Shown: piece after piece, positions 1 through 64,000 of the stretch
Layout: every line of letters begins with the position of its first letter
How positions within the stretch are numbered: the first letter of the stretch is position 1
IMG/VR virus record: IMGVR_UViG_3300025617_001484
Coordinates: 1 to 64,000 of that record
Direction: 5' to 3' (one strand)
Origin: a virus
DNA length: 64,000 nt
Program-made: the position numbers and the translations under genes
Notes under the pieces: model-generated
Seen by the model: only the letters and a program-made list of their open reading frames with translations
The model's database searches: none
Told to the model about the DNA's origin: nothing

Positions 1-473
1 TTATCAGTACCCCATTTTTCAGCATATATGTCAAAGCACTTCTTCAGATATCCAACCAGCCTATTTTCATTTATTGCAAGAATCAGATCTTTATCGCTTC
101 CTTCCCACCCCTCACAAGAAGCTACAACCTCCTGGAAGGTTACATAGTTAGAATCAGTATCTCCATAAACAACCATAGGCTTGTGGATCTTCTTAACGTT
201 AGTAAGCCCCAACTTATCATGAAGTTCCTTATCCTTGTGCCAGAAGTCGTGGAAGTATTTATGGAGAATCTTTTCAGAATGCTTTATGAGATCCTGTCCT
301 TGAAGGGTTACAGCTTCAGCAACTTCTGGATTAAAGCAAACAAACCAGCTGTTACCAATTGCTCCATAGATGGAATTCATAGTAAGCTTAATAGCTTGCT
401 CTTCGTTTTTAAGCTCATTTTTAAGAGAGGTGAGCCTTTCTATTTTTTCCTTAAGTGCTTGTACTTCGGACAT
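1..473 (-). CDS. 43: DNA polymerase (family B, T4 gp43-like), C-terminal half, cut by window edge
   Basis: This is the separate C-terminal half of the replicative DNA polymerase; 157 residues are visible before the window edge. It starts at an ATG 3 nt after the clamp gene and opens with a helical, charged stretch (MSEVQALKEKIERL). Polymerase motif B follows (KLTMNSIYGAIGNSWF; the Lys, Asn and Tyr of Kx3NSxYG), then palm motif C YGDTDS with the catalytic aspartates. The N-terminal half, with the exonuclease domain and motif A, is a different gene at 20090-21502. Upstream of motif B only the second fingers helix is present, so this is a discrete split rather than a whole polymerase with a missed start. 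The order clamp then polymerase recalls the T4 45...43 order. The motif assignment is certain. Assembly of the halves into one enzyme is inferred. Confidence 0.93.
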   Translation of the reverse strand, partial: MSEVQALKEKIERLTSLKNELKNEEQAIKLTMNSIYGAIGNSWFVCFNPEVAEAVTLQGQDLIKHSEKILHKYFHDFWHKDKELHDKLGLTNVKKIHKPMVVYGDTDSNYVTFQEVVASCEGWEGSDKDLILAINENRLVGYLKKCFDIYAEKWGTD

Positions 474-476
474 TAT

Positions 477-1238
477 TTATTTTTCTATGATTCCTACTGC
501 TGTTGAAGTCTCCGTCTGAGAAGAAAAGAATACTATTCGGTTTTCATGAACGTAGCACTCAGAGGACTCTGCATCAACGTAGTTAAGATGTGATTTATAG
601 ATAGAAGCTTCCAATGGATCACCTACAGTAATTTCTGATGGGCCTATATTCAATTTATAGTCAAACGAATCACCATTGATTTTAACCTGCTCCTTGTTTA
701 CCTTATATACAAGCAATTCTTCAGAGTTTGTTTCAAGACCACATAATGACATAACGGATGAGAAGTCTGAATTATAGATGTTGAATTTGGAAAGTGAATC
801 TTCTTTAGAATGAACCATTTCCAATATGTTATCCTCAACATAAGAAAGTAGAGAAAGATCCGCGCATCTAATTCGGATCTTAAGTGATGGAGATACCACA
901 TTCATTTCAGAAGCTAAGCACTCCCCGTCAATTTCGGAAATATTTAGGTCCAAATGAATATCCTCCTCCGGCCTAAAATGCTTAAAACAATCCATCAGTC
1001 TTGTTACATCGATTAGACCGATCTTTACTCGGTCACATCCAAGATCATCAAATTCTGGTATGTCCTCAAAAACCTGATTAATGTCTACTGATGTGTATTT
1101 CATTACAGATTTATCTGGGGTGTGTACCTTACAAAATAATTTTTCGGAACTTAGTTCCAATAAAACGCTCTTATCAACTACCTTTAGCTTTTTCAGAAAA
1201 GAAATAAGATTGCTTGTGCTTGTTACCCTAATTTTCAT
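477..1238 (-). CDS. Sliding clamp-like protein (gp45-like, tentative)
   Basis: A 253-residue protein encoded 3 nt upstream of the C-terminal polymerase half. Its size (T4 gp45 is 228 residues), its alternating beta-strand and amphipathic composition, and its position next to the polymerase suggest the PCNA/gp45-type processivity clamp. The C-terminal segment (FFSSQTETSTAVGIIEK) resembles the final strand of a clamp domain. I see no diagnostic motif, since clamps lack strong ones, so the call rests mainly on context and length. An alternative is an unrelated replication accessory protein. The gene is probably transcribed with the polymerase half, because the terminator at about 1.3 kb separates it from the gene upstream. 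Confidence 0.5.
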   Translation of the reverse strand: MKIRVTSTSNLISFLKKLKVVDKSVLLELSSEKLFCKVHTPDKSVMKYTSVDINQVFEDIPEFDDLGCDRVKIGLIDVTRLMDCFKHFRPEEDIHLDLNISEIDGECLASEMNVVSPSLKIRIRCADLSLLSYVEDNILEMVHSKEDSLSKFNIYNSDFSSVMSLCGLETNSEELLVYKVNKEQVKINGDSFDYKLNIGPSEITVGDPLEASIYKSHLNYVDAESSECYVHENRIVFFSSQTETSTAVGIIEK

Positions 1239-1298
1239 TTACTTCGATTTAACTTTAATCTTCTATAATCGATATCTAAATTAATTTCGTCTAAACAC

Positions 1299-1325
1299 AA
1301 AAAATCCCGACGATAGCCGGGATTT
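1299..1325 (-). terminator. Rho-independent terminator
   Basis: Inverted repeat AATCCCG...CGGGATT (stem about 7 bp, short loop), followed on the minus strand by a run of T residues. It lies just after the 1348-2319 gene and before the clamp gene, so it ends that transcript. Confidence 0.8.
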
Positions 1326-1347
1326 ATAAAATATTATTTCTGCTTAA

Positions 1348-2319
1348 TTAAGACATGCCTGTAGACCTAATGGTATCTATAACTACTCTTTTAGTTACCG
1401 GGTCTAGCTTCTCCGCCCATTTTCTAACACTTTGAACTTCTGGTGAAGGCATACTAGTTGTTGATGATTTTTCTGGTTTATCTCCATTATTTTTTACTTC
1501 GTTGTTTCCCTTAGCCGCATCTGCATTGAAAGCTTTCGAAGCAAAATTCTCTATGTCCTTAACTATAGACCCAAATGTTTTTCTAGAAGATGGAGGTAAA
1601 TCATTAACAGGTATATCGCTAATTTCACCCTTGACATCTTCTTTCTTACCAATTTCAAAATCTATTTTTGAACCCTGTATATTGTCATTAAGATCTTTTT
1701 CAAGATCTATTATAAGATCGTTGCTTAGAGAAACTGGTTTATTGTCAAACATTTCTGAAAACGTCTTTCCTATCATATCATAGAAAAGCTTTACCTGATT
1801 CCCGATTTCTTCCTTGTAAAAAGAATATGAGCTATTGTCAGAAAGTGCTTCACCAAGACCCTTCATAACATCCTTGTATTGTGTATCTTTGTTAAGTACC
1901 GTAAATTTCTGGATTAATCCTCTTTCTATAGCACTGAATTCATCCCAAACTTTTGGCCAAGCTTCACTCCAGAATGACTCAGGAGTTGCTTTCTTATTTT
2001 CTATTACATTTTTGTCACCAAAACTTATTTGTGGGATTAGATAACCAATAAGAGAAGGGAAAGTCTTCTTTGCAATCCTATTGAAAGCAGCTTTAAAAAT
2101 TGCTCCATCTTGTGATTTTTCAATATTCTTTGCAAAAGCTTCCTTTACGCTTTCGAGCCACGAATCTACAACATCTACTGCAACCTCATAAGGCTTAATT
2201 TTTTCCCCGTTTATATCTATTTCTTTTTCAAGAGGAAGACCGGACGAGTCCCAGTTTACATTAAGATCTTCGTTTAGTGAAAGATAGTATCTCTTGGAAA
2301 AGCTATGTATATTATCCAT
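1348..2319 (-). CDS. Unknown protein with N-terminal capsid-targeting-like tag
   Basis: A 323-residue protein that I do not recognise. The N-terminus (HSFSKRYYLSLNE) resembles the short tag found on many proteins in this window: aromatic residues, then L-N-E. The middle is helical and hydrophilic, and residues 250-300 form a low-complexity Lys/Asn/Ser linker before a short C-terminal helix. A GATATATA promoter-like element sits 19 nt upstream, overlapping the stop of the topoisomerase gene, and a strong terminator follows, so it seems to be its own late-type transcription unit. A structural or head-packaged protein is the best guess, by inference only. Confidence 0.75.
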   Translation of the reverse strand: MDNIHSFSKRYYLSLNEDLNVNWDSSGLPLEKEIDINGEKIKPYEVAVDVVDSWLESVKEAFAKNIEKSQDGAIFKAAFNRIAKKTFPSLIGYLIPQISFGDKNVIENKKATPESFWSEAWPKVWDEFSAIERGLIQKFTVLNKDTQYKDVMKGLGEALSDNSSYSFYKEEIGNQVKLFYDMIGKTFSEMFDNKPVSLSNDLIIDLEKDLNDNIQGSKIDFEIGKKEDVKGEISDIPVNDLPPSSRKTFGSIVKDIENFASKAFNADAAKGNNEVKNNGDKPEKSSTTSMPSPEVQSVRKWAEKLDPVTKRVVIDTIRSTGMS

Positions 2320-2337
2320 TAATATGATATTTTTCCT

Positions 2338-3723
2338 TTATATATCACCTTCATCATCTTCTTCATCTTCTACCAAATCAAAAACCTCTATCTCTGGGTC
2401 GACAGAGATTTCCTTTGGTACTATAGATTTTGGTATAAGGGAAGCTGATTTTGTCTTCTTAATCTGTGCTGTTACCTTTTTAACAACTGCACGTTGTTTT
2501 GTAATTTCTTTCTTAACCCCTCGTATTCTATTCTTGATTTCCTTAATCAGATCCTCTGTTTCCTTTATGTGGTCCGAAGAAAGCTTTACAATCTGTATGG
2601 AAGAAAGTTTCTGTGATATCCATTTAGCGTATTTAGAAAGGAATTCAAGGATTTCATTATTCTGTCTTTTTTTCTGGCTCATGAATATCAGGAATTTAAG
2701 CTTTGCTTCAAGAAATTCTAGATCCAGAGTTAGATCAACCTCGTCTTTCATAAGTCTTTTAAGTCTAACATTTTCTAAATGAATTCTAAAAGAATCTAGA
2801 TAAGACTTGACAGAATCGAACTGAGCAACTGATCCATCTTTAATGAAAACTATATTCTCCCTTACAGCTATCTGAGTTTGTTTTTTTATTAGATCAACAG
2901 CATCCTTAAAATCTTTGGGTGTCAGCTTTTTGAGGGAAACACTCACGTCACATTTACTCTGGGAGTTATTCTGCATGTAATAATCATACTCGTTATACTC
3001 CAGCTTAGATATCAGCTTCTTCATAAAAGAATCATATCTCATAATAGGAGGTAAATCAAATATTCTAATCAGCTTCTTTTTCTCATTAACTTCAAATCCA
3101 CTCTCTATAAGCCAGGAATCTTCAGAATCCAGTTTATAGATCTTGCCATTGAAATCCTTAAAATAAGGCTTGAGAAGTTTGTTCTTACCCTCTAGATATT
3201 CCACGATATCTTCCATTTTTCTAGGAAGTATGTTACTCCTGTACCCAACAGCAATACCAACAATGTGTGTCAGAAGACCCACAGGAATTTCAAGATGTAG
3301 CCAGTCATATCCACCCTCCTCGTTTTTTTCGTTAAGATCCCTATGCTTCTCTACAATTTCTTTGACACTCTTGTTGATCTTAACTGCTGTGTATCTGGGA
3401 GCTGATGGATTGGGGTTAACTGGGGATCCGAAAAATCCATCACCCTCAAGTATTTCAAAAGAACATCCAAAAGGTCTAGCTAATTTTGAAATAGCACCGG
3501 AAAGAGAAGAATCCCCGTGGTGATATAGACCTGTTCTGATAACTTCTCCAACAAGACCTATAGTCTTGTTAAAAGAATTTGGACTGTTTTCTATAATTAT
3601 TCTCTGTACTGGAGTGAGTGAATCGTAAAAATTTGGAATCCCTCTAGATTGCAAAACATATAGGGCATAATCCCTATATTTTTGGTTTATCTGATCTGTA
3701 ATGGTTAATGTATTCGACACCAA
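2338..3723 (-). CDS. 52: DNA topoisomerase II medium subunit (T4 gp52-like, GyrA/ParC family)
   Basis: A 461-residue protein close to T4 gp52 (442 residues). The N-terminus contains the GyrA-type breakage-reunion domain: SRGIPNFYDSLTPVQRIII near residues 26-44, a winged-helix stretch around HHGDSSLSG, and the catalytic tyrosine in SAPRYTAV at about Tyr111, which forms the phosphotyrosyl link to DNA. Coiled-coil-rich sequence follows, and the C-terminal tail is acidic (EDEEDDEGDI). As in T4 there is no GyrA beta-pinwheel domain, so a decatenating/relaxing topoisomerase is expected rather than a gyrase. The partner ATPase subunit is at 7872-9650. The final GAT-ATA-TAA codons double as the promoter-like element of the next gene. 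Confidence 0.95.
   Translation of the reverse strand: MVSNTLTITDQINQKYRDYALYVLQSRGIPNFYDSLTPVQRIIIENSPNSFNKTIGLVGEVIRTGLYHHGDSSLSGAISKLARPFGCSFEILEGDGFFGSPVNPNPSAPRYTAVKINKSVKEIVEKHRDLNEKNEEGGYDWLHLEIPVGLLTHIVGIAVGYRSNILPRKMEDIVEYLEGKNKLLKPYFKDFNGKIYKLDSEDSWLIESGFEVNEKKKLIRIFDLPPIMRYDSFMKKLISKLEYNEYDYYMQNNSQSKCDVSVSLKKLTPKDFKDAVDLIKKQTQIAVRENIVFIKDGSVAQFDSVKSYLDSFRIHLENVRLKRLMKDEVDLTLDLEFLEAKLKFLIFMSQKKRQNNEILEFLSKYAKWISQKLSSIQIVKLSSDHIKETEDLIKEIKNRIRGVKKEITKQRAVVKKVTAQIKKTKSASLIPKSIVPKEISVDPEIEVFDLVEDEEDDEGDI
2339..2346 (-). promoter_or_regulatory. GATATATA late-promoter-like element
   Basis: GATATATA on the minus strand, 19 nt before the ATG of the 1348-2319 gene and embedded in the last codons and stop of the topoisomerase gene. 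It is one of a family of identical elements here. It resembles the T4 late -10 box TATAAATA. Confidence 0.55.
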
Positions 3724-3776
3724 TGTTTATTTTTTTAGACTCTAGTTCTATAAAATAAGGTGAGGTTTGTTTCTAT

Positions 3777-4877
3777 TTAGGAGAAAGAACTTCCTATATC
3801 ATCCATCTGAAGGAGAGCAACTTTTATTTGTCTCTGTCCGGAATTTTTGACCTTATTTACTACATTTTTAAAGTCATTCCCGTTAGCAAAGACCAGACAT
3901 CCTGCAGACCAGGTGTTTACGTTTAAAGAGGTTCCTCTCGAACTAGATCTGTGTACATTTATACCAAAACGTCCTCTTTGCGTATTTCCAGGTGAGAATG
4001 TGTTAAACTTTGCTCTATTTGGAACTTCCACTGGTTGGTATCTATCTACCTCTACGTTTCCATCCTGTACAAATGCGGTATATCCATTATGGGTACCAAT
4101 CTTGTAGTCGTAAACACCAGGTTGAACTATTGCCACCCCTTTCGGATTTATAGTTTGCTTTAGTCCTGTTGAAAGATACCAATTTCTAAATGGCTGAACC
4201 ATAAACATGGGTCCAGGAACTGTAGTTGCAGGGTAAGGCCAAACTTTTTTGTCCTTTTCTGGAGACATGAGAATAATCAAATCAACAAAGTGGTTTGAAG
4301 AATTCTTTTTAACCCTTAGATAATTTCTCAATGCAACAAGTGTGTATTTACTTTTGTCGATCTTTCTCCATTGGTTAACATCAGTTAATGCTTTTTTTAA
4401 AGAATCCCAGGTTATATTATCCTTGTTCTTGAAAGAATAGGGTTTACTAGATGGAAGGAGTGAAGCGTCTGGTTCAATAACAGCTTTTTTATTCCCTTCA
4501 ATGGACCTTATCTCCTCCACATTACTGTCAACCTCATTCCTTAGCTTCCTATTAGATCTGATCCTGGAAATTATTTCTTCCGCGGGTTCGGGAGAATCAG
4601 AAGGTTTCATTTCACCGGTTGATGCTAATAAATAATCCTCCAACGACTTACCTACTTTAGTTGCAAGGAGTAAATCGAGACCTGTCATATTTTTAACATC
4701 AAATAGATCAGAACTTGATGTAGGAGTTGTCGAGTAATCTGGAGAGCTTGTCTGTGTTGCTGAAATCTGCGATCTTACAGCAGCTGCCTGTTGTAAAGCT
4801 TTAGAAACTAATCCAGCAGCTAATGATTCGTTAACATCATTATTAAATTCATCAAAACTTTTTAGATTCTTACCCAT
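3777..4877 (-). CDS. L,D-transpeptidase-like (YkuD-type) protein with capsid-targeting-like tag
   Basis: A 366-residue protein. The C-terminal part carries an apparent L,D-transpeptidase/YkuD-like active site: a His in FGINVHRSSS, then VNTWSAGCLVF, in which the Ser-Ala-Gly-Cys matches the SxGC catalytic cysteine motif. It probably acts on peptidoglycan peptide cross-links, as a hydrolase or transpeptidase. The first 17 residues (NLKSFDEFNNDVNE) match the shared aromatic tag ending in V-N-E. Residues 20-150 are low-complexity and helical, without a recognised domain. A GATAAATA element lies 15 nt upstream. The tag suggests a virion-packaged cell-wall enzyme; that is inference. An ordinary lysis enzyme is the alternative. 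Confidence 0.7.
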   Translation of the reverse strand: MGKNLKSFDEFNNDVNESLAAGLVSKALQQAAAVRSQISATQTSSPDYSTTPTSSSDLFDVKNMTGLDLLLATKVGKSLEDYLLASTGEMKPSDSPEPAEEIISRIRSNRKLRNEVDSNVEEIRSIEGNKKAVIEPDASLLPSSKPYSFKNKDNITWDSLKKALTDVNQWRKIDKSKYTLVALRNYLRVKKNSSNHFVDLIILMSPEKDKKVWPYPATTVPGPMFMVQPFRNWYLSTGLKQTINPKGVAIVQPGVYDYKIGTHNGYTAFVQDGNVEVDRYQPVEVPNRAKFNTFSPGNTQRGRFGINVHRSSSRGTSLNVNTWSAGCLVFANGNDFKNVVNKVKNSGQRQIKVALLQMDDIGSSFS

Positions 4878-4892
4878 TACGATGGTTTATTC

Positions 4893-4900
4893 TATTTATC
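4893..4900 (-). promoter_or_regulatory. GATAAATA late-promoter-like element
   Basis: GATAAATA on the minus strand, 15 nt before the L,D-transpeptidase-like gene. It differs from the more common GATATATA element by one base and is close to the T4 late box TATAAATA. Confidence 0.45.
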
Positions 4901-4908
4901 TAGAATCA

Positions 4909-5250
4909 CTAAGAATTCCTATCAAATGAAAAGAAAAATACCACGAGTGAGTTAATCAGAACGCTAATTCCACTGTTTAAAAATCCATAACCAATCACAG
5001 TAATTGCTGGACTAATCCAAATGTTTTCTATATCGAATAAGGAATCTAGAGGATGATAAATTAAGCCACTCACTGACAACAAACCTATCACAACACCAAC
5101 CCAAAATCCGCTACACTGCATACAAGAAAAAAGTTTGTGCAAGATTGGTTTTTTTACGAGCAAATAAATTCTTAACGGATCAAAAATACTACCGTTGACG
5201 AGGATCGAGGTAATCGACCATCCTATAATTAGATAAAATAAATCTTTCAT
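4909..5250 (-). CDS. Small membrane protein, DUF1360-like
   Basis: A 113-residue hydrophobic protein with three likely membrane helices (residues about 5-20, 50-70 and 80-107). Between the first two is the motif FSCMQCSGFWVG, typical of the DUF1360 family (CxxCxGFWVG), which is found in phages and bacilli and has no known biochemical role. It follows dnaJ by 6 nt in the same direction. The paired cysteines could bind metal or be redox-active. Confidence 0.65.
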   Translation of the reverse strand: MKDLFYLIIGWSITSILVNGSIFDPLRIYLLVKKPILHKLFSCMQCSGFWVGVVIGLLSVSGLIYHPLDSLFDIENIWISPAITVIGYGFLNSGISVLINSLVVFFFSFDRNS

Positions 5251-5256
5251 GTGTTT

Positions 5257-6282
5257 TTAAAATTTTTCTTGGTAAGATTCTATAAATTTTCTTTGATCTG
5301 GGGTCAGGTTTTTAGGTACTTTAATTCCCATCTTAACCAATATATCACCACGATAATTAGAATTGAATTCTGGGATTCCCTTTCCGGCTAATCTGAAGAT
5401 CTTACCTGGTGTTGTACCCCCGGGTATAGTTATCTTATACTCTCCTCCGGAAGCTAAATTGGGTATGGTTATTTCTTTTCCCAGACATGCCTCAGGGAAG
5501 GTTAGATCTACATCACAAATTAGGTTAAATCCATCCCTCCTATAGAAGTCATGCTTCTTGTCATAGACATTCACAACTAGATCTCCTGGATCCGAAGGTG
5601 CTTTAGCATGATCTCCTTTCTGTGGAACCCTAAAAGTAATTCCGGTAACAGATCCCTTTGGTATTTTTATTTCAATCTGGTCTGGTTTTCTAATTACACC
5701 AGATCCCTGACAGGGGTTACATTGGGACTTTGGCAATTTACCAACACCCTCACAGGCATAGCAGGTCTCGTCCATTGCCATCTGACCAAAATTTGTGTTA
5801 ACTACCCTTCTCTTTACTCCCATACCAGCACAGACGTGACAGGTGTCAAGATCTCCATTATGTGCACCTGTTCCTTTACAGTCAGAACATTGCATCTTCC
5901 TGTATAAATTAGCATTCTTTGTGGTTCCATTAATGACTTCCTCAAGAGTTATCTCAACCTTTGCATTAATGTTATTGCCCTTTTTAATGACCTCCCTTTC
6001 ATGGAATCCGGACCCATGAAACCCACCACCACCAAAGGGGTTAAATCCCTGATTAAATCCAAATCCACTAAAGGGATCCGGTGAATCATATTTGGATTTC
6101 TTATCTGGATTACCTAATATTTCATAGGCTTCTGCAATCTCCTTGAATTTAGTTTCGTATTCCGCATTACCACCAGACTTATCTGGATGGTATTTTAGAG
6201 CTAGTTTCCGATAAGATTTTTTGATCTCCTCTGGTGATGCATCTCTGCTAACGCCCAATATTTTATAATAGTCTGGCTTCAT
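5257..6282 (-). CDS. dnaJ: DnaJ (Hsp40) co-chaperone, full-length type I
   Basis: A 341-residue complete type I DnaJ. The J domain carries YHPDKSGG (HPD at 32-34), a Gly/Phe-rich segment spans about 73-95, four CxxCxGxG zinc-binding repeats follow ([32 protein letters not shown]), and then the two C-terminal substrate-binding domains. It would stimulate host DnaK and hold unfolded clients. No DnaK or GrpE gene is in the window. An intact zinc domain suggests it handles substrate itself and does not merely recruit the host chaperone. T4 instead encodes a GroES-like protein (gp31). It lies in a run with small unknown genes and uvsE. Confidence 0.96.
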
Positions 6283-6292
6283 GTATTATCCT

Positions 6293-6640
6293 TTAGAAAG
6301 AGGATTTAAGCCATTCTCGAATTACTATTTCTTTCCCTCTATCAGACTCTGGAATTTCATTCCACTTTAATTTAAGATCAGACTTTAGAGAAACAATCTC
6401 ACCACAGATTTCGTATTTTTCTTCTCTCTCCCAATAAGAAACCATTCTAAAACAAAAATCGTCTATTTTTTCCTCATTGTCGAAAATATAGACGAAGTCT
6501 TCGGATTGCAATCTAAGAGCATTTAGAAAAAGATCCTGTACCGCTCTTTCAACATGACATTTCAGAATATCATATTGTGGGTGATCGTTAAATGACGAAC
6601 CCCAATCAGAGAAGTGATAGTTTCCGGGACTTATATTCAT
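6293..6640 (-). CDS. Unknown small protein
   Basis: A 115-residue acidic, helical protein of unknown function, rich in aromatic residues (YHFSDWGSSFNDHPQYD near the N-terminus). It is encoded 10 nt upstream of dnaJ and 7 nt after the 83-residue gene, so it is probably co-transcribed with both. I see no motif. Confidence 0.6.
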   Translation of the reverse strand: MNISPGNYHFSDWGSSFNDHPQYDILKCHVERAVQDLFLNALRLQSEDFVYIFDNEEKIDDFCFRMVSYWEREEKYEICGEIVSLKSDLKLKWNEIPESDRGKEIVIREWLKSSF

Positions 6641-6647
6641 ATTTTTA

Positions 6648-6899
6648 TCAAGAGTCTAGAAATCTATATATCTCTACATAAATCTTTTGATCGGTTAAAT
6701 CCAGAAAATCGATATTAAGTTTTTCCATTACGATCTTCACTTTCTCTTCTCCGAAGTGAGAAAAAAGAACCTCTTTTTTAATTTCAGCCTCCATCTCATC
6801 GTCCCTTCGGTACTTAACATTCGAATCTTTCAGGTCGAGTATTGTTTTTTCAAACTCGGCAAATTGTTTCAAATCATCTTTCGTTAGCTCCCTAGACAT
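6648..6899 (-). CDS. Unknown small helical protein
   Basis: An 83-residue charged, mostly helical protein without recognisable motifs. Its start overlaps the last 16 nt of the UV endonuclease gene, implying translational coupling. Confidence 0.6.
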   Translation of the reverse strand: MSRELTKDDLKQFAEFEKTILDLKDSNVKYRRDDEMEAEIKKEVLFSHFGEEKVKIVMEKLNIDFLDLTDQKIYVEIYRFLDS

Positions 6900-7831
6900 A
6901 GAATTTGTTCAATATTATGGTGATAATCCAAAAGGGCTTTATCCTTCATTTTTACCTCCAATTCTATATCAAAGTCAAATCCATATGTTTCGATCCTCTG
7001 GTGTATCCAATCGGAATGTGCAAGATCTTTTGCACTGCCATCTTCGAAGAGAGAACGAGATTCTGAAAAGTGAGTCAAGGGAGTTATTCCAGAAGGCCAA
7101 GTATCCAAGCATATCTTCAAAGATTCCTTTTCTGTTAATCCCTCCGGTGGGTTGCAAAGATTGTGTAGATAATCAAATGTTATTGGAACACCAACAACAT
7201 CATAAACCATAGACTTTAAATCTACCGAAGTATATTGGGACTTTTTATCATCTATCTCAACAACCAGTCTTTTTTTGGTAGATTCGTTTAGCTCAAGAAA
7301 ATTTTCACAAAACCTGGCTGCAGCTTCCTCTTTGGAGGGCTGTGTTGTATTCACGTGGATATTGATAGGGTAATAATGGTTTGCTGGAAGACCCATTAGA
7401 TCCATTATTTCTGAATGCTGCCTAAGTTCTTTAAAAGATTTCTTTACTACATCTTCTCTGAGAGAAGCCAATACCGAGTATGGAGAAGGATGGAAAGTAA
7501 TTCTTTGGTTTGTAGACATTGCTAGATCTCCGCATTCTTTAAGTACTTTACTTATCTCTTCGAAATCAGGAAGATCTGATATCTCATACTCAGAAAACCA
7601 CGGAAACATATCTGAGCTCATTCTATACATCAGTATGTCATTTTCAGAATTCCATTGGATAATCTTCTTTAAATCAAGTACATTCTGTAAAGCAAGATCT
7701 GAAGCATATCCAATACCCCTTTCCAGGAAGGTTCTCTTAACCATCGATCTGTTAGTGGTAACTCTATTTTTTTTACTCACCCCTTCGCTGAGTGATAAAT
7801 TTATACAGCAATATCCAAATTTTCTTGACAT
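6884..7831 (-). CDS. uvsE: UV damage endonuclease (UvsE/UVDE family)
   Basis: A 315-residue TIM-barrel AP-endonuclease-like enzyme of the UVDE family, which nicks DNA 5' of UV photoproducts and other lesions. Diagnostic segments are FGYCCINLSLSEG at the N-terminus, ILMYRMSSDMFPW, RITFHPSPYSVLAS (metal-binding His), NIHVNTTQPSKEEAAARF, RLVVEIDDK and PITFDYLHN. These supply the His/Glu/Asp ligands of the metal cluster. The length fits the family (about 300 residues). T4 uses DenV (a pyrimidine-dimer glycosylase) for this job, so this phage has a different UV repair solution. The MBD4-like glycosylase at 22.6 kb adds a second repair activity. Confidence 0.93.
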   Translation of the reverse strand: MSRKFGYCCINLSLSEGVSKKNRVTTNRSMVKRTFLERGIGYASDLALQNVLDLKKIIQWNSENDILMYRMSSDMFPWFSEYEISDLPDFEEISKVLKECGDLAMSTNQRITFHPSPYSVLASLREDVVKKSFKELRQHSEIMDLMGLPANHYYPINIHVNTTQPSKEEAAARFCENFLELNESTKKRLVVEIDDKKSQYTSVDLKSMVYDVVGVPITFDYLHNLCNPPEGLTEKESLKICLDTWPSGITPLTHFSESRSLFEDGSAKDLAHSDWIHQRIETYGFDFDIELEVKMKDKALLDYHHNIEQILCLGS

Positions 7832-7871
7832 GTGGTAAACTTAAGAAATTGTTCCTGCTATAAAAAACGAA

Positions 7872-9650
7872 TCAGGAGAAAGTTGACAACCAAACTTTCC
7901 TAGCTTCCGAAGATTTACCAAATGCCATCTCTAGCATTACATTGGATTTTCTATCCTTTACTATTTGGGTTATCTTCTTATTTTTCATAACATGATCCCA
8001 GTCCTCTAGAGACAGTGATCCGAGACCCTTCAAATACCTTACATTCGATATTCTTTTTCCCTGACTTTTAGACTTGAATTCATCCAAAGAATAGTAATAT
8101 GACTTGTTCCTCTCCCCGGTGGAAACCAAAGGAGTTTCTAGGAAACTTAGTCTTTTGTTTTCTACTATCCATGGGAACCACTTAAAGAATAGGTTTATTA
8201 GAAGAGAAGTAATGTGGGCTCCATCAGGATCCTGATCTGTTGCAATCACTATATTGTCATATGGACATGCTAAATCCGGTCTCTCTGGATCTAAATTAAG
8301 TATCTGCATTAACTCTAGTATTTCCTTATTGTCCGCCAGATCTGATAAGCTTCTGGCATTCTTTATCTTACCCTTGAGTGCATATACGCCATCTCTAGAT
8401 GGATTTCTTTTCTGTAAAATAGATCCCATGGCACTTAGACCTTCCACTATGAATAAATTTTCTGCGTTCCTTGACGTAGGTGGAAAGTACTTGTGTGAAA
8501 ACTTAATTCTAACATTCTTTTTCTCTTTCCTTATCTTCTTAAGATTGGCATCCCTCTTTCTAGCTTCAACCTCTTTTTTAATCTTTTTGAAAAGGGGGGT
8601 TGTGAAGAACCTTTTTAGAGATCCAGAAAAGCTATCTAATATAATAGATTCGACATCCTCTCTCCTAGTAACAAATTTAGTTTTATTTTGATCTCCAAAC
8701 TTAACCAAGACCGGAGGAAGGTTTAATATCAAACAAAAATCATAGAAATGGTGGGCAAGTGAGTCATCCAGTACTCCATTAATCTGATCCATTACTATTT
8801 TCTGGTGTATACCAGTACACATTGCAGAATTGACGAATGAAAAAGAACCGGATCCCTCCGTTTTTTCCCAAATTAAAAGTTCGCCTATTTTAGTTTTGTA
8901 CGAGAGTTGTTTAAAAATAGATGTATCGACTGGAATTTCCTTGCCATCCCAAATAAACTTAATTTTTATTCCCTTGGTGTTTGGCTCCGTTTCAAGTACC
9001 CTTTTTTTCAGTAACAACTGAGAAAGTAGAATTTCCTTATTCCATTTACAATTATCAAATATGTCTGGTAGTGGGGTGAAACTTACAGATGTACCCAGTT
9101 TATTTCTTCCTCTCTTTAGGACTTTCGGTTTTGCTGCTTTGAACTTATTCCATTCCTGATAATAATATTCCTTTGAATTGGTGGTTTCAACAGAAAAGAA
9201 GCTAGACATAGCATTAACTAAACTTACACCCATACCGTTTGTACCAATAAGGGTTTCTGCTACATCATCATTATCAAAGTTAGAACCAGCTCTCAACATA
9301 GATACTGCGGTTGCGATGTTGCTCATTCCACTTTTCTTGTTGATTGTAGATCCATTTATAAAACCCTCACCAGAGTCGGTAATCTTTATGTTATTGATTT
9401 TCGAGTTAACCTCCACTGTTATAGAATCCATAGACTTTTTCATCCTTTTTGCTTCGTCTATGGAATTGGAAAAAACCTCGTCAAACAATTTGTACATACC
9501 AACCGATATTTGGTGGGAGGTCGATAGTATTTTGTCGCTTTTTACTATTGGAATCTGTTCTTCACTCAATTTAACAGATCCCACGTAAATGGTTGGTCTT
9601 TTTAAGATGTGTTCAAAATCAGAAAGTACCTGGATATCTTTAGTTGCCAT
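7872..9650 (-). CDS. 39: DNA topoisomerase II large subunit (T4 gp39-like, GyrB/ParE family)
   Basis: A 592-residue ATPase subunit. It has a GHKL ATP-binding domain (NSIDEAKR, DSGEGF, GTNGMGVSLVNAMS), a transducer domain, then a TOPRIM domain with VEGLSAMG, ALKGK and the metal-binding ATDQDPDGAHI. In T4 this polypeptide is split into gp39 and gp60; here it is one continuous gene. The catalytic partner gp52 is at 2338-3723, four genes away. Together they should form a type IIA topoisomerase needed for replication fork progression. Confidence 0.96.
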   Translation of the reverse strand: MATKDIQVLSDFEHILKRPTIYVGSVKLSEEQIPIVKSDKILSTSHQISVGMYKLFDEVFSNSIDEAKRMKKSMDSITVEVNSKINNIKITDSGEGFINGSTINKKSGMSNIATAVSMLRAGSNFDNDDVAETLIGTNGMGVSLVNAMSSFFSVETTNSKEYYYQEWNKFKAAKPKVLKRGRNKLGTSVSFTPLPDIFDNCKWNKEILLSQLLLKKRVLETEPNTKGIKIKFIWDGKEIPVDTSIFKQLSYKTKIGELLIWEKTEGSGSFSFVNSAMCTGIHQKIVMDQINGVLDDSLAHHFYDFCLILNLPPVLVKFGDQNKTKFVTRREDVESIILDSFSGSLKRFFTTPLFKKIKKEVEARKRDANLKKIRKEKKNVRIKFSHKYFPPTSRNAENLFIVEGLSAMGSILQKRNPSRDGVYALKGKIKNARSLSDLADNKEILELMQILNLDPERPDLACPYDNIVIATDQDPDGAHITSLLINLFFKWFPWIVENKRLSFLETPLVSTGERNKSYYYSLDEFKSKSQGKRISNVRYLKGLGSLSLEDWDHVMKNKKITQIVKDRKSNVMLEMAFGKSSEARKVWLSTFS

Positions 9651-9696
9651 TAAAGTTGTTATTTGGTTTTTATATGATCTTTATTGAATATAATTT

Positions 9697-9724
9697 CACA
9701 AAAAAAGCGGGAGGACCCGCTTTA
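9697..9724 (-). terminator. Rho-independent terminator
   Basis: Perfect 8-bp stem AAAGCGGG/CCCGCTTT with a 4-nt loop. On the minus strand it is followed by a T tract. It ends the transcript of the 9746-10276 gene. Confidence 0.85.
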
Positions 9725-9745
9725 TATTGTTTTTATGGTTTTATT

Positions 9746-10276
9746 TTATTCACCAGCAGGATCGAAGTAAATCTCTTCGATCTTAATAGGTAGAATCTTT
9801 GCCTCATACCCTTTATCCTTAAGTGATGCTGGGATACCAATAACGTAATCCTTACCCTCTATGTTTTCTATTCTATCAACTATGAATTCAGAATCGAAGA
9901 AGATAGTTCTTTTGTCTCCAAACCTATTTAGGTCAAAGTCAAAGTCTTTTGGGTCTTCACTACCATCTATTTTTTTCCCGATAGTTGACTTATACTGTCT
10001 TGCAAGTCTTTCTCTCTCCTTGTTGATTATATCCTGAACGTAGTCAGGAGCACCCTTTCCTTGTGTTGGTACGTCAGCTATGATTGTGATACTTTCAATT
10101 TGTCCAGACTCCTTCTGTGCAAGCATATCCCTCAAAGCAGGAATTACTTCAGAATATTTAAGTTCCATCTCTGGTCTTATATTAACATTCTTTCTAAACT
10201 TGCTCTCGTCATAAACTAGCGTAGCAGCTTCGTTTAGAGATTTACTAAATTCTTCGTATAATTTTAGGTTATTCAT
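9746..10276 (-). CDS. Unknown protein with capsid-targeting-like tag
   Basis: A 176-residue protein without a known domain. It opens with NNLKLYEEFSKSLNEAATLV, one of the best examples of the shared tag: Y-E-E-F, then the T4-prohead-protease-like site L-N-E before Ala. The body is hydrophilic and mixed alpha/beta, and the C-terminus is acidic. A GATATATA element lies exactly 19 nt upstream and a strong terminator follows, so it is an independent late-type unit. A head-packaged internal protein is the inferred role. Confidence 0.78.
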   Translation of the reverse strand: MNNLKLYEEFSKSLNEAATLVYDESKFRKNVNIRPEMELKYSEVIPALRDMLAQKESGQIESITIIADVPTQGKGAPDYVQDIINKERERLARQYKSTIGKKIDGSEDPKDFDFDLNRFGDKRTIFFDSEFIVDRIENIEGKDYVIGIPASLKDKGYEAKILPIKIEEIYFDPAGE

Positions 10277-10294
10277 TTCTTAAAATTTGTTTTT

Positions 10295-10576
10295 TTATAT
10301 ATCTCCTGAGCTGATGTGTTTGTATATCCTAACCTTAAGTTCAGTAGTTCCCTTAATTAATCTGTGCCAAGATCTAGATTTTACAAAAATCAATCCCTCG
10401 CACTTTTTCGGAAATTCGTTGTCAAACTGATAGCTCCAATCGTTTTCATTAAGAAATTCAACGTCTCTATCCTCCCAATCTTGGTGCCATTTTAATTCAA
10501 GGTCTGATATATCAGGAGAGAATGTTCTTACTATTTCATTCTCGGAGATTAATTCCTCACTATATGGGTTTACCAC
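10295..10576 (-). CDS. Unknown small protein
   Basis: A 93-residue acidic, Trp-rich protein (LKWHQDWEDRDVEF). Its start overlaps the end of the upstream DUF5872-like gene by 7 nt, so the two are coupled. Its last codons (GAT-ATA-TAA) form the promoter-like element of the next gene. Function unknown. Confidence 0.6.
   Translation of the reverse strand: MVNPYSEELISENEIVRTFSPDISDLELKWHQDWEDRDVEFLNENDWSYQFDNEFPKKCEGLIFVKSRSWHRLIKGTTELKVRIYKHISSGDI
10296..10303 (-). promoter_or_regulatory. GATATATA late-promoter-like element
   Basis: GATATATA 19 nt before the tagged 9746-10276 gene, overlapping the stop codon of the preceding gene. Confidence 0.55.
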
Positions 10577-11127
10577 GGGTTGCTAGATTTGAGTCCCAGT
10601 AGTTTATGGTACCTATGAACATTACAAGACCAGTATCTAGGTTTCCATTTAGGTCCTGGATCTGAACATCTGTGCCTGGCTCTGAAAGATTTAGAAGCCT
10701 TCTTGTCATCATTTTTTATCCTTTGTCCAGGTTGACCAAATCTTACCTTGACAACCTTACCGTCTCCATTCTTAGTGTAAACCGCAAATTTTCTAGATTC
10801 ACCGGTAGTTCTAAAAGGTTTATTCAATTTTACCTTTCTCCCTTGATATTCTTCCTCATTAATTTCAAAAGGAACATCCAGAATTACCTCTTCCTCCTTA
10901 TAAAGACCTCTAGAACCCGCTTCAGTACTTATGAGAAAAACGTCATCCATATCTAGGTCAATCTCCTCGTTTAACCAAAGAACCCTAGATTCGTTAATTA
11001 AATCCAACCAGGAGTCAGATTCTATTCTATAAACGCTCTCCATCAAAGAAAGACCCCCATCGATATGATACCTTAGAGATTCACTTATGTTATCTGATGT
11101 GAACGTGGTAAATTTTTTTAATTCCAT
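10570..11127 (-). CDS. Tagged protein with C-terminal DUF5872-like motif
   Basis: A 185-residue protein. The N-terminus (ELKKFTTFTSDNISE) fits the shared tag (F-T-T-F, then I-S-E). Near the C-terminus is a Cys/Arg/Trp-rich motif: KSFRARHRCSDPGPKWKPR followed by YWSC. I associate this with a short domain (DUF5872-type) found in T4-like phage and cyanophage proteins that are head- or protease-related, but I am not certain of the name. A GATATATA element lies only 4 nt before the ATG, so the transcript would be nearly leaderless if it is the promoter. Confidence 0.6.
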   Translation of the reverse strand: MELKKFTTFTSDNISESLRYHIDGGLSLMESVYRIESDSWLDLINESRVLWLNEEIDLDMDDVFLISTEAGSRGLYKEEEVILDVPFEINEEEYQGRKVKLNKPFRTTGESRKFAVYTKNGDGKVVKVRFGQPGQRIKNDDKKASKSFRARHRCSDPGPKWKPRYWSCNVHRYHKLLGLKSSNPW

Positions 11128-11131
11128 AATC

Positions 11132-11139
11132 TATATATC
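11132..11139 (-). promoter_or_regulatory. GATATATA element
   Basis: GATATATA 4 nt before the start of the 10570-11127 gene and just after the carbamoyltransferase stop. The spacing is too short for a normal leader. It implies a leaderless message or a misassigned start. Confidence 0.35.
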
Positions 11140-11141
11140 GC

Positions 11142-12896
11142 CTAGGTATCGAATATAGAGGTATTTTGAGAGGATACCTCGTATACATTTTCATTGACTA
11201 TTAATATGTCTACAACGCCATCTATTAAATGTTTAAATGCTTCAACAGAAGTATTTATAATGGGTTCCCCGTGAACATTAAAAGAGGTATTCATAAGAAC
11301 AGGTATTCCGGTTATGTCGTTAAATTCCAGAAGTATCGGGAAAAAAGGTTTGTTATTTTCTTTGACAATCTGAATCCTCGAGGTGTTATCAAATTTATTA
11401 ATAACCCCAGGTATCTTGTGGACCCATTCGTCCTTTACATTATAACATATAGTCATGAATTGAGAAGCATACTTGGATTTATAGCAATGAAAGGGAATGT
11501 TCTCAAATCCATCCATCACAACAGGGGCAAAAGGCATAACCTCATTTCTGTTTAACCTTCTGTTTACATATTCCTGTGCATCATTCCTTCGCGGATCGAA
11601 TAATATCGAAGTCCCACCAAGAGCTCTTGGACCCCACTCCCTCCGATTTGAAAAAACACCAACAACCTTGCCCATTTCTAAAGATTTGGCAATGTATTCT
11701 GCTGAAAATTTGGAAATAGATAATTCACCAGGTACTTCAGAAACTTTTGTCTCATTACCCCAAAAAACATTGTCTATACTACAGACATCGAACTCTCCCA
11801 ATTCATTTGCCTTAGCTATTGCAGCACCAAGTGCAAGGCCACCGTCGGTCATACCAGGAGAGATAAAGATCTCATCGAATTCTGAAAGCTCGTTTATTTT
11901 TTGGTTAACCTTTACATTAGAAAATAAACCACCAGCAAGAGCTAATTTTTTTATGTGCGGATATTTTTTCTTGATATCCTGTATTGCATCCAAGAAGTAA
12001 TTTTCAGTAAGATATTGAAGCATATAGGAAGCATCCTTCCTAACATTTGAATCCTTTAAATCCAAAGAAGTAAAATAGGAGTAGCATGGTCCGTGATGTT
12101 TCCATTGTAGACTTCCATCATACTTAAAATAATCACCCAAGGAATCATACATTTCTTGGTTGAAAGATCCTTGTGCAGCTAAGCCTACGATCTTACCCTC
12201 GTCCTTACCACCAAACATCCCGCATAAATGACAAAATGAATTCCAGAAGGCAGCTATCGAATCAAAACCTCTTACCTCCTCCTTCATGGTAAGATTACCT
12301 TCGCTTCCAATATACAGAGAAGCCCTACAACTACTCTGGGTATGCTCTGGTTTATACCACCATGAATCCTCCCATATTTGCAACTGACATGGAAGATCTT
12401 CGGATTTTTTTGCTACTTTGGCTAATTCTATCCATTCCTCCTCAGGGACATCTGGTTCTCTCCTAGGTAAAGATTGACCTCTTATCTTTTGAAGTACACT
12501 AGCATCCAGCACACTGTCAGAAATACCATTGCCATCTCCACCATCGTAAGTCAAAACAAGAGTATCCTCACTGAATCCCGAAAGGTAATAAGCTGTACAT
12601 GCGTGTGAATAGTGATGTCCGTATAGGAAGATATCCTTTTTTTCCACTATTTTCTCCAGGTAATCCAAACCACATAGAACTGCTTTAGGCATAACTACTA
12701 TCACATCATCATCAAACGGGGATATTCCTACATCACCTAATGCTTTCAACGAGTAGTCAGGAAAAGCAAATTGGTTAAATACACCCTTAACTCTTTTAAA
12801 CCTTTCTTCCTCAAAAGCGTATTTAATGTTTCCATCCTCAATATAAGCTACACCACAATCGTGTGTAACTGCTGAAATAGACAGTATCTTTGCCAT
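11142..12896 (-). CDS. Carbamoyltransferase, NodU/TobZ/CmcH family
   Basis: A 584-residue enzyme expected to make carbamoyl-adenylate from carbamoyl phosphate and ATP and to transfer the carbamoyl group to a hydroxyl, usually on a sugar or nucleoside. The Kae1-like N-terminal domain has ISAVTHDCGVAYIEDG, EEERFKRVKG, the metal-binding HHYSHACTAYYLSGF and LTYDGGDGNG. The C-terminal domain has the family signature REWGPRALGGTSILFDPR, then RNEVMPFAPVV and NTSFNVHGEPI. The length is typical. The neighbour is a glycosyltransferase (12914-14182), 17 nt upstream in the same direction, so carbamoylation of a sugar on phage DNA, virion protein or host glycan is plausible. The acceptor cannot be read from the sequence. 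Confidence 0.94.
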   Translation of the reverse strand: MAKILSISAVTHDCGVAYIEDGNIKYAFEEERFKRVKGVFNQFAFPDYSLKALGDVGISPFDDDVIVVMPKAVLCGLDYLEKIVEKKDIFLYGHHYSHACTAYYLSGFSEDTLVLTYDGGDGNGISDSVLDASVLQKIRGQSLPRREPDVPEEEWIELAKVAKKSEDLPCQLQIWEDSWWYKPEHTQSSCRASLYIGSEGNLTMKEEVRGFDSIAAFWNSFCHLCGMFGGKDEGKIVGLAAQGSFNQEMYDSLGDYFKYDGSLQWKHHGPCYSYFTSLDLKDSNVRKDASYMLQYLTENYFLDAIQDIKKKYPHIKKLALAGGLFSNVKVNQKINELSEFDEIFISPGMTDGGLALGAAIAKANELGEFDVCSIDNVFWGNETKVSEVPGELSISKFSAEYIAKSLEMGKVVGVFSNRREWGPRALGGTSILFDPRRNDAQEYVNRRLNRNEVMPFAPVVMDGFENIPFHCYKSKYASQFMTICYNVKDEWVHKIPGVINKFDNTSRIQIVKENNKPFFPILLEFNDITGIPVLMNTSFNVHGEPIINTSVEAFKHLIDGVVDILIVNENVYEVSSQNTSIFDT

Positions 12897-12913
12897 AGAA
12901 TTGCTATTAGACT

Positions 12914-14182
12914 TTACTTGGATTTTTTGCTTTTTAACATCTCTGCCTTCTGAGCAGCTGCTTTCCTGTAATGATCAAGATTTTTAAGTATTCTATTTCT
13001 TTCATTCTCTGGTAGTGTTGGAAAGAAATCCATCTTTATAATAGCCTCAGTTTTTTCAAAGGCAACCTCAGGATTTCCAGTGTGGAAGGCAGATAATGCA
13101 TATTCATCCAAAAGTCTCCATTGCCAAACTTCTGGTTCGACAAATAGAATATCAGATGTGCCTGGATTTTTTGTTGCCATATTACCATAAGTAAAAGAAA
13201 GAACCCATCTTCCCCTCTCCCTAAGTTTTCTCATTACGTGGAAAACTGCTTCGAGCCTTTCTGGTCTATATTCCCAAGCACGAGAGTAAGCTTGTATAAC
13301 TTCATCAGGATGTCTACCAAGTTGCTCCTTTATCTTCCCTATCATGTACATTGAATAATAAACCTCTTCTTCCCATCCACCAGCTTCTATTCTTCTCTCA
13401 TAAGCATCTATAGCCTTAAGCTTTTGCCCAGAGTCTCTGTAGCTTTGAGCTAGATAAAACATATATCTAGCATTTTCAGGCTCATCTTTTAGTGCTTTTT
13501 CCAGAATCTCCGCATCGTTTGCATATTTTTCCTCCAGACTATTGGCTCTTTTAAGAGGGCTGATATCTGCATCCACGTGACATCTATCCGATGGTATTTG
13601 ATACTGTATTAATTGTTCCTTACCAGGCAAATCCAAATATTCATGAAGTACCCCTTTATAAACCCAATCCTGATCTGACTTTACAATCTGAGCACGGTGA
13701 TATTGTAAATTATTTAACCTATAGAGGATTTGAAAACAGTCTACGTCTTTTGGCAAACTATGAAATGGGTTTACTCCATTATTAGGGGACTGGAAAGTAT
13801 CATCCGCATCGATTATCCATCTATAATCACACTTTCCCTTTGACAGTTCCAAACTTTCAGTACGGTTTACTTCAAAATTAACCCAAGGTCTTTCGTGAAC
13901 CTCTCCCTCAATACCTAGATCCTCCATAGTTGAATTGATCTCATCAATTGTATTGTCAGAAGAACCGGTGTCGACTATTACGTAGTATGAAATATATGGA
14001 GCAACCTGGGTCAAACACTTTCTTATGGTATCACCCTCGTCCTTTACTATCATCACCAAACATAAACTTATGCTTTGTTGGCTTTGATCAGAATTATTAA
14101 GATTCTGGGAATGTGTTAATTTTTTAGATGATGATTGCTTGGAAATCTTTGTTGATTTTTTCTTTTTGGTTTTAGATGCCAT
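12914..14182 (-). CDS. Family 2 glycosyltransferase with C-terminal TPR-like repeats
   Basis: A 422-residue protein. A Lys/Ser-rich N-terminal tail of about 35 residues precedes a GT-A/GT2 domain: SLCLVMIVKDEGDTI, VIVDTGSSDNT, and the nucleotide-sugar/metal-binding IDADDTF (DADD at 125-128). The C-terminal half is helical with TPR-like repeats (NARYMFYLAQSYRDSGQKL and following). This architecture is known in bacterial and phage glycosyltransferases that modify proteins or glycans. It is followed 17 nt later by the carbamoyltransferase, and the two probably act on the same acceptor. A GATATAAATAG element upstream resembles the late promoter. Confidence 0.9.
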   Translation of the reverse strand: MASKTKKKKSTKISKQSSSKKLTHSQNLNNSDQSQQSISLCLVMIVKDEGDTIRKCLTQVAPYISYYVIVDTGSSDNTIDEINSTMEDLGIEGEVHERPWVNFEVNRTESLELSKGKCDYRWIIDADDTFQSPNNGVNPFHSLPKDVDCFQILYRLNNLQYHRAQIVKSDQDWVYKGVLHEYLDLPGKEQLIQYQIPSDRCHVDADISPLKRANSLEEKYANDAEILEKALKDEPENARYMFYLAQSYRDSGQKLKAIDAYERRIEAGGWEEEVYYSMYMIGKIKEQLGRHPDEVIQAYSRAWEYRPERLEAVFHVMRKLRERGRWVLSFTYGNMATKNPGTSDILFVEPEVWQWRLLDEYALSAFHTGNPEVAFEKTEAIIKMDFFPTLPENERNRILKNLDHYRKAAAQKAEMLKSKKSK

Positions 14183-14240
14183 AGAAACTTTAAATAATAT
14201 CGTTTCTATTTATATCCAAATAATTAGAAAAATTTCATCC

Positions 14241-14942
14241 TTATCCTCTATCTAATGAGGTAATTCTCTCAAGTATCAATTCGTCATTTAGAGTTAAAGT
14301 AAAATCGCCAACAGCTTTTATGTTTTTACCTTTCCTTTTAGAAACCAAATCTATTGTTACATATCCGGTTTCATCATCAGACAATTTTATAGCTCTTTCT
14401 TTCTCTTTTTCACAGATTGGATCTAACGAAGTTCTGCTCATACCAGTTCCGTTCCAGTAAACAAGGGTTAAGTTATCTATTTTCCCATCAAGAACTTTAA
14501 CTACCTGGTTTTCCCTTAGACATTCTATCTTTAAACTAGAACCAGATTTTCTAAACCTGGTGGAAAAAGTTAATAAAAAATATCCACGTCCATACAGGAG
14601 TCCAGGAATTGTGCTGTTTTTAGCGGAAAATAAAGGAAGAGATCCCTGGAATCTATGCCTCTTAAATCTAACCCCAAGCTCCATAAAAGATTTCTCTATT
14701 ATAGACATCAGATCATCAACATCCGTATCTGGGAGATCGAAAATAACATGTGGGTGTTTACCACCTATAACCTTGGGTATCTTTATATGTACGTCGGAAA
14801 AATATTTTAGATAATTTAAAATAACTTCCAGTATGGTATCAAGTTGATCCTTCTCAGAAAGACTTACTTTTTTATTGTGGTCTATCTCAGACTGAATCTG
14901 AGAAAGAAAATCCTCAATTACTTTTTCTTTATGAACGCTCAT
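14241..14942 (-). CDS. Unknown 233-residue protein
   Basis: No family recognised. Residues 1-70 are helical and the rest is beta-rich with basic patches (RFKRHRFQG, TRFRKSGSSLK), suggestive of nucleic-acid or ligand binding. Its start overlaps the DUF2452 gene by 14 nt, so the two genes are translationally coupled. Confidence 0.6.
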   Translation of the reverse strand: MSVHKEKVIEDFLSQIQSEIDHNKKVSLSEKDQLDTILEVILNYLKYFSDVHIKIPKVIGGKHPHVIFDLPDTDVDDLMSIIEKSFMELGVRFKRHRFQGSLPLFSAKNSTIPGLLYGRGYFLLTFSTRFRKSGSSLKIECLRENQVVKVLDGKIDNLTLVYWNGTGMSRTSLDPICEKEKERAIKLSDDETGYVTIDLVSKRKGKNIKAVGDFTLTLNDELILERITSLDRG

Positions 14943-15363
14943 CTTTATCTTTTATTCTTTTCCAGGAGTAGTCTGTATCTAGCTTAAAGTGGCCATAATA
15001 TGGTATTTTTCTTCCCCACTCCCGTGGTGATATTAAGCTTGAAAAAACTTCACCTTTAGAATTTTCATAGAGATATATCTCAGTTCCTATATGTGCTTCA
15101 AAGGACATGTTAGAATTCCAAACAAGCTCGTTATCCTCAAACTCCTTAAGTAGAGAAGAGATCTGTTCTTTGATCTCTTCAGCTCTTTTTCCAAATTTAT
15201 GATTTGAGTTGGCTGCTGCTCTTTGTTTAAATAGAGAAAGTCCAGATATATCTATTTTCGGAGAGGAAACTGAAGTAGCATATGGCTTAAGAAAAGCGTC
15301 ATATTTTCCACTTTCCTCATCATAAATAATACTATCAGGAAGTTTTTTCTTTTTTTCCTTCAT
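14929..15363 (-). CDS. DUF2452-like protein
   Basis: A 144-residue protein. LKPYATSVSSPKID near residue 30, a helical segment with KEQISSLLKEF, then MSFEAHIGTEIYLYENSKGE and ISPREWGR match the general pattern of DUF2452 proteins, which are common in Bacteroidetes and have no known function. It overlaps the adenylate kinase gene upstream by 29 nt and the 233-residue gene downstream by 14 nt. It is useful mainly as a host-lineage marker. Confidence 0.7.
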   Translation of the reverse strand: MKEKKKKLPDSIIYDEESGKYDAFLKPYATSVSSPKIDISGLSLFKQRAAANSNHKFGKRAEEIKEQISSLLKEFEDNELVWNSNMSFEAHIGTEIYLYENSKGEVFSSLISPREWGRKIPYYGHFKLDTDYSWKRIKDKDERS

Positions 15364-16003
15364 CCTTTGATTTGTATTGGAGACCTATCTTATTAAGGAG
15401 CTGTTTATAAACGGTTTCTATTTTCTTAGAAGCATCTATTTTTACGAGTTTTCTGCTTTTCTTGTATTTTTTAATAAGAGGGAGAGTCTTTTCCTTGTAT
15501 TCATTAAACCTTTTGGATATTACCTCAGTATCTTTATCATCATCACGGTTTTCCTTTTCAGATCTCTTGGAAATCCTTTCCTTGGCTTTATCTTCATCCA
15601 AGTCCAAGTAAATAACATGATTAAGTCCTACTCCCATTTTCCCAAGCAAAGAATCCAACATCTTGGATTGCTTAACATTTCTCGGAAATCCGTCAATAAT
15701 AATTCCTTTCTCAAGATCAGCTTTACCTAATGCTTTTCTTAACATCCTTACCATGACTCTATCTGGTATGAAGTCGCCTTTTTTTACAATCTTCTTAAGC
15801 TCCTCGTCTTCTGAATTACGTATAAGGTCCCCAGTAGAAATGTGTGTAAAGTCATTTTTGTCCACTAACCTCTTAGATATAGTTCCCTTACCAGAACCAG
15901 GAGGTCCCAGAATAACAAGGATTTCTCCCTGCTTATCTGGTATTTCCCTTTCGTTTATATCGTCTTTGTTTACAAAGCTCTCAAAATTTTTAACTTTATT
16001 CAT
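15335..16003 (-). CDS. adk: Adenylate kinase with N-terminal capsid-targeting-like extension
   Basis: A 222-residue P-loop nucleoside monophosphate kinase (ATP + AMP to 2 ADP). The Walker A motif is GPPGSGKGT (33-41), with THISTGDLIR for AMP binding, IIDGFPRN, and a short LID lacking the zinc cysteines. About 26 residues precede the first strand, which is longer than usual, and they read KVKNFESFVNKDDINE: the tag shared by other proteins here, ending in I-N-E. The kinase may therefore be packaged in the virion head and trimmed by the prohead protease. It lies in the nucleotide-metabolism operon just downstream of nrdA. Confidence 0.93.
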   Translation of the reverse strand: MNKVKNFESFVNKDDINEREIPDKQGEILVILGPPGSGKGTISKRLVDKNDFTHISTGDLIRNSEDEELKKIVKKGDFIPDRVMVRMLRKALGKADLEKGIIIDGFPRNVKQSKMLDSLLGKMGVGLNHVIYLDLDEDKAKERISKRSEKENRDDDKDTEVISKRFNEYKEKTLPLIKKYKKSRKLVKIDASKKIETVYKQLLNKIGLQYKSKDEGKKEKTS

Positions 16004-16021
16004 CTTAGTAATTAGATTGTT

Positions 16022-18502
16022 TTATGAACCACAAGCTAGACAATCATCCGGATTGTCAAGACTACAGGATAAATCATTCATAGTCTGATCTGCAAGTGCC
16101 TTTAGTTCTTCGCTTGCTGATTTAGTCTTCTCCTCAACAACCTCTGGTTTGGGATCTGGTTTTGGTTCCTCTTTCCTTACATCTTTATATTTACTTGTGT
16201 CTATACCAAGGCCTGAAAGTGCATCTACAGCAGCTTTTGTTCTTAAATAATACATGCCTGTTTTAAGACCAAGTTTCCATGAATGGAAGTGAGCAGCTGT
16301 TAATTTAGCTGCGTTTACACCCTCGATAAACAAGTTTAAAGATTGAGATTGGCAGATAAATTTACCTCTATCGGCTGACATCTCTATTAGATCTTTTTGC
16401 TTGAGTTCCCAAACAGTCTTATAGATTTCTTTGATGTCGTCTGGAATGTTTGGTATATGCTGAACAGATCCCTTGTGTATAATAATCATATTCTTCATAT
16501 CCTCGTCCCATAGGTCAAGAGCAATTAAATCTCTTACTAGGTGTTTATTAATGATTACATATTCACCACTAAGAGTTCTCCTAGTATAAATATTTGATGT
16601 AAAAGGCTCAAAAGCCTCGTTGTTACCCATTATTTGAGCAGTCGAAGCAGTCGGCATAGGTGCAAGAAGCAAAGAGTTTCTTACACCACTCTTCACGACT
16701 TCCTTCCTTAATTTTTTCCAGTCCCAACGCCCAGAAAGATCCTCGTCATTTACTTGCCATAGGTTATATTGGAATTTCCCTTCACTTAAAGGAGACCCTT
16801 CAAAGGTTTCATAAGCACCAAACTTTTTAGCTAAGTCTTTGGATGCTGTCATAGCAGCAAAGTAGATAGTTTCAAATATCTCTGAATTAACCCTTCTAGC
16901 CTCTTCAGATGTAAACGGTATTCCCATCGTAGCGAAAAGGTCTGCAAGTCCTTGTATTCCAATCCCAATGGGTCTGTGTTTCATATTAGACCTTTTTGTC
17001 TCTGGTGTAGGATAAAAGTTAACATCTATAACCTTATTTAAGTTAACTGCAGTTTGATAAGAAACATCATAAAGATAATCATGGTCAACATCGCATTTTC
17101 CTCTTAGTATCTTATTTGTTCTTGCATCTGTGGATTTCAGAAACTTGTTTACTGGTATAGACGCAAGATTACAAACTGCTTGTTCATCCTTGTCAGTGTA
17201 TTCTATAATCTCACAACAGAGGTTCGAAGATTTTATGGTACCAAGATTTTGTTGGTTTGATTTTCTGTTAGCAGAATCCTTATAAAGAATATACGGGGTT
17301 CCAGTTTCTATTTGAGATTCTATAATTTTAGACCATAATTCCCTTGCTTTTATGGTCTTCTTAGCTTTACCAGCTTCTTCTGCTGCTAGATATTTTTCGT
17401 TAAATTCTTGTCCATAGACCTCATGCAAATCCGGAACTTCCGAAGGAGAAAACAGCGACCAATTTTCGTTCTTCTCAACTCTTTCCATAAAAAGGTCAGA
17501 AACCCAAAGTGCCAAGAATAAATCTCTAGCTCTTCTTTCTTCCTTACCTGTATTTTTTCTCAAATCCAAGAAATCCTCAACGTCAGCGTGCCACGGTTCC
17601 AAGTAAATAGCAAAAGATCCCTTTCTCTTACCTCCACCCTGATCTACATATCTTGCCGTTTCGTTGAATACCTTAAGCATCGGAACAATACCATTGGACT
17701 TACCATTAGTTCCTCTGATGTAAGAACCAGTAGCTCTCACATTGTGTATAGCTAATCCTATTCCACCAGCATTTTGAGAAATCATAGCAACATCGGAAAG
17801 AGTCTTATAAATTCCAGGAATTGAATCCTCCTGTACTGTCAATAGAAAACAAGAAGAGAGCTGAGGTTTCTTTGTACCTGAATTAAACAGAGTTGGAGTT
17901 GCATGTGTCATCATATGAGTAGAGAGAAGCTCATATGTCTTCAGGACATTCTTAGTATCTTCGCCCCAAATTCCCACTGCAACACGCATGTACATATGCT
18001 GAGGGGTTTCTGCTGGGATACCATGCATCTTTAATAGATAACTCTTTTCCAAAGTTTTAAACCCAAAGTATTCAAATCCAAAATCCCTGTCGTGAATGAT
18101 AGCAGAATCAAACTTGTTCTTATTCTTCATTACTGCCTGATAGGTCTCTTCTCCGATTAAACCCGCTGCCTTTCCAGTTTCAGGGTCTATATAGGAATAA
18201 AGATCCTCGACAGTTTCTGAGAATTTTTTCTTCGTTGATTTATGAAGCCTTGATATTGCTATTCTTGCTGCTAAAATGGAATAGTCAGGATGGCTTGGTA
18301 TTAATGATGCTGCTGTTTCAGCAGTAAGATTGTCAAGCTCACCTGTTGATATACCGTCATAAATACCGGCAATCACCTTTTGTGAAATTCCCATCCAGTC
18401 AACAAAATCACTGTTTAGACCGTATGTCATCTTTTTTACACGGTTAGAAATCTTATCAAATCTAACAGCCTCTTTGGATCCGTCTCTCTTAGTTACGTAC
18501 AT
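16022..18502 (-). CDS. nrdA: Ribonucleoside-diphosphate reductase, class Ia, large subunit
   Basis: An 826-residue NrdA. It has an N-terminal ATP-cone domain (MYVTKRDGSKEAVRFDKIS onward) for allosteric overall activity, then the ten-stranded barrel with the active-site cysteines in PQLSSCFLLTV and SSNLCCEIIE, AVCNLASIPVNKF, and the C-terminal redox pair in CLACGS. It reduces NDPs to dNDPs, supplying replication. The gene follows nrdB by 15 nt and precedes adk, in the operon led by the N-terminal polymerase half and dUTPase. The intact ATP cone means it should be inhibited by dATP unless mutated. Confidence 0.97.
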   Translation of the reverse strand: MYVTKRDGSKEAVRFDKISNRVKKMTYGLNSDFVDWMGISQKVIAGIYDGISTGELDNLTAETAASLIPSHPDYSILAARIAISRLHKSTKKKFSETVEDLYSYIDPETGKAAGLIGEETYQAVMKNKNKFDSAIIHDRDFGFEYFGFKTLEKSYLLKMHGIPAETPQHMYMRVAVGIWGEDTKNVLKTYELLSTHMMTHATPTLFNSGTKKPQLSSCFLLTVQEDSIPGIYKTLSDVAMISQNAGGIGLAIHNVRATGSYIRGTNGKSNGIVPMLKVFNETARYVDQGGGKRKGSFAIYLEPWHADVEDFLDLRKNTGKEERRARDLFLALWVSDLFMERVEKNENWSLFSPSEVPDLHEVYGQEFNEKYLAAEEAGKAKKTIKARELWSKIIESQIETGTPYILYKDSANRKSNQQNLGTIKSSNLCCEIIEYTDKDEQAVCNLASIPVNKFLKSTDARTNKILRGKCDVDHDYLYDVSYQTAVNLNKVIDVNFYPTPETKRSNMKHRPIGIGIQGLADLFATMGIPFTSEEARRVNSEIFETIYFAAMTASKDLAKKFGAYETFEGSPLSEGKFQYNLWQVNDEDLSGRWDWKKLRKEVVKSGVRNSLLLAPMPTASTAQIMGNNEAFEPFTSNIYTRRTLSGEYVIINKHLVRDLIALDLWDEDMKNMIIIHKGSVQHIPNIPDDIKEIYKTVWELKQKDLIEMSADRGKFICQSQSLNLFIEGVNAAKLTAAHFHSWKLGLKTGMYYLRTKAAVDALSGLGIDTSKYKDVRKEEPKPDPKPEVVEEKTKSASEELKALADQTMNDLSCSLDNPDDCLACGS

Positions 18503-18517
18503 GTTTTTATTTTATTT

Positions 18518-19501
18518 TTAAAAGTCTACGTCCATATCGAACGTATTTTCAGTAGAGTCCATAACTCCAGCTTTTTGGTATTCACCAACTCTCTTCTCGA
18601 AGAAGTTAGTTTTGCCCTGTAATGAAATGTTTGCCATGAAGTCAAATGGATTCTCCGAATTGAAGACCTTAGAACATCCAAGATCAACCAATAATCGGTC
18701 AGCGACAAATTCTAAATATTGCTTCATTAGATCTGCATTCATACCAATTAATTTAACTGGCAATGACTCTGTAATAAATTCCTTCTCAATTTCAAGAGCA
18801 CTTAGAATGATTTCCTTAATTCTTTCCTCTGAAACCTTATTAGCAAGATAATTATTGTGGAGCAAAACTGCAAAATCACAGTGCATTCCCTCGTCACGAG
18901 AAATGAGCTCGTTAGAGAAACTTAGACCAGGCATTAATCCGCGCTTTTTAAGCCAGAAGATAGAGCAGAATGAACCAGAAAAGAATATACCCTCTACTGC
19001 AGCAAAAGCTACAAGTCTTTCCTGGAAATGTTCTGATTCTACCCATTTAAGAGCCCAATCAGCTTTTTTCTTCACAGCAGGAATGGTTTCAATCGCATTG
19101 AATAATTTCTTTTTCTCTTGCTGATCTGTAATATAAGTATCAATAAGGAGTGAATACGTTTCAGAGTGTATATTCTCCATCATAATCTGGAAGCCATAGA
19201 AAAACTTTGCTTCCGAATATTGTACTTCTCTTACAAAATTTTCAGCCAAATTTTCGTTTACTATACCATCGGAAGCAGCAAAGAAAGCTAGTACATGCTT
19301 TACAAAATGTCTTTCGTTATCGTTAAGCTTGTTTCTCCAATCATCAATATCAGCAGAAAGATCAATTTCTTCAGCAGTCCAGATGCAAGCCTGCTGTTTT
19401 TTGTACATGTCCCATATTTCATGTTGTTCTATTGGAAAAATGACAAATCTGTTTGCATTTTCCTCCAATATCGGTTCCGGTAGCGAATAGTCCTCCTTCA
19501 T
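18518..19501 (-). CDS. nrdB: Ribonucleoside-diphosphate reductase, class Ia, small subunit
   Basis: A 327-residue R2 subunit. The diiron ligands and radical tyrosine are visible: [21 protein letters not shown] (ExxH and the Tyr), VEGIFFSG and [12 protein letters not shown] (ExxH). The C-terminal tail NTFDMDVDF matches the R1-docking tail of eukaryote-like R2 proteins. The MENIHSE region also looks like the eukaryote/Bacteroidetes type rather than E. coli NrdB, which suggests acquisition from a Bacteroidetes-type source. It is coupled to nrdA. Confidence 0.97.
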
Positions 19502-19526
19502 AATTTAATACTTTGTTTTTTTTAGT

Positions 19527-19994
19527 TTAATAATTATTTGCCTGTCTTCGGCGGTTTTCCTCGTTCTTACTCATGTACATATTGTACATCTCTTGGGCTG
19601 TCATCCCAATCGAGGCTGCATAATTCATAAAGAAATGTAGCATGTCAACTATCTCAAATTTGCATTCTACCTTATCAGATTCTGAAAGTTCTGAAAACTT
19701 CAGATCCGAATAAGTTGAATATGCAGATTTCCATTTTTTCCAAATGGCGTTTCCACCACCATCTTTGATTCCACCAAGAGCATCCGTTGCCTCGTGTATT
19801 TCATCAATGAGAGCGTGATTGTTCATGTGCCAGAATTCCATGAGTTCCCTCAAAGACATTTCTTTGAAGTTGTATCCATAAACATTCTCCTGAGTTTCTG
19901 CTTGTAGATTTAAAATGTCACCTAGAGTATCTTTCGATTCGGGATAAAGATTTTTGATCTGTAGGTCTGAGCATTGGTTATCTGTGTTTGCCAT
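19527..19994 (-). CDS. All-alpha dimeric dUTPase/MazG-like NTP pyrophosphatase
   Basis: A 155-residue all-helical protein. DEIHEATDALGG (ExxE-type metal site) and KFEIVDMLHFFMNYAASIG (E..D site) followed by YMSKNEENRRRQ match dimeric dUTPases of the all-alpha NTP pyrophosphatase superfamily. It would hydrolyse dUTP to dUMP, lowering uracil incorporation and supplying dTMP synthesis. It lies just upstream of nrdB. The general fold assignment is firm; specificity for dUTP is from family similarity. Confidence 0.85.
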   Translation of the reverse strand: MANTDNQCSDLQIKNLYPESKDTLGDILNLQAETQENVYGYNFKEMSLRELMEFWHMNNHALIDEIHEATDALGGIKDGGGNAIWKKWKSAYSTYSDLKFSELSESDKVECKFEIVDMLHFFMNYAASIGMTAQEMYNMYMSKNEENRRRQANNY

Positions 19995-20044
19995 ATTTAT
20001 TATTTACAATAAGTTTTTTAATCCTTTCCCGTATCTAGGTTTTC

Positions 20045-20052
20045 TATATATC
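20045..20052 (-). promoter_or_regulatory. GATATATA element
   Basis: TTGATATATAGA on the minus strand, between the polymerase half and dUTPase genes, 50 nt before the dUTPase start. It could be a promoter for the dUTPase-nrdB-nrdA-adk operon. Confidence 0.45.
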
Positions 20053-20089
20053 AAGTGGGTCCCTAGAGTGCGGTAATTTTGGAAAAGTT

Positions 20090-21502
20090 CTACGTTAATT
20101 TTTTCAATTGTTTCTCCAATTGGTCAATTTCTATCTGCAATTCCAGCATTCTTTTTTTCGTTTTCTTTCTTTTTGAATATAGATCCTTAACTATAGTCTT
20201 TAAAATTGGGCTTTCGTCATCACCACCAAAGAGAGCTGTAGATGAAGTTTTTACCCATCCATCTCTAGCTTCAGAAACATCCTTTCCCAATTTTCCTTTA
20301 TAGACCTCCGGAGAAATTCCCCACTGTACAATAGTATTTGGGTATAGGGATGCAAAGTCGTAACAAGCAACCCATTCATGAAGTCCTTTGATGGGTTCTT
20401 TGACGTATCCACCAATAAACTTCACGTGACTTTCTTCTTTTCTTTCATTGACAAAGACCTGACCCCTTTCCAAGAATTTTTTGAGCATCATTACCTCTGT
20501 AGCCCATACTGGAGAAAGTGCTCTACTAATTTCAACTCTATTCAAATTTGCAATCTTAAAGTATGTCAGTAGTGTTTTAAGCTTCACGTCGATATAATGA
20601 ACAAGGGCACAGTCAATGACGTTATAGAGAATGAATTTAGGGAAGTCGGACTGGTAAAGGTCCCTTAAAGATCCTTCGTATACTATCTTCTTCAATCCTG
20701 TAGCCTTTTCCGCTACGTAGTCCAATCTATTACTCTCCTTGATCTTAATTGTTCTGTCCCATTTTTTATAGATATCAAGATAATCGACCATTAATAGGTG
20801 CATGGGTAGATTGTTCTTTCCTATAAGCCAATTGGCTGGGGAAATTACTTTGGGATCGATGCCAAGTCTCCTAGCACGATTAACCAAATAAGGCCAGTCG
20901 TATCCAAACCAGTTCCATCCAGTTATTAGTGGCATTTTAGGTGCCAATTTCTTGAAGAAGGTATAGAGCATATCATACTCTGATTCGAATTGGTGATATT
21001 TGAAAGACCATTCGTCACCCATGGGTTTTAGATACTCGTTGGTCTTGTCATATATTTCAGCCTGCTCTTTCGGACTAAGTGGATCTAGACCAAGTATAAT
21101 CGACTTACACTTATCAGTAGCAATCCCAATCGAAAGTATCTTGTTCTTTGCATTAGCAGTGTCTAGTGAATCCCCCATCTCATCGGTCATTTCAACCTCA
21201 ATGTCGACGAAGTATTTCTTTGGGGTTTGGAAATCCCAAAGAGATTTTGTTAATTCCGGATCTGCCTCTTCAAGAATCTGAACCATCCTGTATTTGTCAT
21301 ACTTCTGTGTCTTTACCTTCCTAACTGGAACGCCGTCCCATGATTGCCAATCAGATTCCTTTCTTCTGTCTCCTGGGGAGCATTTTTCCCAGATGAATCT
21401 CTCTTTCTCCGGAACTGGAACATCAATAAAAATTAAATCCCCTTCTTCCGAAAAGGATGATACTTTTAAATAAGTCCCTTTGTTTTCTATATCTACTATC
21501 AT
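20090..21502 (-). CDS. 43: DNA polymerase (family B, T4 gp43-like), N-terminal half: exonuclease, motif A and first fingers helix
   Basis: A 470-residue protein beginning at the ATG of MIVDIENKG; upstream in-frame codons are hydrophobic and cross the palindrome, so I reject the longer start. All three exonuclease motifs are present: YFVDIEVE (Exo I), GWNWFGYDWPYL (Exo II) and YNVIDCALV (Exo III). Palm motif A YDFASLYPNT follows. The protein then ends after LYSKRKKTKKRM, which contains the fingers arginine region, in a charged helix (LQIEIDQLEKQLKKLT) and a genuine stop. Motifs B and C are encoded separately at 1-473. The missing linker matches the tip of the fingers helical hairpin, so each half contributes one fingers helix. 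Both halves should associate through these helices, by inference. No intein sequence is present. Confidence 0.95.
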   Translation of the reverse strand: MIVDIENKGTYLKVSSFSEEGDLIFIDVPVPEKERFIWEKCSPGDRRKESDWQSWDGVPVRKVKTQKYDKYRMVQILEEADPELTKSLWDFQTPKKYFVDIEVEMTDEMGDSLDTANAKNKILSIGIATDKCKSIILGLDPLSPKEQAEIYDKTNEYLKPMGDEWSFKYHQFESEYDMLYTFFKKLAPKMPLITGWNWFGYDWPYLVNRARRLGIDPKVISPANWLIGKNNLPMHLLMVDYLDIYKKWDRTIKIKESNRLDYVAEKATGLKKIVYEGSLRDLYQSDFPKFILYNVIDCALVHYIDVKLKTLLTYFKIANLNRVEISRALSPVWATEVMMLKKFLERGQVFVNERKEESHVKFIGGYVKEPIKGLHEWVACYDFASLYPNTIVQWGISPEVYKGKLGKDVSEARDGWVKTSSTALFGGDDESPILKTIVKDLYSKRKKTKKRMLELQIEIDQLEKQLKKLT

Positions 21503-21508
21503 GAAATA

Positions 21509-21528
21509 AAATTGAGATATCTCAATTT
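21509..21528. promoter_or_regulatory. 20-bp perfect palindrome upstream of the polymerase gene
   Basis: AAATTGAGATATCTCAATTT is perfectly self-complementary and lies 6 nt before the polymerase ATG, in the 58-nt divergent intergenic region. In the polymerase mRNA it can fold as an 8-bp stem with a 4-nt AUAU loop directly in front of the start codon. It could be a transcriptional operator or a translational one. T4 gp43 represses its own mRNA through a hairpin at its ribosome-binding site. Confidence 0.6.
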
Positions 21529-21544
21529 GGCTTTGACCAAAAAA

Positions 21545-21552
21545 GATATATA
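21545..21552 (+). promoter_or_regulatory. GATATATA late-promoter-like element on the plus strand
   Basis: AAGATATATACAATACTT immediately precedes the rightward tagged gene (8 nt to the ATG). The same element switches strand with gene direction, which supports a promoter role. Confidence 0.5.
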
Positions 21553-21560
21553 CAATACTT

Positions 21561-21881
21561 ATGGAAAGCAGGGTCAAAAGTTTCGAGAAATTCCTTAATG
21601 AATATTATATTTCGTCCGCACCGGGAAGTGTGGTTGTACCAGGAGAATGGTACAAGGATAACGTGAACTCAAGAAACTATAGACCTGCATATACGCAAAC
21701 CCCACAAGTAGTGGATGCTATGTTCCAGAGCACAGATCTTTACAACTACCTAGACACATTGGCTGAGGAGGAAGAATTTACCAGCATGATGAAGGATGGT
21801 AAAGAACCCAAAGAGATAATCAAGTACGTAAAGAAAAGAATTCACGAGGAGCTTTCAGCTAATGCTAAAACCTCAGAATAA
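21561..21881 (+). CDS. Small tagged protein, unknown
   Basis: A 106-residue protein, the first gene of a two-gene rightward operon with the amidase. Its N-terminus VKSFEKFLNEYY is a compact version of the shared tag, with F-E-K-F and L-N-E. The rest is hydrophilic, with a C-terminal basic helix (KEIIKYVKKRIHEEL). No known domain. A head-packaged protein is inferred from the tag. Confidence 0.72.
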   Translation: MESRVKSFEKFLNEYYISSAPGSVVVPGEWYKDNVNSRNYRPAYTQTPQVVDAMFQSTDLYNYLDTLAEEEEFTSMMKDGKEPKEIIKYVKKRIHEELSANAKTSE

Positions 21882-21898
21882 AATAAGGAAGTATAACT

Positions 21899-22594
21899 TT
21901 GGATATAGTAGACCATAGTCTTTTCGAGGGTGCTTATTATGATCAACCACACCCAAAAGACTCGTTATTTATACACGACTCCAACGGTCATTATAGACCA
22001 GATTGGCTAATCGAGTCATGGGGTAGAGATCGCAAGAACTCAACCAATAAGATAAGGTCAGCAAATGCCTTTGTAATAGGGGGTGTAGATCCTTCTGGGA
22101 AAGGTGATAGAAAATATGATGGCCTAGTATACAGAGCTTTTGACGAGGAGATGTGGTCACACCACCTTTTTATAAAAGCAAAAAACAACACATTTCTAAA
22201 TCAAAAGAGTATCGGGATAGAGATTTGCAACTATGGTCCTCTTACAAAAACGGAGTCTGGTGATTTCTACACACACACCAGCATAAAGGTAGCTAAAAGT
22301 CAAGTTACTGAATTAGAGAACCCATTTAGAGGAATCCGATATTACCACTCATACACAAATTCTCAGATTAAGTCATTAAAGAACTTAATCCAATATCTTA
22401 GCGAAAAATATGAAATAGATCTCAAAAGGGGCATAAAGAAAGAGATGAATAACTTCGGAGTATATGGAGGATTTGAATTATCAGACGATGCTCTAAAAGG
22501 AGGTCAAGGTTTGTGGTCACACACAAACGTTAGAGTTGATAAATTCGGTTGTTTCCCACACCCAGATTTAATTAAGATCATTAGATCTTTCTAA
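21899..22594 (+). CDS. N-acetylmuramoyl-L-alanine amidase-like endolysin (Amidase_2/PGRP fold)
   Basis: A 231-residue protein starting at TTG, chosen because AAGGAAG lies 7 nt upstream. The segments WSHHLFIKAKNN, KSIGIEICNYGPL and the C-terminal GLWSHTNVRVDKFGCFPHPDL are arranged as in zinc amidases of the peptidoglycan-recognition fold, with His ligands in the first and last segments. It should cut the bond between MurNAc and the L-Ala stem and so act in host lysis. There is no signal peptide or membrane anchor, so export would need a holin, which I did not find nearby. Its 3' end overlaps the converging glycosylase gene by 27 nt. Confidence 0.8.
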   Translation: MDIVDHSLFEGAYYDQPHPKDSLFIHDSNGHYRPDWLIESWGRDRKNSTNKIRSANAFVIGGVDPSGKGDRKYDGLVYRAFDEEMWSHHLFIKAKNNTFLNQKSIGIEICNYGPLTKTESGDFYTHTSIKVAKSQVTELENPFRGIRYYHSYTNSQIKSLKNLIQYLSEKYEIDLKRGIKKEMNNFGVYGGFELSDDALKGGQGLWSHTNVRVDKFGCFPHPDLIKIIRSF

Positions 22595-22960
22595 ATAGGA
22601 TTTTAGCTTTTTATCGGTTGGTACGAAATCACTTTTACCGTTTACAAAAATTTCCCATGATTCCTTACCGTATTTACCTATTCCCGGAAGATCCTCAACC
22701 TTATCAAAGCCAAGAATCCAAGCTTTGCTCATTTCTATGATTCTTCTAGACTTTACGTTACCAAATCCAGTAGATCTTATGATCTGATAAATTTTATCCG
22801 CAGGTACACTTGAACAATGTTCTGGAGATTTAATGAGTAAAAACAAATCATCAAGAACTTTTCTAACTTGATGGTTTGTTGTTTGGTTCAGTAGTATACA
22901 GATCACACTCATTTTCCAAGGGCTTTCTAAATAATCCTCCTGAATGAGTCTTTCTCTCAC
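22568..22960 (-). CDS. MBD4-like HhH-GPD DNA glycosylase
   Basis: A 130-residue helix-hairpin-helix glycosylase. It aligns by eye along its length with the catalytic domain of MBD4: LIQEDYLESPWKMSVICILLNQT at the start, the HhH motif LPGIGKYGKESWEIF (about 91-105), and VPTDKKLKSYL with the catalytic Asp at 116 (MBD4 has HPEDHKLNKY). MBD4-type enzymes remove T or U mispaired with G. No Fe-S cysteine cluster is present, unlike EndoIII. It may repair deaminated bases in phage DNA or act on modified bases. It is coupled to the upstream 76-residue gene by a 4-nt overlap. Confidence 0.88.
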   Translation of the reverse strand: MRERLIQEDYLESPWKMSVICILLNQTTNHQVRKVLDDLFLLIKSPEHCSSVPADKIYQIIRSTGFGNVKSRRIIEMSKAWILGFDKVEDLPGIGKYGKESWEIFVNGKSDFVPTDKKLKSYLERSNDLN

Positions 22961-23187
22961 AGTCTGTTTTTTAAAGTCTTAATATACGAGTTGACCTTTT
23001 GGTCAAATAAGGAAGCCGTGTCCGGATAGTTCTTTCCCATGATTGTAGAAAGCTTATTTATTACTGATATCCTATCCAGGACCATAACATATTCTGGGTC
23101 ATTCTCTTTTGCTATAATCTCAGATGCTACCTCTTTAGCAAATCTGTCAAACATTTCTTTCTCTCTAGACATAATAATAAAGCTCAA
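22957..23187 (-). CDS. Unknown small helical protein
   Basis: A 76-residue mostly helical protein without a recognised motif. Its stop overlaps the start of the MBD4-like glycosylase, so it is translated with it. Confidence 0.6.
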   Translation of the reverse strand: MSFIIMSREKEMFDRFAKEVASEIIAKENDPEYVMVLDRISVINKLSTIMGKNYPDTASLFDQKVNSYIKTLKNRL

Positions 23188-23238
23188 TATTTTAGTTATC
23201 GAGCTTTATTAGAAGTTAAATTAAGAAAAATTTCGTAA

Positions 23239-23595
23239 TTAAGAGATCTTAATTTTCTTTGGCATAGATTCTTTCTTCTTAGATATCTTAATTTTTAAAA
23301 TACCATCAGATATCTTACCACTTACAGAATCTGGATCAGCACCAATAGGGAGCTTAAACTTTTTAACAAAATCGTCTGTCCAATAAGATTCATTATCCTC
23401 TCCACTTATAACTAGAAGGTTTCCGTCGATCTCAACCGAAATATCTTCCCGTGTAAATCCAGCAACTGGCAATTCTAGTAAATATTCGCTATCCTTCTCA
23501 TCTACAAAATGACCTCTACTCTGGATTACTGGATTTGTGTTGTTTAAGATTTTTTCCATCATTTCCAATGGGTTGTAAATAGTTGATCTGCTCAT
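23239..23595 (-). CDS. Hsp20/alpha-crystallin small heat-shock protein
   Basis: A 118-residue small heat-shock protein. The alpha-crystallin domain spans about residues 25-110: ELPVAGFTREDISVEIDGNL, VISGEDNE, FKLPIGADPDSVSGKISDGI and the LKIKISK strand, with a C-terminal IKIS tail. It holds unfolding proteins in an ATP-independent way and could feed substrates to DnaK with the phage DnaJ. The upstream gene ends in a terminator, so it has its own promoter. Confidence 0.94.
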   Translation of the reverse strand: MSRSTIYNPLEMMEKILNNTNPVIQSRGHFVDEKDSEYLLELPVAGFTREDISVEIDGNLLVISGEDNESYWTDDFVKKFKLPIGADPDSVSGKISDGILKIKISKKKESMPKKIKIS

Positions 23596-23641
23596 TTTTT
23601 TTTATTTTTTTCATATGATAGTTCAAAACCTATTCCATTAC

Positions 23642-23678
23642 TAAAAAACAAAGAAAAAGGTGCCTTTTTGACACCTTT
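23642..23678 (-). terminator. Rho-independent terminator
   Basis: Stem AAAGGTG/CACCTTT with a 9-nt loop; on the minus strand a T-rich run follows. It ends the 25.8-23.7 kb operon before hsp20. Confidence 0.75.
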
Positions 23679-23703
23679 AAGCATTATCTTATGACTTTTC
23701 GTC

Positions 23704-24195
23704 TTATTTTTGCAAAGACTTCATCATTTCCTTAAAATCCTCGAAGCTTTTAACCACACGGTCTTTCTTCTTTTTCTTTTTGTTACCCTTCCCTGCTGCA
23801 GGAGTACCAACTGTTAAAGATGGGAATTTATCTCCAGATCCAACAGATCCACTATAAAAATCAGCATTGGTTCCTCCGGACGAAGGAGCTTGTACGTTAC
23901 CCATTCCTTGTGTAGTACCTAGAGTAGCAAATGCTCCTCCCCCACCATCTGCAGGTGCACCACCTTCCATTTCTTGTAGCTCGTACCCCTCACAACCACA
24001 GCTTTTCATTTTTTCATCCATTTGCCATTTCTCAACACAATAGTTATTCTCATCAAGCCAATCCTTGATTTTAGACTCTATCGAATCTGGTGATTCCTGA
24101 TCTTCCATAATTGGGGTATCTCCTTCACAGCACATACAAACAATTGTTCTTCCACTAGTAGAGTTTCCTGTTGGATAATACATTGATTCTATCAT
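23704..24195 (-). CDS. Unknown Cys- and Gly-rich protein with C-terminal tag-like segment
   Basis: A 163-residue protein. The N-terminal third holds clustered cysteines (VCMCCEGD, then CGCEGYE) that could bind metal. The middle is Gly/Ala/Ser-rich, and a poly-Lys stretch precedes the C-terminal segment VKSFEDFKEMMKSLQK, which resembles the N-terminal tag of other proteins (F-E-D-F) but sits at the other end. It is the last gene of the small-gene operon and shares its start nucleotide with the stop of the 24195-24425 gene region. Function unknown. Confidence 0.65.
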   Translation of the reverse strand: MIESMYYPTGNSTSGRTIVCMCCEGDTPIMEDQESPDSIESKIKDWLDENNYCVEKWQMDEKMKSCGCEGYELQEMEGGAPADGGGGAFATLGTTQGMGNVQAPSSGGTNADFYSGSVGSGDKFPSLTVGTPAAGKGNKKKKKKDRVVKSFEDFKEMMKSLQK

Positions 24196-24425
24196 TATTC
24201 TAATATTTTTTGAACATTCTTAGCAAAGATCCTTAGAGAATTTCCATCCTCATTCTTTACAGTATAACCAACAACATCTTTGTAAGAATCGTATATAGGA
24301 GAGATTACAAGTAGCTTGTTACCACTATTATCTAAAACAAACTTACCTGTAAGATCATCGTATTGTTTTTTAACCTGAGTAGTTGTAGGCTGAGCTTGAT
24401 TATTTTTATTGCATCCGCATCCCAT
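24195..24425 (-). CDS. Unknown small protein with Cys-rich N-terminus
   Basis: A 76-residue protein starting MGCGCNKN, followed by a Gln/Thr linker and a small beta-rich domain (FVLDNSGNKLLVISPIYD). The N-terminal CxC may bind metal. It is coupled to the next gene by a 1-nt overlap. Function unknown. Confidence 0.62.
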   Translation of the reverse strand: MGCGCNKNNQAQPTTTQVKKQYDDLTGKFVLDNSGNKLLVISPIYDSYKDVVGYTVKNEDGNSLRIFAKNVQKILE

Positions 24426-24450
24426 ATTGGTGTTCTTTAGTTTATTATAT

Positions 24451-24861
24451 CTATCTATAATCTTTCCTCAATTCCTTCCTTCTTAAGTAATTGAAAAGAT
24501 ATCTCAAGGCTTTTTTATATTCCTTTCCATTTCTGAATGGATCTGGGTAGGTTCTTATTGCATTACCTTGTCCCTCTGGGGTTTCTGATGATGCTATTGG
24601 GTTATATCTTCTTACCACACCAGTTGGATGTACAGTATAAAAGACTTCACCATACCCATCAACCTCTGGCTGTCTCTTCCTTCTGAACTTAAGTGTGTTA
24701 TTTAGCTCTTGCTGATCTGAGGTATCGTCAGAAAATCCAAGATCTATAATATCCCTATATGCATCAGATTTTCTTATCTTATTGAGATCTATGCTTCTCC
24801 TCTCATCCTCAAGATATTCAGATTTAGGATCATACTTGTCAAATTCAAAAAGATTTATCAT
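24451..24861 (-). CDS. Unknown protein, weak tag-like N-terminus
   Basis: A 136-residue basic protein. The opening MINLFEFDKYDPKSEYLE partly resembles the shared tag (F-x-F-x-x-Y and L-E), but less clearly than others. A beta-hairpin-like stretch GYGEVFYTVHPTGVVRRYNP follows. It overlaps the upstream gene by 4 nt. Function unknown. Confidence 0.62.
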   Translation of the reverse strand: MINLFEFDKYDPKSEYLEDERRSIDLNKIRKSDAYRDIIDLGFSDDTSDQQELNNTLKFRRKRQPEVDGYGEVFYTVHPTGVVRRYNPIASSETPEGQGNAIRTYPDPFRNGKEYKKALRYLFNYLRRKELRKDYR

Positions 24862-25295
24862 CCCTTCTTTCTTTCCTTTATCCAGTCTCTATAATCCTTC
24901 AGATTCTCGAGGTTTTTCTTACCTGGCTTATCCTTTTTAGCATCCGTATCTAGATAAGGTATAATAGGCTTAATTTCACCACCAAAAGTGATACTCGGAG
25001 TGAATGTTGGAACTCCCTTGGAACTAGCCATTCCAGGGGTGAATTTTTTCTCTTCCACTGGCTTACCGTCTTTCACATTCTCAGGCAAATCACTAGACTT
25101 CGTTTTTGCAAACTTTTTTAGCTCCTTGTCAGTCATGGGTGCAACGAACTTCCCATCCTCGTCTTTATACCCAAAGGCAATCTTTTCAATCTCTTTTCTA
25201 TATTTAGGATTGATGTCCTTGAGCTTTAGATCGTTTTGTCTTAGAGCCCAAGATTGACCCATAATTGCTTGTTGTGCTTTACTAACTGAGGGCAT
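24858..25295 (-). CDS. Unknown protein with DUF3008-like N-terminal motif
   Basis: A 145-residue lysine-rich protein. The start PSVSKAQQAIMGQSWALR matches the short SKAQQ-type motif of DUF3008 proteins found in many T4-like phages. The rest is a low-complexity basic linker. It lies between two coupled small genes. Function unknown; nucleic-acid contact is possible given the charge. Confidence 0.62.
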   Translation of the reverse strand: MPSVSKAQQAIMGQSWALRQNDLKLKDINPKYRKEIEKIAFGYKDEDGKFVAPMTDKELKKFAKTKSSDLPENVKDGKPVEEKKFTPGMASSKGVPTFTPSITFGGEIKPIIPYLDTDAKKDKPGKKNLENLKDYRDWIKERKKG

Positions 25296-25296
25296 T

Positions 25297-25593
25297 TCAA
25301 ATCTTATATTTTTCGTAGGGAGTAATGATTTTCATGCTCTCCTCTACTTTCTTATCGGTGTCCTCCTGTAAATAAAGACCTTTCATCTTTTTCTTTATCT
25401 CTGCGGGAGACATTGGCTTTGCGTTTAGTTCCCAGTTGGCTGAAGGGTCAACGATCTTTTTCTTTTTCTTTTTCCAATCTGGATAAGTCCAAAGCCATCT
25501 ATTGTAACTCTTCCCAACTATCTCAAATCCCTTGTCTCCTGGTTGGATAGCAATAGGTGATTGTGGGGGAATGTAACTGCCTGTATTTGCCAT
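25297..25593 (-). CDS. Unknown small basic protein
   Basis: A 98-residue protein with a Trp-rich segment and a run of six lysines (LWTYPDWKKKKKK). Its start shares one nucleotide with the stop of the upstream 68-residue gene. No motif recognised. Confidence 0.6.
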   Translation of the reverse strand: MANTGSYIPPQSPIAIQPGDKGFEIVGKSYNRWLWTYPDWKKKKKKIVDPSANWELNAKPMSPAEIKKKMKGLYLQEDTDKKVEESMKIITPYEKYKI

Positions 25594-25799
25594 TATTCTA
25601 TAACTGCTTCAATTTTGGATTTTGAAATCTGCGTGGTTTCAAAGAATCCAGTGGTTCCCTGCAGGAACTCTGCTACTTTTGTTTCAACCTCAAGTACAGA
25701 CTCAGCTGCAACTAGAAATTCAGATCTGTGAATTACTGGATCACCATTTCTTTTGGTTTCAGTTGATTCAAAACTAACTTTTGCTACGTAATATCCCAT
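25593..25799 (-). CDS. Unknown small protein, first gene of a small-gene operon
   Basis: A 68-residue alpha/beta protein (VAKVSFESTETKRNGDPVIH). A GATATATA element lies exactly 19 nt upstream. It heads a six-gene run that continues to 23704. Function unknown. Confidence 0.62.
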   Translation of the reverse strand: MGYYVAKVSFESTETKRNGDPVIHRSEFLVAAESVLEVETKVAEFLQGTTGFFETTQISKSKIEAVIE

Positions 25800-25818
25800 A
25801 TCATTTAATTTTACCTAT

Positions 25819-25826
25819 TATATATC
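25819..25826 (-). promoter_or_regulatory. GATATATA late-promoter-like element
   Basis: TTGATATATAATAGG on the minus strand, 19 nt before the first gene of the small-gene operon (25.8-23.7 kb). Confidence 0.55.
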
Positions 25827-25851
25827 AACTTTAGTGTTTTATTCCATTCCT

Positions 25852-25886
25852 GATAAAAACAGAAAAGGCAGTCCGAAGACTGCCTT
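25852..25886 (-). terminator. Rho-independent terminator with UUCG tetraloop
   Basis: 9-bp perfect stem AAGGCAGTC-UUCG-GACTGCCTT, with the highly stable UUCG loop on the minus-strand transcript, followed by a T-rich run. It ends the Hc1-like gene. Confidence 0.88.
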
Positions 25887-25908
25887 ATACCTTTTGGTAG
25901 TTTAAGTA

Positions 25909-26085
25909 TTAAGAGTTGTTCTTAGCCTCTTGTACATCTAATCTTACCTGCTGAGCTAGTTTTTTAATTTCCTGCATAGCCTGACGAACTCTAGTACCAG
26001 CAGCTTTGTTTCCTTTCTCAACAAACTTTTCTACGTCAGCTTGTGCAGCTTCCATAACTTCTTTGATCTGATCAAAATTTTTCAT
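25909..26085 (-). CDS. Histone H1/Hc1-like DNA-binding protein
   Basis: A 58-residue gene read directly from the minus strand. It starts with ATG at 26085 (MKNFDQIKEVMEAAQADVEK) and ends NNS before TAA. The segment KFVEKGNKAAGTRVRQAMQE closely matches the small Hc1-like proteins of Bacteroidetes, which are basic helical DNA-binding or compaction proteins. It lies in its own unit, with A-rich leader DNA and a downstream terminator. Possible roles are compaction of phage DNA or mimicry of host nucleoid proteins. It is also a strong host-lineage marker. Some likeness to the shared tag (KNFDQI) may be coincidental. Confidence 0.85.
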   Translation of the reverse strand: MKNFDQIKEVMEAAQADVEKFVEKGNKAAGTRVRQAMQEIKKLAQQVRLDVQEAKNNS

Positions 26086-26141
26086 AATTGTATAAATTTT
26101 CCTTTTTTATATAGGGTTTAGTAATAAATGTTTCGATTTGA

Positions 26142-26681
26142 TTATCTGCTAAAAATAAATGTCCCCTTGTGGGATCCTTCTTGCATAGACCATTCAGGAC
26201 CTAAGAATGACAATAAAACTGATTTAGTCATATCCTCATAATTTTCAATATCCATATTATCTTGCATTTCATCAAATATACGAACAACTTTAGGATTTTT
26301 CTCTAAGTAATTTGTAAGAGCCTTAGATATTTGTTCCAAAAATCTGCTTAGATTATTATCCTTTAAACTAAATTTCTGGTCATTCAGATCAGGAACATCA
26401 GATTTTTTAATAGCAATATCCTCAATAACCTCTGGGGAAATCTCGTTTATGCTCATAACAGCATATGAGTTTTTTGGGCCTTCCATTGATTCATATTTGG
26501 AGTATTTACCAACAACCAACATAAATCCCTTTTGTTCTCCATTCTCGAGTTCGAGCTGGAATAGGTAATTATAGATGTCTCCATCCTTCATAAGAAGAAA
26601 TGGAAAAGTTCCAAACCCGTCTCCCTCATTCACTTTGTTAGATTTAAGAAAGTCCGTAAAATTTTGTATTTTTTTATCCAC
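26142..26681 (-). CDS. Unknown protein with capsid-targeting-like tag
   Basis: A 179-residue protein starting at GTG. The N-terminus KIQNFTDFLKSNKVNE fits the shared tag (F-T-D-F, then V-N-E). The body is mixed alpha/beta (FLLMKDGDIYNYLFQLE, GFMLVVGKYSKY) without a known domain. A GATATATA element lies 19 nt upstream. A head-packaged protein is inferred. Confidence 0.75.
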   Translation of the reverse strand: MDKKIQNFTDFLKSNKVNEGDGFGTFPFLLMKDGDIYNYLFQLELENGEQKGFMLVVGKYSKYESMEGPKNSYAVMSINEISPEVIEDIAIKKSDVPDLNDQKFSLKDNNLSRFLEQISKALTNYLEKNPKVVRIFDEMQDNMDIENYEDMTKSVLLSFLGPEWSMQEGSHKGTFIFSR

Positions 26682-26700
26682 TTTTTAGTTTATATTTTTT

Positions 26701-26708
26701 TATATATC
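26701..26708 (-). promoter_or_regulatory. GATATATA late-promoter-like element
   Basis: GATATATA overlapping the TGA stop of the ligase-NMNAT gene and 19 nt before the GTG start of the tagged 26142-26681 gene. Confidence 0.55.
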
Positions 26709-28620
26709 AGGATTTGACACTCGTAACTAAATCGTTGTAAAGGTTTGAAACCTCCTTAGTTACCATTTTCTTAAACTTTGAGAAATCTTCGTCCTCTATA
26801 GCATTTCTCACCTCTGTACCACTAGTTACTCTAGGGGTTTCTACTATGTCAAGGGCATCACTAATTTTGTCTTTTATGTCAGACATCTTAATGTAGTCGA
26901 TCTGCTTTGTGTAATCGTCTATTCTATCGGGACCAGCTCCGATTAAATGTGGATCATATCCCATATCTATAAGCTTAGCAATTGCAGAGCCTAAAAGACC
27001 TCTATTTACGATCATGTACCCGTCAATTTCCTCGTTACTATCAACAATGGCATCCATGTATCTACGTATAGATTGTTCATCAAACGGGGATTTACCAGAT
27101 TTATTGTGACCTGGGTATACCACAACAGCATATGAATTCATATCATTCTTATCCTTAAGCTCCTTTGCCATCTTTAAGTGACCCAAGTGGAATGGCTGGA
27201 ATCTTCCCATTATAACATTAACAGGTTTCAGTTCTTCTTTGCTCTCTTCCTTAATAAGATCTACCTCTTTGGGGATTTCCTCATTATCAATTGTTTCCAG
27301 CTTGCTAATAAATTCCTGGTATGAGAAGAAAGGGTCCTCGTTGGTATCAGCTTCCTCGTCTTCTTCCTGTAGATAATCTACAGAAGGTGAATTTTCTCTC
27401 CGGAACTCATCAAAGCTAACAAACTTGGACTCATTAACATTCTTAGGTTTCTTTATATAATCCTTAATATCCTGTATCAAAAGATTTATTTGATCCTTCA
27501 TACCGGATGTAACTATACCACCAGCTCTTGTCTTAATCTTTCTAAAAGAATTTAGAATGAGCTTGTATAATGATTCAAAGGATTCATCCTTCTCCACATA
27601 TTTTAAAACCCTTCTATCTTTAACTTTATCCCGATTAAGCCTAAACTCATCCCTTTTTAGATATTCAGGTTCTTCAAAATCAGTACCTTTATATTTTTCT
27701 GAATACTCATCCAAAAACTTAACAAAGACATCACTTATAAACGAGATGTATCTTTCATCCTCCGATTCTCCATTAACTTCAAATTCCGCAAGCCCTTTCT
27801 CCAATATAAAGTTCATTACATCCAGCAATGTAATGCCCAAAAAATCGGAAGGCTTTTTACCTTTCTTGTCAGCAAATTTTTTCTTAGCAATCTCGGTAAA
27901 TATCGGATCTACCATCTTGGCAAGAACTGTATCACTATCCCCATCCAGTTCACCAAATCTAAAAACTATTCCCTCAACATCTTTGTCAAGATCGTCATTA
28001 AGAGCTGTTTTAGTTAATTCTGGATTAAGGGTCTTAATTATATAGCGAACGAAAGATTGGGTTTTGAATTTTTCTACAAGCTCCTTGAAAGGGGTATTTA
28101 GAAATTCCATTAAATCAGACTTTTGATCTTCGTTTAATAATCCCTGGAAAATAATAGGAGGTCTTTCAACACCAAGAAGATCAGACCAGTCATTCAGCTC
28201 GTTCTCATCCTGTATGGTTCTCTCTATTTTTCCACCAGTTCCCATTTTATGAATATACGAAAGAATTAAATTGTTCTTCGGTAGTCTATCATAAACAATC
28301 TCAACAGGTTTTTTGTTAGCAAAATATTCTAATCCAAACCTCCACCCACGTGGTATTTTTTCTAGTATGTTAGGGGGTAGGGATTCTATATACTGAATAG
28401 GTTTCTCGTAATACTTCATTAAAGTACGATCTACCAGAGTTATCGGATTTCTTTGATCCCTTCTATAGAATTTAAAATTTCCAGTCTCCTTGTCCCTTTC
28501 AAAGGAAAAAGCAGATCCGTCCATCTTTTCGTTTATAGTTACAAACTGACTAAAGAGCTGACTTACAAAGTCAGATCCTTTCTTGTTATAAATATCGTAT
28601 AAGTGATTAATTCCAGCCAT
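26707..28620 (-). CDS. Fusion: nucleic-acid ligase-like nucleotidyltransferase + NMN adenylyltransferase
   Basis: A 637-residue two-domain protein. The N-terminal domain has ligase motif I with the likely adenylated lysine in INEKMDGSAFSFE (Lys32), plus downstream RFGLEYF and DVEGIVFRF segments like motifs III and IV of RNA/DNA ligases. The C-terminal domain (about 466-637) is an NadM/NadR-type NMN adenylyltransferase: IMGRFQPFHLGHLKM and the terminal VTSGTEVR. The acidic linker (about 394-465) contains two tag-like segments, FVSFDEFRREN and FFSYQEFISKL. It may join nucleic-acid repair to NAD+ supply, and could be cleaved between domains. A tagged nucleotidyltransferase gene lies two genes upstream (29076-29987). 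Confidence 0.88.
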   Translation of the reverse strand: MAGINHLYDIYNKKGSDFVSQLFSQFVTINEKMDGSAFSFERDKETGNFKFYRRDQRNPITLVDRTLMKYYEKPIQYIESLPPNILEKIPRGWRFGLEYFANKKPVEIVYDRLPKNNLILSYIHKMGTGGKIERTIQDENELNDWSDLLGVERPPIIFQGLLNEDQKSDLMEFLNTPFKELVEKFKTQSFVRYIIKTLNPELTKTALNDDLDKDVEGIVFRFGELDGDSDTVLAKMVDPIFTEIAKKKFADKKGKKPSDFLGITLLDVMNFILEKGLAEFEVNGESEDERYISFISDVFVKFLDEYSEKYKGTDFEEPEYLKRDEFRLNRDKVKDRRVLKYVEKDESFESLYKLILNSFRKIKTRAGGIVTSGMKDQINLLIQDIKDYIKKPKNVNESKFVSFDEFRRENSPSVDYLQEEDEEADTNEDPFFSYQEFISKLETIDNEEIPKEVDLIKEESKEELKPVNVIMGRFQPFHLGHLKMAKELKDKNDMNSYAVVVYPGHNKSGKSPFDEQSIRRYMDAIVDSNEEIDGYMIVNRGLLGSAIAKLIDMGYDPHLIGAGPDRIDDYTKQIDYIKMSDIKDKISDALDIVETPRVTSGTEVRNAIEDEDFSKFKKMVTKEVSNLYNDLVTSVKS

Positions 28621-28622
28621 CC

Positions 28623-29075
28623 TTAATTCAATAGAATTTTTAAATTTCCCATATTACCAATGTTAGTGATCAAAACAGGACCTAGTTGTACATCAACACC
28701 AACAGAAACCTTTTGATCAACTATAAGTTTTGCTAAACCTCTTATGATAGTTTCAACAAGAATTTTCGATTTTTTCTGTAAATCCATTTGGTGTATTATA
28801 GCTAATTCCTCCAAAAGGGATTCAATTTCTGGTGCATCAATTTGATAATCTATAAGATCATAGACTTCTTTTTCTATCTTGTAATAGTCTTCACCATCTA
28901 ATAAAATATTAGCTCCACCTTCTTCATTTTTAATTATGGTACCATTTAAACCAAGAATAGTTGAAAATGAAATTACGCCGTTGTCTTCCCGAGCAACCAA
29001 TGAGGGTGAATCCTTTTCAAGAAAAACCTCTAGTGCTCCATAAACAAGGTCATTATGTTTTTTAGTAAATTCCAT
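28623..29075 (-). CDS. Unknown protein between nucleotidyltransferase and ligase-NMNAT genes
   Basis: A 150-residue acidic alpha/beta protein, with 2 nt between its stop and the ligase-NMNAT start and no gap to the upstream nucleotidyltransferase gene, so it belongs to the same operon. No known motif. The C-terminal part is hydrophobic and helical. Confidence 0.65.
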   Translation of the reverse strand: MEFTKKHNDLVYGALEVFLEKDSPSLVAREDNGVISFSTILGLNGTIIKNEEGGANILLDGEDYYKIEKEVYDLIDYQIDAPEIESLLEELAIIHQMDLQKKSKILVETIIRGLAKLIVDQKVSVGVDVQLGPVLITNIGNMGNLKILLN

Positions 29076-29987
29076 TTATTTTATCTCAGTTGGAATATCA
29101 AAATCCCCATTAATTAAATACCTTTCTAGATTATCTCTAATCTCCTCTTTCTTATCTGCATGTAAATAATCGGGGGAGGAAACTATTTTCCAGGCATCTT
29201 CAAAAGATTTAAGATCCACCTTATTGACACCGCTACCAAACATCATTTCCACAAATTTGTCAGGGTCCCTGGTTATAAGTGAGGTTTCACCCTTAATGGT
29301 CTTTGGATTTTTTAGTCTTTTGGTTGCACCTCGGAAAGATTTTTTATTCTTGTATATTCCATCGCTTAGTCTAAGAGCATAAGAATAAAAATCCTCTATT
29401 TCTCCATCATCATCCTTAGAGATAACCTCCTTCAGTGCGGAAAGAATAGATTGGAAAAGCCAGTTTCTGTGTGCAGATTTATATTTACTCTCGTTTTTCC
29501 TATAGTCTGGTGAATAGAATATGAATTTAGCCCATTCCATATCAGCTATCGGTATAAGGTCAAGCTGTACTATTCCTTTAGACTCGTCTCCTTCTATAGG
29601 CCAACCAATTGAGAGTACGTTAATCCCCCTCATCAATTTTAGGTCTGGAACAAATCCAAGCTTATTGTGGAGTGTTTCGGAAAGGTTCTTATACAAAGCA
29701 CCGAGAACATCATCCTCAGAAACACCCAAGCTTTTCGAGAGAAATTTCTTATCTATCCCGAGATCAATATCACCAGAGGTATCACTTTGGTTTTTCTTTT
29801 TACCTATACTTCCAATAATTAGATACTCTTTGTCAATCTCTCCCCCACCTAGTATAGGAAAGAGTATACTTTTGATAGACTCAAGTGTTTTTGGAACCTC
29901 GCTCTCCCTTATCCTTCTGGAATCCTTGATAGCAGCTCCACCTTCGAAGAGATTTATATAATCTCCAAACTTTACTAAATTTCTCAT
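29076..29987 (-). CDS. Nucleotidyltransferase-fold protein with capsid-targeting-like tag
   Basis: A 303-residue protein. The pol-beta-type nucleotidyltransferase signature is visible: IIGSIGKKK (G59-S60), then SGDIDLGID (Asp73 and Asp75, metal ligands), with a further acidic strand VQLDLIPI. This fold includes tRNA nucleotidyltransferases, CCA/aminoglycoside transferases and toxin-type NMPylating enzymes, so the substrate is open. The N-terminus NLVKFGDYINLFE resembles the shared tag (F-G-D-Y, then L-F-E). It overlaps the upstream tagged gene by 1 nt. It may be packaged and injected. Confidence 0.85.
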   Translation of the reverse strand: MRNLVKFGDYINLFEGGAAIKDSRRIRESEVPKTLESIKSILFPILGGGEIDKEYLIIGSIGKKKNQSDTSGDIDLGIDKKFLSKSLGVSEDDVLGALYKNLSETLHNKLGFVPDLKLMRGINVLSIGWPIEGDESKGIVQLDLIPIADMEWAKFIFYSPDYRKNESKYKSAHRNWLFQSILSALKEVISKDDDGEIEDFYSYALRLSDGIYKNKKSFRGATKRLKNPKTIKGETSLITRDPDKFVEMMFGSGVNKVDLKSFEDAWKIVSSPDYLHADKKEEIRDNLERYLINGDFDIPTEIK

Positions 29988-30463
29988 TACTTTACATCAA
30001 AATAGCTAGAAGCAGAAAAAACATAGTCCTTATAGAGTTTCTGCTCTCTTCCCTCTGGATTGTTTATATCAAATCCCTTTCCAAAGGTGGATCTACCCTT
30101 AAGGATAGCATTTTTATAAAACTCCTCATAGTCTTTGTCCTTGTTTTTCCCAGAAGCTTTGATCGAGTCTCCCCATCTAGAAAGAACCTGTTCTTTATTT
30201 TTCTCAAGACCATCTGCATCCATACTGGCAGCTTTTCCAGAATCAAAAAGATCAGCAATTCCCTTTCCTATTTTTTGAAGTCCTTCTACAGCACCTTTTA
30301 CAAGTCTCTGTAAAGCACCTCCTTCGTCATAGGTCATCTGGTAAAGTTTTTCCTCACCAGTTTCAGCTTCAATTCTCCTTCTGATTTCTTTAATACGAGC
30401 GTTTGCTCCTGGATATTCATCAGCTTCTAGTATGAACTGCCCAAAGTTTTTAAGGTTCTGCAT
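29987..30463 (-). CDS. Unknown protein with capsid-targeting-like tag
   Basis: A 158-residue basic helical protein. I chose the second Met (MQNLKNFGQFILEADE), because AGGAAAAAG precedes it and it puts the GATATATA element 18 nt upstream; an ATG four codons earlier also exists. The start fits the tag (F-G-Q-F, then I-L-E before Ala, exactly the T4 prohead protease pattern). No known domain. It heads an operon with the nucleotidyltransferase and ligase-NMNAT genes. Confidence 0.74.
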   Translation of the reverse strand: MQNLKNFGQFILEADEYPGANARIKEIRRRIEAETGEEKLYQMTYDEGGALQRLVKGAVEGLQKIGKGIADLFDSGKAASMDADGLEKNKEQVLSRWGDSIKASGKNKDKDYEEFYKNAILKGRSTFGKGFDINNPEGREQKLYKDYVFSASSYFDVK

Positions 30464-30481
30464 CTTTTTCCTCATTTATCC

Positions 30482-30489
30482 TATATATC
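30482..30489 (-). promoter_or_regulatory. GATATATA late-promoter-like element
   Basis: GATATATAGGAT on the minus strand, 18 nt before the preferred start of the 29987-30463 gene. It would drive the tagged-protein, nucleotidyltransferase and ligase-NMNAT operon. Confidence 0.55.
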
Positions 30490-30500
30490 GGACAAAAGAG

Positions 30501-32024
30501 TTAAAGCTTAACATTAAAAATCTTATACTTGAACTTTTCGTTCTTATAGATCTCTATCCTAGCTTCACTGTGCTTCATGAGATAGTTCTTGTATCTAGGA
30601 GAAGAAAAGTCATCGACAAAGTCAATAACGTTCACTTTTTCCTTTCCTTCCATCTTTCTCATTCCTCTACCTAAGCTTTGCTTGATGAGTACTTCACTCT
30701 TATAAGATTCAACTAAGAAAATGTTGTGTAAATTATTAATGGAGATACCGGTAGAAAAGGTACCATAGGTTGCAACAAGTATTTTGTTTTCACCAGCAGA
30801 CATTCTTGACTTATATTCCTCCCTAAGTGACTCGTCTGTGTCTCCATCAACGTAGAATACTTCTTTGTCATTGGTTATTTCTCTCAGCCTATTCCATATC
30901 TGTTTACCATACTCGTCCTTTACTGATTGAAAGAGCACCAGTGAATTTTTAGAGGTTTTAGCAATGAAATCAACGACATACTTTAACCTTTTATCACTTT
31001 CTATTACAAGCTTTCTCTCAAGGTTGTACAGTTCGTTTCCCTCTAAATTTTGAGAATTTGCTTTCAGATCAGAAAGCTTCTGCTTAATCTCTTGATCCAG
31101 CCAGTCCAGTCTAACAACCTTTATATGAACCGGGGTTGCATGTTTATTTTTGAAAAGAAAATCTGGAGATATTTCAACAACTACAGGTCCTAAGAATTGC
31201 TGTATGGTCAAATGATCTGCTGAACCTCTTTTGGTTAGTGTTCCCGTGAGGCCGAATCTCCATTTACTGTGCATGCACTTAGCAACAATCTTTTTGATTG
31301 ACATCGAGTTTGTGTGATGAGCTTCGTCTACAAATACAGCATCTATTTCTTCAAAGAAATCTTCATCCTTCTTAACCAAAGACTGGAAAGTTCCTATTAT
31401 AAGATCACATCCTTCCCTCAGTTTACTACCTCCACCAATTTGCTGTATTCTCACACCAAGATCACTAATGCCATAGTCAATAAAGTCATCATTTCCCTGG
31501 AACACTAGGTTTGTATTAGGCACGATCATTAAGAACTTTCTAATCATGCCCCTCTGCTTTAAAAAAGCAAAAATCATGAAGGAGATTAATGTTTTTCCAG
31601 AAGACGTAGCAATCTCAGATACAGAGTACCTAAATTTGACAATCTTCCAAGCAGCTTCTATCTGATAGTCTCTGGGCTTTATCTCCTTATCTTCGAAAAA
31701 TTCGTTAACCCATCCCTGAAATTCCTCCAGCGATAAGTCACCTAATATTAAATTGTCAAGTCCATCTATATTAATCGTAATATCAAACTCATTTCCGATC
31801 TCCATGACCTCTCTCCATAGACCAACGGGTACTTTCCAGAAACCTCCCCTCTTCTCAATAAAGCATATGTTTCCGTCCCAGATTTTCTTTTTTACCAATG
31901 GATGAAAATACCAATTGTGTATTTTCTTAGTCAAAGATATCTCTATCTGTCTTTTTTCGATTTCGTCCTCAGCCTGTGTTAGTATAAGCCATTGTTGATC
32001 CTCAGATACATTAAACCTCAACAT
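30501..32024 (-). CDS. uvsW: UvsW-like superfamily 2 helicase
   Basis: A 507-residue SF2 helicase like T4 UvsW, with an N-terminal DNA-binding domain (about 1-110), then PRDYQIEAAW (Q-like motif), ATSSGKT (Walker A), FVDEAHH (Walker B), GLTGTL (motif III), LVATYGTFSTGISINNLHNI (motif V) and QSLGRGMRK (motif VI). UvsW unwinds R-loops and branched recombination intermediates and moves the switch from origin to recombination-dependent replication. It lies 8 nt after the uvsY-like gene, which matches the T4 recombination set. Confidence 0.95.
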   Translation of the reverse strand: MLRFNVSEDQQWLILTQAEDEIEKRQIEISLTKKIHNWYFHPLVKKKIWDGNICFIEKRGGFWKVPVGLWREVMEIGNEFDITINIDGLDNLILGDLSLEEFQGWVNEFFEDKEIKPRDYQIEAAWKIVKFRYSVSEIATSSGKTLISFMIFAFLKQRGMIRKFLMIVPNTNLVFQGNDDFIDYGISDLGVRIQQIGGGSKLREGCDLIIGTFQSLVKKDEDFFEEIDAVFVDEAHHTNSMSIKKIVAKCMHSKWRFGLTGTLTKRGSADHLTIQQFLGPVVVEISPDFLFKNKHATPVHIKVVRLDWLDQEIKQKLSDLKANSQNLEGNELYNLERKLVIESDKRLKYVVDFIAKTSKNSLVLFQSVKDEYGKQIWNRLREITNDKEVFYVDGDTDESLREEYKSRMSAGENKILVATYGTFSTGISINNLHNIFLVESYKSEVLIKQSLGRGMRKMEGKEKVNVIDFVDDFSSPRYKNYLMKHSEARIEIYKNEKFKYKIFNVKL

Positions 32025-32032
32025 TCTCCTTT

Positions 32033-32479
32033 TTATTTTATAGTACTCGCTCTTAAATAGTCCTCAAGAGCTATTCTGGATTTTATACCATACAACATAT
32101 GATCAACAGTCTGGATAGTTTGGTCTATAAATTTTCTATGTCCCTCCACTAATTGTATTTTTTCAACTATATCAGAAACGTCTCCCTCTATGAGAAGCTT
32201 AGTTTCGTTGGATCCATATCTTACATCGCTATTGGTTGTATAATCCCTTAGTTTAGAAGCTCTAAGCTTTCTCTCCTTTGTTGCTAGTTTACTCACAATC
32301 TGTGCAAGTTTATAGCTATATTCTAGTAAAATTTGTCTATTTGAAAAAAGGTCAACTTGAGCTTCTGCAACAGTTCTAATGCTTTTCAAACTCAAAGCAA
32401 TAACTTGTATTTTTTCCTTCCACTCACCTCTTTCTATTTCAAAGAGCTTTGCATAGTCTGTTTTCTGTTGTTCTGACAT
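32033..32479 (-). CDS. uvsY: UvsY-like recombination mediator
   Basis: A 148-residue helical basic protein. Length (T4 UvsY 137), position beside uvsW and near gp32, and the pattern ASKLRDYTT...NETKLLIEGDV followed by a helix with LVEGHRKFIDQTIQ and IKSRIALEDYL resemble T4 UvsY. UvsY loads UvsX recombinase onto gp32-covered ssDNA. uvsX itself is not in the window. The resemblance is by pattern and context, not strong identity. Confidence 0.7.
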   Translation of the reverse strand: MSEQQKTDYAKLFEIERGEWKEKIQVIALSLKSIRTVAEAQVDLFSNRQILLEYSYKLAQIVSKLATKERKLRASKLRDYTTNSDVRYGSNETKLLIEGDVSDIVEKIQLVEGHRKFIDQTIQTVDHMLYGIKSRIALEDYLRASTIK

Positions 32480-32480
32480 A

Positions 32481-32711
32481 TTAAAATAATTCGTTGCCTT
32501 TTTTCTTATTAGTATTTTTTCCCAATTTTATTTCCTTTACAGAAGATTTTCTTAGCCTCGGATTTCCTATATCTATATTAACCTTCTCTATCTCCAAGGA
32601 TTCGTCACCAATACTTGCAAGAAAAGTAACAGGGAATTTCAGATCACCGTTATTTTCATCTAATCCTTCTTCCCATTCTTGGGTTTGGTCTATAGTTGGC
32701 ATATCAAGCAT
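32481..32711 (-). CDS. Unknown small protein
   Basis: A 76-residue protein with an acidic start (TQEWEEGLDENNGD), a beta-rich middle and a basic Lys/Asn tail. It overlaps the primase gene by 8 nt upstream and ends 1 nt before the uvsY-like gene. Function unknown; a partner in the replication/recombination operon is possible. Confidence 0.6.
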   Translation of the reverse strand: MLDMPTIDQTQEWEEGLDENNGDLKFPVTFLASIGDESLEIEKVNIDIGNPRLRKSSVKEIKLGKNTNKKKGNELF

Positions 32712-33765
32712 ATATGAAATCGGATAAATCGAGAATCTCCTCAGTAAAATAATTATCCAATCTCTTTATTTTGATCCTCTTAGCACGGAGGTAGTTTACA
32801 AGATCGTTTAAATCCCATTTCTTATTTATCGGAAGGTCGTGATCAACTAAAAATTTCTTCCAGTTGAACACTTTTTTTCCATCGGATAAAAGTTCCGAGT
32901 GTTTTTGTCTTCCTGCCCTATCCCAGTCATACCAGTATTGTACATTCTCAACGTCAAACGGGAATTTGTTTTCTATAGAGCACAAAGCCACCGAATTTTT
33001 CCAAAGCCAAGAATCCATGGGTCCCTCAAAAATTGTTATGGTTCTATCGAAGGATATTCTACCAACATTGAAAACAGAAGACACTGGATCAATTTTCTTT
33101 GCCTCTTCTATAAGGTTAAGGTCTTTGGTCTTTAGTAATTTTTCCCATATACCACTAAGCTTATACGTATAATACTTAGATCCGTAGTTTGAATCCATGT
33201 TTCTGAACTGGAGCCCTAATATCTCATTATCCTTAGTAAGATTAAATAAATACAGTTTACCAGTCTCTGGGTCCCAAGCAAATTTTTCATCCGCCTGCTG
33301 ATTTCTTCTTATGAGGTATCTTTCAATTTTAGATCCAGCAACTTCTTGCAATTTCATAGATTCCATAAAGAAATCTCTTGGAATAACTACGGACTTAAAA
33401 TCAGTGTCGAAGAAAAATGCTATATCAACATCTCCATAGGTGGTTTGTCTCTTCTCCTTTCCCTTTTTTATAAGATCTATAATATCCCTTTTTTCGTCTC
33501 CTTCTAGCTGTGAAGCTATATGAAAGTCCCTGAATAGTGAATAAGCATCCTTATAAATGCCGCATCCTCCATTATAACATTTGTATGTAAGAGTATCTAT
33601 GTAGAAGTTACCTCTTTTTTTCCTAGAAGTAGTACTATCACCACAATAGGGGCAAGAAATATTTAACCTATTTCCCGCTTCATAAATGTTTTGTTTCCCA
33701 GGATTACCAGCAAATTCTTTCCTTAAAATACCACCTAAAAGCTCCTTTATTCTTACAAGATCCAT
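32704..33765 (-). CDS. 61: DNA primase (T4 gp61-like)
   Basis: A 353-residue primase. The N-terminal zinc-binding motif is ISCPYCGDS...KCYNGGCGIYK (four cysteines), recognising the priming site, and a TOPRIM domain follows with FEGPMDSWLW and the acidic WYDWDRAGRQKH. T4 gp61 is 342 residues and works with the gp41 helicase, not seen here. It makes RNA primers for lagging-strand synthesis. It is separated from gp32 by a terminator. Confidence 0.93.
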   Translation of the reverse strand: MDLVRIKELLGGILRKEFAGNPGKQNIYEAGNRLNISCPYCGDSTTSRKKRGNFYIDTLTYKCYNGGCGIYKDAYSLFRDFHIASQLEGDEKRDIIDLIKKGKEKRQTTYGDVDIAFFFDTDFKSVVIPRDFFMESMKLQEVAGSKIERYLIRRNQQADEKFAWDPETGKLYLFNLTKDNEILGLQFRNMDSNYGSKYYTYKLSGIWEKLLKTKDLNLIEEAKKIDPVSSVFNVGRISFDRTITIFEGPMDSWLWKNSVALCSIENKFPFDVENVQYWYDWDRAGRQKHSELLSDGKKVFNWKKFLVDHDLPINKKWDLNDLVNYLRAKRIKIKRLDNYFTEEILDLSDFIYA

Positions 33766-33787
33766 ATAAACCCATTTAATTTTAGTT

Positions 33788-33827
33788 AAAAAAAGAAAAG
33801 GGGCAGCAATTCACATTGCTAGCCCCT
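33788..33827 (-). terminator. Rho-independent terminator after gene 32
   Basis: About 11-bp stem (GGGGC and GCAAT arms, one bulged base), then a T-rich run on the minus strand. It ends the gp32 transcript before the primase operon. Confidence 0.85.
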
Positions 33828-33839
33828 ATTCAGGTAGAT

Positions 33840-34796
33840 TTAGAGATCTGCGTATAGGTCGTCTAGAGACGATGATGTTTCTGGTGCTGGTGGTTGACTA
33901 ATTCCAGATTCTTTCTTAGCCGGCTCTGAGCCTACCTTAGTTGAAGAAGCCTCTTGGTAAAAGTCATTAGAAGAGCTAGTAGAAGATGTTGTAGGAGAGC
34001 TAGTCTGATTAGCTCCTCCGAGTACCTCATTAACTAATCTACCGTCAGGAACTGTGTTTTTAATTACGTTCATAACTCGATCAGCTGTATTTTCGTCCCA
34101 GTCTTTATATTCGAATTGTGTCAAATTATCAGGACCCGTTTTTAAATACTCCATGATAGTATTCATGTCATCCTGATTTTTTTCCATCCTCTTGCCATTA
34201 ATTTCAATAGGTCCTCTATCACCCACAAAAGAACAAAGGTCATAGTTATTCCATTCTCCAACTTTTCTAGTATGTACTGAGAAAAGTTTTCCTTCAAATA
34301 GATCAAAAGGGTTGCACGTGTCTCCATATTCTGGCTTAAGTTGTGCTTCTAACATGTCATTAAGCTTTCTACCAAATTTGAAGATCATTATTTTACCTTC
34401 AATCTCAGGGTTGTTTTTATCCTGTACAATCTGAATTAAAGAGTAGTAATCTTCTTTTCTAGAAAAGCTTCTTGAAAGTTCCTGATCAGCAGCTGAATGT
34501 GAGTTCTTAAGCTTCCAGAACATGTCCTTAAGAACAGACTTTTTACCAACTGTTGATGGACAGTCTACTGGAAATCCATCGCCTGTGCTTGGATCATTTA
34601 AGTACACGTAGTACTTATGAATTTTTGACTTTGTAGGGTCAACGTGATTAGGAAGAAAACGGATCAAAGATTTATAAACTCCATCCTTCCCGTTTTCGGG
34701 GTATGGTTTGTAAAATTCTGTTCCTTCTGAATTCTCCTTTTTTGTTTTTGTTACGAACGCCTCAGCGTCCAAATTGAAAATGTCTAAATTGCTCAT
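33840..34796 (-). CDS. 32: Single-stranded DNA-binding protein (T4 gp32-like)
   Basis: A 318-residue SSB. The N-terminus is basic/mixed (the B domain role in cooperativity), the OB-fold core has IRFLPNHVDPTKSKIHKYYVY, FPVDCPSTVGKKSVL, SFSRKEDYYSLIQIVQD and KIMIFKFGRKLNDML, and a Ser/Thr/Pro-rich linker leads to the acidic C-terminal tip SLDDLYADL that recruits partners. The T4 zinc-binding His-Cys3 cluster is not conserved; only one Cys remains in the DCPST segment. It coats ssDNA and works with the UvsY, UvsW and primase proteins encoded next to it. Confidence 0.95.
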   Translation of the reverse strand: MSNLDIFNLDAEAFVTKTKKENSEGTEFYKPYPENGKDGVYKSLIRFLPNHVDPTKSKIHKYYVYLNDPSTGDGFPVDCPSTVGKKSVLKDMFWKLKNSHSAADQELSRSFSRKEDYYSLIQIVQDKNNPEIEGKIMIFKFGRKLNDMLEAQLKPEYGDTCNPFDLFEGKLFSVHTRKVGEWNNYDLCSFVGDRGPIEINGKRMEKNQDDMNTIMEYLKTGPDNLTQFEYKDWDENTADRVMNVIKNTVPDGRLVNEVLGGANQTSSPTTSSTSSSNDFYQEASSTKVGSEPAKKESGISQPPAPETSSSLDDLYADL

Positions 34797-34836
34797 GATT
34801 CTCTTAATTGTTTTTTTTAAATCCTTTATTTAATCT

Positions 34837-35619
34837 CTAAGTGCTCCAAAAGTTTCCCTTAGATTCTATATATCCATAACTTTTTTTAATAATTTCCTCT
34901 CCAACAACCTCAGTTTCCCAAACTTTTTTGCCTCTAAGAGACACTTTTACCAAAGGTCTGGTCAAATTATATTCAGAGGATTTGATATGATGTCTTAATA
35001 GTGTCTCGGGATGGAAATAGATACCAGATAAAATATACTCTTCCATAAAATCAAACATCATACAGTAATATTCCATAGAGTCCCTATCTCCCCATGCAAA
35101 GATGTCATTGACTCCTCCCTTCCAATCATAACCAGGTGGAATACGGATAGTGTTTAGGTTAGAATCCAGAGGAATATGATTGTGTATTTTGATATCCATT
35201 CTTCCCTTTATTACATAATCATACCTTTCACCCAAGAGGTCTTCATACTCTTTCATCAAAAGGAATGCTTGCTTTATCTTATACCACATCAAGAAAACAG
35301 ACACTGGGTTAATCTCTCCTGTTTGTGGTCCAAATTTTTCATAGCTCCAAGCTTTTTCTATAAGGGAGCTAATACCAGCAGATTCAAAATCATCAGTTTT
35401 TAATGACTTTGGAGAATAAAGTTTAACAAGGGTATCAATTGACAACGTGTCAGTGAGGTGTTGCGTTTCTGCGTGCAAAGACCCATTGATGGAATCTGAA
35501 GGGTTCCAGGTGGAAATAAAAACATCAGCATTAAATCTATCCAATATCCTTCCCTTTATGTAGGGATAGGTATCACTAGCTTCCCTAATTTGTCCAGGTA
35601 GGAGGAGAGCAACTTTCAT
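34837..35619 (-). CDS. Glycosyltransferase-like protein, last gene of the RuBisCO-like operon
   Basis: A 260-residue protein with a Rossmann-like start (MKVALLLPGQIREASDTYP), FNADVFISTWN, a helical segment LMWYKIKQAFLLMKEYEDLL and YDYVIKGRMDIKI, where the RxD motif stands where GT-A enzymes carry DxD. I recognise this as a family found in phages, cyanobacteria and pelagic bacteria that looks glycosyltransferase-like but is not biochemically characterised as far as I recall. Its start overlaps the phosphodiesterase-like gene by 4 nt, so it belongs to the same operon. Confidence 0.65.
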   Translation of the reverse strand: MKVALLLPGQIREASDTYPYIKGRILDRFNADVFISTWNPSDSINGSLHAETQHLTDTLSIDTLVKLYSPKSLKTDDFESAGISSLIEKAWSYEKFGPQTGEINPVSVFLMWYKIKQAFLLMKEYEDLLGERYDYVIKGRMDIKIHNHIPLDSNLNTIRIPPGYDWKGGVNDIFAWGDRDSMEYYCMMFDFMEEYILSGIYFHPETLLRHHIKSSEYNLTRPLVKVSLRGKKVWETEVVGEEIIKKSYGYIESKGNFWST

Positions 35620-36056
35620 CGATATAAAGAGATGTAATCAGAGCAAATCCCATAGCATCCTTCTACGGGATCCTCATAAACTTCAGGCAAAACAGCAATA
35701 CTGTTTTTAATTGGTTGATTACCTGGATAAGCCCAAACAAATCCCCCCGTGGTTATTGTTACGAGGTCGCTTTGGTGCCAAAAAACATTAAGTGTGGGAT
35801 AATCCTTAAGATAAATTAAAGCTGGTATATTTTTGCAATGAACCCAAAGACTTTCACTTCTTTTCAGGAGCCACTCGAGGGTTATTTTATTTTCGGGAAA
35901 GTCATGTCCAAGATAAATTGACGTACCGTCTATCCATACGTCAATCTCAACATCGTAACCCGAATCCAGTGCTTCCTGTATATAACAAGTTGTATTTTCC
36001 CTGCCTGGATCTGGTCCGTTAATATTTCCTCTATGAGAAATTAATTTCGACATCAA
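35616..36056 (-). CDS. Glycerophosphodiester phosphodiesterase/PI-PLC-like protein
   Basis: A 146-residue protein with the TIM-barrel GDPD-like N-terminal signature LISHRGNINGPDPGRENT, the metal-binding YDVEIDVWIDGTSIYLGHD, LWVHCKNIPALIYLK and VFWHQSD. It is about half the length of a normal GDPD, but matches a short family with the same core motifs. It might hydrolyse a phosphodiester on a glycan, glycerol- or sugar-phosphate. Both ends overlap neighbouring genes by 4 nt. Confidence 0.75.
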   Translation of the reverse strand: MMSKLISHRGNINGPDPGRENTTCYIQEALDSGYDVEIDVWIDGTSIYLGHDFPENKITLEWLLKRSESLWVHCKNIPALIYLKDYPTLNVFWHQSDLVTITTGGFVWAYPGNQPIKNSIAVLPEVYEDPVEGCYGICSDYISLYR

Positions 36057-37288
36057 AAAATTCTATAATCTAGATCCGGTGAAAACTTTCTCTTACCCCA
36101 CTTCTCTATAGCTGCTAAATACTCCTCACCTTCCAGATCTCCATTTATAGATTGTTTCATAGCTAAAGCTCCCGCTCTAGTTCCCATTGGATGACCGTGC
36201 ATTGCTCCACCTACGTTTGCCATCCAATCCACACTACTAAGTGTTTCGTTGATATATTCAACCAGACCCGGGTGCATACCACAGCTTAGTGCAGAAACTA
36301 TATTATATTTCCAAAGAACTTCTAAAGCATCCCTTATCTCCTCCTCATCCTGGTTCATATATCCACCGACCATTCCAGCATGTATAGAGTCTACTCCAGA
36401 CCAACCTGCAATCTTACATATCACTGGCCAATATATGTGATAAGGTGCCCTCCTGTCAGTAAAGAATTTATCACCACTTTTCTGGAAGTGTATCCAGAGA
36501 TTTGGATTCTGTTTACGGATCGCTCTATAAACTCCAAGACCGCTCCACACGTTTATATGAATACCATTACCACCGTTATCAGCAACAAATTTTGCCCTCT
36601 CAAGTGCATATGGGCTATCGCCATTTATACAAAAGCAGTATATAACGTCGGGTGCATTCTCTTTCAACCAAGATGTTATTAGTGGTACTCTTTCTTCGAG
36701 AGGACAGTGGGATGGATTAGCTAGAAGTTCGTCCTCTTTTATAAAGTTAACACCACCATACACCATCTCCTTCACAGCTTCTAGTAGTATCTCAGGAGAC
36801 ATCCCGACCTTAGGCTTTATTATTCCACCAAAGAAGGGTTTTTCATATACCGAGTTGAACTTCCTAAATCCATCTATTCCGTATGCTGGCTTCAATCTAA
36901 AATTTTCTTCCACCATTTCGGGTAAAGTTATGTCCAATACGTTACATTTTTCAATCTCTTCTATATCAACCTGACCGCCAGCTATGTGACATAGGATCTG
37001 AGAAATACCATCTTCCTCCAAATTAATATTTTCAAGAGGAAATGCAATTTTCACAATGCCCTCTTTTAATTTAGAAAGTTCCTCCTCGTTGGCCAAGATA
37101 AAGCAACTATGATCCATAAACATCTGGTCTGTTTCCCAGACACTCCTATTATTTGGATTTCCTATGCTTTGACCTATGGCTAAGTTCCATGAGGCTTCTC
37201 TCAAAGATCTTTTTGAGCCCAAAAAATAAGTTACTATAAAATATTTTTCGAGTGATATCTGTTCAGGTTCTACAAAAATACTTATCAT
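36053..37288 (-). CDS. RuBisCO-like protein (form IV type), in a phage
   Basis: A 411-residue RuBisCO large-subunit homologue. Conserved from RuBisCO: GGIIKPKVG (Lys158, Lys160, equivalent to K175/K177), the carbamylation and Mg site FIKEDE (Lys184, Asp186, Glu187, equivalent to K201/D203/E204), His267 (H294), His303 in SIHAGMVGG (H327), Ser335 and the phosphate-binding GGAMHGHPMGTRAGA (360-374). Altered: loop-6 Lys334 is Tyr310, R295 is Phe268, H298 is not His, and the N-terminal E60/T65 are lost. It should therefore enolise a sugar-phosphate-like substrate with Mg but not fix CO2. It overlaps the cupin and the phosphodiesterase-like gene by 4 nt each. The substrate is unknown. Confidence 0.94.
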   Translation of the reverse strand: MISIFVEPEQISLEKYFIVTYFLGSKRSLREASWNLAIGQSIGNPNNRSVWETDQMFMDHSCFILANEEELSKLKEGIVKIAFPLENINLEEDGISQILCHIAGGQVDIEEIEKCNVLDITLPEMVEENFRLKPAYGIDGFRKFNSVYEKPFFGGIIKPKVGMSPEILLEAVKEMVYGGVNFIKEDELLANPSHCPLEERVPLITSWLKENAPDVIYCFCINGDSPYALERAKFVADNGGNGIHINVWSGLGVYRAIRKQNPNLWIHFQKSGDKFFTDRRAPYHIYWPVICKIAGWSGVDSIHAGMVGGYMNQDEEEIRDALEVLWKYNIVSALSCGMHPGLVEYINETLSSVDWMANVGGAMHGHPMGTRAGALAMKQSINGDLEGEEYLAAIEKWGKRKFSPDLDYRIF

Positions 37289-37608
37289 TCAACTATAAAT
37301 TTATCACCAGGTACTGATGGTGTTTTTACTATAAATACTTCGCAATCTTCAAGGAACACCGGATCTGCTATCTCATCTTTCCTTAAAATAAAGATATCCC
37401 CACCATTCAATTCCTTTCCCTGTATAATCATCTTACCGGACCTAAGGAAATTTATTTCATCCGCCTCTTTATGATAATGTTTTGGCCAGGATTCTCCTTT
37501 AGAGTGATGTTTATAACAGATTTCAAAATCTTCTGTTTGATATGCGACTGGGGAAAAGTTTCCAGCATACCATCCACCTTTCATATCTTCTATTTTAAAA
37601 ATTTCCAT
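37285..37608 (-). CDS. Small cupin protein
   Basis: A 107-residue single-domain cupin. Metal-binding motif 1 is PKHYHKEADEINFLRSGKM (HxH and Glu), followed by GGDIFILRKDE; motif 2 lacks the usual His. Small cupins of this kind act as sugar isomerases or epimerases or bind acids. It overlaps the RuBisCO-like gene by 4 nt and the nucleotidyltransferase gene by 14 nt. Its role in the same pathway is inferred from coupling. Confidence 0.85.
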   Translation of the reverse strand: MEIFKIEDMKGGWYAGNFSPVAYQTEDFEICYKHHSKGESWPKHYHKEADEINFLRSGKMIIQGKELNGGDIFILRKDEIADPVFLEDCEVFIVKTPSVPGDKFIVE

Positions 37609-38341
37609 CTTTAACGAGTTTTAAATAATATTCTAGATCATCTGGAGTTCCTATTGGAAAGTGAAGATTATAGAAATAAGGGAGGATTTTCTTTCCCTTT
37701 TTAATCATATAATTATAAGTTGGTGCAACATAGAATTCGTTGTTATACCTATCGTTGCATGATACCATCTCTTCAGCAGATTCAACAAAACAAGAGCCTC
37801 TTTTCCATAAGTGCAATCCATTAGTTGCTATATTGGATATAACTATCTTCTCCTTTACCTCACAAACTTCGCCATTCGGGTCAAGTCTTACGTAGCTATT
37901 CTTCTTAGAAGATGAGAGAAAACAGCCTAAAAGTCCATCACATCCGGTCGTTTCAACAAATCTAATTATATTATCCAGATTAAAATCCCCAATGATCTGA
38001 TCACAATTTATAACTATAAGAGGATCCGAATTATCAATAGCTTCTTTTGCTACCAGGACAGTTGATGCAGGTCCTTCAGTAAGCTTATCTACAGAAAAAA
38101 CACTTCCATCCACACAGATTTCAGAAATGTGATCTTCAAAATCAGAAATAGAAACATACTCCTCGTTTACAACAAATATAAAATTAGCAGAGGGATGCTG
38201 TAAATTTTTGATCACCGACTTTATCATCGATTCACCATTTACATCAATAAAAGGCTTTGGCTCTTTATACCCAGCATCTGAAAATCTTTTACCCGCTCCT
38301 CCAAGGGGTATAAGAATATTAATCTTCTTTGATCTTATCAT
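37595..38341 (-). CDS. Sugar-phosphate nucleotidyltransferase-like protein
   Basis: A 248-residue GT-A-fold nucleotidyltransferase. INILIPLGGAGKRFSDAGYK carries the GGxGxRF nucleotide-binding loop, EPKPFIDVNGESMI the catalytic Lys region, and VINCDQI the metal-binding Asp; GTPDDLEYYL is typical of the C-terminus. I start at the ATG of MIRSKKINIL; a more upstream start adds a Cys-rich extension that overlaps the upstream gene. It likely activates a sugar-1-phosphate to an NDP-sugar, and leads the operon that contains the RuBisCO-like gene. Confidence 0.86.
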   Translation of the reverse strand: MIRSKKINILIPLGGAGKRFSDAGYKEPKPFIDVNGESMIKSVIKNLQHPSANFIFVVNEEYVSISDFEDHISEICVDGSVFSVDKLTEGPASTVLVAKEAIDNSDPLIVINCDQIIGDFNLDNIIRFVETTGCDGLLGCFLSSSKKNSYVRLDPNGEVCEVKEKIVISNIATNGLHLWKRGSCFVESAEEMVSCNDRYNNEFYVAPTYNYMIKKGKKILPYFYNLHFPIGTPDDLEYYLKLVKDGNF

Positions 38342-38990
38342 ACAAGTACAAACAAATCCAGGTTGAGTCAATTATATCATCGAGAGGCTTATTTACGTTT
38401 CCCGATGGTGTTATCCACTCATCCTTATTTTCTTCAAGTACTTTAGTAAAAGATCCTAAATTAGTTTCTGTGAAATTTCTTTCAATAAGAGAACTGTAGA
38501 GCTCGTGTTTTTTTGCATTTCCCTTATATGCAAACTTTTTAATAGATGTTGGAGAAAAAACATGGAAGTTCTCGCTTCCGGTATGATCAACTATTTTTTT
38601 TCTAAGAAGTGCGGTTGCCATAGAAATATCAATAAGAGCATTTCCGTTAGAGGCAAAACTTAGGCCCTCCATAGCAACTATAATATCATCTCCAGAACAT
38701 ATGTTTTCAATCTCAGACCAGAAAGAATCGACTAATTCCTGGAAGTAATCTATTTTAATCCTTTCCCTTTCTGAGTATTCGTCTGGAAGCTTACTTTTTC
38801 CCATAAACATTAGTACAAAATCACCACTCTTATCTTCGGAAAGAACTGAATATGGCTTCTTCGAATTTTTCTTGAGCGATTCCGCTGTCCTTTCGCTCCG
38901 GGTTAAAGATCCCCAGGTAAATTCATTTTCTTTAAGTATACAAAAAGCGGGTGAGTTAAGGGAAAAATCTATTCCAACTAATGTTTTCAA
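38319..38990 (-). CDS. RuvC-like Holliday-junction resolvase/RNase H-fold nuclease
   Basis: A 223-residue protein starting at TTG (28 nt after the GATATATA element at its outer edge). RNase H-fold acidic residues are visible: VGIDFSLNSPAF (Asp), IVAMEGLSFAS (Glu) and KPLDDIIDSTWI (Asp pair), in the order of RuvC-type resolvases. T4 uses the unrelated gp49 for junction resolution, so this is a probable replacement. Its end overlaps the nucleotidyltransferase gene by 23 nt, so it is part of the RuBisCO-like operon transcript although its function is DNA-related. Confidence 0.82.
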   Translation of the reverse strand: MKTLVGIDFSLNSPAFCILKENEFTWGSLTRSERTAESLKKNSKKPYSVLSEDKSGDFVLMFMGKSKLPDEYSERERIKIDYFQELVDSFWSEIENICSGDDIIVAMEGLSFASNGNALIDISMATALLRKKIVDHTGSENFHVFSPTSIKKFAYKGNAKKHELYSSLIERNFTETNLGSFTKVLEENKDEWITPSGNVNKPLDDIIDSTWICLYLYDKIKED

Positions 38991-39014
38991 AATATATTGC
39001 TTTAATGTGCACTT

Positions 39015-39022
39015 TATATATC
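39015..39022 (-). promoter_or_regulatory. GATATATA late-promoter-like element
   Basis: TTGATATATAAAGTGC on the minus strand, 24 nt before the resolvase gene. It is the likely promoter of the six-gene operon down to 34837, which has no internal terminator. Confidence 0.55.
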
Positions 39023-39030
39023 AACACAGA

Positions 39031-39078
39031 AAAGCCCTCATTTATTGAAGGCTTTGGCCTAAGGAGACTATCCTTAGG
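39031..39078 (-). terminator. Two tandem hairpins, terminator
   Basis: On the minus strand the first hairpin is CCTAAGGA/TCCTTAGG with a 5-nt loop (39058-39078); the second is AAAGCC/GGCTTT with extended partial pairing (39031-39055), followed by a T-rich run. They lie downstream of the 39096-39293 gene and end the structural operon before the resolvase promoter. Confidence 0.78.
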
Positions 39079-39095
39079 GGGTTCTTGTAATTAAA

Positions 39096-39293
39096 TTAAG
39101 CGGAAACTGAATAAACCTGTATTAAGATGTATTCTCCAGAAGGGAGTGTATCTAATACAGTTCTCCAATATAATGAACTTTGGTAGTCATTTGATAAAAG
39201 TTGAGCAGCCGAAGCATCACTGGACCACCCAGAGGTAGTTTTATACTGTCCGTTTGATCTGTCTTGTATGATAAAATTTCCTGTTACAGTCAT
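39096..39293 (-). CDS. Unknown small protein
   Basis: A 65-residue Ser/Thr-rich, beta-type protein (GNFIIQDRSNGQYKTTSGWS). It lies 4 nt after the tagged 81-residue gene and just before the tandem terminators. It may be a small structural protein; function unknown. Confidence 0.58.
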   Translation of the reverse strand: MTVTGNFIIQDRSNGQYKTTSGWSSDASAAQLLSNDYQSSLYWRTVLDTLPSGEYILIQVYSVSA

Positions 39294-39297
39294 TTAT

Positions 39298-39543
39298 TTA
39301 TAAAGATGGTTTTACAACTTCACCCTTTTTTCCAGTGTAGTTATAGTCATTAATAAGCTTATCGTAACATTTTTTCATCTGATCGTCCGTTAAGCAATCA
39401 ACAATGTCATTCAATACTCTTTGGTCATTTCCAGAAGCTGCTACAAGCAAATCTTTCATATGTTGCTTAAGATCATCTTCACCGTACATCGGCTGACCGT
39501 ATTTCATTTCATTAATTTTGGTTAAATCTGAGAACTTCTTCAT
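39298..39543 (-). CDS. Small protein with capsid-targeting-like tag
   Basis: An 81-residue helical protein. The start KKFSDLTKINEMKYG matches the shared tag in short form (F-S-D-L, then I-N-E). The remainder (QHMKDLLVAASGNDQRVL) is unknown. A GATATATA element lies 21 nt upstream. Confidence 0.7.
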   Translation of the reverse strand: MKKFSDLTKINEMKYGQPMYGEDDLKQHMKDLLVAASGNDQRVLNDIVDCLTDDQMKKCYDKLINDYNYTGKKGEVVKPSL

Positions 39544-39564
39544 TTCTTACTATTTTTTGTATTC

Positions 39565-39572
39565 TATATATC
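39565..39572 (-). promoter_or_regulatory. GATATATA late-promoter-like element
   Basis: AAGATATATAGAATAC on the minus strand, directly after the tube-like gene and 21 nt before the tagged 39298-39543 gene. Confidence 0.55.
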
Positions 39573-40133
39573 TTATCTTTCCTTACCAATTTCAAGATCT
39601 AATCCAAGATAGTTGCATCTAAAGCCAACGTTAAAAGTATAGACTGAAGGATTATTTTGGGTATAATTCAAATTTAGCTCAGAAAAAGAAGTTAGTGTCA
39701 CCTCTTTAAACATCACGGTTGTAATAATGTTCCCCTCGTTATCCAAAGTTCTAAGAGGTAAATTTTGAATATAAACCCCGGGATTCTTAAAATCTAAGTA
39801 ATCTAGGAGTGTTTCCAACATTATAAAATAATTTACAAACCCCTCTGCTATTCTAAAAGAAATCTGAAATTCTCTATTGAATAAATCTTGTACTGGGGTA
39901 GCACTCTGATAGGTTATTCTTTTTCCTAAGTTTCTAACTTGCTCTGATGAATCCATACTCATCGAGGGAAAAGTAACGCTTTGTATGGTACTATTCATAT
40001 AAGAGGTCAAAGTATCATAAGGAGTTGGCTGCTTTTTCAAATAGTCAATATATTTCCTATGAACTACATCTGGAAAAAATCCCTTAGGAAATACGAAATA
40101 AAAGCTGTTTGCTCTTGCGTTTAATATAGCCAT
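39573..40133 (-). CDS. Tail tube- or baseplate-like structural protein (tentative)
   Basis: A 186-residue beta-rich protein (YFVFPKGFFPDVVHRKYIDY, then MNSTIQSVTFPSMSMDSSEQ). The layout, a hydrophobic N-terminal strand followed by PxxSM and tube-like strands with FNVGFRCNYLGLDL at the end, resembles contractile-phage tube/tube-initiator proteins. It leads into the large structural block. The exact T4 equivalent (gp19, gp48 or gp54) cannot be settled from sequence alone. Confidence 0.5.
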   Translation of the reverse strand: MAILNARANSFYFVFPKGFFPDVVHRKYIDYLKKQPTPYDTLTSYMNSTIQSVTFPSMSMDSSEQVRNLGKRITYQSATPVQDLFNREFQISFRIAEGFVNYFIMLETLLDYLDFKNPGVYIQNLPLRTLDNEGNIITTVMFKEVTLTSFSELNLNYTQNNPSVYTFNVGFRCNYLGLDLEIGKER

Positions 40134-40160
40134 TTATAAAATTATTTTAATTTTCTTAAG

Positions 40161-42656
40161 TTACAAGGTGGGAAACTTTGCCCCTTGTGATCCCCCAGAG
40201 GTACCACTTGTGCCGTTTGCACTTCCACTATCACTTCCACTTTGGCTACTAGTAGATCCACCACTAGCAGCAGATCCACCGTTAGTTTGTCCAGAATAAG
40301 TATTTCCATATCCGTCAAGTTGATAAATCTCCGAATTTGAAAATATTCCGGTTACAGCTTGTTTGAAAAGATCCTTTGAAATACCACCATAAAGTTTATA
40401 TCCGACAGAAGATGGGTCCAAGAAATAAGATAATATATCTGGAGTAGTCCAGTCAAGTGATTTTTTACCCTGAACGTCAGAAGCAATAGCATTCTTAATT
40501 TCAGAAGTAGAAAGTGAAGAGATTGCTGGTTGCTGATTTTGTATAAAACTAGTAGAAGCATTTGTACTAGAAACAAGTCCAATTTCATTGCTAGGTGTTC
40601 CAAATAACTGCCACGAGCTTTGACCAGTAAATAAGCTTTCAGCGCTTTGTCTGCTTTGGGCTATTGTTTGGAATAAAGGACTACGAGAAGCACGTGAAGT
40701 GTTAGACGTAACATTCCTTTTTGGAGGTGTTTCGTCCTCATTAATCCAATTACCCCAATACAGGACAGAGGATGAACTGGATGATATTCTTGCTCCATCT
40801 ACATTAAGACTTGTTGTCTGTGCTCTAAGTTCCGTAATTGTATCATTTAAAGAAACAGACCTCTCAGAGAATTTTCTAGCAGCACTTGTTATCCTAGAAA
40901 TTTTTTCGTTCGATCTTGACGTTGGGCTAGCAGAAACTCTAGGACTATTGGAAATATAAAACTTTCTATTAGTAAATTGGAGTATCTGAGAAGAGAGTGT
41001 TTCATCTACTTTAAAAGCGAGTTCACCCTTTGCAGGCTTAGCTATATTATTATCAACTATAGAGGGTGCTTTAACCTTATTGTTTTGGTTGTTAATAAAA
41101 ACCATAGAAAAATCACCAGAAGAAGAAAGATCTATGTTTTTAATTGTTCCGTCGCTAGCTTTCTGAAAGAAGGTAAACTTATAGTAGTTGTCAAAAGGTG
41201 AAACAGTAATATAAGCCTGCCCAACACCATATGAAACAGCAGCATTGCCAGTAGTTTCATTATCAACATCATCTCTTATCTGTGTTCCATCAACTACCAA
41301 GTTAGTCAAAGAAGTATTGACCAGATTTCTGTCAATGAAAACATTTGAAAATTTAGTAATCTGTTTTGGTGCAGGAGCATTAACGTTATTCTGAGATGCT
41401 GAAATGTTAGTTCCCCCGGCTACCTTGTTATAGATCTTCTGTTGTTGTGGAAGAACCTGTAATTGCAGGGGTTGTATTTCAGCTCCATATCTACTAACAT
41501 CAGTTGATGTGTATGTTGCTATTCTAATGAGTCTAGATTGATCTTTATTATTAACCAAGGTCATAGTATACCTAAGAGTAAATGAAGAAGCTACTGAAGT
41601 ATATCTAACTATAGGTCTTAATAAATTAGGCACATCATAAGCAGTAGTCTGTATATTACTGAAGTTAGATGTGTTTAAAAGTGCACCTCCAACCTGTTCC
41701 AAAGTTTCTATGGTGTGCTGTAAATAATAGCTATTACCTATAGAATTCTGGAATAAAATAAAATCCTCTGGAAATCCACCATCGTCGGTAGCAAAATATT
41801 CAAAATAATCACCCTGGTCTGATGGGGCTATGTAAGCTCCGATGTTTTTGAAAGGATCTGTAGATTCTAGAGAAAGAGCTGCCAGTAGATTAACACCATA
41901 AGTTTCATAGCCATTAGTAGAGGTAGTATTTAATATTTCATAGGCTTTAATCCTTATCGGAGCTGCTGTCTGATATCCTCTACCACTTTTGCTAGTTAAT
42001 CCTGCAAGAGTAAATTGTTTATTACTTGCTGAAGCCGCTGCATAGCTATTATTCATATCTACGAGACTGGGTATTTTAACCTCATAGTATTTGTCATAAA
42101 TATTAGATCCTATAGTAAGAGGACTTGGATTTAGTGCATAAGTCTGAGCAGAACCCTTAGATAACTTTATTTGTGAAAAGGTAACATAAGAACTATCAAC
42201 GTCTAAATATTGGACTTGTAGGACTAGACCATCTATATTATTAAGATTGTATCCAGCAAGTATGTGATATCTAATAGAATCATAAATAACATTAATATTG
42301 GAGGGAAATGTTATTTGCAGATTAGCTGTATCAGTAAGCTCTGAATTGAAATCATTATATGGAACTATTAAACCTGGATCGAGAGTAATAAAAGAATTTG
42401 TATTAACCTGCACAACACTGTTATTTCTAGTGTTTTGTGTTACCGACTGGTTAGAATCCAAATTCATTATCTGGATATCATCCGAAGGTTGCCCATTGCT
42501 ATCCCCAAGTACACCATTTACAAGCTTATTGAAACCAACAGCAGGAGAACCGGTATTTACAAAATAGGTCTCAGGATTTGGTTGGTCAGCATATCTATAC
42601 TCCATTACTAAATAAGGAGCTAGCTGAACATATTTTGATGTAGTTGAAAATGCCAT
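40161..42656 (-). CDS. Large structural protein with Gly/Ser-rich tail
   Basis: An 831-residue protein, beta-rich over residues 1-620 with repeated Asn/Ser/Thr-rich strands, a helical segment about 590-640 (coil-like), and a low-complexity C-terminus of Gly/Ser/Thr (about 780-831). No enzymatic motif. Its position between tube-like and fibre genes suggests a tail or baseplate component. Confidence 0.6.
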   Translation of the reverse strand: MAFSTTSKYVQLAPYLVMEYRYADQPNPETYFVNTGSPAVGFNKLVNGVLGDSNGQPSDDIQIMNLDSNQSVTQNTRNNSVVQVNTNSFITLDPGLIVPYNDFNSELTDTANLQITFPSNINVIYDSIRYHILAGYNLNNIDGLVLQVQYLDVDSSYVTFSQIKLSKGSAQTYALNPSPLTIGSNIYDKYYEVKIPSLVDMNNSYAAASASNKQFTLAGLTSKSGRGYQTAAPIRIKAYEILNTTSTNGYETYGVNLLAALSLESTDPFKNIGAYIAPSDQGDYFEYFATDDGGFPEDFILFQNSIGNSYYLQHTIETLEQVGGALLNTSNFSNIQTTAYDVPNLLRPIVRYTSVASSFTLRYTMTLVNNKDQSRLIRIATYTSTDVSRYGAEIQPLQLQVLPQQQKIYNKVAGGTNISASQNNVNAPAPKQITKFSNVFIDRNLVNTSLTNLVVDGTQIRDDVDNETTGNAAVSYGVGQAYITVSPFDNYYKFTFFQKASDGTIKNIDLSSSGDFSMVFINNQNNKVKAPSIVDNNIAKPAKGELAFKVDETLSSQILQFTNRKFYISNSPRVSASPTSRSNEKISRITSAARKFSERSVSLNDTITELRAQTTSLNVDGARISSSSSSVLYWGNWINEDETPPKRNVTSNTSRASRSPLFQTIAQSRQSAESLFTGQSSWQLFGTPSNEIGLVSSTNASTSFIQNQQPAISSLSTSEIKNAIASDVQGKKSLDWTTPDILSYFLDPSSVGYKLYGGISKDLFKQAVTGIFSNSEIYQLDGYGNTYSGQTNGGSAASGGSTSSQSGSDSGSANGTSGTSGGSQGAKFPTL

Positions 42657-42668
42657 TTTTATATTTGT

Positions 42669-43484
42669 TTATTTGCCAAACTGAAGAATTTTAGGTGAAT
42701 ATGTAATACCTATTCCGATAATGGGACCTGCTTGATATCCTTCAGTTGTTAAAACCATACCATACCCAACATTTAATCCTATACCAAAAGGTTTCCTCGC
42801 CCCTCTTAAAGCTTTACGTGTTCCTGGATCATCTACCATATCAAGTGCCTGTATATCGTTAAATGAAATACCGGGAAATGATGTAGAAGCTCTTACAAAA
42901 AGTCTATCCGTTTTAGGATCTCTGTAAAGGCCCGTTACTAGATCGATCTTCTGTTCTATAGTCATATTAACACTACCTGGATTGATTATTGACATTTCAA
43001 TGCCATTAAGTGTAGTATCAATCATAGTATAAGGTAGTCTTCCACTTACTAGCAATCTATTAGTTCCTGGTAAAGCCGGATTGTATTTAAATCCAAGGTA
43101 ACTAGTGTCCTTACCTATTTCATTCGCGACTGGGACTATTATGGAGGTATCCCTATAAATAACTTGGGTCTCTATTACAACCCCAGGTTTTTTATTATTA
43201 GCAAGCTCTAATTGTCTAATTAGAGATTCTTGCTCCTCTGAGAGTTCGCTGTATTTCAATTGGAAAGCAGATTTTTCTGCCAACACATTACCGAGTTTTG
43301 ACTCAACAGATCTAACGCTATCCTGCTCAGCAAGTAGGTTGTTCATATTTCTCTGAGCCTCTCTTTTAGCATCTTGAGAAATTCCACACTGCCTAAAGAG
43401 TAGAAATGCAAGAATAACCACAGCAACAATCGGGGTTGCCTTACTATTGATTATACCATTTATTTTAGATAAGATGTTAATCAT
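42669..43484 (-). CDS. Membrane-anchored coiled-coil protein with beta-rich C-terminus
   Basis: A 271-residue protein. The N-terminal membrane helix is at about 18-33 (TPIVAVVILAFLLF), a coiled coil runs about 38-95, and a beta-rich region with IIGIGITYSPKILQF at the end resembles an outer-membrane beta-barrel strand. This layout (inner anchor, coil, outer-membrane-like end) could bridge the envelope, like a spanin, or be a Bacteroidetes phage envelope protein of unknown role. Its start overlaps the 78-residue gene by 4 nt. Confidence 0.6.
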   Translation of the reverse strand: MINILSKINGIINSKATPIVAVVILAFLLFRQCGISQDAKREAQRNMNNLLAEQDSVRSVESKLGNVLAEKSAFQLKYSELSEEQESLIRQLELANNKKPGVVIETQVIYRDTSIIVPVANEIGKDTSYLGFKYNPALPGTNRLLVSGRLPYTMIDTTLNGIEMSIINPGSVNMTIEQKIDLVTGLYRDPKTDRLFVRASTSFPGISFNDIQALDMVDDPGTRKALRGARKPFGIGLNVGYGMVLTTEGYQAGPIIGIGITYSPKILQFGK

Positions 43485-43717
43485 TTCATATAAATTAGTT
43501 TAAAAGGATCAAGATTACCCTCTCCATATTTCTCTCTCAAAGAGTCTACGAAATTAGATTCTTGCTCTCTCAGATCCTCAAGATCTTTAATCAGAGACCC
43601 AGCTTTTGTATTTAGATATTCCATTTGACCCTGCACATATTCTATATCAGACCTAACCTCCGAGAATTTGATCTTTAGCAAATTGGCTGTATCCTTTTCT
43701 TTTTTTGTTAATTCCAT
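43481..43717 (-). CDS. Small coiled-coil protein
   Basis: A 78-residue heptad-rich protein (VQGQMEYLNTKAGSLIKDLE) without known homologues to me. Its stop overlaps the start of the membrane-anchored protein gene (4 nt), so they may form a complex. A GATAAATA element is 8 nt upstream. Confidence 0.58.
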   Translation of the reverse strand: MELTKKEKDTANLLKIKFSEVRSDIEYVQGQMEYLNTKAGSLIKDLEDLREQESNFVDSLREKYGEGNLDPFKLIYMK

Positions 43718-43725
43718 CTTATTTC

Positions 43726-43733
43726 TATTTATC
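43726..43733 (-). promoter_or_regulatory. GATAAATA late-promoter-like element
   Basis: AGATAAATAGAAATAAG on the minus strand, 8 nt before the 78-residue coiled-coil gene. Confidence 0.4.
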
Positions 43734-43739
43734 TAGTTA

Positions 43740-45308
43740 TTATGCTGGAAGGAATCCACCTCCGGGATCACCAGTTGAAGTGTCTACAGCAAAACCATAG
43801 GTTATCCACCCGCATTTATAATTATCATCAGAGAATGCCCGGTAGTGTAATTTATCATTATTTCTAAAGAAAGTAATTCTAATGTGCTGGCATCCCGCCT
43901 CTCCAGCTGTATTATCATCAATATATGTTACTGAAGTACCCAATCCAAATTCAGGAACTACTCTAATGCCACCAAAGGAATATGTCGAAGAGTTCATAAA
44001 GAAATCAAAGGTTCTACTTTCGATACCAATTAAAAGTCCGGACGCCCACGAAAAATTGGAACCTAGACTTAATAGGACTCTATTAGTCTTCCCGTTGGTA
44101 CTAGGACTTCCAGAAGGTGGTGGGGTAATAACACAAATATCATTTGTTGGATTACCACAGAGTACATAAGAATTTGAACCCGCAGCTAAAAAATTCTGGG
44201 ATGTTGTAGTAATTCCTTTAACCTTCTTAAGACCAGTAGCACCAACAGATCCAAAGATAAACTTGTTTTCCCTTTCTGAAGTAATAAGACTCTGTCCAGT
44301 TGTATTTAAGATCTGTAGAAGTTCATCGCTTGTTGTTGATGATGACTCTATTTTAACACCATTACCAGAACCAGAAAGGCTTGCCAGCGGAACCCCCGGA
44401 TTAACAGGGGCAGCAACATACCCGGTTCCCCCAGGAACAGAAAGTATAATATTAAGTTCAGATGAACTTAAATTTACTAAAGAAGAACTTAAGTTTAACA
44501 AATCTGAGGTGGAAAAAGAAAAAGCACCGCTAGTTCCAGTAGCACCAATAAATGACATAGTGTTCTGAGAAGAACCCACAACATTCTGGTTTGTTGTAGA
44601 AATGGACATACTTCCTCCAGTTGCGGAATATTCAGAGGAAAGACCACTCTGAAGTCTAATCTCAGAGGGGAATGTCCATGCGTGATCATAAGAGCTTCCT
44701 GTCTGTTCCCATCTAAAGGAAACTATATTACCTGGAGATTGTGTCAAAAAGGTCTTTGCAAATCCGACTATAGGGAATTCACTTGTTTCAGAAGTATCTG
44801 TAGAGAGCATAACCTTTGAAAAGTTAGGATTCATGGATGAGGTTGCTCCTACAGCATCTGAAAGAATAAAATCGCTATCCCCAGGATTATTGTTTATGTA
44901 AATTGCATTGTTGGAAGTGGAATTTCCAGGTCCTGAAATACCGGTTATAGTTGCAAAAACGCCAGAGGAAAGAAGTGTTTGCCCTGTGTAGACCCATGAA
45001 CCAGAAGTATGTACATAGACTTTTTGTCCACCAGTGGCCCCAACATCTATCCAGATATCACCATCCTCAGAAGAATTACTAAGGGGTTCCGTAGTTGCAA
45101 AAAACCATTCGGCAGCTCTTTCTCCAGTAGCACCTGGAATACCATCACGACCAACCTGACCTCTGAGGCCAGTGACACCTACGTTCCCTATCGGTCCTCT
45201 TTCACCAACACCATTGGAAAATACCTGATAAAAATTGTGATTTATCTTATTGATAATCGTATCCTTGTCATCACCTGGTAATATGTATTTTGTATTAAAA
45301 TCTGCCAT
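43740..45308 (-). CDS. Collagen-like tail fibre/receptor-binding protein, paralogue 1
   Basis: A 522-residue protein. It has an N-terminal attachment-type segment (ILPGDDKDTIINKINHNFYQ), a collagen-like Gly-X-Y stretch of about ten triplets at 36-65, then a beta-rich shaft with many Ser/Thr strands, and a C-terminal tip from about 385 with clustered aromatics and two cysteines (GCQHIRIT, YKCGWITYGF). It is paralogous to the 45317-46822 protein from residue 66 to about 360 but differs at the tip, as expected for receptor-binding diversification. Confidence 0.82.
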   Translation of the reverse strand: MADFNTKYILPGDDKDTIINKINHNFYQVFSNGVGERGPIGNVGVTGLRGQVGRDGIPGATGERAAEWFFATTEPLSNSSEDGDIWIDVGATGGQKVYVHTSGSWVYTGQTLLSSGVFATITGISGPGNSTSNNAIYINNNPGDSDFILSDAVGATSSMNPNFSKVMLSTDTSETSEFPIVGFAKTFLTQSPGNIVSFRWEQTGSSYDHAWTFPSEIRLQSGLSSEYSATGGSMSISTTNQNVVGSSQNTMSFIGATGTSGAFSFSTSDLLNLSSSLVNLSSSELNIILSVPGGTGYVAAPVNPGVPLASLSGSGNGVKIESSSTTSDELLQILNTTGQSLITSERENKFIFGSVGATGLKKVKGITTTSQNFLAAGSNSYVLCGNPTNDICVITPPPSGSPSTNGKTNRVLLSLGSNFSWASGLLIGIESRTFDFFMNSSTYSFGGIRVVPEFGLGTSVTYIDDNTAGEAGCQHIRITFFRNNDKLHYRAFSDDNYKCGWITYGFAVDTSTGDPGGGFLPA

Positions 45309-45316
45309 CTCCTATA

Positions 45317-46822
45317 TTAGAATAAAACTCCACATTCACCCGAACATGTCGAATAATAACATTTTGGTGTGGATCCAACCATTAATATTGTGACCTCAAC
45401 ATAGTTTGCTGAGGTTGAAAAAATTGTGTATGAGCCAACACTAGTAGGAGGACCGAAGGATGTTACTGATGTCATGCCGTCAAACTCCTTCCCACTCTTG
45501 GCATAATAGTGAAGTGTTATTGATTCATTATTAGCAAGATAATCCCTCCAAGATGTGGAATTTGTGGCATTTGGTATCCCTATTATTCTTTGACCCGAGG
45601 TTGTCCAATCTGCATATAGAACATTCCCAGGTCCGAAATCAGTAGTTGAAAGGCCCTGTCCGGTATTCCCAGCTGAAGGTCCATAGAACCAGCTTGTATA
45701 AGTTACACTACTTATGTTAATTGTAAAAGAAGCTGTACTACTTACAGTATTATTCGTTGCATTAACTTGTCTTTGGAATGTTACTTTACCATCATTTCTA
45801 ACACTAAATCTTTCTGTGCTTGCACTTAATAGCCTTAGGAGATAGTAAGAAGAAGACGAAGATGTAGATTGAACCTTTAGTGTGTCCCCACTTCCACTGC
45901 TTAGTAGGCTCAGCAAAGGAGACTGCGAGGTCACACCACTTATAGTCATAGGAACATTAAGAGCCAGAAGTGATGATGTTAGATTAAATTTCTGGGAAGA
46001 GAATGTCATAATCGAAGTCCCAGAAGAAAAAGACATAGCTCCAGTTGAGGTAAATGACATCTGCGAGCCGGATGTTATAGAAACACCGGCACTTCCTGAA
46101 ATTGAAAGGGTAGAAGAGGTAGACTGTAGAGTCATACTCCCACCAGAGGTTACCCTAAAATCATCCTGTGGTACAGAGAAAAGCAGATCGTAATTACTAC
46201 CTGAAGGATCTACCCATCTAAACTGTGGGTGTCTATTATAGTCAGCTGGAGTTCCTATACCACCAACATTGGTTTTTGAGAATTCCATAATTGGATAATC
46301 ATTATTACCATTTGATGAAATTAGAAATTTAGCATAGGTTGGGTTGACAGTAGAGGTAGCCGGGGCAGAATCACTAATTACAAGAGTGTTTAATTCGGGA
46401 AATGGACTACTTATTACTATTGCATTTTTACCTCCAGTTGGTCCAGATATACCTGCTATGGTTTCAAAAACCTCAGAAGCCTTTAGATTTTGGCCAGTAT
46501 CAAACCACCCAGAATCAGTATACTCAAAAATAGAGTTGTTAGCTAAAGTCTGAACCCAATAATCACCAACTCTAATTGGATTACCAGCTCCACCGGTTGG
46601 TTCAGCTCCCTGTACAAACCATTTAGTTCCTCTAATACCTTCTTGACCAGGATCCCCTTTAGGACCAGCAGGACCAATTGACCCTTGTTCTCCTTGGTCA
46701 CCCTGCTGTCCCTGAGGTCCACCACCAGCAGAAACAATAGAATCGAAATTAGCATTTACTTTTTCCCTAATCGACTCCTGAGTGTCGCCGGTATTTAAAG
46801 CTTGTATATTCAGATTCGGCAT
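45317..46822 (-). CDS. Collagen-like tail fibre/receptor-binding protein, paralogue 2
   Basis: A 501-residue protein with the same architecture: N-terminus NTGDTQESIREKVNANF, collagen-like Gly-X-Y repeats at about 35-66 (GPAGPKGDPGQEG), a beta-rich shaft, and a different, cysteine-rich C-terminal end (CYYSTCSGECGVLF). The shaft segments FETIAGISGP and PQFRW match FATITGISGP and VSFRW in the paralogue. The pair probably forms trimeric fibres. The gene ends 8 nt upstream of the paralogue start. Confidence 0.82.
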   Translation of the reverse strand: MPNLNIQALNTGDTQESIREKVNANFDSIVSAGGGPQGQQGDQGEQGSIGPAGPKGDPGQEGIRGTKWFVQGAEPTGGAGNPIRVGDYWVQTLANNSIFEYTDSGWFDTGQNLKASEVFETIAGISGPTGGKNAIVISSPFPELNTLVISDSAPATSTVNPTYAKFLISSNGNNDYPIMEFSKTNVGGIGTPADYNRHPQFRWVDPSGSNYDLLFSVPQDDFRVTSGGSMTLQSTSSTLSISGSAGVSITSGSQMSFTSTGAMSFSSGTSIMTFSSQKFNLTSSLLALNVPMTISGVTSQSPLLSLLSSGSGDTLKVQSTSSSSSYYLLRLLSASTERFSVRNDGKVTFQRQVNATNNTVSSTASFTINISSVTYTSWFYGPSAGNTGQGLSTTDFGPGNVLYADWTTSGQRIIGIPNATNSTSWRDYLANNESITLHYYAKSGKEFDGMTSVTSFGPPTSVGSYTIFSTSANYVEVTILMVGSTPKCYYSTCSGECGVLF

Positions 46823-46867
46823 TTTATTCTTTTATCTTTGTTTATATATTCCAACTAACTAATCCCA

Positions 46868-49800
46868 TTATATTTTCCTTATTTGGAAAGAGAATGTCGT
46901 AGAATAGTTTTTCCCAGTCTCCAAAGGAAACTCAAATGTGTAGGAAAGGGCATTTCTTTTTGTTAAGTTGTAATCTGGCTCCGAGTAATACGAATATCTG
47001 ATTCGATCGGGACTTATCAAATCACCCCTAAGCAATATCTCAGTAGAGCTTAATTCGGTTCCAGTTTTCTTTACAAAAAAATCAAAAGTTATACCTTCAT
47101 AAATAGGGACTATGTTCTTATCTATATAAGTCTTAATGTCGTCATTGATATTCTCTGGATCACCAACTCCAAATTCACTAATAATGTTATCGACGAAAAC
47201 CTTACTAACACCAGCATTCAAAAGATATCTTCTCAAAATCCTATCTAATCTAATAGAACCATTTAACGTATTAGTTCTTTCGTTTTTCTGCCAGAATACC
47301 TCAACATCCGGAAAAATCCCCTCATCAAACACTGGCAAATCAACATTTGATAAGACAGCACCCAATTGACCTATGCCGGTATTGGAAGTTTGTGGAGTAA
47401 TATTCTGTATACTTACCAGAGAACTTTTGGCTTCTTCATTGATCTTTTGTATGTCAGTTTCTCCAGTAGTTCTATTTACCTCCAAAGTTATAAAGGTGTA
47501 AGAAGTTATGTCGTACGGTGTTTGCATCATTTTAGAACCAAAGAATGACTTTTTCTCTCGCATTGATCTGGTACCAGCTACTGAAGAATTTTGAGTAGAA
47601 GATGTATATAAGTTAAAATATCCGGGGTCCCAAGTTGAAAGGAAAATAGAAAAGTCTTTTCTATCGATCGGAGTTTCACCTACTAGGGGATAAACAGGAC
47701 CCAAAGGAAGATTTTCCGAACCTTCGAGTATATTCTTACCCAACGAAACCTTGCTATAATTTAGATTCTCAACTTTACCAAAGTCCATTTTCTCCGGAGC
47801 AAAGGTACAGTTTCTATAACTTAGATCTGCACTACTATACCCAGAGATGGTATCTGTCTTATCATTTTTATATTTTATGATCTTCCTGAATAAAGGCTCG
47901 TATATCCCAGAATATCTCAATATGTCGGAGGCATATTGTGCACCACCAACATTTATCTGATATCCAGTTGGTTGGTTCTGACCTAAAGTCTGTGGACCAG
48001 AAAAATCATTTACCGGATAAGTTCCACTTGGTCTAAAGAGTGCAGTTGGTTGAGTCATATAAATTTCAAAATATCCACTCCTAACATCAGTTGTCTGGGT
48101 ATCTTCGTTCCACGAATAAGTTCGGTATTTAATAAAGGGGCTTTGGTCGTTTACACGATCTGATATTTGGGAGAGGGAAATTCTCCTCATTATAAAATCA
48201 AAGTATTTTTCACCACCCTCTATCTGGAAAACCGGATTATTTTCATAAGCACTTCTAGGTCCAACCGGTACTGTGGCAGGAGAGCTAAAGGCAAAAGGTA
48301 TGGAGAAAGTGTAGTTGGTACCAACAGGTCCAAACGATGCTAAATTTTTAGATCGACCTACAGGCCAAGGATATGTTGATGATATTGCGGGAATATCAAA
48401 ACTTCCCTTACCTGTTGACGAAAGTGACCCAGTACCACCAACTGGATATATGACATTTATTTCTTCCCTGAGATCAGTATCATATTCTGGATTTGGTATG
48501 GTATAGATAAACCCAGGATTTGTAAATTGTGTTACAGAGCTCTGTGAGGACATAGATAGATCCAGAGCTGCACTAAGTTTAATGTTGTCAATCTCGTAAA
48601 GAATGGTTCCAGTAGCACCTGTAGATCCAGTAGCACCCACACCAGAATCTTTTTTCTTATCGCTTAAGCTATAAAGCAAAAGGTAATCAACAAAAGGATT
48701 TCCCCCAGTTCCTCCAGTATAACCAAGAGGAAGTGCTCTATAATCTTTTATAACTATGCTACATATGAAAAGGACAGACTTTTGCTGCGTATTCTCTATA
48801 ATCTCATAGCTTACTGGGGATTGGATTGATGTGGTATCTTCAGGGACTACCCTGAGAACCGAAGCAAACTTATAGTCTTCAAACCCTCTAAAGTTTGGTA
48901 CATATTTATCCAAATCACTCTGCGGGTTAGATACGGCACTTCTTCTTCTCAGAGATATTTTAGCACCTCTGAAAATGGTATCATAAAATCCAGTGGAGTT
49001 GTTATATCTGAAGGGAGTAAATAACTCTTTGGTAGTATTACTAGGATCGTTATAAGGACTAGTATAATCCGACGGATCAACCGTAAAGAAGGAAGAGAAG
49101 TAAAGGCTATCTGAAGGGTTAGCACTTCTTACCTTACTCAAATCTATTTTACCCGGCAAGTAACTATTCTGTCCCTCTATTTTATCAACGGGATATCCAT
49201 CAGGAACACCCTCCAATAGCATCCACTCATGTGTAAGGTACATAGGATCTGGTATTTCCCTCTCAAAACTTGGTGAAAAGTTAGTTGGACTAAAGGCTGG
49301 AGATGAATTAAGTCTATATTTATTTCCCCTTGCATCAGTTCCTCCAAAATATCCCCATTTGTTAATATATGGAACTATCTTAGACCTATTTGCTCTCGAA
49401 GTAGTATAGTTTTCCTCCAGGTATTGATACTCGGTGTCAAGCTTACCGTAATTAAAAATATAGCCCTTCTCATTGGAAGGTGATACGGTTGCTGTTTCAC
49501 TAATAGACTGTATACCATAGAATCCATCGAATGAATCTAAATTTTGTTCAGATTTAATCGACTTTGGATTATAGTAGGTAGAGGTATCTTTCCACTCAAT
49601 TTGTGTGAATATAGCTGGTAGAACAATTGAATCCACCCCATTTGCAGTAAATCCAGTATCTAAGAAAGAATCAACAGAGCTTCCGATAAATGAATTACCC
49701 GCATTAATAATCCTTTCATTCACAGTACCCACATCAACTGTGATCTCTCCAGATTGTACTATATACTTTACGCCGGTCTTTATCTGTCCTGCCCTTTCGG

Positions 49801-52405
49801 GAATGAGTTGAAAATATCTGTGATATTCTGGGGTTGGAGTTTCACTATATGCTGAAGACCAAAAATCAAAATCAAAATCCTTGACATCAAAAAAAGTAAA
49901 AACTCCAGTTTCTATTTTAGGCATGTCAAAGAGGTTAAAAGATTGACTTGTTCCTAGACTTATCACAGACTTTTCGTCTCTTAAATTAGCTATAAGTAAC
50001 TCGTTATAGCCACCAAATCCTTCAACTTTCCCATTGGTACCAAAAAAAGGATTATCAACAAAATTAGTCACACTTTCAACCATGGAAGAATTACCGGTAA
50101 CTCCGGTACCAGAAGAAACCTCAATGAACGTTCCAGCAACTACTTTGTCTTTCTCTTTAATATCAAAAGCTACCCTAGAAAGTGAGTAATCCGTCCCACC
50201 TTCAAAATCAACAATTCCATTCAAAGTGGAAACGTCTTTACCCGCTATTTTAATGTACCCACTTTGTGAAAAAGTCGAGTAAGTTTCCCAGTTAGATGTA
50301 TCCAGACTAGGATCATTATATGGAGATCCAGGTGTTGCTGGGGAGATATTATTTTTAGCCTTGTAATAGGTGTTAGCATACAAAACAACATTGTTTGTCG
50401 AATATCCGCTTGTGTTGTTCCAAACCCCCATATATGAGGACGCAAATCCAGCATAGTCGTCGTAAACTACTACCTTAAACTGAGAGTTCAGTTTTTTCCC
50501 GCTTGCTTTGGTTCTTATTACAGAAGTTGATGAGCTTGGGGCAGAATTCCAAACAACATCGCTGATGGATGATATACAATCGGAAAAGGAAGAAGCTATT
50601 TCTTCTGTAGTACCATCTAGTCCATTAAAGTAATGGTTGTTTCCTGTGTTATAGGAAGACCCAGGACCCCACCCTACGAGAGTACCACCAAATTCACCTG
50701 ACTTTACAAGATCGTACTTTCCTGCAGATTCGCTCATGGTTCCATTGGGCCAAAATATCTTAAAAACTACCTCTTCGTCAAGTTCTATATTGTTTAGGAA
50801 TTCTATACCAATATTAGACCTTCCTCTTTCTCCTGTTAATGTTCCTTTTATGGAACCAATTTTATCACCAACCCCAGTAAAATTCTGGAGATTAACGGAT
50901 CTATTAGCAATTACTAGAGTCCCTGTATCTAGAGAGGGATTTCCAGTAGTTCCAAAAGAAGTCCCATTATAAGGCCCATATTTAGCATATTCCGGAGTAT
51001 TGTCTTCCCAGCTTTTTGTGGTTGAGTTATAATTTTCAAACCTTTTAAGGGAATAGAAATTATCAGATTTATCGGTAATATAGTAAAGCTTTTGTGGATC
51101 ATTTACGTTAGTATCATATGATCCCGGTAGCCATCCACTAGCACCTTCGTAGTATAATCTAACACCTCCAGTACTGCTTTGGAAGTTCGGTTTATTATCG
51201 TTATAATAACCAAGATTATTTCTGGATGGCTTTGGTAAATTTAAATTACCCTCGCCATTTTTAAATTTATAAAAATAATCGCCGTTTAGGAAAAATTCTC
51301 CAAGATCATTCTTAGAAACATAAAATCCATAATATCTGTTTATAGTATAAAGATCCGAATCAGTATCGTTGAAAAAATATTCCATATTCAACACATTCGG
51401 AGAAATTATTCCATTCCTTTGAAACCCATCAGTCACATATTCTTCAAAATCGGACTGTACAGAAGACTGTGGACTAACTAGATAATCATATAGAAGTTCA
51501 CCTCTTTCTGTAAAGACGCCATCCTTTATACTTGCACCGTTATAATAAGTGTAAGTGTTTTTCTGGAAGGAGAAGTTAATCGGTGCTTGTTTATAGTTTT
51601 TGTTATTTACTATGCTTCTTATATACTTTCCTATTTTAGTCTCGGCTCTTAAATCGTATGTAGCAACAACACTGGAATTTGGGAGTATTTTTGAATTGAA
51701 GAAAGATTCGACATCATCCACTTGCGGTTGATATTTGATCTCGCTCATTTCAGCAACTTTACCGCTTCCGCTTAATACTGAATAGCTTGTATATAGATTA
51801 ACACCAGTAAAAATATCACCATCCGCATAAACTATATCATTCCCAGAATTATCCTTCCCATACGAAATAGTAAAAGTGTCGTCCGTGTCAGAGTCTGGAT
51901 CTTGTATTAGCTTATATTCCTTTCCAGTCTCAATTGAGGAAACATTAGTCGTATAAGGATAGCTGATTGGATCAGAAACCTTAAATATAACGAAAAACTC
52001 AGGAAGCTCATCTCTTAACCATAGTGGTTGGAGATAAGTAAAATTTTCTTGATAGTTCTTGTCAATTAGTGTTGAAGCTCCACTACCATAAAAAAAATCA
52101 TACTGAGACTCAAAATCCTCAACAGCTTTTCTACTACCATCAGTAAATTGACCAACTTGAAATATCAGATCATTTCCTATGGTTCCCTTTTCAAAAAAAT
52201 TGTAGAGGTCAGTAGCATAAGAATCCTCTCCCGTTACCTGGAATTTCTTAAATCTATTAGAGCTTAAAGTTGGATTAGCATTAAAGGAATTTAGCCATAC
52301 GCCACCAGAGGAATCAACAGAGACTTTTACGTTCCCTGTTAATTTAGGATTTGCTCTTAATAGTCCAAAGGATGAGTTATAATCAAATAATTTTGGTGAA
52401 GCCAT
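46868..52405 (-). CDS. Giant structural protein, 1845 residues
   Basis: The largest gene in the window. It is beta-rich throughout with scattered aromatic-Gly-Asn repeats, a few short collagen-like Gly-x-Thr bits (GVGATGSTGATGT near the middle) and no enzymatic motif. Size, position between the fibres and the 1189-residue protein, and composition suggest a baseplate or tail-fibre component, similar in role to large baseplate wedge proteins of T4, but I cannot match it to one. Confidence 0.6.
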   Translation of the reverse strand: MASPKLFDYNSSFGLLRANPKLTGNVKVSVDSSGGVWLNSFNANPTLSSNRFKKFQVTGEDSYATDLYNFFEKGTIGNDLIFQVGQFTDGSRKAVEDFESQYDFFYGSGASTLIDKNYQENFTYLQPLWLRDELPEFFVIFKVSDPISYPYTTNVSSIETGKEYKLIQDPDSDTDDTFTISYGKDNSGNDIVYADGDIFTGVNLYTSYSVLSGSGKVAEMSEIKYQPQVDDVESFFNSKILPNSSVVATYDLRAETKIGKYIRSIVNNKNYKQAPINFSFQKNTYTYYNGASIKDGVFTERGELLYDYLVSPQSSVQSDFEEYVTDGFQRNGIISPNVLNMEYFFNDTDSDLYTINRYYGFYVSKNDLGEFFLNGDYFYKFKNGEGNLNLPKPSRNNLGYYNDNKPNFQSSTGGVRLYYEGASGWLPGSYDTNVNDPQKLYYITDKSDNFYSLKRFENYNSTTKSWEDNTPEYAKYGPYNGTSFGTTGNPSLDTGTLVIANRSVNLQNFTGVGDKIGSIKGTLTGERGRSNIGIEFLNNIELDEEVVFKIFWPNGTMSESAGKYDLVKSGEFGGTLVGWGPGSSYNTGNNHYFNGLDGTTEEIASSFSDCISSISDVVWNSAPSSSTSVIRTKASGKKLNSQFKVVVYDDYAGFASSYMGVWNNTSGYSTNNVVLYANTYYKAKNNISPATPGSPYNDPSLDTSNWETYSTFSQSGYIKIAGKDVSTLNGIVDFEGGTDYSLSRVAFDIKEKDKVVAGTFIEVSSGTGVTGNSSMVESVTNFVDNPFFGTNGKVEGFGGYNELLIANLRDEKSVISLGTSQSFNLFDMPKIETGVFTFFDVKDFDFDFWSSAYSETPTPEYHRYFQLIPERAGQIKTGVKYIVQSGEITVDVGTVNERIINAGNSFIGSSVDSFLDTGFTANGVDSIVLPAIFTQIEWKDTSTYYNPKSIKSEQNLDSFDGFYGIQSISETATVSPSNEKGYIFNYGKLDTEYQYLEENYTTSRANRSKIVPYINKWGYFGGTDARGNKYRLNSSPAFSPTNFSPSFEREIPDPMYLTHEWMLLEGVPDGYPVDKIEGQNSYLPGKIDLSKVRSANPSDSLYFSSFFTVDPSDYTSPYNDPSNTTKELFTPFRYNNSTGFYDTIFRGAKISLRRRSAVSNPQSDLDKYVPNFRGFEDYKFASVLRVVPEDTTSIQSPVSYEIIENTQQKSVLFICSIVIKDYRALPLGYTGGTGGNPFVDYLLLYSLSDKKKDSGVGATGSTGATGTILYEIDNIKLSAALDLSMSSQSSVTQFTNPGFIYTIPNPEYDTDLREEINVIYPVGGTGSLSSTGKGSFDIPAISSTYPWPVGRSKNLASFGPVGTNYTFSIPFAFSSPATVPVGPRSAYENNPVFQIEGGEKYFDFIMRRISLSQISDRVNDQSPFIKYRTYSWNEDTQTTDVRSGYFEIYMTQPTALFRPSGTYPVNDFSGPQTLGQNQPTGYQINVGGAQYASDILRYSGIYEPLFRKIIKYKNDKTDTISGYSSADLSYRNCTFAPEKMDFGKVENLNYSKVSLGKNILEGSENLPLGPVYPLVGETPIDRKDFSIFLSTWDPGYFNLYTSSTQNSSVAGTRSMREKKSFFGSKMMQTPYDITSYTFITLEVNRTTGETDIQKINEEAKSSLVSIQNITPQTSNTGIGQLGAVLSNVDLPVFDEGIFPDVEVFWQKNERTNTLNGSIRLDRILRRYLLNAGVSKVFVDNIISEFGVGDPENINDDIKTYIDKNIVPIYEGITFDFFVKKTGTELSSTEILLRGDLISPDRIRYSYYSEPDYNLTKRNALSYTFEFPLETGKNYSTTFSFQIRKI

Positions 52406-52449
52406 TTAAAAGGTTTTTTCTTTATTTAAACACTTATGCTAAGTTTATA

Positions 52450-55400
52450 TTAGATGTCCGTGCCAGTTGATGAGAAATTAGGAGAAGATAATGTGTCATT
52501 TTTATATTTACCAGTTACTCTAACATCAAAAGAGAAAGGACTCTGATTTCTAACCTGTATGTCAATTCCAGCTTTTTTGCTGTATTTGATATTAGTTGGG
52601 TTTCCGTCTGATCTGAATCCACCAATATATCCCAATTTATCGTTTGCCCTAAATTGGAATATTAAAGGTACGTTAATAGCATTAGCATCCCCTTTTTTCA
52701 CAAACTTTGAAGCTAGTTGTGTTGAACCTTCAACTTGTACAGTCGATGCTGTCGGTGGACCGAGGAAAAGATACGATCCACAGGTATATCTTCCTATCAA
52801 ATATTCATCATCAGCTGTAAATCCTAGTTTATTGGGGTACATCGAATCTTCCCTTGCAGCAGTAGCTCCTTGTACAAAGTCAGTAGAAACCTGCTGATAA
52901 CCAAGCTGCTGGAAATTATTAAGAGTAGTAGAATCAAGGTAGAAGTAATCAGAATGTCTGAAATATGGATACACTACTACACCACCAGAAAAATTAGGTT
53001 TAACCAAGTTGGTAAAGCTTAATCCAGTAGATAGCGATGGATGGTCTTTATGTATACAAAATTCACTTAAGGTACCATTACCATTTCCAGTATAGTTTCC
53101 AGTTGATCCTGATATTGTTCCGTTCCAAACACTAGCATCTGTACCAGATGCAGTCGGGACAGAGGAATTAGTTGGGTCGAAAGGTAGAAGTTGACTACCG
53201 TTTCTTGGTAAGGAAGATGAATCTCCGTCATACAAATAAGATCCAGCAAAAGAGGCTGGAGTAATGTATAGGGAAGAATCAAATCCTACTGATTTCCATC
53301 TTGGGTAGATGAACTGACTGTTAGAATTTCCAGAAGCATATGGAGGTGCTTGTCTAAATTCTTGGAACGATTGGTTGTTTGCACCCCCAGTAGATCCAAC
53401 TGGTACGATATCAGAAGTATTCAGAGAGGTTATTGAAATTGGTACATCACCATACCTAAGATTAGTTGCATATCCCTCAGGGAGACTATAAGAAGAACTC
53501 GTACCTGCCAAAGTGGATAGTCCGCCGGGTAATATAGAAGAGAGCTCTAATAGACCACCGGAGGTATTGATAATTTGTATCTCATAAACAGTAGAAGCAA
53601 TCTTACCAGCATCAGTAGTAGAAGCATTAACATAAATCTGATTATAATACCCAGCGTTAAGATTAATAGTAGAACCGTTGGTAACCAATTGGGTATTAGA
53701 TCCATCTACCAAATAAACCTCCAATGTACCTATAGATCCCTCCAGAGTTGATTTCAGAGAATTCAACTGATCCTGCATTTCATTCAGTTTTTGAAAAAGA
53801 TCCACGGGGGATCCAGAAGAATTGTAATATCCACTAAGAATAGAGGTGGATGCAAGATAATAGGTTTTTTCCCCAGCAACGACCTGTTGATCTAAAAGAC
53901 CTCCAATGCCCTTAGCATTTAAATCTTCTTGTATTGCTAAAACAGCCTCGTCTCTTAAATTAGAAGCGACGCTCTCGGTAGTGCTCTGTGTAGATAGATC
54001 CTCCGGGAAAGTTACTACGACAGGTTGTGAGAATTCGGACATTACCGGATTGTCTGGCCAACCTGCTTCAGATACTGATTTGATTCTGATTTCAACTCTT
54101 TCCCCTTTGGTAATTGGTATGTCCAATTGGTTTATATTGGTAGCATCAGCATTATCAGTATCTTCAGGGGCCCATATATAAGTACCTGTATTACTGTCGT
54201 ATATTTTCTTCCTTATTTCAGATTTTACCTCATTCCAATTACTGAATGCCCCAGATTTTTCTTGTCCGTTATCATCAAGATAGCTAATCTGCTCTACAGC
54301 TGGTGAAGATCCAGAATCTGTAAGATACCTATACTGGATAACAAACTGAATAACACTCTGATCGCCCGTAATTTGGCTATTTTTTGGAAGTGGTATTGGC
54401 CAAAATCCTCTTACCCTATATTTTGGTTCTACCTTTAACTGAGGATTACTCTCAGAGATAGTTGTAATATCACTTACAACAGATGAAAGTAATTGTTGTT
54501 TTTGAACCCTCTGTTCAGTTAATGAATTTAAACTAGCCTGCACAGAACTCCCAGAATTAGAACTGATAGGATTCTGAGATTGAGCTATATTATTAGCAGC
54601 GACAGCGGAATTGAGACCAACGTTGGAGGAAACGGAAGTTGAAGAAACAGAATTTAGATCAGTTCTGGCTTTAGAAATAGATCCGTCTAATTGCTGTATT
54701 TCAGACTGCAAGGTAGCTTTAAGGGAAACCTTATCATTTAGAGTTTCTACATCAGTACCACTAGTTAACTGTTTATTAACCTGAACTACCTTAAAGTTGT
54801 CTGCACTTACTGTTGGCGAGTCTGGAATTACACCATTTATTGCACTAACCTTTTTCTCCTTTGCCATGCCCAGGAATATCTGACCTAGATCTGCTACGGA
54901 GATAAGGTAAAATTGCTCTAAAGTTTGAACTCCGCTTTGTGTGTTTATATTGAGCTCATTGCTAAATAATACTACCCCATTTGACCACGTAGATCCTATT
55001 ACATTAAAATTATCATCAATTTGCTTAAAGAATATACCTTGTCTTTCATCAAAGCCAACATTTACTTCGATGAGTCTTGGACTTAGCTGATTAGATAGGA
55101 GTGTTAATTGATTTTCTCCTATCTGGACAGGCTGATAACCAGAGGTTCTTTTCATCTGGACTGATGTCTCCTCTATATTAACAGCAGTAATTAGGTATCT
55201 AGTCCCATCGTTTGTAAGTAACGTATCACCTACTGCAAGTGTACGTCCATCAGTAACATTAGATGTAGTATCGGTGTAATTAACCGTATTGAGCTTGTAA
55301 TTTCTCCTAGTCTCCTGTACTTCATTACCATTAGAATCTGTTATAGTCACAACATCATCATAGAAAGAGAGGACGCCAAAGTTACCTTTGTTTCTTATAG

Positions 55401-56019
55401 TTCTAAGTGGTAAGTCAATATTATCCTCATCCACAAAGTAATCTATTCCGCCGTCTACCAACTGGTCTATGTAATCCTGTTCACCGAGGTCGTTTCTCCC
55501 CTTTAGATTATTATCAAAATATGCCTTCTTCTCGTCAGTGTTTGTGTTTGCAATAATTCTTTTCACTCTAACTCTATCAGCATCATCAGCAACTTGTCCA
55601 GTTACGTCTATAGAGATATAAAGTAAGGGGCTTAAAAAGCTTTCAAAGAACCAATTATCCCTTGTTGAAAAAGTACTAGGTACCTGGAGGTTTTGTAGAG
55701 GTGCCGGATCTTTTAAAGGCTGGGATTTATAAACTTGACTGTATGTACCATCTGGGTTCCTAACAGTGGCAAAGTTATCACCAAGTCCCGCCAAAGATTG
55801 TACGTTAGAATCTAGTCTTTCAATCTCACTCCTTAAATATCCATAAGCAGGTATGCTAGTAAGAGATGGTAATCCGTTTTCGTCAAGTAACTCAATCTGT
55901 ACATTTTCATTGGTAGAAGTTGCTACCTCATTGAGTCCATTTATTATCTCGAGTGAATTTTTTTGTAGCCTTAAAAACTGTGCTACTAAAGAGCTTATTG
56001 AATTTTGTGTTGATGCCAT
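52450..56019 (-). CDS. Large structural protein, 1189 residues
   Basis: Beta-rich structural protein. The first 110 residues contain a helical stretch (ISSLVAQFLRLQKNSLEIIN), a coil-like segment occurs about residues 420-520 (SISKARTDLN, SLTEQRVQKQQ), and a fibronectin-like region around 550-680 (WPIPLPKN, SEAGWPDNPV). The remainder is Ser/Gly-rich strands. No known enzymatic site. Likely a baseplate or fibre component acting with its two large neighbours. Confidence 0.6.
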   Translation of the reverse strand: MASTQNSISSLVAQFLRLQKNSLEIINGLNEVATSTNENVQIELLDENGLPSLTSIPAYGYLRSEIERLDSNVQSLAGLGDNFATVRNPDGTYSQVYKSQPLKDPAPLQNLQVPSTFSTRDNWFFESFLSPLLYISIDVTGQVADDADRVRVKRIIANTNTDEKKAYFDNNLKGRNDLGEQDYIDQLVDGGIDYFVDEDNIDLPLRTIRNKGNFGVLSFYDDVVTITDSNGNEVQETRRNYKLNTVNYTDTTSNVTDGRTLAVGDTLLTNDGTRYLITAVNIEETSVQMKRTSGYQPVQIGENQLTLLSNQLSPRLIEVNVGFDERQGIFFKQIDDNFNVIGSTWSNGVVLFSNELNINTQSGVQTLEQFYLISVADLGQIFLGMAKEKKVSAINGVIPDSPTVSADNFKVVQVNKQLTSGTDVETLNDKVSLKATLQSEIQQLDGSISKARTDLNSVSSTSVSSNVGLNSAVAANNIAQSQNPISSNSGSSVQASLNSLTEQRVQKQQLLSSVVSDITTISESNPQLKVEPKYRVRGFWPIPLPKNSQITGDQSVIQFVIQYRYLTDSGSSPAVEQISYLDDNGQEKSGAFSNWNEVKSEIRKKIYDSNTGTYIWAPEDTDNADATNINQLDIPITKGERVEIRIKSVSEAGWPDNPVMSEFSQPVVVTFPEDLSTQSTTESVASNLRDEAVLAIQEDLNAKGIGGLLDQQVVAGEKTYYLASTSILSGYYNSSGSPVDLFQKLNEMQDQLNSLKSTLEGSIGTLEVYLVDGSNTQLVTNGSTINLNAGYYNQIYVNASTTDAGKIASTVYEIQIINTSGGLLELSSILPGGLSTLAGTSSSYSLPEGYATNLRYGDVPISITSLNTSDIVPVGSTGGANNQSFQEFRQAPPYASGNSNSQFIYPRWKSVGFDSSLYITPASFAGSYLYDGDSSSLPRNGSQLLPFDPTNSSVPTASGTDASVWNGTISGSTGNYTGNGNGTLSEFCIHKDHPSLSTGLSFTNLVKPNFSGGVVVYPYFRHSDYFYLDSTTLNNFQQLGYQQVSTDFVQGATAAREDSMYPNKLGFTADDEYLIGRYTCGSYLFLGPPTASTVQVEGSTQLASKFVKKGDANAINVPLIFQFRANDKLGYIGGFRSDGNPTNIKYSKKAGIDIQVRNQSPFSFDVRVTGKYKNDTLSSPNFSSTGTDI

Positions 56020-56035
56020 TTTATTTTATAAAATT

Positions 56036-58246
56036 TTACCCGTTATTTGTTAAACTTTTTCCGACGATCTCCGCTTGGAATATTAGATTATCTGGGTTGA
56101 TACAAACTATTTCAATTACGGGCATATAGTCGTAGGAAGAAATATCGGAATCAACCAAAGAAATTATCAAACTGGAATAAGCAACACCCGTTGGGTTATC
56201 GAGAGGATACTTACCGATAGAATTAGTTAGGAAATTTACTGTAAAGTCTCCAGGAATTATCTGATCCCCGAAACTAAATCTGAAAGATTGTCCTTTTTTC
56301 CAATTTACCGTTGAATCATCTATTCTTATTGTAAGATCGGAGGATAAAGTTATTGGAGTTCCATTATTTACATGCTTTACGTAATTTCCAAATGTTCTAA
56401 GACCAATTATATTTTGTGAATTATTCTGTAAAGTCACAGTACCGTTATTATCACCTAGATTAAACTCCTGGTTATTATTTTCTATGGTAACCTGATTTGG
56501 TATGGATCTATTTACAATTACACCCGTTCCTTGCTTTATGGCATCTAGGTTATATGATATTTCAACAGAGGTCTCGTTATTAATGATAGCCCTTATAAGC
56601 TCATAATTCTGTGTAATCAGTCCCATTACTGACTGGGTATTATTAAATAATGCCTGATTAGCAGCATAAGAACTTTCTAGACTATTTATTCTTCTATCTA
56701 AAGACGAGGAAGTATCTTGAGTTAAAAGGAGGTTCTCAACTGCAGATAGTCTTCTCTCCAGGTCAATATAGCTAGCAGCATTATTATTAAGAGTACCAGA
56801 AGCATCCTGGAGTACATTAACTGCGTCCATAAACATAGTCAGAGAGAATGGAGAATAGTCATTAATTGCTTGCTCCACCCCAGTTTGATCTATGTCTACA
56901 TCAAATTTTATATTTAGTTTAAGACCGTAAGCATTACCATTAAGCTTTGTTACAATGTTAGGCTTATACTTTTGAAATCTAGGAATGCTATAAACATTAG
57001 ATCCAGTGGTCTGAACGTCATCCAAAAATAAAACTCCGTAAAGATTCGTTGACGAGTTGTTTGGTTCTGCAGGATCATAAACATCATAATAGATCAATAC
57101 TGCATTAAACTCAAAGTCTTCAGAAATTGATGTTGAATTGAATTCTTCTATAGTAGAAATCGAAGCATCGTCAACAATTTGTTTATAAGAATCTGGATCG
57201 AAATCAATACCTACAGAATCCAATCTAGTTCTAACATACCTCTGAAATCCAACCCCAGCGGTCGCACCAGAAACAGATTTATCAATTATGAGAGATGTTG
57301 GGTCTGTGAAAGACGAGTCTGTAAAGTATGTGTTAGCGGTATCTCTAGGAGAATACCAGTTGCCGTCACCTGTAGATCCGTTGGTAGTATCAGAAAAAGT
57401 TACTGTTGGTGATCCAAGTACATCGTCATCAAAAATTGCAAGATTTGTTAAACCACTTGGATTCAACTCGTCATACGATCTTCCAGTCAAATATTCCTTG
57501 TCAAGAGGATCTGAAGGATTGTTGGTCCACTGGAAATCTGGATAGTAATTTTCATCAACAACATTCTTAAACAATACAGTAGGTGTATTTCCATCTTTGG
57601 TTGGTACATTGACATAAACCTCCGAGTAAGTGTTGTTATTATTCTTAACAGAATTTACTATATCAAGATTACCTACATACTGGACTACTCTATTATAAGT
57701 AGATCCTGAAAGTCCAAAAGAACCTGTTCCCCCGCTTGGATCACCTTCGACATATCTTTTTTGTGTAGACGGTAAATTATTTACTGTAACCACAGTATTC
57801 TGATCCAGGGTCGACACTACCTGATCTGAAGAAGCAGGCTGATATCTAATAGCTCCCAATTCCTTCAGCCACTTAAAGAATACCCTCTCAGAAACATTTT
57901 GTTTAAGATCCGCGTTATAATTGTCAGTACTTAAAACAGTAGTTTCAAAATTTAAACAGTAGCTTTGGAAACTCTGAGAAAAATCGATGTTAGCATTCCC
58001 GGTTATTATGTTTCCGGCACTATTTGCATAATCTAAAAAAGCACTATCAGGAGCATTAAGTTTAATGCTATTACCCAAAGGATCCCCAGAGTTAATATCC
58101 GGGATATTCAGAAGAGCAAATTTCGAAAACTTGAACTTATTTACAGAGTTGTTAAACGTAAAAGACAGATCTTCAGCAGAGGAAGAAAAAGCGTAAAACG
58201 TTCCACCCTGTACTTGAAGAGGTCTTATAAATGGAGTTTTTGCCAT
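56036..58246 (-). CDS. Large structural protein, 736 residues
   Basis: A beta-rich protein with an N-terminal region of Asn/Ser strands, a central coiled-coil-like stretch at about 495-570 (YIDLERRLSAVENLLL, LDRRINSLESSYAANQALF) typical of trimeric fibres, and a C-terminal beta domain. It sits 16 nt upstream of the 1189-residue gene. Likely a trimeric tail or baseplate component. Confidence 0.6.
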   Translation of the reverse strand: MAKTPFIRPLQVQGGTFYAFSSSAEDLSFTFNNSVNKFKFSKFALLNIPDINSGDPLGNSIKLNAPDSAFLDYANSAGNIITGNANIDFSQSFQSYCLNFETTVLSTDNYNADLKQNVSERVFFKWLKELGAIRYQPASSDQVVSTLDQNTVVTVNNLPSTQKRYVEGDPSGGTGSFGLSGSTYNRVVQYVGNLDIVNSVKNNNNTYSEVYVNVPTKDGNTPTVLFKNVVDENYYPDFQWTNNPSDPLDKEYLTGRSYDELNPSGLTNLAIFDDDVLGSPTVTFSDTTNGSTGDGNWYSPRDTANTYFTDSSFTDPTSLIIDKSVSGATAGVGFQRYVRTRLDSVGIDFDPDSYKQIVDDASISTIEEFNSTSISEDFEFNAVLIYYDVYDPAEPNNSSTNLYGVLFLDDVQTTGSNVYSIPRFQKYKPNIVTKLNGNAYGLKLNIKFDVDIDQTGVEQAINDYSPFSLTMFMDAVNVLQDASGTLNNNAASYIDLERRLSAVENLLLTQDTSSSLDRRINSLESSYAANQALFNNTQSVMGLITQNYELIRAIINNETSVEISYNLDAIKQGTGVIVNRSIPNQVTIENNNQEFNLGDNNGTVTLQNNSQNIIGLRTFGNYVKHVNNGTPITLSSDLTIRIDDSTVNWKKGQSFRFSFGDQIIPGDFTVNFLTNSIGKYPLDNPTGVAYSSLIISLVDSDISSYDYMPVIEIVCINPDNLIFQAEIVGKSLTNNG

Positions 58247-58262
58247 CTATCCTATTTTTTTA

Positions 58263-59150
58263 TTATGACCAAGACATATTTGAAGATCCTAGTACTACCC
58301 AAGATCCTTCTTGGCTTCCCGCACCTTTACCTATTCTTGGTTCCCATTGTAGTTGTATTGAAGACTGGTAAGGTCTATTTGCATCAACAGTAATACCAGT
58401 AGATGGATATTCACCAACACCACTCGCTGTGTTAAATCCTGTATAATTAGACCCTTGTACACCAGTTTTAATTGATCCTGCTGAATTCTCAGTATTAACT
58501 ATGGTAATCCTTAGTCCAGCAGGTAAATTTGCTGCAGTAGCTCCGTTTGTACCCACACTCATATAGAAGCCAGAGGAACATTGTGCATAGATAACGTCCT
58601 CGAGAGCAGTTATAACGTAAGGATTTCCTGATGAGGTTCCTCTACCGCCTCCTCCTGCTGCAGAGGAAGGAAAGGCAGTTCCTGCTGTTGCACCGCTTGC
58701 TCCAACTGAATTTTGAGAGGCAAAATTTCCTTGAGGTCCCAAGATCATCCTAGAATTAAGTGTTGTTTGTCCACTTAAAGTAGTTGTTCCTGAGAATATT
58801 GAGGTTCCACTCTGTGTAAGGGTACTCCCAGCCCCGAATGAAATAGTTCCACTACCTGTTAGGTTAGTGGTTGCAACTGACGAAAAAGATCCAGCACCAG
58901 AGGAATTAATCTGAGCTAGAGCTGTACCCCCACTCGGAACAGTGATTGAATCGAATTTTCCAGTTTTAGCTGATACCCTGCCCGTAGAAGCACCAGTTAG
59001 ATTAATGATTCCGTTTACTGTATCTAGACCAAATACTGTGTTGTAATTGTTAACCCAGTTCTCTAAAGTAAGAAAATTAGAGTTAATTGTTGTCCTCGAT
59101 GCAGAAATCGAATCAGATCCAAGAATGGAAGTAGTATTTACTGTAGCCAT
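58263..59150 (-). CDS. Fibre-like protein with Gly-rich centre
   Basis: A 295-residue protein. The first 45 residues (TSILGSDSISASRTTINSNF) resemble the N-termini of the two collagen-like fibres, a shared attachment module. Strands of the type SGTTTLSGQTTLNSR follow, then a Gly-rich stretch (AAGGGGRGTSSG) and a beta C-terminus with repeated aromatic residues. It is the first gene of the leftward structural operon from 59.15 kb, preceded by a bidirectional promoter-like element. Confidence 0.68.
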   Translation of the reverse strand: MATVNTTSILGSDSISASRTTINSNFLTLENWVNNYNTVFGLDTVNGIINLTGASTGRVSAKTGKFDSITVPSGGTALAQINSSGAGSFSSVATTNLTGSGTISFGAGSTLTQSGTSIFSGTTTLSGQTTLNSRMILGPQGNFASQNSVGASGATAGTAFPSSAAGGGGRGTSSGNPYVITALEDVIYAQCSSGFYMSVGTNGATAANLPAGLRITIVNTENSAGSIKTGVQGSNYTGFNTASGVGEYPSTGITVDANRPYQSSIQLQWEPRIGKGAGSQEGSWVVLGSSNMSWS

Positions 59151-59184
59151 TTGTTGTAATTATTTTGATTTCTTTAGTTTTGAA

Positions 59185-59192
59185 TATATATC
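59185..59192. promoter_or_regulatory. Bidirectional promoter-like element
   Basis: The near-palindrome TTTGAATATATATCAAAC lies between two divergent operons. The minus-strand reading is GATATATA, 34 nt before the fibre-like gene; the plus-strand reading GAATATATA is 24 nt before the rightward gene. One element may serve both directions. Confidence 0.45.
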
Positions 59193-59215
59193 AAACCATT
59201 TTCAAACACATAAAC

Positions 59216-59452
59216 ATGTTCATAGAAGACAAGAATCTTATTCACTTATACACAAGACAACAAGAACCAGAAAGTAATATTTTACCAATAATAATGTGTA
59301 TGCGGGAGAGAGTGTGTAATTTCTCAAGAGTTATAGCCCATCTAGATAGACAAGATTTTAAAAAATTACATCAGAATGTCTGGGATAGAACCCAAGAATT
59401 AGCGAACCTGATTCGAAAAATACAGTTGAAATACCTTAAATTAAAAAAATAA
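59216..59452 (+). CDS. Unknown small helical protein upstream of phoH
   Basis: A 78-residue basic helical protein starting at the ATG of MFIEDKNLIHLY; a longer upstream start runs through the promoter-like element and is rejected. It contains HLYTRQQEPESNILPIIM and a C-terminal basic helix. It is the first gene of the rightward phoH operon. Function unknown. Confidence 0.62.
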   Translation: MFIEDKNLIHLYTRQQEPESNILPIIMCMRERVCNFSRVIAHLDRQDFKKLHQNVWDRTQELANLIRKIQLKYLKLKK

Positions 59453-59462
59453 TTAAAAATCC

Positions 59463-60095
59463 GTGGATAAAAACAAATTTTCTATCACATTATCAAAGGA
59501 GCAAAAAAATGCAAAAGCTCAGATATTAATACATCCATTTAATTTTGTTACTGGGAAAGCAGGAAGTGGTAAAACACTTCTGGCAGTACAGATTGCACTA
59601 GACCAACTGTTCAAAAAACAATGTGAAAAAATAGTCATAACAAGACCAACAGTATCAAACGAGGATAATGGATTTCTACCGGGATCCCTGGAAGAAAAAA
59701 TGGAACCATGGTTAGTTCCGATTAGATCCAACATGAGAAAGGTGTACAACAAGGCAGACCACTTGGAAAGGTTGGAAAAAGATGAAACTATAGAATTGGT
59801 ATCTCTAACACACTTCCGCGGTAGAACATTTGACCGTTCCATTGTAATAGTGGATGAGTTTCAAAACCTAACCAAACAACAACTAGGTATGGTTTTGGGT
59901 AGGTTGGGTAAACACTCTACAATGATACTTTGTGGGGACGGACAACAAATAGATCTCAAGTTCGGTAATGATTCAGCAATCCATGAAGTACCTAAATTAA
60001 AGGACTCTAAATACGTTTACACAATTGCTCTGAAGGATAACCACCGACACGAAGCTATTGAAGAAGTACTAAGACTTCTCTACGCATTTAATTAA
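59463..60095 (+). CDS. phoH: PhoH-like ATPase
   Basis: A 210-residue P-loop ATPase of the PhoH family, common in marine and T4-like phages. Walker A is VTGKAGSGKT (30-39); IVIVDEFQNLTKQQL is Walker B with the family-typical DEFQN; and MILCGDGQQID is the sensor motif. It starts at GTG. The cellular role is uncertain, possibly RNA metabolism. Its 3' end overlaps the converging propeller gene by 4 nt. Confidence 0.95.
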   Translation: MDKNKFSITLSKEQKNAKAQILIHPFNFVTGKAGSGKTLLAVQIALDQLFKKQCEKIVITRPTVSNEDNGFLPGSLEEKMEPWLVPIRSNMRKVYNKADHLERLEKDETIELVSLTHFRGRTFDRSIVIVDEFQNLTKQQLGMVLGRLGKHSTMILCGDGQQIDLKFGNDSAIHEVPKLKDSKYVYTIALKDNHRHEAIEEVLRLLYAFN

Positions 60096-63000
60096 AACTG
60101 ATCGTAAGTAGCATCTGGGTTATCTCTAATAATCAGAGAAGATCCGAAAGGTACCACATTCTGTAGCATAATATTCTTCTGGTCCTCCAGGAGATCTTTT
60201 GATAGATCCAGGTACTCTCCACCATTCTGATTGGCTGCTCTTCTAGGATATCCATAATCCGCTGAATTAACAAACTCCGGATTTGGATCATCTGGTAGGG
60301 GTATGGTTTGATCAACGACTTTTACAAATGCTGGTTTTGATATCTCATAAACATTACCATTACAATCCTCTACTATATTTTGTATCGAATAGTATCCAGA
60401 TTGTGAGAATGTGTATATAAAGAAAGGAACGTCCTTAATATCAAGAATAACATTTCCCGTAAGGGCATTTGTTAGCTTCCACCTATTAGAATTCTTTCCA
60501 AATATTTTGGACCCTTCATTACTTAAAAATACAGTGGAGAGAAGAGGAACAAATAGGTCTGAATTAGAATTATGCACATCAACCCAAGTCCAGGCACCAG
60601 ATCCTGCTCTAGAAATTATATTTCCCATATTCTTACCAATCCCCGGCTTATAACTTTCGAGCAAAGAAGCGAATGATCCTGTTGCAGAACTATATGGAAG
60701 TTGCGACGGTCCGCTAACTCCAGCACTAGAACCAGATACAAACACATCCAGCTGAGGTCTTACGTGCATTCTTAACTGGCTCTGGTCCCCAGTGTTTCCA
60801 GTACCAAATGTTGAGAATGTGTCTATACTTGTTCCCGACACGTTCCTCTTTATTATGTCATGGCCACTACCGGTTACCCCTGGCGTCTTCTGATAATAAA
60901 TAGCAGTGTATTGATCTCCACCAGCCAACGCATCACTCTGATCACTTATAGAAACCAACTGAGGACTTCCATAAGTTTCTGGTAATATTTCTGAATACGA
61001 AAGCATATTATAACTTCCACCTGGTTTAATAGAAACAGTCAAAAGATTGACACCACCCGAAGTTCCTATCCCAGTAAGCGAAGTAGATGCTGGGGAGGTG
61101 CTTGGAGAATCTGTATACAATAAATTTAGGTAATATTGGTCATCAGACTTGTATGAGCTAACAGTATCATACCATGTTGTGTAGGATGCTGCAGTTCCTC
61201 CAGAGTTTCTTACAAAAGCACCCGTTATAGGTGAGTGGTTAAAATCATTTAGAACGAAATAAGGGTAGGAATATCCTGGGTTTGGGTGTGTCATGGACAG
61301 TCCTCTTACATTCACATCTCTTGTGGATGTACCAGAAAGTACGTAGGTTAGTGAATTTTCAAGAGAAGTTATTACATCCAAACTGGAGGTTGATCCACCC
61401 GTAAGTCCTACTGTAAATCCGTTCCTCAAGGAAAGATTTGAATTTAAGTCAATAACACTTCCGCTCCTGTCGTACGCTCCACTGGAGGCCGAAGAAAATA
61501 TAAATTCCGAAGAATTTGGAAGATCACTCAAACCAAACCAATTATCCTTTAAAGTTGAAATACCACCTAAGTAATTAGAAGTGATTCTAACAGAATTTTG
61601 TGAGATTGAGAGGTCTAGTTTACTTATGTCAGTAGGTGGAGTAAGGGATGCGTTTATGATACCAGAGGGGTCGAAAGAACCGCTAGCTCCTGGAAAGTAC
61701 CTAAAATTCTTCAGGGCAAATTGGTTTTTAGCAATTTCACCGGCAGAAAAATCAATATCTCCGTAACTAACCTTATTTCCAAGATCAATCTCAATCTCAG
61801 CAACAAACATAGCTTCGGTGTCACCAAGTATAGATGTCTGAGGCAAGAAGATGCCACTGGTAGCTCCCGTTGGTCCATTTAATATCCATTGATAATCACT
61901 AGATCCAGTTAGACCTGGAGCACCTATATTAGAGAACCCGACAGGACCTCCGGTGGGTCCAGTAATTCCGGTTACGGTCATAGAGCTTGCTCCTGGATAT
62001 TTACTAGAATAAACAAATTCCCCCGCCTCTATGTACTTCCTAAATGTTCCGATAACATAAATTGAAGAGTTGTCTAAAGAGGGTACTGCTTTATGTACTC
62101 TAGTAGAAAAACCCCTAAATGGTATAACGGTTTTTATCTGCCCACCATCGCTGTAAAGGGCAACGAAACCTAGATCTGCTGTTCCTCCAGCAGATTCAGT
62201 TGGATTTGGGTTACTTATTGTATAATTAGGGGTTAGATTATTTCTTTCACCGAAGTCTATAGAAGATTGCTCGGAATAACCGGTAACCACATTATACTCT
62301 TTGTATTTATTTACTGAGGTTACATTGAATGGAGTGGTATCTGTTAACCACTCGGAATCTGGTATAAGTTTATTTAATTCGGATTCCGAGAATGGTACTA
62401 CTTCACCGTCGTTCCAATATGGCTGTCGACCTGCAGATCCATCGGCAACATCCTTAAAATTAGTTTCCAGAAATAAATTCCTTGGGTCTAAACCTGGATG
62501 TAAATTTTTCAAGTATTCGTTGTCATATCCTCTCCAGGTTGGGTATTTCCACGTGTACTTGTCTGCTTTCGGTAATCTAGCAGTATCTGTTGTTCCACCT
62601 TCTGTAGTGTGGGTATAATAAACAAAGTTCCATCCAGTAGTTCCAGTATACTTGGAGGTGCCATAAATATGTGGTAAAGAATAGTCGAAGAGACAAATGT
62701 TATTACCAGCAATAATCCAAAGATCATCTTCGTAGATTGTTGTTGTTCCTGCTAAAGACTTTTCTTCAACCTTCATTAACTGAATTACCCTGTCATCTGG
62801 TAAATTGGTATTAGAGGAAGTTAGATGAGTAAACGTATCACCATTAAAGTGATAGAATCCATCAGAGGTTGAAGGTTGATCGAACGGATTACCTATCCTA
62901 AAGAATACATGTCCATTTTTTCTTGCAACTACTTTTGTTACCCCGTCTGCACCTCCAACGTTCCAGTTATAAAACTTCTTACCATCCCAATATGTAATAC

Positions 63001-63748
63001 CATTTTCAGTACCAGCCCAATAGTTTCCATTCTCGTCAAAAGAAACAGAGTAAACCGTGTTACCGCCAATACCAGAGGTCAGAGAATTATACTTGCTCAT
63101 CTGTTTAATAACAAGATCTCCATTATCTAGGGTAATTGGATCTAAGTTTCCTTGTGGGATAGTTTGTAATCCATCATTGGTACTTAGATAATATTCAAAA
63201 TAGCTACCTCCTTCACCTTTAGCTGTTATTTCATATATGTGAGGCCAGGTATATCCAGGGCTTACTTCGCTCCATTGCTCAGAAGATTTATCATACCTCC
63301 AAAGATATCCACCTGTCACTCCAGTGTTCCCGGTTCCGCCGGTTCCAGAACCTCCATTCAGAGGCGAAATAAAAGCAAGAACCTCTTCAGTATAGGGACT
63401 TGCATAAATGGTTGGTACCTCCCAATTAGGAGACTGTGAAGCATAACTTCCAAATTGGCTTAAATTCCAGCTTTCTCCAGTTGCTGCTTGACTACCCTTA
63501 GCAGCAAAAACAAGATCTTGCGAAAGAGAAGCTGTTACTGCACACCCAACCCATTTAGTATTTTCGTTATCAATTGATATAGATCTAGTATCTAAAAAGT
63601 AAGGTGAATTACTAGGAACAACTGAATTTTGGTAGTTATAATATGACCAATTTTCGCCATCGTATTTAGTAAGGTCTCTTCCCACAGCCCAAACGTCCCC
63701 GTAAGAATCTAATGCTGCAGTATTAATATAGAAAAAAGTAGTTGGCAT
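60092..63748 (-). CDS. Large protein with beta-propeller-like N-terminal repeats
   Basis: A 1218-residue protein. The first 380 residues show repeats of the type VWAVGRDLTKYDGENWSYYN and GYLWRYDKSSEQWSEVSPG, then YWAGTENGITYWDGKKFYNW and FYHFNGDTFTHL, typical of propeller blades of the Reg_prop/Kelch-like kind found in Bacteroidetes sensor proteins. The remainder is beta-rich with Gly/Thr/Ser repeats (TGVTGG, TGATSG), and the C-terminus contains a PKD-like stretch FFIYTFSQSGYYSIQNIV. A structural tail or receptor-binding role is likely; the propeller hints at glycan or protein binding. Confidence 0.65.
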   Translation of the reverse strand: MPTTFFYINTAALDSYGDVWAVGRDLTKYDGENWSYYNYQNSVVPSNSPYFLDTRSISIDNENTKWVGCAVTASLSQDLVFAAKGSQAATGESWNLSQFGSYASQSPNWEVPTIYASPYTEEVLAFISPLNGGSGTGGTGNTGVTGGYLWRYDKSSEQWSEVSPGYTWPHIYEITAKGEGGSYFEYYLSTNDGLQTIPQGNLDPITLDNGDLVIKQMSKYNSLTSGIGGNTVYSVSFDENGNYWAGTENGITYWDGKKFYNWNVGGADGVTKVVARKNGHVFFRIGNPFDQPSTSDGFYHFNGDTFTHLTSSNTNLPDDRVIQLMKVEEKSLAGTTTIYEDDLWIIAGNNICLFDYSLPHIYGTSKYTGTTGWNFVYYTHTTEGGTTDTARLPKADKYTWKYPTWRGYDNEYLKNLHPGLDPRNLFLETNFKDVADGSAGRQPYWNDGEVVPFSESELNKLIPDSEWLTDTTPFNVTSVNKYKEYNVVTGYSEQSSIDFGERNNLTPNYTISNPNPTESAGGTADLGFVALYSDGGQIKTVIPFRGFSTRVHKAVPSLDNSSIYVIGTFRKYIEAGEFVYSSKYPGASSMTVTGITGPTGGPVGFSNIGAPGLTGSSDYQWILNGPTGATSGIFLPQTSILGDTEAMFVAEIEIDLGNKVSYGDIDFSAGEIAKNQFALKNFRYFPGASGSFDPSGIINASLTPPTDISKLDLSISQNSVRITSNYLGGISTLKDNWFGLSDLPNSSEFIFSSASSGAYDRSGSVIDLNSNLSLRNGFTVGLTGGSTSSLDVITSLENSLTYVLSGTSTRDVNVRGLSMTHPNPGYSYPYFVLNDFNHSPITGAFVRNSGGTAASYTTWYDTVSSYKSDDQYYLNLLYTDSPSTSPASTSLTGIGTSGGVNLLTVSIKPGGSYNMLSYSEILPETYGSPQLVSISDQSDALAGGDQYTAIYYQKTPGVTGSGHDIIKRNVSGTSIDTFSTFGTGNTGDQSQLRMHVRPQLDVFVSGSSAGVSGPSQLPYSSATGSFASLLESYKPGIGKNMGNIISRAGSGAWTWVDVHNSNSDLFVPLLSTVFLSNEGSKIFGKNSNRWKLTNALTGNVILDIKDVPFFIYTFSQSGYYSIQNIVEDCNGNVYEISKPAFVKVVDQTIPLPDDPNPEFVNSADYGYPRRAANQNGGEYLDLSKDLLEDQKNIMLQNVVPFGSSLIIRDNPDATYDQF

Positions 63749-63754
63749 TGGTTT

Positions 63755-63762
63755 TATTTATC
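63755..63762 (-). promoter_or_regulatory. GATAAATA late-promoter-like element
   Basis: TTGATAAATAAAACC on the minus strand, 6 nt before the propeller gene start. Spacing is unusually short. Confidence 0.4.
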
Positions 63763-63766
63763 AATT

Positions 63767-64000
63767 TTAAAATATAGATCCACCATATTGTATATGTTTA
63801 CCCAGACTTATATAATCCTTAGCCCCTAGATTTAAAATAGGCGGAATCCCAGAGCAGGAAGGAACTGTAGATCCAGTGTAAGAGTATGCAAAAGGGAATA
63901 GGGAAAGCCCATAAGTAGCATTGAGGGTAGAAGAATTATCTTTTATCTGAACTTCCTCTATGGCAATGTCCTTTATCTCCATTTTTAGGCCGTAATAACT
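63767..64000 (-). CDS. C-terminal part of an unknown protein, cut by window edge
   Basis: The reading frame stays open to the window end. It can start at the ATG at 63982, giving a 71-residue protein (MEIKDIAIEEVQIKDNSSTL), or continue beyond (SYYGLK in frame upstream). No start signal is visible. Composition (Ser/Thr/Gly/Pro, SLFPFAYSYTGSTVPSCSGI) suits a structural protein. Function unknown. Confidence 0.5.
   Translation of the reverse strand, partial: SYYGLKMEIKDIAIEEVQIKDNSSTLNATYGLSLFPFAYSYTGSTVPSCSGIPPILNLGAKDYISLGKHIQYGGSIF

Follow-up and report, generated by a model that had tools for sequence, protein, structure and literature searches.

Our analysis revealed that a T4-like phage encodes an intact RuBisCO-like protein (RLP), which belongs to a clade of its own and is embedded in a five-gene cassette together with a nucleotidyltransferase (NTase). 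With modest confidence in the explanation taken as a whole, we favor the view that RLP, from a distinct RuBisCO-like clade that does not carboxylate, is catalytically active: a Mg-dependent isomerase/enolase that converts a phosphorylated ketose and so supplies a nucleotide-activated (poly)ol or sugar for decorating surface glycans.

The RLP gene lies in a compact cassette of a phage genome

The window (the whole stretch of 64,000 nucleotides analyzed here, positions 1 to 64,000 of IMG/VR record IMGVR_UViG_3300025617_001484) derives from a 72.8-kb source record. Its phage genes encode a gp32-like single-strand DNA-binding protein, a primase, and RuvC, and further phage genes encode a connector protein, topoisomerase II subunits, NrdA and NrdB, a UvsW-like helicase, DNA polymerase, and a baseplate wedge subunit; all of the latter from the topoisomerase onward, together with gp32 and the primase, rule out a bacterial contig. 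These replication and structural genes bear out the T4-like phage proposed in a first-pass annotation made from the sequence alone. The UvsW-like helicase has its nearest relatives in uncultured huge phages (44%) and in Prevotella Lak phages (34%), a hint that the host may belong to Bacteroidota. The cassette and its flanks comprise the following genes:

32704..33765, minus strand: DNA primase, a T4-like replication gene (phrog_47); phage flank
33840..34796, minus strand: gp32-like single-strand DNA-binding protein (PF08804, 1e-12; phrog_224); phage flank of the cassette
34837..35619, minus strand: conserved 260-aa protein (phrog_13607; cluster found in 48 loci, including SAR11)
35616..36056, minus strand: mini GDPD-like phosphodiesterase, 146 aa (profile match to 7e0v; Foldseek)
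36053..37288, minus strand: RLP, 411 aa (PF00016/PF02788, structure, clade, active-site table)
37285..37608, minus strand: small cupin, 107 aa, directly upstream of RLP (phrog_24762; cupin profile matches)
37595..38371, minus strand: NTase, for sugar/polyol-phosphate (PF00483, 1.9e-12); likely start ATG at 38338
38319..38990, minus strand: RuvC-like Holliday junction resolvase (phrog_159); phage flank of the cassette

The five genes from the NTase to the 260-aa protein are inserted between RuvC and gp32 and overlap head to tail, by 14 bases (NTase/cupin) and then by 4 bases at each of the cupin/RLP, RLP/GDPD, and GDPD/260-aa junctions, as expected of the coupled operon that had been proposed. 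Against the PDB, the NTase profile found a nucleoside-diphosphate-sugar pyrophosphorylase as its best match (4evw, 6e-33); because the matches are broad, spanning thymidylyl-, guanylyl-, uridylyl-, and cytidylyltransferases, the nucleotide used cannot be told from them. The cupin profile matches include, weakly, a chain named mannose-6-phosphate isomerase (E 1e-3), and the protein is possibly a sugar-phosphate isomerase/epimerase. As a Pfam search of the GDPD-like protein returned no match, its profile was compared with the PDB instead, giving a weak match of the first 55 positions to the glycerophosphodiester phosphodiesterase 7e0v (2.8e-5); Foldseek likewise placed a GDPD on top, weakly, and the invariant residues are H8-R9-G10, E20, E37, D39, and H51. 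The 260-aa protein may be glycosyltransferase-like, judging by its context.

Three further observations were made elsewhere in the window, all on the minus strand. A Nol-like carbamoyltransferase (PF16861/PF02543) and a GT2-type glycosyltransferase form a second carbohydrate-modification pair (11142-14182), and an adenylate kinase gene (PF00406, 3.9e-39; 15335-16003) lies next to ribonucleotide reductase. A 637-aa protein (26707-28620) combines an RNA-ligase-like N-terminal part, below the Pfam cut-off, with a cytidylyltransferase-like C-terminal domain, an unusual fusion that may serve nucleotide/NAD or RNA repair.

RLP is an intact, full-length RuBisCO large-subunit homolog

The RLP open reading frame is intact, starts with ATG, and is neither a chance frame nor a degraded one. 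Both the TIM-barrel domain (PF00016, 9.4e-33, 114.2 bits) and the N-terminal domain (PF02788, 2e-5, 25.2 bits) exceed the curated Pfam cut-offs, and homology to the RuBisCO large subunit extends across the full length. An AlphaFold2 model built from 66 relatives (pLDDT 94.0, pTM 0.91) was compared with known structures by Foldseek, in which this predicted structure matched form III RuBisCO first (TM 0.84) and RLPs with TM of about 0.8; a phmmer search of the PDB gave weak but clear matches to many RuBisCOs and RLPs (best E 2e-33). The full-length homolog described in the first-pass annotation is thus confirmed by the Pfam domains, the model, and the Foldseek matches. Relative to seven close relatives, the gene shows non-synonymous differences at 0.11-0.15 of sites and synonymous differences at 0.77-0.87 (saturated), indicative of strong purifying selection.

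The active site keeps the enolization residues and replaces those handling CO2

Alignment against references showed that K184-E185-D186-E187 of RLP constitutes the carbamate/Mg motif K-x-D-E, which is invariant in the 81 viral members and kept in all cellular members, and that K158/K160 (equivalent to K175/K177) and H303 are likewise present. Across the clade, K175, K177, K201-x-D203-E204, H327, S379, G381, and G403 are kept as in bona fide RuBisCO, and G360 of RLP is also intact in almost all of the approximately 100 members; K177 is kept here and lost in the other RLP types checked.

In contrast, the residues replaced in this clade are those handling CO2 and the P2 phosphate. More specifically, His294, Arg295, His298, and Lys334 are all absent, with Q269, K270 (a conservative replacement), D273, and Y310 in their places; N123 is replaced by Q106; the T65-W66 loop has become N44-P45-x-x-R48, with E52; and E60 corresponds to G39 (alignment position read by eye). 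The substituted residues are nearly invariant among 81 viral and 21 cellular relatives, and in almost every one of the roughly 100 members, Q269-K270-S271-G272-D273 and Y310 stand where the CO2-handling set would be. The initial reading had anticipated much of this pattern: the kept Mg/carbamate site (Lys184, Asp186, Glu187), the change of loop-6 Lys334 to Tyr310, and the loss of R295, H298, E60, and T65 all reappear in the alignment, the last two positions now reading G39 and N44.

In the RuBisCO mechanism, the residues left in RLP serve the enolization half and those lost serve the carboxylation half. Because the former remain and the latter are gone, RLP probably performs proton-transfer chemistry, and enolization or isomerization instead of CO2 fixation, as first proposed, is supported as its likely chemistry. 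RLP fits form IV in the broad sense, that is, a RuBisCO homolog lacking essential carboxylation residues.

Could RLP nevertheless be a functional RuBisCO, fixing CO2 on behalf of the host during infection? Its top family match is type III RuBisCO, K175, K177, K201, D203, and E204 are retained, and viral rbcL genes have been reported as carbon-fixation genes in one study (PMC12615777). Against this stand the clade-wide replacement of K334, H294, R295, H298, N123, and T65/W66, the placement of all bona fide references outside the RLP clade, and the nearby genes, among which neither a small subunit nor phosphoribulokinase was seen. We regard this reading as extremely improbable, and, going by its residues, the phage RLP cannot plausibly fix CO2. 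The loss of several canonical catalytic residues might also suggest a catalytically dead structural or regulatory paralog; however, the metal site and the new residue set are kept under strong purifying selection in about 100 proteins from several phyla, a pattern that suits an enzyme with changed specificity, and we hold a dead paralog to be very unlikely.

RLP belongs to a separate clade that is widespread in uncultured viruses

In a maximum-likelihood tree, the window RLP, 24 other viral proteins, and 21 cellular proteins formed one clade (support 100/100) lying apart from forms I and III, a II/III-type sequence (the only representative of form II in the tree), MtnW, OiaX-type, and photosynthetic RLP references. 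Three ordinary form III-like RuBisCOs (L104-L106; HRxxH and K334 kept) served as outgroup. The tree therefore places the protein outside every bona fide RuBisCO reference, and the earlier designation as RuBisCO-like, not RuBisCO, holds. Inside the clade, the branches of viral and cellular copies intermingle to some extent, which suggests transfer of RLP between viruses and cells.

Among NCBIfam equivalogs, none reached its cut-off with RLP: the top model was rubisco_III (164 bits, cut-off 497), followed by the OiaX model NF042437 (120 bits, cut-off 700) and the MtnW model TIGR03332 (90 bits, cut-off 514). The tree, the residues, and the model cut-offs together rule out bona fide RuBisCO, MtnW (form IV-YkrW), OiaX-type, and IV-Photo identities. 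A catabolic or methionine-salvage enzyme (of the MtnW, IV-Photo, or acid-sugar type) acting as an auxiliary metabolic gene product would account for the weak profile similarity to the MtnW and OiaX models, but both scores fall far under the cut-offs, the RLP clade is separate, and neither mtn genes nor four-carbon acid sugar kinase genes were seen among the neighbor clusters inspected, whereas acid-sugar RLP references have the kinase adjacent; this reading is very improbable.

The initial annotation had implied that such a gene is rare, which is not borne out. IMG/VR yielded 88 relatives with the close query and at least 171 contigs with a profile. Searches of an annotated phage collection (50,697 records) and of PHROGs returned no RLP relative, and BFVD held no match of good TM. 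GTDB genomes gave 24 matches, 21 of them with the clade signature, from SAR11, Crocinitomicaceae, Patescibacteria, DPANN groups such as Pacearchaeota, Nanoarchaeia, and Woesearchaeota, Verrucomicrobia, Elusimicrobia, Azospirillum, and Legionella. One SAR11 copy (L092) adjoins pheT-like and lepA-like genes, named by eye from sequence, which argues that phage contamination does not explain all of the cellular copies.

A very divergent RLP was also observed on Vibrio nigripulchritudo plasmid pVNTG1 (L145, 1360-2505), flanked by split transketolase genes on one side and an FGGY kinase gene on the other, a context unlike the others seen; its branch is very long and its tree placement unsure.

The NTase and glycan genes accompany RLP in viruses and cells

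An NTase gene occurs within three genes of RLP in 44 of 51 viral and 11 of 15 cellular dereplicated loci (directly adjacent in 8 of the latter); several of the four cellular loci lacking it are short contigs. It shares the strand of RLP in every such locus except one, and most genes either overlap or are separated by only a few bases. The cupin (46 of the 51 viral loci) and the GDPD-like gene (41 of 51) also lie within three genes of RLP, always on the same strand, and a GDPD is present in 9 of the 15 cellular loci, standard GDPDs being found in one archaeal and one verrucomicrobial locus. The cupin is absent beside most cellular RLPs and is therefore not essential to the RLP step. The position of the cassette varies from phage to phage, and RLP and NTase distances are correlated (r=0.63; 0 of 2,000 permutations as high), indicating that the two genes travel together.

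Wider phage neighbors include NDP-sugar epimerases, UDP-GlcNAc 2-epimerase, UDP-glucose dehydrogenase, FkbM and TylF methyltransferases, and GT2, while SAR11 neighbors include Wzy_C (O-antigen ligase), GT61, GT17, and RmlD. A divergent LicD phosphotransferase lies beside the RLP-NTase pair in each of three Legionella species; known members of the LicD family transfer phosphocholine-type groups. The link of the cassette to glycans is thus well supported. The first-pass annotation had named no pathway, and the neighborhood (NTase, cupin, GDPD-like, and glycan enzymes) now supplies one, although genes that share a glycan locus need not share a flow of substrate.

The mini GDPD-like gene was found in at least 175 viral contigs. 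Where RLP is absent, 40 of 60 viral mini-GDPD loci have a HAD-NTase fusion beside it, as though NTase-cupin-RLP served as a substitute supply module; this fusion (450-460 aa) recurs with the mini GDPD on viral contigs L167-L246 as another uncharacterized phage glycan module. In one phage group (L024, L026-L028, L030, and L034), transaldolase-, RibB- (3,4-dihydroxy-2-butanone-4-phosphate synthase), and kinase-like genes were noted by eye near the cassette and may be a clue to the RLP precursor sugar.

DISCUSSION

In the mechanism that we favor, K184 of RLP would become carbamylated and bind Mg, a phosphorylated ketose would lose a proton alpha to its carbonyl group, and the enediolate would be reprotonated elsewhere, making RLP an isomerase, epimerase, or tautomerase. 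In most phages, the cupin would carry out a second isomerization; the NTase would then join the phosphate product to a nucleotide, a glycan would receive the sugar or (poly)ol-phosphate through a transferase, and the GDPD-like enzyme would make or trim a phosphodiester, a chemistry suggested by the presence of GDPD and LicD. The phage would thereby change the surface of its host or the glycan on its own virion. A new substrate for RLP is plausible, and its product is probably an uncommon sugar-phosphate destined for glycan decoration.

The main rival is that RLP, while linked to glycans, catalyzes decarboxylation, retro-aldol cleavage, or dehydration of a sugar-acid/keto-sugar phosphate in the same pathway, and not simple isomerization. 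The neighborhood evidence fits this equally well, and the RuBisCO fold can perform such chemistry (2018 work cited in PMC6302742). However, OiaX-type RLPs (acid-sugar catabolism; PDB 3nwr), which act on sugar phosphates as the phage protein probably does, retain H294, R295, and K334, whereas the phage clade replaces all three; they lie far from it in the tree, and they adjoin four-carbon acid sugar kinases, whereas no acid-sugar kinase gene was seen beside the phage RLP and its clade adjoins NTases in biosynthetic loci. We therefore consider this rival unlikely, if worth keeping in mind.

Of the known relatives, the archaeal form III RuBisCOs (PDB 3a12, 8dht, and 2cwx) share with RLP the fold, K175/K177, K201-x-D203-E204, H327, and the phosphate-site residues, at 23-28% identity in Foldseek alignments; they lie outside the RLP clade and differ in the positions replaced in RLP (H294, R295, H298, K334, N123, and T65/W66). 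MtnW, the DK-MTP-1-P enolase, is like RLP a non-carboxylating homolog with the Mg/carbamate triad, and enolization is assumed to be shared; unlike RLP, it has its own, different letters at the K177, R295, H327, and K334 positions, and its genomic partners are methionine-salvage genes. The clade described here is possibly the 'IV-GOS' clade, a name given later to RuBisCO-homolog groups of the Global Ocean Sampling. That survey reported 65 RuBisCO homologs in new groups, which like the present clade are marine, metagenomic, and outside the known forms; the text consulted gives neither genomic context nor a phage link (PMC1821046). Overlap is likely, since our clade has SAR11 members.

RLPs are already known as a kind through MtnW and OiaX-type decarboxylases, as described in PMC6302742. 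Homologs in viral contigs have likewise been described: viral rbcL from landfills clustered with 'RbcL-like' proteins (PMC12607003), and a soil-virus rbcL1 was reported to carboxylate (PMC12615777), the latter thus probably being something other than our clade. In the available excerpts of both studies, the genes are annotated as carbon fixation, and active-site or cassette analysis does not appear. Our search of the open-access literature returned no paper that connects an RLP with a glycan cassette in a phage, or that describes the cassette.

The roles named for RLPs in these sources are sulfur salvage and sugar-acid breakdown; a biosynthetic role beside NTases, if true, would give the superfamily a further branch and bring with it a new activated sugar or polyol. 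Members of the clade are frequent among uncultured viruses yet absent from the annotated phage collections searched, and are therefore easily mistaken for CO2-fixing enzymes in surveys of viral auxiliary genes. The Legionella two-gene unit and the SAR11 genomes make the function of RLP directly testable. Tentatively, and with somewhat less confidence than in the mechanism itself, we propose that a branch of the RuBisCO superfamily may have entered an anabolic route to nucleotide sugars or phospho-(poly)ols, where it would catalyze a new reaction, that phages may spread the cassette for remodeling of host or virion glycans, and that some viral 'rbcL' "carbon-fixation" genes may belong to this branch.
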